Below, piece by piece: positions 1 through 10,697 of a stretch of DNA of 10,697 bases. Location of the stretch: contig JAEURE010000064.1 of NCBI GenBank assembly GCA_016789485.1, positions 1-10,697 of the forward strand, written 5' to 3'. Every line of letters begins with the position of its first letter. The first letter of the stretch is position 1. Source of the stretch: Anaerolineales bacterium (GTDB lineage: Bacteria > Chloroflexota > Anaerolineae > Anaerolineales > Villigracilaceae). Both the position numbers and the translations under genes were made by a program. The notes under the pieces were generated by a model. It had not been told where the DNA came from and ran no database searches. It saw nothing but the letters and a program-made list of their open reading frames with translations.

Positions 1-548
1 AACAAGGTGCTTTATCTTCACGCGTTGATTTGAAGGCTGGTTTGCGTATGTTCCGCGAGTCAGACTTGATTTATATCAGCACCCTGGATGCTGAATTACC
101 TTTTGACCTGTGGCCCCAGATGCCGGGCGACCTGTCCATTCCCATTACACCTCCTCAGCAGGTTGCTCTCGCCGGCGGTTGGAAGATCGGTTGTGAACGT
201 TGGCATCTTCCGGTATTAGCCAGGGAACAAGCTGAACGAAACGATGATCAATTTCAAGTCTGGTTGGATGCGGAACATTTGCCGGATACGCTTCATCTAA
301 GGTCGCGCCATCAAGGCGACCATTTCGCGCCGCTGGGGATGAGCGGGCATTCGCAAAAACTCTCCGATTTTTTCGTGAACGAGAAGATGCCGCATCGTGC
401 GCGCGAACACTGGCCGTTATTATGTGCCGGTGATGAGATAGTTTGGATTCCGGGTTATCGTCCCGCGCATCCTTATCGTTTAACAGACACAACACGAAAG
501 GTTTTTTATCTTTCCGTTCTCCGCCCGTCTGAAAAAGGTCCGGAATAA
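1..548 (+). CDS. tilS: tRNA(Ile)-lysidine synthase, C-terminal part (5' end outside window)
   Basis: TilS converts the wobble C34 of the CAU-anticodon tRNA-Ile to lysidine using ATP and lysine, in the cytoplasm. The frame is open from the left edge (first full codon at base 3), so only about 181 C-terminal residues are present and the catalytic N-terminal PP-loop ATPase lies outside. What is visible is the end of the TilS substrate-binding region followed by the TilS_C domain: a G-D-H-F-x-P-L-G-M segment, then G-H-S-Q-K-L-S-D-F-F and a W-I-P-G-Y-R motif near the end, all typical of the tRNA-binding C-terminal domain. The internal TTG at 30 is not a real start because the frame continues upstream. 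It ends at TAA 546-548, inside a bidirectional terminator. Assignment rests on motif recognition and is strong. Confidence 0.93.
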   Translation, partial: QGALSSRVDLKAGLRMFRESDLIYISTLDAELPFDLWPQMPGDLSIPITPPQQVALAGGWKIGCERWHLPVLAREQAERNDDQFQVWLDAEHLPDTLHLRSRHQGDHFAPLGMSGHSQKLSDFFVNEKMPHRAREHWPLLCAGDEIVWIPGYRPAHPYRLTDTTRKVFYLSVLRPSEKGPE

Positions 549-580
549 AAAAATCCCGTTCCATGGAACGGGATTTTTTT
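547..580. terminator. Bidirectional intrinsic terminator between tilS and the recombinase-like gene
   Basis: Bases 547-580 form a perfect 34-bp palindrome centred on CCATGG. On each strand the stem core TCCCGTTCC/GGAACGGGA is preceded by seven A and followed by seven T, the layout of a two-way rho-independent terminator. It overlaps the tilS stop (546-548) and ends 3 bp before the stop of the convergent gene (583-585). Confidence 0.93.
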
Positions 581-582
581 AT

Positions 583-1482
583 TTATTTGATTTCGCCATT
601 TAATTGTCTGAGTTTTATGAACAATTCGCGCCATTGAATTTTTGAGACGCCTAGCTTTTGGCGAATTTTATCCACTTCCACTCCAGATTGATAATCGCGC
701 AGAGCGCAAGTCCAGCGGCACATGTCAAAGGATAGGTGTTTGCTGAGGCCGGCTTCTTCGCCAACGTCTTCCAGCAGATATTCAAGTCTGCGCGGCGACC
801 AGGCGAATACTTGGTCCACAGGCTGGTATTGGGCGAGATATTCTTTGTACGCGGCAATCCAGTCTTCGTCCAAATCTATTTTGCGTTCCTTGTAACGGTT
901 GGCTGGACTGGCATAGCGGACAAATAGGTGCGGGCCGTTCTTGGAATCAAGGTCAATATGATTGATATGAATACCGAGGCATTCGCTTTTCTTGATGGCG
1001 GTGGTCAGCAAAAGATAGACGAGGGTATATGGGCGGGCGTCAGGCTTCTTTTCACGGCGGTGACGATCTGCGGCAAGTAAGACAGCTTCATATTCACTCT
1101 CTGTCAGCACTTGCGGAATTGGGCTAATGGCGGAGCGTTGCAGGACTTTTTCGGCCGGGTCAATGGCGAGAGTGCCATGTTGGTTCAGCCAGCGGAAAAA
1201 AGATTTTACAGAGGTTATACGCCGCGAGAGGGTTTTGGGGCTGCATGGAATGCCTCTTTCCTTTTCCATCCAGGTGAAGAAGCGATTGAGATCGTCTGTG
1301 GTGATCGCGCCAATGCTTTGGTCTGGGGCAATGAATTGATTGAGCAGCCGCACATCCGAAAGGAATGCTTTTACGGTATTGGTGGAGCGCCCTTGGTCGT
1401 ACAGGAACATTTCCCAGCCATTGATGGCGGCAGGGAGTAGTGTCTTTGAATTGATATGTGCGGAATCTGATGCTTTTGCCAT
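583..1482 (-). CDS. Tyrosine-recombinase-fold protein, apparently catalytically inactive
   Basis: 299-residue protein with the layout of XerC/XerD-type integrases: an N-terminal SAM-like core-binding domain (about residues 17-112, including a T-V-K-A-F-L-S-D-V-R-L-L helix) and a C-terminal catalytic-fold domain (about 125-295). Lining it up with the Arg-Lys-His-Arg-His/Trp-Tyr signature shows most active-site positions changed: Arg I is Lys164 (T-A-I-K-K-S-E), the box II His is Asp253, the next His/Trp is Val279 (L-G-V-S), and the nucleophilic Tyr is Phe288 (codon TTC at 619-621). The beta-strand Lys (198 or 201) and Arg II (Arg256, in C-R-W) remain. It is intact and full length, so it may act as a DNA-binding protein rather than a recombinase; that role is inferred. 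The start is supported by AAGGA at 1489-1493. It has its own promoter and no phage or IS context. The fold call is firm, the function unknown. Confidence 0.8.
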   Translation of the reverse strand: MAKASDSAHINSKTLLPAAINGWEMFLYDQGRSTNTVKAFLSDVRLLNQFIAPDQSIGAITTDDLNRFFTWMEKERGIPCSPKTLSRRITSVKSFFRWLNQHGTLAIDPAEKVLQRSAISPIPQVLTESEYEAVLLAADRHRREKKPDARPYTLVYLLLTTAIKKSECLGIHINHIDLDSKNGPHLFVRYASPANRYKERKIDLDEDWIAAYKEYLAQYQPVDQVFAWSPRRLEYLLEDVGEEAGLSKHLSFDMCRWTCALRDYQSGVEVDKIRQKLGVSKIQWRELFIKLRQLNGEIK

Positions 1483-1492
1483 AATATGTCCT

Positions 1493-1506
1493 TGCGCAGT
1501 AGCGCA
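1493..1506 (-). promoter_or_regulatory. Small hairpin in the recombinase-like gene's 5' UTR, touching the Shine-Dalgarno
   Basis: On the minus strand TGCGC (1506-1502), loop TACT and GCGCA (1497-1493) form a 5-bp hairpin whose last base is the first A of the AAGGA ribosome-binding site. It could modulate translation or be a small operator; it may also be chance. Confidence 0.3.
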
Positions 1507-1520
1507 TAGTCTTTTCGTAT

Positions 1521-1549
1521 AGTTTAGCGAATCTGACGGGGGTTGTCAA
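1521..1549 (-). promoter_or_regulatory. Sigma70-type promoter of the recombinase-like gene
   Basis: Minus strand: a perfect -35 TTGACA (1549-1544), a 17-bp spacer, and -10 TAAACT (1526-1521, four of six matches to consensus). The predicted start near 1514 gives a leader of about 32 nt. This makes the gene separately transcribed from the LCP gene upstream, although no terminator is visible between them. Confidence 0.7.
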
Positions 1550-1568
1550 CTGGGTATTTGAGCAGATA

Positions 1569-3071
1569 TCAATGCGTAAGTTCCTGCGGCTGGAAGCACG
1601 GCTCATAATCTGCGCCGAGGATGACACGATATTGCACGGCGCTATTTGCGTCGGGTAGGGAAAGTATATTTGCCGAATACAGGCCGAGGCTGTTGATGAT
1701 CGTCTGTCGTTGGGTTGAATCCTGCCCGGGCGTGAAATCCACCAACACAGAGGAGGAATAGCCTCTATGGTCGGCGGTCCCAAGAATGGTTTGATAACCC
1801 GCATAGTTTAGGCGCGAGGCGGCAAGGGATTCGAGGGTTTCGAAGCTGGCGCCGTTTTGTACTTCCACGGTGATGGTTTCGCGGGTGACTGCGAAGGTGG
1901 ATAGTGTGGTGGCTTCAACCAACATTTGACCTAACTCCGCCTCATTCGGAAGGAGAACGGATGCGCCTCCGGGGGTTATCCACGAGCTGACAAGGGGCGG
2001 GCGGATGAAGTAGCCGCGAATGTTGGCATTGGTAAAGTTGACGGCGTAAGGCGCCATGCGGAGCATGTCGGCAAGGCTGAGGTCGGTAATGACCGTGCTT
2101 GAGAAATCATTATAGAGTTGAGGGATTTTACTGAAGGTGTCGGTCTGCAGGGCTTTTTGGAAGATGGTGCGCAGCACTTCCTGTTGGCGGCGTCCACGGT
2201 CAAAGTCATTGGATTTGGAACGGGAGCGGGCATACCATAAGGCAAGGTCTCCATCCATGTGAACCTGACCGGGACCGACTGTGTAAAGCCACCAATTATT
2301 TTCGTTGTTCGGGTCGTACGATGGATCAATTAGCCGCCAATCTGTGTAGGCGCAGGAGACAGGGACTTCAATTCCTCCGAGCGTATCTACAATTCGGCGG
2401 AATCCATCGAACTCTACCATCGCGGTGTGGTCAATGCGAATGCCGAGATTGTATGCAATGGCTTCTTTCAGGAGACCGGGGCCGCCGCCGGGATAGCCTC
2501 CAATTTCTCCGCTTTGATAAGCAGTATTTACACGCTGCATTCCAACTGTTGGGATGTAGATCCACAGATCGCGCGGGATCGAGATGAGAGAGACTTGTCC
2601 TTCTTTCGGCCAGACAATGGCAATTACCAGGGTGTCGGTCCTATACGAAGAACCCGGGCGTTTGTCCGAACCAATAAGCAGGAAGTTGATGGTTTCATTG
2701 TCTGTCAAAGGCGGCAGGGCGGTAGGTTCCGCCAAAGAGGATTGTGCAGGGGGAGCCGCTTGAGTGGGGAAGAGCTGATGGAGTGCAAGCGTAGCTGTCG
2801 GTGAAGTTTGAGGCGCAATTACAGGGGATGGGGTTTCCGTCACAGAGAGCAGCTGGGAGGCGGATATGTTCGTATCAAATGTGTACAGAGAAGGCAGGGT
2901 AGGCGTGTACAGCGAAGGTTGAAATGGCGTTGGCGTTGGCGTTGAATTTGGGGCAGAAGTCACAAGCACAAAAGGCAATGCGCCTTGTTCAGGCGCAGGG
3001 GAATTTGTTCCGCAGGCTGTTAGTGTAATTAAAAATGCTGCGGTAAGTGAAAAGAATTTAAATAATTTCAT
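1569..3071 (-). CDS. LytR-CpsA-Psr (LCP) family lipoprotein with C-terminal LytR_C domain
   Basis: 500 residues. The N-terminus is a lipoprotein signal with lipobox L-T-A-C (Cys20), so it should be a membrane-anchored extracytoplasmic protein. A Pro/Thr/Ser-rich linker (about 30-122) leads to the LCP catalytic domain (about 128-308), with signature pieces G-S-D-K-R (134-138), R-T-D-T (144-147), S-I-P-R-D (164-168), N-T-A-Y (182-185) and R-S-R-S...D-F-D-R-G-R-R-Q-Q (282-297), which hold the Arg/Asp residues that bind polyprenyl pyrophosphate. A LytR_C domain follows (about 400-488). LCP enzymes transfer glycopolymers from lipid carriers to the wall or other envelope acceptors; the acceptor here is unknown. 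It is the third gene of an operon, 38 bp after the LysM gene, and lacks a clear ribosome-binding site, so expression probably depends on read-through. Three tandem GGCGTT units at 2926-2943 encode part of the linker. Confidence 0.92.
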   Translation of the reverse strand: MKLFKFFSLTAAFLITLTACGTNSPAPEQGALPFVLVTSAPNSTPTPTPFQPSLYTPTLPSLYTFDTNISASQLLSVTETPSPVIAPQTSPTATLALHQLFPTQAAPPAQSSLAEPTALPPLTDNETINFLLIGSDKRPGSSYRTDTLVIAIVWPKEGQVSLISIPRDLWIYIPTVGMQRVNTAYQSGEIGGYPGGGPGLLKEAIAYNLGIRIDHTAMVEFDGFRRIVDTLGGIEVPVSCAYTDWRLIDPSYDPNNENNWWLYTVGPGQVHMDGDLALWYARSRSKSNDFDRGRRQQEVLRTIFQKALQTDTFSKIPQLYNDFSSTVITDLSLADMLRMAPYAVNFTNANIRGYFIRPPLVSSWITPGGASVLLPNEAELGQMLVEATTLSTFAVTRETITVEVQNGASFETLESLAASRLNYAGYQTILGTADHRGYSSSVLVDFTPGQDSTQRQTIINSLGLYSANILSLPDANSAVQYRVILGADYEPCFQPQELTH

Positions 3072-3109
3072 CTATGAATCTTTACGGTCTGTGATGTGGA
3101 CGGTCTTAT

Positions 3110-3919
3110 CTATGGGAAGGCGGTCAGGCTGGCAGTAGGCGTAGGCATGGATGTAAAAGTCGGGGCAACTGTGGCTGAAGGCGGTACAGGTGTGTTGCTA
3201 GGTTGGACTGTGATTGTAAACGGCAAAGCTGTCTCTGTCAGCGGGTCGGTGGGATATGGTGTAACGGTGACACCCGGCTGAGGTGTTGGGAAAGGCGTAC
3301 GCGTGGAGACATTTGGCACCCAAAGAACTTCGCCAATATAAACAATATCGCTGGTCCTGCAATTGACGTTCTTTAGCAGCCCCGCCGTGCTGTAGTGGTT
3401 TGTGGCAATCGAATAGAAAGTGTCGCCCGGCCTAACAGTGTAACTTTTCACCCAGCCCGCTGCTCCCTGCACACAAGACTGAAATGTACTGGTAGCGACA
3501 GGCGGAACGTATAAAACTTTGCCGGCTACAAGATTATCACTTACCAAACAATTTCCGCGTTTTAGATCATCTCTGTTCACGCGATATCGCACAGCCAGGC
3601 TATCCAGAGTATCGTTGGATTGCAAAATGATCTGGCCCCAGCCCAATGGAGGCAGACATGTGCTTTGAAACAACACATTTGTAGATGAAGGCAGAACCAT
3701 TAAAGTTGGAGTTTCCAGCCCAGGGATGGGAGTTAACGTTGGAGGAATTGTCGGCGTGGCTGTCAGTGGAAGCGGGGATGGCATCACAATATTGGTCGCT
3801 GTGGGAGCCGCCTCAGGGACAAATTCCACAAGCGAGATCGATAACGCTCCTACCATCAACCCGATTGAGAGCATTGCGATCACGAGCGCATTGCCAAAAT
3901 CGCGCAAGCCTTGCGTCAT
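3110..3919 (-). CDS. Membrane-anchored double LysM-domain protein
   Basis: 269 residues. One N-terminal transmembrane segment (about 10-32), a Pro/Thr-rich spacer, LysM 1 (about 97-139) and LysM 2 (about 159-202, with Y-T-V-R-P-G-D-T), then a long Pro/Thr-rich tail. LysM domains bind N-acetylglucosamine-containing glycans, so the part outside the membrane likely grips peptidoglycan or another envelope polymer. Each LysM lies inside a matching frame: Cys then Gly-Trp before it and Asn-Cys near its end (Cys88/Cys124 and Cys149/Cys187), pointing to tandem duplication and one disulfide per module. No catalytic domain is present. The start is set by AAGGA at 3925-3929 and the ATGA overlap (3916-3919) with the upstream kinase-like gene, so the two are translationally coupled; the LCP gene follows 38 bp on. 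Confidence 0.88.
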   Translation of the reverse strand: MTQGLRDFGNALVIAMLSIGLMVGALSISLVEFVPEAAPTATNIVMPSPLPLTATPTIPPTLTPIPGLETPTLMVLPSSTNVLFQSTCLPPLGWGQIILQSNDTLDSLAVRYRVNRDDLKRGNCLVSDNLVAGKVLYVPPVATSTFQSCVQGAAGWVKSYTVRPGDTFYSIATNHYSTAGLLKNVNCRTSDIVYIGEVLWVPNVSTRTPFPTPQPGVTVTPYPTDPLTETALPFTITVQPSNTPVPPSATVAPTFTSMPTPTASLTAFP

Positions 3920-6279
3920 TTCTTTCCTTTTGCTTCGCTATTTTTTTCAGGGTCTGCGGAACCGGCAATTGGCAGCAAGACGCTGAACGTTGACCCAACT
4001 CCTTGTTCACTTTCCACCCATATTCGTCCGTGTTGAGCTTCAGTGAGAGCCTTGGCGATGGAAAGTCCAACACCTGTATCGCCAACTCCCTGAATAAGAA
4101 CATTATCTGCCCGGTACAAGCGAGTGAAGACTCGCGGCAGGTCAATGGATGCAATTCCGCCGCCGCTATCCGTCACCTGAATCAGGATGTAATCCAGCCC
4201 ATTCTCGCTTCGGGTCTGGACCTTGAGCCTGACCGTCCCCTCAAAGGGAGTGGCCGCCCCGGCATTTTGCATCAAATGGATCAAAATCTGTTGCAACGCC
4301 TCACGGTCTGCTTGAATGGGAGCAAGGGTCTTTGGCAATTCCAGGTGCATGGAGATATTTTTCTCGCGTACCTGTGTGCTCGTGTAGGACATGGCATTGT
4401 CAATGATTGAATTCAAGTCCACAGATTCAGGCTTGAGATCGTTCAATTCTGTTTCCAAGGTTGTCACCTGGATCATGTCATCCGTCAAACTGCGGATGCG
4501 CTCCGTGGAGGCTTTGATTCGCTCCACAAATTTTCTTTGCAATGCACCTAGAATGCCGACCGACTCGCCGAGCAGCAGATCCGTGTATCCAACAATAGAC
4601 GACAAGGGCTGGCGCAATTCCTGCGAAATGGATGCAATGACTTCAGCCTGTTCCGTGCTTTTTGTGGCTGCACGCCCCTTTTCCATTTCATGTGCTTTCA
4701 TGTTTGCATCTGCAAGCTGGTTTTGCAAACGCGCAAGTTCCTGTAGTGTTGTCTTAAGTTCCTTTTCAACCTGCGAAGCAGAAGCGGATGGCTGAAGGTT
4801 CTTGCCTGAACGCAATTCTGCATTTTCCAGCTGTAATTGTTCTATGATTTGAAGCGATTCTTCCTGAGCCACTCGTAGGGACGATACTTCGGTTGCGCCG
4901 CTTTTTTGGATCTCCGCCCGGGCTGCTTCCAGCTGCTGGGTGAGTTCCTGCACCTGGCGCTCCAGTTGGATGGTTTGCGTCCGCGCCTGATCAGCTTGTG
5001 CTTCCAGTTTATTTAAATTTTGACTTCGCTTGATGATGGGCACAAGCGACATGGCAATGTTGGAGAGGAAAGCCTGGTCTTCCGCTGTCCAGGTTCGGTC
5101 GGAATAAGGCGAGAGTAAAAGCAGACCGCCCAGTGATTCTTTCTCCGGGGTGAGGATCGGCACACTCAATAAGTGACCGGGATTGGTCAAACCAAGGATA
5201 TCCCCAAGTCCTTTAATGTCCGCGGAAGTGCTGCTGGCAGGCATTCGCAAGGGACGCCCGCGCTGGAGGGAATTTGCCAGCATGGGAATGGAACCTTTAT
5301 TAAGCGAACCGCCTTCGAGGCTGTCTTCACGGATAAGATCGTATCCGCCGGCAATCACCATCTGGTTGTTGTTGTCTGTCAGATAGATCATAAAGCACAA
5401 GTCAGAAAGCATTGTCTGCGCAATGGCGCGGGTAACCGCCTGGCTGACCTTTGTCGGGTTTGACTCTGCCGCGAGCGCGAGCATGGCGTGGAAGGTTTTT
5501 GGATCGGTGCTATATCGCCTGCGTTCCGGGTTTGCAGTATCCTGTTGTTTAGTTGCTTTCGGCCGAGGGGCGGAAATTGCGATTTGTCCCGGTGTAGCGA
5601 ACCGTTGTGGCAGTGTCAACAAAATGGGATACGCCGCCATGTATGCCAGACGCACGATTCCCGAATAATTTCCTTCAATTTGGAACACTAAATGACTTGC
5701 ATGACCTAGGAAACCCAGGAATAACAAAGTCACCCCATTCCACATGCCGTCTGGCCTGCGGATGAAAAGAATGGCGATGCCTACCAATGCCATGAAAAGT
5801 GAGCTGATTTGCCAGAACCAATCATCAACGGTCTGGTTGTAACTTAATGAAGCAAACTGAGGATCGGCGATCTGAGTCTGCCATGTGAGCAGGCTTACTC
5901 CCAGAGCAACCAATACAAGCAGGCTTAGCAGTGTCGCTGCCGCATCTGCGCCACGGTTTGGCTCAGGAAAGGCATACAGCCAGGTGATCCAAATGATGCC
6001 GAATAGAATGAAGGCTCTGTCCATTGGCGGCAGAATCGTTCTTGGTTCGACAATTTGCTGCCAGCCCAGCCCGCTGAAAATGAACATGAAAATTTGCGCG
6101 CAAAGTAAAATGCCAAGCCCCACAAAAGCGCGTTTTGCCTGTGGAAATTCGCTGACCCGCCAGTGATTAAACGCAGATTGCAGCGCGCTCGCCACTGCGA
6201 ACACCAAAACTATATAATAAATTAAATCCCCGGGGGGAACCGTCAGCTGTGTGAGGATTAAACTGGTAAATGCATTCAT
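3916..6279 (-). CDS. 7-TM, GAF, coiled-coil histidine-kinase-like protein lacking the phosphoacceptor His
   Basis: 787 residues from the ATG at 6279. Order: seven hydrophobic helices (about 18-36, 51-70, 87-104, 113-132, 154-173, 180-199, 207-224), a GAF-type domain (about 275-418), a coiled coil (about 420-540), a HisKA dimerisation helix pair (545-612) and a HATPase_c domain (655-771). ATP-binding boxes look intact: N-box Asn672, D-S-G-G-G-I (704-709), F-box V-F-T-R-L-Y-R, G2 box G-D-T-G-V-G-L-S (733-740). The H-box reads S-I-S-Q-E-L-R-Q-P-L: the invariant His is Gln553, codon CAG at 4623-4621. Classical autophosphorylation is therefore not expected; it may be a pseudokinase, an allosteric partner or use another residue. 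The longer in-frame start at 6465 is rejected because it adds a hydrophilic stretch lying across the divergent promoter and TPR gene. First gene of an envelope operon with LysM and LCP genes; no response regulator in view. Confidence 0.88.
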   Translation of the reverse strand: MNAFTSLILTQLTVPPGDLIYYIVLVFAVASALQSAFNHWRVSEFPQAKRAFVGLGILLCAQIFMFIFSGLGWQQIVEPRTILPPMDRAFILFGIIWITWLYAFPEPNRGADAAATLLSLLVLVALGVSLLTWQTQIADPQFASLSYNQTVDDWFWQISSLFMALVGIAILFIRRPDGMWNGVTLLFLGFLGHASHLVFQIEGNYSGIVRLAYMAAYPILLTLPQRFATPGQIAISAPRPKATKQQDTANPERRRYSTDPKTFHAMLALAAESNPTKVSQAVTRAIAQTMLSDLCFMIYLTDNNNQMVIAGGYDLIREDSLEGGSLNKGSIPMLANSLQRGRPLRMPASSTSADIKGLGDILGLTNPGHLLSVPILTPEKESLGGLLLLSPYSDRTWTAEDQAFLSNIAMSLVPIIKRSQNLNKLEAQADQARTQTIQLERQVQELTQQLEAARAEIQKSGATEVSSLRVAQEESLQIIEQLQLENAELRSGKNLQPSASASQVEKELKTTLQELARLQNQLADANMKAHEMEKGRAATKSTEQAEVIASISQELRQPLSSIVGYTDLLLGESVGILGALQRKFVERIKASTERIRSLTDDMIQVTTLETELNDLKPESVDLNSIIDNAMSYTSTQVREKNISMHLELPKTLAPIQADREALQQILIHLMQNAGAATPFEGTVRLKVQTRSENGLDYILIQVTDSGGGIASIDLPRVFTRLYRADNVLIQGVGDTGVGLSIAKALTEAQHGRIWVESEQGVGSTFSVLLPIAGSADPEKNSEAKGKK

Positions 6280-6288
6280 GCAGTCACG

Positions 6289-6312
6289 ATTATACTGCCA
6301 GTTCAAAAAATA
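6289..6312 (-). promoter_or_regulatory. Promoter of the kinase-like/LysM/LCP operon
   Basis: Minus strand: perfect -10 TATAAT at 6294-6289 with only 9 nt between it and the ATG at 6279. A weak -35 (GGGACA, four of six, 18-bp spacer) lies upstream. The transcript would begin about 2-3 nt before the start codon, so it would be effectively leaderless; no Shine-Dalgarno is seen. Confidence 0.5.
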
Positions 6313-6332
6313 TGTCCCACCCAACGTATAAT
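6302..6332 (+). promoter_or_regulatory. Promoter of the TPR-protein gene
   Basis: A perfect -10 TATAAT at 6327-6332 lies 10 nt before the ATG at 6343; the only -35 candidate is TTCAAA at 6302-6307 (19-bp spacer), which is weak. No ribosome-binding site fits the remaining bases, so a nearly leaderless message is predicted, mirroring the divergent operon. Confidence 0.5.
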
Positions 6333-6342
6333 TATCATTACG

Positions 6343-7737
6343 ATGTTCAATAGCAAAAACTCCATTTGGTACGCGGGCGCAGTGATTTTGGCTGCCATCC
6401 TCATTCCTGTTATTTTTACAGGGTATTCCTCCATTAAACGTGCAGACTCTGAATTCGCCTCGCAAAATTATGCGAAGGCCTCCGAATATTATCAGCAGGC
6501 AGCGCGCCTGCTTCCCTGGCGTACCGACCTTTCGGAAAAGGCGGGCATCGCTGCATACGCAAGCAACGATTATTCAACTGCGATTGCTTACTTGAGGAAG
6601 CCTTTACCGCGTACTGAACAAGGCTGGCTGGCATTGGGAAATTCCTATCTGAACATGAACGAGACGACTTCTGCGCTGCAAGCATATCAGCAGGGTTTGC
6701 GCTTTTATGATTCCGCTTCGCTGTATTCCGGGCTTGCCTTCATTTATCGCGGCCAAAAGGATTGGCCAGCTGAGCGGGATGCACTTCAGAATCAATTGCG
6801 CCTCGACATCAGCGATGCCTACACTCATTATAGACTTGGTCTCCTGTTGACCTTCCTTGCTCCGCAACAAGCTCTTTCTGAATTAACGCTCGCCTCTTCG
6901 CTGGACCCTGAAACTGATTCGGCCGTGCAGACATTGACCGCCGCCTTGAATCTATCAGCCACGCAGCCCGACGCATCCGAGCAAATGTTGACGATTGGAC
7001 GCGCTCTTGGTCTCGTACAGGAGTGGGAGTTGTCGCTTGCGGCATTTGAGAAAGCAATCGAATTGGACGGGGAAAATGCCGAGGCGTGGGCATGGCTTGG
7101 CGAAGCGAAACAGCAGATCGGTCAAAATGGAAGCGTGGAACTTGATCGCGCATTGACTCTTGATCATAAATCGGTCATCGTTCGGGCACTGCGCGGCTTG
7201 TATTGGAATCGTCAAGGAAAATACGAACAGATGCGTGCCGAATACGCGCTTGCCGCAGAGTTTGACCCAGCCAACCCTGCGTGGCAGGCATCGCTGGGAG
7301 ATGCATATCTTAAGTTGGGCGATCTGGCTTCTGCTTTGAACAGCTATCAAAGAGCCGCTGAACTTGCACCGACTGATCCAACGTACTGGCGGCTGCTGGC
7401 TGTTTTTTGTGCGGAGAACGGAATTCATGTGGAAGACATCGGTTTGCCCGCCGCGCAAAATGCCGCACAGCTTGCGCCGAACGATCCTTTTGCATTGGAT
7501 ACTTTGGGCTGGGCGTATCTATCTTCAGGAAGATATGCCAATGCGGAGCAAACGTTGCTGGATGTTATTTCCAGTTACCCGAATCATTTTCCCGCGTACA
7601 TTCACCTTGCCATGACGCATCTTGCACAGGGTAACCGCGCTGCTGCGTTCAATCAATTGACTTTTGTCCGTGATGCGGACGCGGGCGGCAATTATGCGGC
7701 GCTAGCCGACGAGATGTTAAAGCAGTATTTTCCTTAA
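6343..7737 (+). CDS. Membrane-anchored tetratricopeptide-repeat (TPR) protein
   Basis: 464 residues. One N-terminal transmembrane segment (about 9-27, preceded by a short basic stretch) and then TPR helices along nearly the whole chain. Clear units start near 34 (A-D-S-E-F-A-S-Q-N-Y-A-K-A), 94 (W-L-A-L-G-N-S-Y-L), 214-243 (ending A-F-E-K-A-I-E-L-D), 314-343 (A-S-L-G-D-A-Y-L-K-L-G-D) and 384-413 (L-D-T-L-G-W-A-Y-L). TPR arrays are protein-protein scaffolds; no enzymatic domain is present, so the partner and job are unknown. It may serve envelope processes, since it is divergently transcribed from the kinase-like/LysM/LCP operon across a shared 63-bp promoter region, but that is inference from position. 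The start fits the TATAAT spacing; there is no Shine-Dalgarno. It ends at TAA 7735-7737, at the edge of a bidirectional terminator. Confidence 0.85.
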   Translation: MFNSKNSIWYAGAVILAAILIPVIFTGYSSIKRADSEFASQNYAKASEYYQQAARLLPWRTDLSEKAGIAAYASNDYSTAIAYLRKPLPRTEQGWLALGNSYLNMNETTSALQAYQQGLRFYDSASLYSGLAFIYRGQKDWPAERDALQNQLRLDISDAYTHYRLGLLLTFLAPQQALSELTLASSLDPETDSAVQTLTAALNLSATQPDASEQMLTIGRALGLVQEWELSLAAFEKAIELDGENAEAWAWLGEAKQQIGQNGSVELDRALTLDHKSVIVRALRGLYWNRQGKYEQMRAEYALAAEFDPANPAWQASLGDAYLKLGDLASALNSYQRAAELAPTDPTYWRLLAVFCAENGIHVEDIGLPAAQNAAQLAPNDPFALDTLGWAYLSSGRYANAEQTLLDVISSYPNHFPAYIHLAMTHLAQGNRAAAFNQLTFVRDADAGGNYAALADEMLKQYFP

Positions 7738-7781
7738 ATCATAAAACATCCCGAAAATTTTTTTCGGGATGTTTTATGATT
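7737..7781. terminator. Bidirectional terminator between the TPR and nuclease-like genes
   Basis: A perfect 21-bp inverted repeat (7737-7757 with 7761-7781) around a 3-nt loop. The GC core CATCCCG/CGGGATG is followed by a T-rich run on both strands. The left arm starts on the last base of the TPR stop codon and the right arm ends inside the stop codon (7780-7782) of the opposing gene, so the element exactly fills the gap. Confidence 0.92.
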
Positions 7782-8619
7782 ACTTCGGGGAAAATAAAAT
7801 ATCTTCCACTGGTGTTTTCAACTGCAAGCGCCGCCCTGTGATCTTCATTAAATCCGCAAGGGATTTTTTCTTTGTGCCATCCCACAGGACGAGATTATCC
7901 CTTTGTTTCGCCATGTATTCTTCCAGTTTTCCGAAATCTGAATAGTTGTCAAAGAAACTTACGAGGCGGCGGAAAAGTTTGGGCATGACCAAAACATCCT
8001 CCTGCAGAGTTCTCATGTCGAGCAGGGTGAAATCGGGCGTGCGGTCAATGGACCAGATGCCGCGCTTGGTTTTTCTGGCGCGGGTTACCACTGCGCGAAT
8101 CTTTTCTGCGAAGATTCTGTCGGTTGTGGTGTAGAAGGTGGGATAGACCAATCCTTCGCGTGCCAGTTGAAAATTGAGCGAGTCTTCCACAGGCAGAGTG
8201 TTTGAATCCATGACAGCACCGTCGATCAGTTTTGCGTTTTTCGGGAATACATAGCTAACAGGGCGTCCGAAGCGGTCTGTCGAAGCGGAGGCAATGAAGC
8301 CTGCCTTGCCATCATCTGCATCCACGATCTGGGTTACGCTCAGGCTGTACGTCACTGACTTTATGTTGAGCATATCCAATAAAGATTCTAGCGCGGCGAT
8401 CGCAAATGCCCGCGATTGGTGATAGCCTTCATAATGTGTTTCGAGCGCATCGATCGATTCCACGCGTAGTTGTTTCTTTTTGGCGGCCTTGAGAGCGGGA
8501 GTGTCCCAAGCAAAGAAATCCCAATTCTCCGCTTTGTCTGCCTGAAAACGAATCGAGTCACCGTCGGGTTGAAAGCCTTTTACGTGAAACGTCCCTGCAA
8601 TAATTTTGTAAAGCGCCAT
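7780..8619 (-). CDS. Staphylococcal-nuclease-like (thermonuclease family) protein with C-terminal extension
   Basis: 279 residues from the second of two adjacent ATGs (8619), chosen because AAGGAG then sits 6 nt upstream. The protein matches the SNase OB-fold with its catalytic set preserved: Asp21 in D-G-D-S-I-R-F, Arg52, Asp57 and Glu60 in R-V-E-S-I-D-A-L-E-T-H, and Arg119 in T-D-R-F-G-R, followed by the usual closing G-I-W-S (187-190). In the family these residues bind Ca2+ and cleave the phosphodiester bond of DNA or RNA. Differences: about 17 extra residues between Asp21 and Arg52, about 15 more between Glu60 and Arg119, and a C-terminal region of about 89 residues that I do not recognise. 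With this start there is no signal peptide, so an intracellular protein is expected, unlike secreted thermonucleases. It has its own promoter and is divergent from the CysO-like gene. Activity and substrate are inferred. Confidence 0.8.
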   Translation of the reverse strand: MALYKIIAGTFHVKGFQPDGDSIRFQADKAENWDFFAWDTPALKAAKKKQLRVESIDALETHYEGYHQSRAFAIAALESLLDMLNIKSVTYSLSVTQIVDADDGKAGFIASASTDRFGRPVSYVFPKNAKLIDGAVMDSNTLPVEDSLNFQLAREGLVYPTFYTTTDRIFAEKIRAVVTRARKTKRGIWSIDRTPDFTLLDMRTLQEDVLVMPKLFRRLVSFFDNYSDFGKLEEYMAKQRDNLVLWDGTKKKSLADLMKITGRRLQLKTPVEDILFSPK

Positions 8620-8644
8620 CATAGTCTCCTTTGTTCGTGTATTT

Positions 8645-8673
8645 ATTATAGGAAATTTCCCTGCCAAAGGCAA
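8645..8673 (-). promoter_or_regulatory. Sigma70-type promoter of the nuclease-like gene
   Basis: Minus strand: -35 TTGCCT (8673-8668, four of six), a 17-bp spacer and a perfect -10 TATAAT (8650-8645). The expected start near 8638 leaves a leader of about 19 nt containing AAAGGAG. It lies in the 77-bp divergent gap shared with the CysO-like gene. Confidence 0.75.
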
Positions 8674-8696
8674 CCAACTCACAGTAAAATCAGCAT

Positions 8697-8969
8697 ATGC
8701 CTACGGTCCGCTTTCCCGCGTTGATGAAATTCTATGTGGACAACCAGAGTGAATTTGAAGTGAATGGTTCCTCAGTTGCCGAATTGATCGACAATATCCT
8801 CGTTCTTTATCCCGCGCTGAAACCGCATTTGTTTGATGCAAAGGGCGACCTGCGCAGACACTTCAATATTTTTGTGAACGGCATTCATCTGCAGGATTTG
8901 GATGGAATGGATACGAAACTAAAAGACGGGGACAAGGTTATCCTCATGGCATCCGCAGCCGGGGGATAA
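8697..8969 (+). CDS. cysO: CysO-like ubiquitin-fold sulfur carrier protein (MoaD/ThiS family)
   Basis: 90 residues, the usual size for this family, ending in Ala-Ala-Gly-Gly. The C-terminal di-glycine is the site that is adenylated and converted to a thiocarboxylate. Segments H-F-N-I-F-V-N-G near residue 60 and D-G-D-K-V-I-L-M near the end are the typical beta-strands of MoaD/ThiS/CysO folds. MoaD, ThiS and CysO cannot be separated by sequence alone, but the next two genes (CysM-like synthase and Mec-like peptidase) are the partners of CysO in Mycobacterium, so CysO is the best call. The E1-like activating enzyme (MoeZ/MoeB type) is not in the window. No good Shine-Dalgarno is present; a TAAAAT at 8685-8690 would give transcription starting close to the ATG, so it may be leaderless. 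cysM follows after a 247-bp regulatory gap. Confidence 0.88.
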   Translation: MPTVRFPALMKFYVDNQSEFEVNGSSVAELIDNILVLYPALKPHLFDAKGDLRRHFNIFVNGIHLQDLDGMDTKLKDGDKVILMASAAGG

Positions 8970-8977
8970 TTTTTTCA

Positions 8978-9005
8978 TTGACAAATCGGGTAAGATACGT
9001 AAAAT
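8978..9005 (+). promoter_or_regulatory. Strong promoter driving the cysM-mec transcript
   Basis: A perfect -35 TTGACA (8978-8983), a 16-bp spacer and -10 TAAAAT (9000-9005, five of six). Transcription should start near 9012, leaving about 205 nt of leader before cysM. The -35 box begins 9 bp after the CysO-like stop codon, so cysM and mec can be controlled apart from cysO. Confidence 0.8.
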
Positions 9006-9024
9006 AGCCAACATCTAATCGAAA

Positions 9025-9078
9025 ATGAAATCATCCAACCTTTACTTACATTGCTTGTGTCTATCGCGGGGCTCGTAG
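9025..9078 (+). CDS. Putative cysteine-rich leader peptide (17 aa) upstream of cysM
   Basis: ATG at 9025 opens a 17-codon frame ending at TAG 9076-9078 and reading MKSSNLYLHCLCLSRGS. Two of the 17 codons are Cys (TGC 9052-9054, TGT 9058-9060), flanking one Leu. It starts about 13 nt after the predicted transcription start of a strong promoter and is followed by a foldable GC-rich region and an intrinsic terminator before the cysteine synthase gene. That is the arrangement of amino-acid attenuator leaders such as trp or his, here matching the end product of the gene it precedes. Cysteine-responsive attenuation through Cys-codon short reading frames is known in mycobacteria. There is no clear Shine-Dalgarno, so translation is unproven; chance occurrence of two Cys codons cannot be excluded from one sequence. 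Confidence 0.55.
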   Translation: MKSSNLYLHCLCLSRGS

Positions 9079-9180
9079 CCGCCGCCTGAGACAGACCCTC
9101 CGCAGTCAACGGAATCAGACGGTAGGACGACCCCCGCTTGCAGAATTTTGCATAGTGTGGCGTTTGTTCGCCGTCTTTTT
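9064..9180 (+). promoter_or_regulatory. Candidate cysteine-responsive transcription attenuator (structured leader)
   Basis: Helices visible by eye: outer 9066-9076 with 9127-9137 (ten pairs, one C-C mismatch); middle 9082-9089 with 9115-9122 (seven of eight); inner hairpin 9099-9102 with 9110-9113; and the terminator stem 9159-9162 with 9169-9172. A competing helix pairs 9117-9122 with 9171-9176, which would take the 3' arm of the terminator and cannot coexist with the middle helix or the terminator. A ribosome stalled at the Cys codons (9052-9060) would cover roughly to 9072 and block the outer helix. Which state is ON cannot be settled by eye. It does not match TPP, SAM, T-box or other riboswitches I know. 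A novel small-molecule riboswitch is the main alternative. Confidence 0.55.
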
Positions 9181-9183
9181 GTT
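9157..9183 (+). terminator. Intrinsic terminator in the cysM leader
   Basis: Stem GGCG (9159-9162) and CGCC (9169-9172) with a 6-nt TTTGTT loop, two wobble pairs that extend it, and a downstream GTCTTTTTGTTT run. It is short and only moderately stable, as suits a conditional terminator, and lies 34 nt before the cysM start. Confidence 0.6.
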
Positions 9184-9216
9184 TACCCGTTGGCTGCTTT
9201 TAATTTAAGAGATTTC

Positions 9217-10167
9217 ATGACTTTACTAGACTTTAGATTAGCTGAATCAAACTTACGCTCGCTGGATGGACTGCCTGCCCACGTTGGGAATACGCCTCTC
9301 CTTCCGCTTCGCAGACTAAGCCTTGGCCTGTCTCCTCGTGTCCAAATATTTGCCAAAGCTGAATGGTTTAATCCCGGCGGCTCTGTCAAGGACAGGCCTG
9401 CGTTGAACATTATCCAGACCGCCATCCTGAATGGGGATTTGGGCAATGGCAAACGCCTGTTGGATTCCACCTCTGGAAACATGGGAATTTCATACGCCAC
9501 CTTTGGCGCAGCGCTGGGAATCCCCGTCACATTGGCGTTGCCAGCCAGCGCCAGTTCCGAGCGCATCGCCATTCTCAAAGCCTTGGGTGCGGAATTGATT
9601 CTTACAGATCCGCTCGAGGGTTCGGATGGTGCCATTCTCAAAGCGCGAGAGCTCGCCGCCGAAAAACCAGACTTGTATTGGTATGCCAATCAATATAACA
9701 ACCCTGCCAATCCGCAGGCACATTACATCTCCACAGGACCAGAGATCCTTTGCCAGACAGACGAGCAAATAACTCATTTCATTGCAGGTCTTGGCACTTC
9801 CGGCACACTGATGGGCACGGGACGTTATCTGCGTGAGCAATTGCCGAATGTGAAGATTTTGGCATTCCAACCCGATGCATCTTTCCATGGCTTGGAAGGA
9901 CTCAAGCACATGCCGACCGCGATCAAGCCTGGGATTTATGATGAGTCATTTGCTGGCACTCCGCTCACAGTTAAGACGGAGGCGGCGCACGAGATGGTAA
10001 TCCGTTTGGCGCGGGAGGAAGGCCTCTTCGTGGGGATATCCTCCGGGGCGGCGGCTGTGGCTGCGCTTCAAGTGGCACGTGAATTGGATGAAGGCGTTGT
10101 GGTGACATTATTCCCCGATGCTGGCTATAAATATTTAAGCGACAAAAGTTTGTGGGAGAGTAAGTAA
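9217..10167 (+). CDS. cysM: CysM-like cysteine synthase (PLP-dependent, carrier-protein type)
   Basis: 316 residues from ATG 9217, a usual length for fold-type II PLP synthases of the CysK/CysM family. The PLP Schiff-base lysine is Lys58 in N-P-G-G-S-V-K-D-R; the Asn loop is T-S-G-N-M-G (85-90); the phosphate-binding loop is G-L-G-T-S-G-T (191-197); the C-terminal G-I-S-S-G-A-A (273-279) holds the ring-nitrogen Ser. The end, D-A-G-Y-K-Y-L-S, resembles mycobacterial CysM, which joins O-phosphoserine to the thiocarboxylate of CysO. Position between CysO-like and Mec-like genes supports that reaction, though O-acetylserine plus sulfide cannot be excluded. The longer TTG start at 9148 is rejected because it runs through the leader terminator. 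A weak AAGAGA site precedes the ATG. It overlaps mec by one base (TAATG), so the two are coupled, and its expression is probably controlled by the upstream attenuator. Confidence 0.92.
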   Translation: MTLLDFRLAESNLRSLDGLPAHVGNTPLLPLRRLSLGLSPRVQIFAKAEWFNPGGSVKDRPALNIIQTAILNGDLGNGKRLLDSTSGNMGISYATFGAALGIPVTLALPASASSERIAILKALGAELILTDPLEGSDGAILKARELAAEKPDLYWYANQYNNPANPQAHYISTGPEILCQTDEQITHFIAGLGTSGTLMGTGRYLREQLPNVKILAFQPDASFHGLEGLKHMPTAIKPGIYDESFAGTPLTVKTEAAHEMVIRLAREEGLFVGISSGAAAVAALQVARELDEGVVVTLFPDAGYKYLSDKSLWESK

Positions 10168-10577
10168 TGCTGTCGGTTTCAAGTGAATTGATCGGACAAA
10201 TTAGCAGGCATGTTGAGGAAGCCTACCCTGAAGAGGGGGCTGGCTTTTTGATCGGCGTGGAGGGTGAAGTGCGGCAGATTTTGTCTTTGCCCAATGCGCG
10301 AGAGGATGAGGCTCGTCACAACCGATTTTTGTTCACGCCTGAGGATTATCTCACTGCTGAATTGAAAGCTGACAGCCTTGGCTTGAGCTTGATCGGTGTA
10401 TTTCATTCGCATCCCGATTGCCCGAACATCCCTTCTGAATATGACCGTGAATGGGCGCAGCCTTTTTTCTCCTACGTCATTACGCGTGTGGATGCGGGCA
10501 AGGCGGTCAATCACCGCTCATGGCGGCTGGTGGAAGATCGTTCGAAGTATGAAGAAGAAGAGATTTCTATTCAATAG
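10167..10577 (+). CDS. mec: Mec-like JAMM/MPN zinc peptidase (releases cysteine from CysO)
   Basis: 136 residues, a minimal single-domain JAMM protein. The metal site is complete: Glu23 in P-E-E-G-A-G-F-L-I-G, then His80-Ser81-His82-Pro and Ser90...Asp93, fitting the H-x-H-x7-S-x2-D signature. In Mycobacterium the homologue Mec+ is a Zn2+ peptidase that cuts the CysO-cysteine adduct made by CysM, freeing cysteine and regenerating the Gly-Gly carrier end. The same partners sit directly upstream here, so that role is likely. Its ATG overlaps the cysM stop by one base (TAATG), with GGGAG at 10154-10158 as ribosome-binding site inside the cysM end, so cysM and mec should be translated together. 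The Glu-rich tail (E-E-E-E-I-S-I-Q) is not part of the core fold. Confidence 0.92.
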   Translation: MLSVSSELIGQISRHVEEAYPEEGAGFLIGVEGEVRQILSLPNAREDEARHNRFLFTPEDYLTAELKADSLGLSLIGVFHSHPDCPNIPSEYDREWAQPFFSYVITRVDAGKAVNHRSWRLVEDRSKYEEEEISIQ

Positions 10578-10584
10578 ATATATC

Positions 10585-10621
10585 GGTGGTTGAGTACAGC
10601 GAAGCCCGTATCGAAACCACC
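10585..10621. repeat. REP-like imperfect palindrome
   Basis: A 37-bp element with 7-bp arms GGTGGTT (10585-10591) and AACCACC (10615-10621), inner pairing of GTAC (10594-10597) with GTAT (10608-10611, one wobble), and GCGAAGC (10599-10605) in the loop, a sequence known to form a very stable mini-hairpin. No T-run follows, so it is not a plain terminator. It resembles the GGTTGAG...CGAAACCACC family of intergenic repeats found in many bacterial genomes, but only one copy lies in this window. Confidence 0.6.
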
Positions 10622-10650
10622 AAATTATAAAAACACACAGGATTCTTAAT

Positions 10651-10697
10651 ATGACATCGCAAACTTTACAAAAAGTGGACCACTCCGCATTAAAAAC
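10651..10697 (+). CDS. Start of an unidentified gene, possibly a DUF4395-type membrane protein (truncated by window)
   Basis: ATG at 10651 with AGGA at 10639-10642 (8-nt spacing) opens a frame to the window end; 15 complete codons read MTSQTLQKVDHSALK. The V-D-H-S-A-L pattern recalls the N-terminus of DUF4395 integral membrane proteins, which often sit near rhodanese or thioredoxin genes, but 15 residues are too few to be sure. It is on the same strand as cysM-mec, 73 bp after mec with the REP-like palindrome in between. Confidence 0.5.
   Translation, partial: MTSQTLQKVDHSALK

Follow-up and report, generated by a model that had tools for sequence, protein, structure and literature searches.

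The segment between a cysO-like gene and cysM (ATG 9217) in the DNA analyzed here (10,697 nucleotides of contig JAEURE010000064.1, referred to as the window) carries a leader at positions 8978-9201. This leader belongs to a real RNA family of the Anaerolineales and is built like a transcription attenuator with cysteine codons, a function that we infer from its sequence. Taking all comparisons together, it is very probably a ribosome-mediated transcription attenuator that senses charged tRNA-Cys. The original prediction had proposed a cysteine attenuator at this place, and this reading is supported by comparative sequence analysis, with attenuation predicted from the anatomy of the leader.

The cysM locus and its promoter

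The window encodes ThiS, PALP, and Prok-JAB domain proteins in this order (Table 1), a CysO-CysM-Mec+-like arrangement. The start of the JAB gene overlaps the cysM stop codon by one base, and the two genes probably form part of the same operon. Close relatives of the window cysM are recorded as Anaerolineales or Chloroflexi MAGs.

Table 1. Features of the leader and of the neighboring genes (window coordinates)
Feature	Position	Strand	Remarks
cysO-like sulfur-carrier gene, ThiS/MoaD family, upstream neighbor	8697..8969	+	Pfam ThiS, E 2.2e-8
σ70-type promoter TTGACA-16-TAAAAT	8978..9005	+	11/12 consensus match
Leader peptide uORF MKSSNLYLHCLCLSRGS*, 17 codons	9025..9078	+	ATG 9025, TAG 9076-9078; in-frame ATG in 174/180 leaders
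Putative regulatory codons TGC-TTG-TGT (Cys-x-Cys)	9052..9060	+	Cys codons 9052-9054 and 9058-9060; kept in 41/42 extra-family loci
P1, lower part of protector hairpin	9059..9096	+	Pairs 9059-9065 with 9090-9096, mismatched once in window; some genus members only, as judged by eye
Hairpin A (protector/anti-antiterminator) over uORF codons R-G-S-stop	9066..9085	+	95.8% of genus cells, 94.6% in 101 leaders
Antiterminator 5' arm GCGGGGCTCGT	9066..9076	+	10 pairs with 9127-9137; 99.5% of genus cells, 93.6% in 101 leaders
T2 long-range helix, 5' arm GCAGTCAACGG	9102..9112	+	11/11 pairs doubly changed in model-fitted alignment; refound without alignment
Terminator T1	9117..9180	+	Consensus fold of 38 leaders: 9117-9127 with 9167-9176, into TTTTT 9176-9180
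Antiterminator 3' arm ACGACCCCCGC	9127..9137	+	Pairs with 9066-9076
T2 3' arm CCGTTGGCTGC and TTTT (9198-9201)	9187..9201	+	Pairs with 9102-9112
cysM-like cysteine synthase gene (PALP), controlled gene in proposed model	9217..10167	+	Pfam PALP, E 8.4e-67
JAB-domain (Mec+-like) gene	10167..10577	+	Pfam Prok-JAB, E 1.1e-21

The consensus promoter that the original prediction had described is indeed present at the start of the leader. Across the genus, the best promoter deviates from the consensus by one mismatch of 12 in all 38 leaders, compared to three to five mismatches when each leader was base-shuffled once. Between the −35 and −10 hexamers (window 8984-9005), many leaders of the genus and of a sister genus contain, as judged by eye, a GTAAGAT-like string; it is possibly a regulator site or a promoter feature. 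No SD-like motif was found ahead of the uORF in 37 of the 38 genus leaders.

The window sequence on its own makes a weak case: scanner counts were not above chance for promoters (3 vs. 3.2 expected) or terminators (3 vs. 2.9 expected), and the single-sequence fold of the leader was only mildly better than that of shuffled sequences (z −1.89). It is its conservation that lifts the leader above chance. Searches against Rfam gave no match for the window, either at the gathering threshold or at E values up to 5, and none at gathering for 12 related loci. An identity as T-box or SAM riboswitch is therefore unsupported.

Distribution of the leader in the Anaerolineales

A search for cysM in 57 genomes of the genus placed the leader upstream of all 38 orthologues with their 5' end on a contig, among the matches listed. 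By eye, it is kept within the genus also where cysO is not located directly upstream. A covariance model built from these 38 leaders (R1) matched 128 of 152 genomes of the family, representing 25 of 26 genera. Eight genomes of the genus lacked an R1 match, and none of them had a cysM orthologue with a 5' end among the matches listed. At the family level, 100 further places besides the known loci were read, some of which are second copies in the same genus; 18 weak matches of 119, lying on the strand opposite to the main match of the respective locus, were left out.

Since R1 contains the bases of the Cys codons, the models R2 and R3 were built without them, the latter from 86 matches of R2 (E 1e-6) over 97 loci. 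R3 matched 195 of 400 genomes and 70 of 130 genera in the order sample, with eight families among the matches listed. In the class sample, 32 of 396 genomes were matched, 27 of which were order members drawn again, and all 27 matching genomes of the phylum sample (400 genomes) belong to the order. Of the 195 matching order genomes, 93 lie outside the family. From 37 of these genomes we read 39 loci, chosen mostly for their high scores, together with three class-level loci. The 41 C-x-C loci obtained in this way represent five further families of the order as well as two genomes outside the order (G645 and G556), whose matches look real. The 42nd locus, L220 from G483, looks like a false match without any sign of a leader by eye and was removed, and the R3 matches in G502 and G654, likewise outside the order, were left out of the reading. 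The resulting set of 180 leaders, some of them nearly identical, comprises the 38 cysM leaders of the genus, 101 others of the family, and 41 from outside the family.

The genome of the window (about 75% complete) contains two clear leaders, the one upstream of cysM and a second copy (G000:C185:2025-2177, L104:301-453) ahead of genes for a rhodanese sulfurtransferase and a SufE-like protein. Two leaders were also found in tandem ahead of a cysM-type gene (L159:301-454 and 606-749).

Conservation of the leader peptide and its Cys codons

The 17-codon frame with Cys-Leu-Cys named in the original prediction was found as described. The genus frames span 14 to 17 codons from the nearest ATG, with C-L-C in 38 of 38. 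All 100 further family loci read TGY-NNN-TGT, a count that is biased because the Cys-codon bases are part of R1. With the Cys-free model R3, the nine bases directly upstream of the match read TGY-NNN-TGT in an open frame at 41 of the 42 loci outside the family, and these 41 frames start with ATG or TTG. Relatives that keep the hairpins while the frame is broken or the Cys codons are lost had been named as evidence against the proposal; what we found instead, with this model, was C-x-C in frame at 41 of 42 loci. The Cys codons are kept while the codon between them varies. This single variable codon separates them in 180 of 180 leaders and encodes L (90), S (35), M (23), I (20), T (7), V (3), F (1), or N (1). 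The first Cys codon is TGC in 171 leaders and TGT in nine. The second one (window 9058-9060) is TGT in all 180, although TGC (116 occurrences) is commoner than TGT (26) in the downstream genes.

An ATG in frame with the Cys codons occurs within 45 nt upstream of the first of them in 174 of 180 leaders, compared to five and six in the other two frames. Of the remaining six leaders, one starts with GTG, four start with TTG, and one has its ATG at a distance of 48 nt. When GTG and TTG are also counted as starts, this control does not discriminate (180, 11, and 168 leaders in the three frames), probably because the base before TGC often creates a TTG in the third frame. Thus, an open reading frame with codons for the amino acid of the pathway, as in known attenuators, is present as conserved sequence with predicted translation.

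These data bear on the possibility that the leader is a metabolite riboswitch or a protein-binding RNA in which the short frame is incidental. Such an RNA would be strongly conserved, as is the case here, and homologous copies before several kinds of sulfur-related genes are typical of riboswitches. But neither the in-frame bias of ATG (174 of 180 vs. 5 and 6) nor the retention of Cys codons outside the modelled RNA (41 of 42 loci) would be expected of it, and Rfam offers no match. We consider it highly improbable.

The distance between the second Cys codon and the GCGGGG arm of the antiterminator is 5 nt in all 180 leaders, both ends of this gap lying inside the model for those loci found with R1. 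The uORF stops beyond the usual codon in eight of 180 leaders and before it in four. In L215, L233, L245, L247, L248, and L251 the stop lies well past its usual place, so that a ribosome at the stop codon would sit downstream of the antiterminator arm.

Alternatively, the conserved peptide C-x-C-x-x-R-G-S could itself arrest the ribosome when cysteine or some other small molecule is sensed; its codons would then matter as residues and not as tRNA sensors. R-G and mostly S are indeed nearly as conserved as the Cys codons, both of which occupy fixed places, but R-G-S lies in the antiterminator arm. Because this arm encodes R-G-S, its conservation is explained by base pairing. In addition, the six leaders named above encode other residues after the R-G region, eight different residues are found in the middle of C-x-C, and the part preceding the Cys codons varies in both length and sequence. 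Nascent-peptide arrest therefore appears very unlikely, if marginally less so than a riboswitch.

Alternative helices and probable nested terminators

Mutually exclusive GC-rich helices had been postulated for the leader. GC-rich alternatives are present, and comparative support for them was obtained, which is modest in the case of the antiterminator. A terminator is likewise found ahead of cysM as predicted, but it is larger than the 6-pair hairpin (9157-9174) given by the terminator scanner: as the whole terminator, this hairpin is replaced by a larger stem (T1) in the consensus fold of the 38 leaders. Hence, an intrinsic terminator with a U-tract before the first structural gene is present as sequence and predicted fold. 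The original description did not include the long-range helix T2 (9102-9112 with 9187-9197), which is a probable second terminator enclosing T1, judging from its sequence. T2 and the antiterminator could form a pseudoknot. Insertions of about 50-60 bases, some of them resembling small repeats, are located between the second U-tract and cysM in L009, L012, L025, L035, L036, and L040.

In a MAFFT alignment of the genus leaders, made without using structure, 99.5% of the cells were paired for the antiterminator, 98.8% for T2, and 100% for the base of T1, with little variation. A second alignment comprised 101 diverse leaders (A3; 90 of the 100 family loci and 10 of the 38 genus leaders, with one locus represented twice). 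A3 was aligned to R1, which holds hairpin A, T2, and a short hairpin but no base pairs of the antiterminator or the base of T1. It contained 220 cells changed on both sides, compared to 46 in shuffles, and none of 500 shuffles reached as high a number. T2, to which the alignment was fitted, accounts for 188 of these cells and shows double changes in all of its 11 pairs. T1 contributes 21 and the antiterminator 11, neither of them fitted. T2 was also recovered without any alignment: in 175 of the 180 leaders, the best helix between its two regions outscored that of a single shuffled copy, and the next four bases include at least three U in 139 of 180.

The antiterminator alone was paired in 93.6% of the cells of the 101 leaders, and its 11 doubly changed cells compare to 3.3 in shuffles (0 of 500 as high). 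The number of its doubly changed pairs, on the other hand, was not above shuffles (90 of 500 reached the same). A control helix slid by +3 contained 12 doubly changed cells compared to the 11 observed, but was paired in only 23.6% of cells. In a swap test, the own partner of the antiterminator arm beat the median swapped partner for 39 of 45 distinct arms, compared to 73 of 132 and 58 of 140 in controls. Such tests were weak for the distal part of the antiterminator (31 of 49) and for hairpin A (33 of 57). Concerted changes of entire arms are seen, for example, in L246, L216, and L213 outside the family and in L159 within it. The check for helix covariation thus revealed compensatory changes, with a modest signal for the antiterminator.

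The T2 3' arm ends 19 nt ahead of the cysM start in the window. This proximity would suit a translation-level mechanism, in which stalling on the uORF opens or closes the ribosome-binding site of cysM, as has been reported for polycysteine uORFs of mycobacteria; the U-tracts would then be incidental. But two terminator-like helices, one nested in the other and both followed by a U-rich run, were found in 134 of 180 leaders and in only 11 of 180 base-shuffled sequences. Moreover, the distance from leader to gene ranges from about 0 to over 100 nt (with start codons picked by a script), and transcriptional control fits better with such variation. Of the three alternatives considered here, control of translation seems the least probable and hardly to be expected.

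Proposed mechanism and folding simulations

The uORF, its C-x-C codons, their spacing, the helices, the promoter, and the gene set are documented by the sequence comparisons. From these we infer the following model of transcription attenuation, including the site of initiation, stalling of the ribosome, termination and its release when cysteine is scarce, and what T2 contributes. RNA polymerase would start near position 9012, and a ribosome would begin translation of the uORF. With ample cysteine, it would pass both Cys codons and reach the stop codon, where it would cover GCGGGGCUCGU and prevent formation of the antiterminator. T1, backed by the enclosing T2, would then end transcription ahead of cysM. 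If cysteine is short, the ribosome would wait at a Cys codon and leave GCGGGGCUCGU free just outside the entry channel, 5 nt past the second Cys codon. The freed arm could pair with ACGACCCCCGC and hold the arms of T1 apart, so that cysM and the JAB gene would be transcribed.

Folding of the 38 genus leaders reproduced parts of this scheme. With the ribosome edge at 9080-9091, corresponding to a ribosome at the stop codon, the antiterminator formed in none of the leaders and T1 in 37-38. An edge at 9062-9065 combined with transcripts ending at 9140-9160 gave the antiterminator in 34-38 of the 38 leaders; an edge at 9071 gave it in none. At full-length equilibrium, T1 still wins with the ribosome at the first Cys codon (T1 0.98 in the window; mean of 38 leaders 0.58), and kinetic trapping or pausing must therefore decide. 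Early transcripts without a ribosome favored the antiterminator in 37 of 38 leaders at 9140, 33 at 9150, and 21 at 9160, so the role of the protector was not cleanly reproduced. When the second Cys codon occupies the A site, the arm at 9066 is 12 bases from the first base of the P site; the ribosomal helicase is positioned at +11. Whether the second Cys codon may serve as a further trigger in the model depends on which ribosome edge holds.

Genes downstream of the leader

A downstream gene was found for 177 of the 180 leaders, and 174 of these matched cysteine or sulfur references. According to the best BLAST reference, they encode CysM (95), CysK (38), CBS-type proteins (5), rhodanese (24), DUF4395 proteins (10), a serine acetyltransferase (1), and a sulfur transporter (1). 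The references for the latter two match only themselves, and the genes downstream of L135 and L161 were set by hand. Of the remaining three leaders, L086 and L082 precede a ThiS gene (by Pfam for L086 and by eye for L082), while L096 is followed by a masked stretch and then a gene resembling SufE by eye. Pfam analysis of ten representative downstream regions also identified SufE after the rhodanese gene at L104 and a thioredoxin-like gene after the DUF4395 gene at L172. Every assignable downstream gene has a link to cysteine or sulfur, the least certain case being DUF4395-thioredoxin.

The leaders probably form a regulon in the Anaerolineales, as far as gene context indicates. A more comprehensive view seems to us fairly likely: a single homologous RNA that senses the ribosome, keeps a fixed codon-to-helix geometry, and has two nested terminators would control a cysteine/sulfur regulon across this order (synthesis, sulfur transfer to Fe-S assembly, thioredoxin, and uptake).

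Comparison with known systems

The original prediction knew of no described case in this phylum. In agreement, our literature search, with limited coverage of subscription papers, found among its top matches no cysteine attenuator in Chloroflexota and no leader-peptide attenuator of any kind in print for this phylum.

Mycobacterial polycysteine uORFs are short Cys-codon ORFs before cysteine genes that mediate cysteine-responsive attenuation (Canestrari et al. 2020, as cited in PMC9031893 and PMC13236596; earlier PMC4633059). The Anaerolineales leaders likewise place a short Cys-codon ORF ahead of cysteine genes. As portrayed in these sources, however, the mycobacterial uORFs are leaderless, contain contiguous Cys codons, and act at the level of translation, whereas the Anaerolineales leaders have no contiguous Cys run (split by one codon in 180 of 180). 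Actinobacterial cys leader peptides have been described without terminators, no conserved terminator hairpin being seen in Mycobacterium cys leaders (PMC1262725). The leader-peptide attenuator of ilvB1 is treated in PMC13236596.

The uORFC-8-2 motif of the Rhodobacterales is located upstream of cysS and combines a uORF with two conserved Cys codons, a structured leader, and a U-run terminator, for which ribosome-mediated attenuation was proposed (PMC8632094). The Anaerolineales leader shares with this motif the uORF with two conserved Cys codons, the structured leader, the U-run terminator, and the proposed mode of attenuation (PMC8632094). According to the same description, uORFC-8-2 belongs to another phylum, carries tandem Cys-Cys usually at codons 14 and 15, precedes only cysS, and has a first stem that contains the Cys codons. 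The Anaerolineales leaders, in contrast, have C-x-C just before the antiterminator arm, precede cysteine-synthesis and other sulfur genes, and contain two nested terminator-like helices. Going by this description, they are set apart from uORFC-8-2 both by the genes they precede (cysM/cysK and others, in place of cysS) and by C-x-C in place of adjacent Cys-Cys codons.

In the attenuators of trp and his, a uORF senses codons, and protector, antiterminator, and terminator structures exclude each other. Leader-peptide attenuators are usually regarded as local, fast-evolving, and tied to single operons. The Anaerolineales leader resembles the trp, his, and ilv attenuators both in its codon-sensing uORF and in this set of competing helices. 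It differs from them in its amino acid, cysteine, in that homologous leaders are spread over an order and precede several gene types, and in the second terminator-like helix that encloses the first. In several families, the same conserved RNA with its two Cys codons is found ahead of seven kinds of cysteine- or sulfur-related genes, of which three were encountered only once or twice. If our interpretation is true, this leader would provide a well-sampled example of transcription attenuation specific for cysteine, and its covariance model could readily predict which genes of uncultured Chloroflexota are under cysteine control. Codon-sensing leaders could then spread as a regulon, and the Anaerolineales leaders would represent the leader-peptide counterpart of a T-box or riboswitch regulon.
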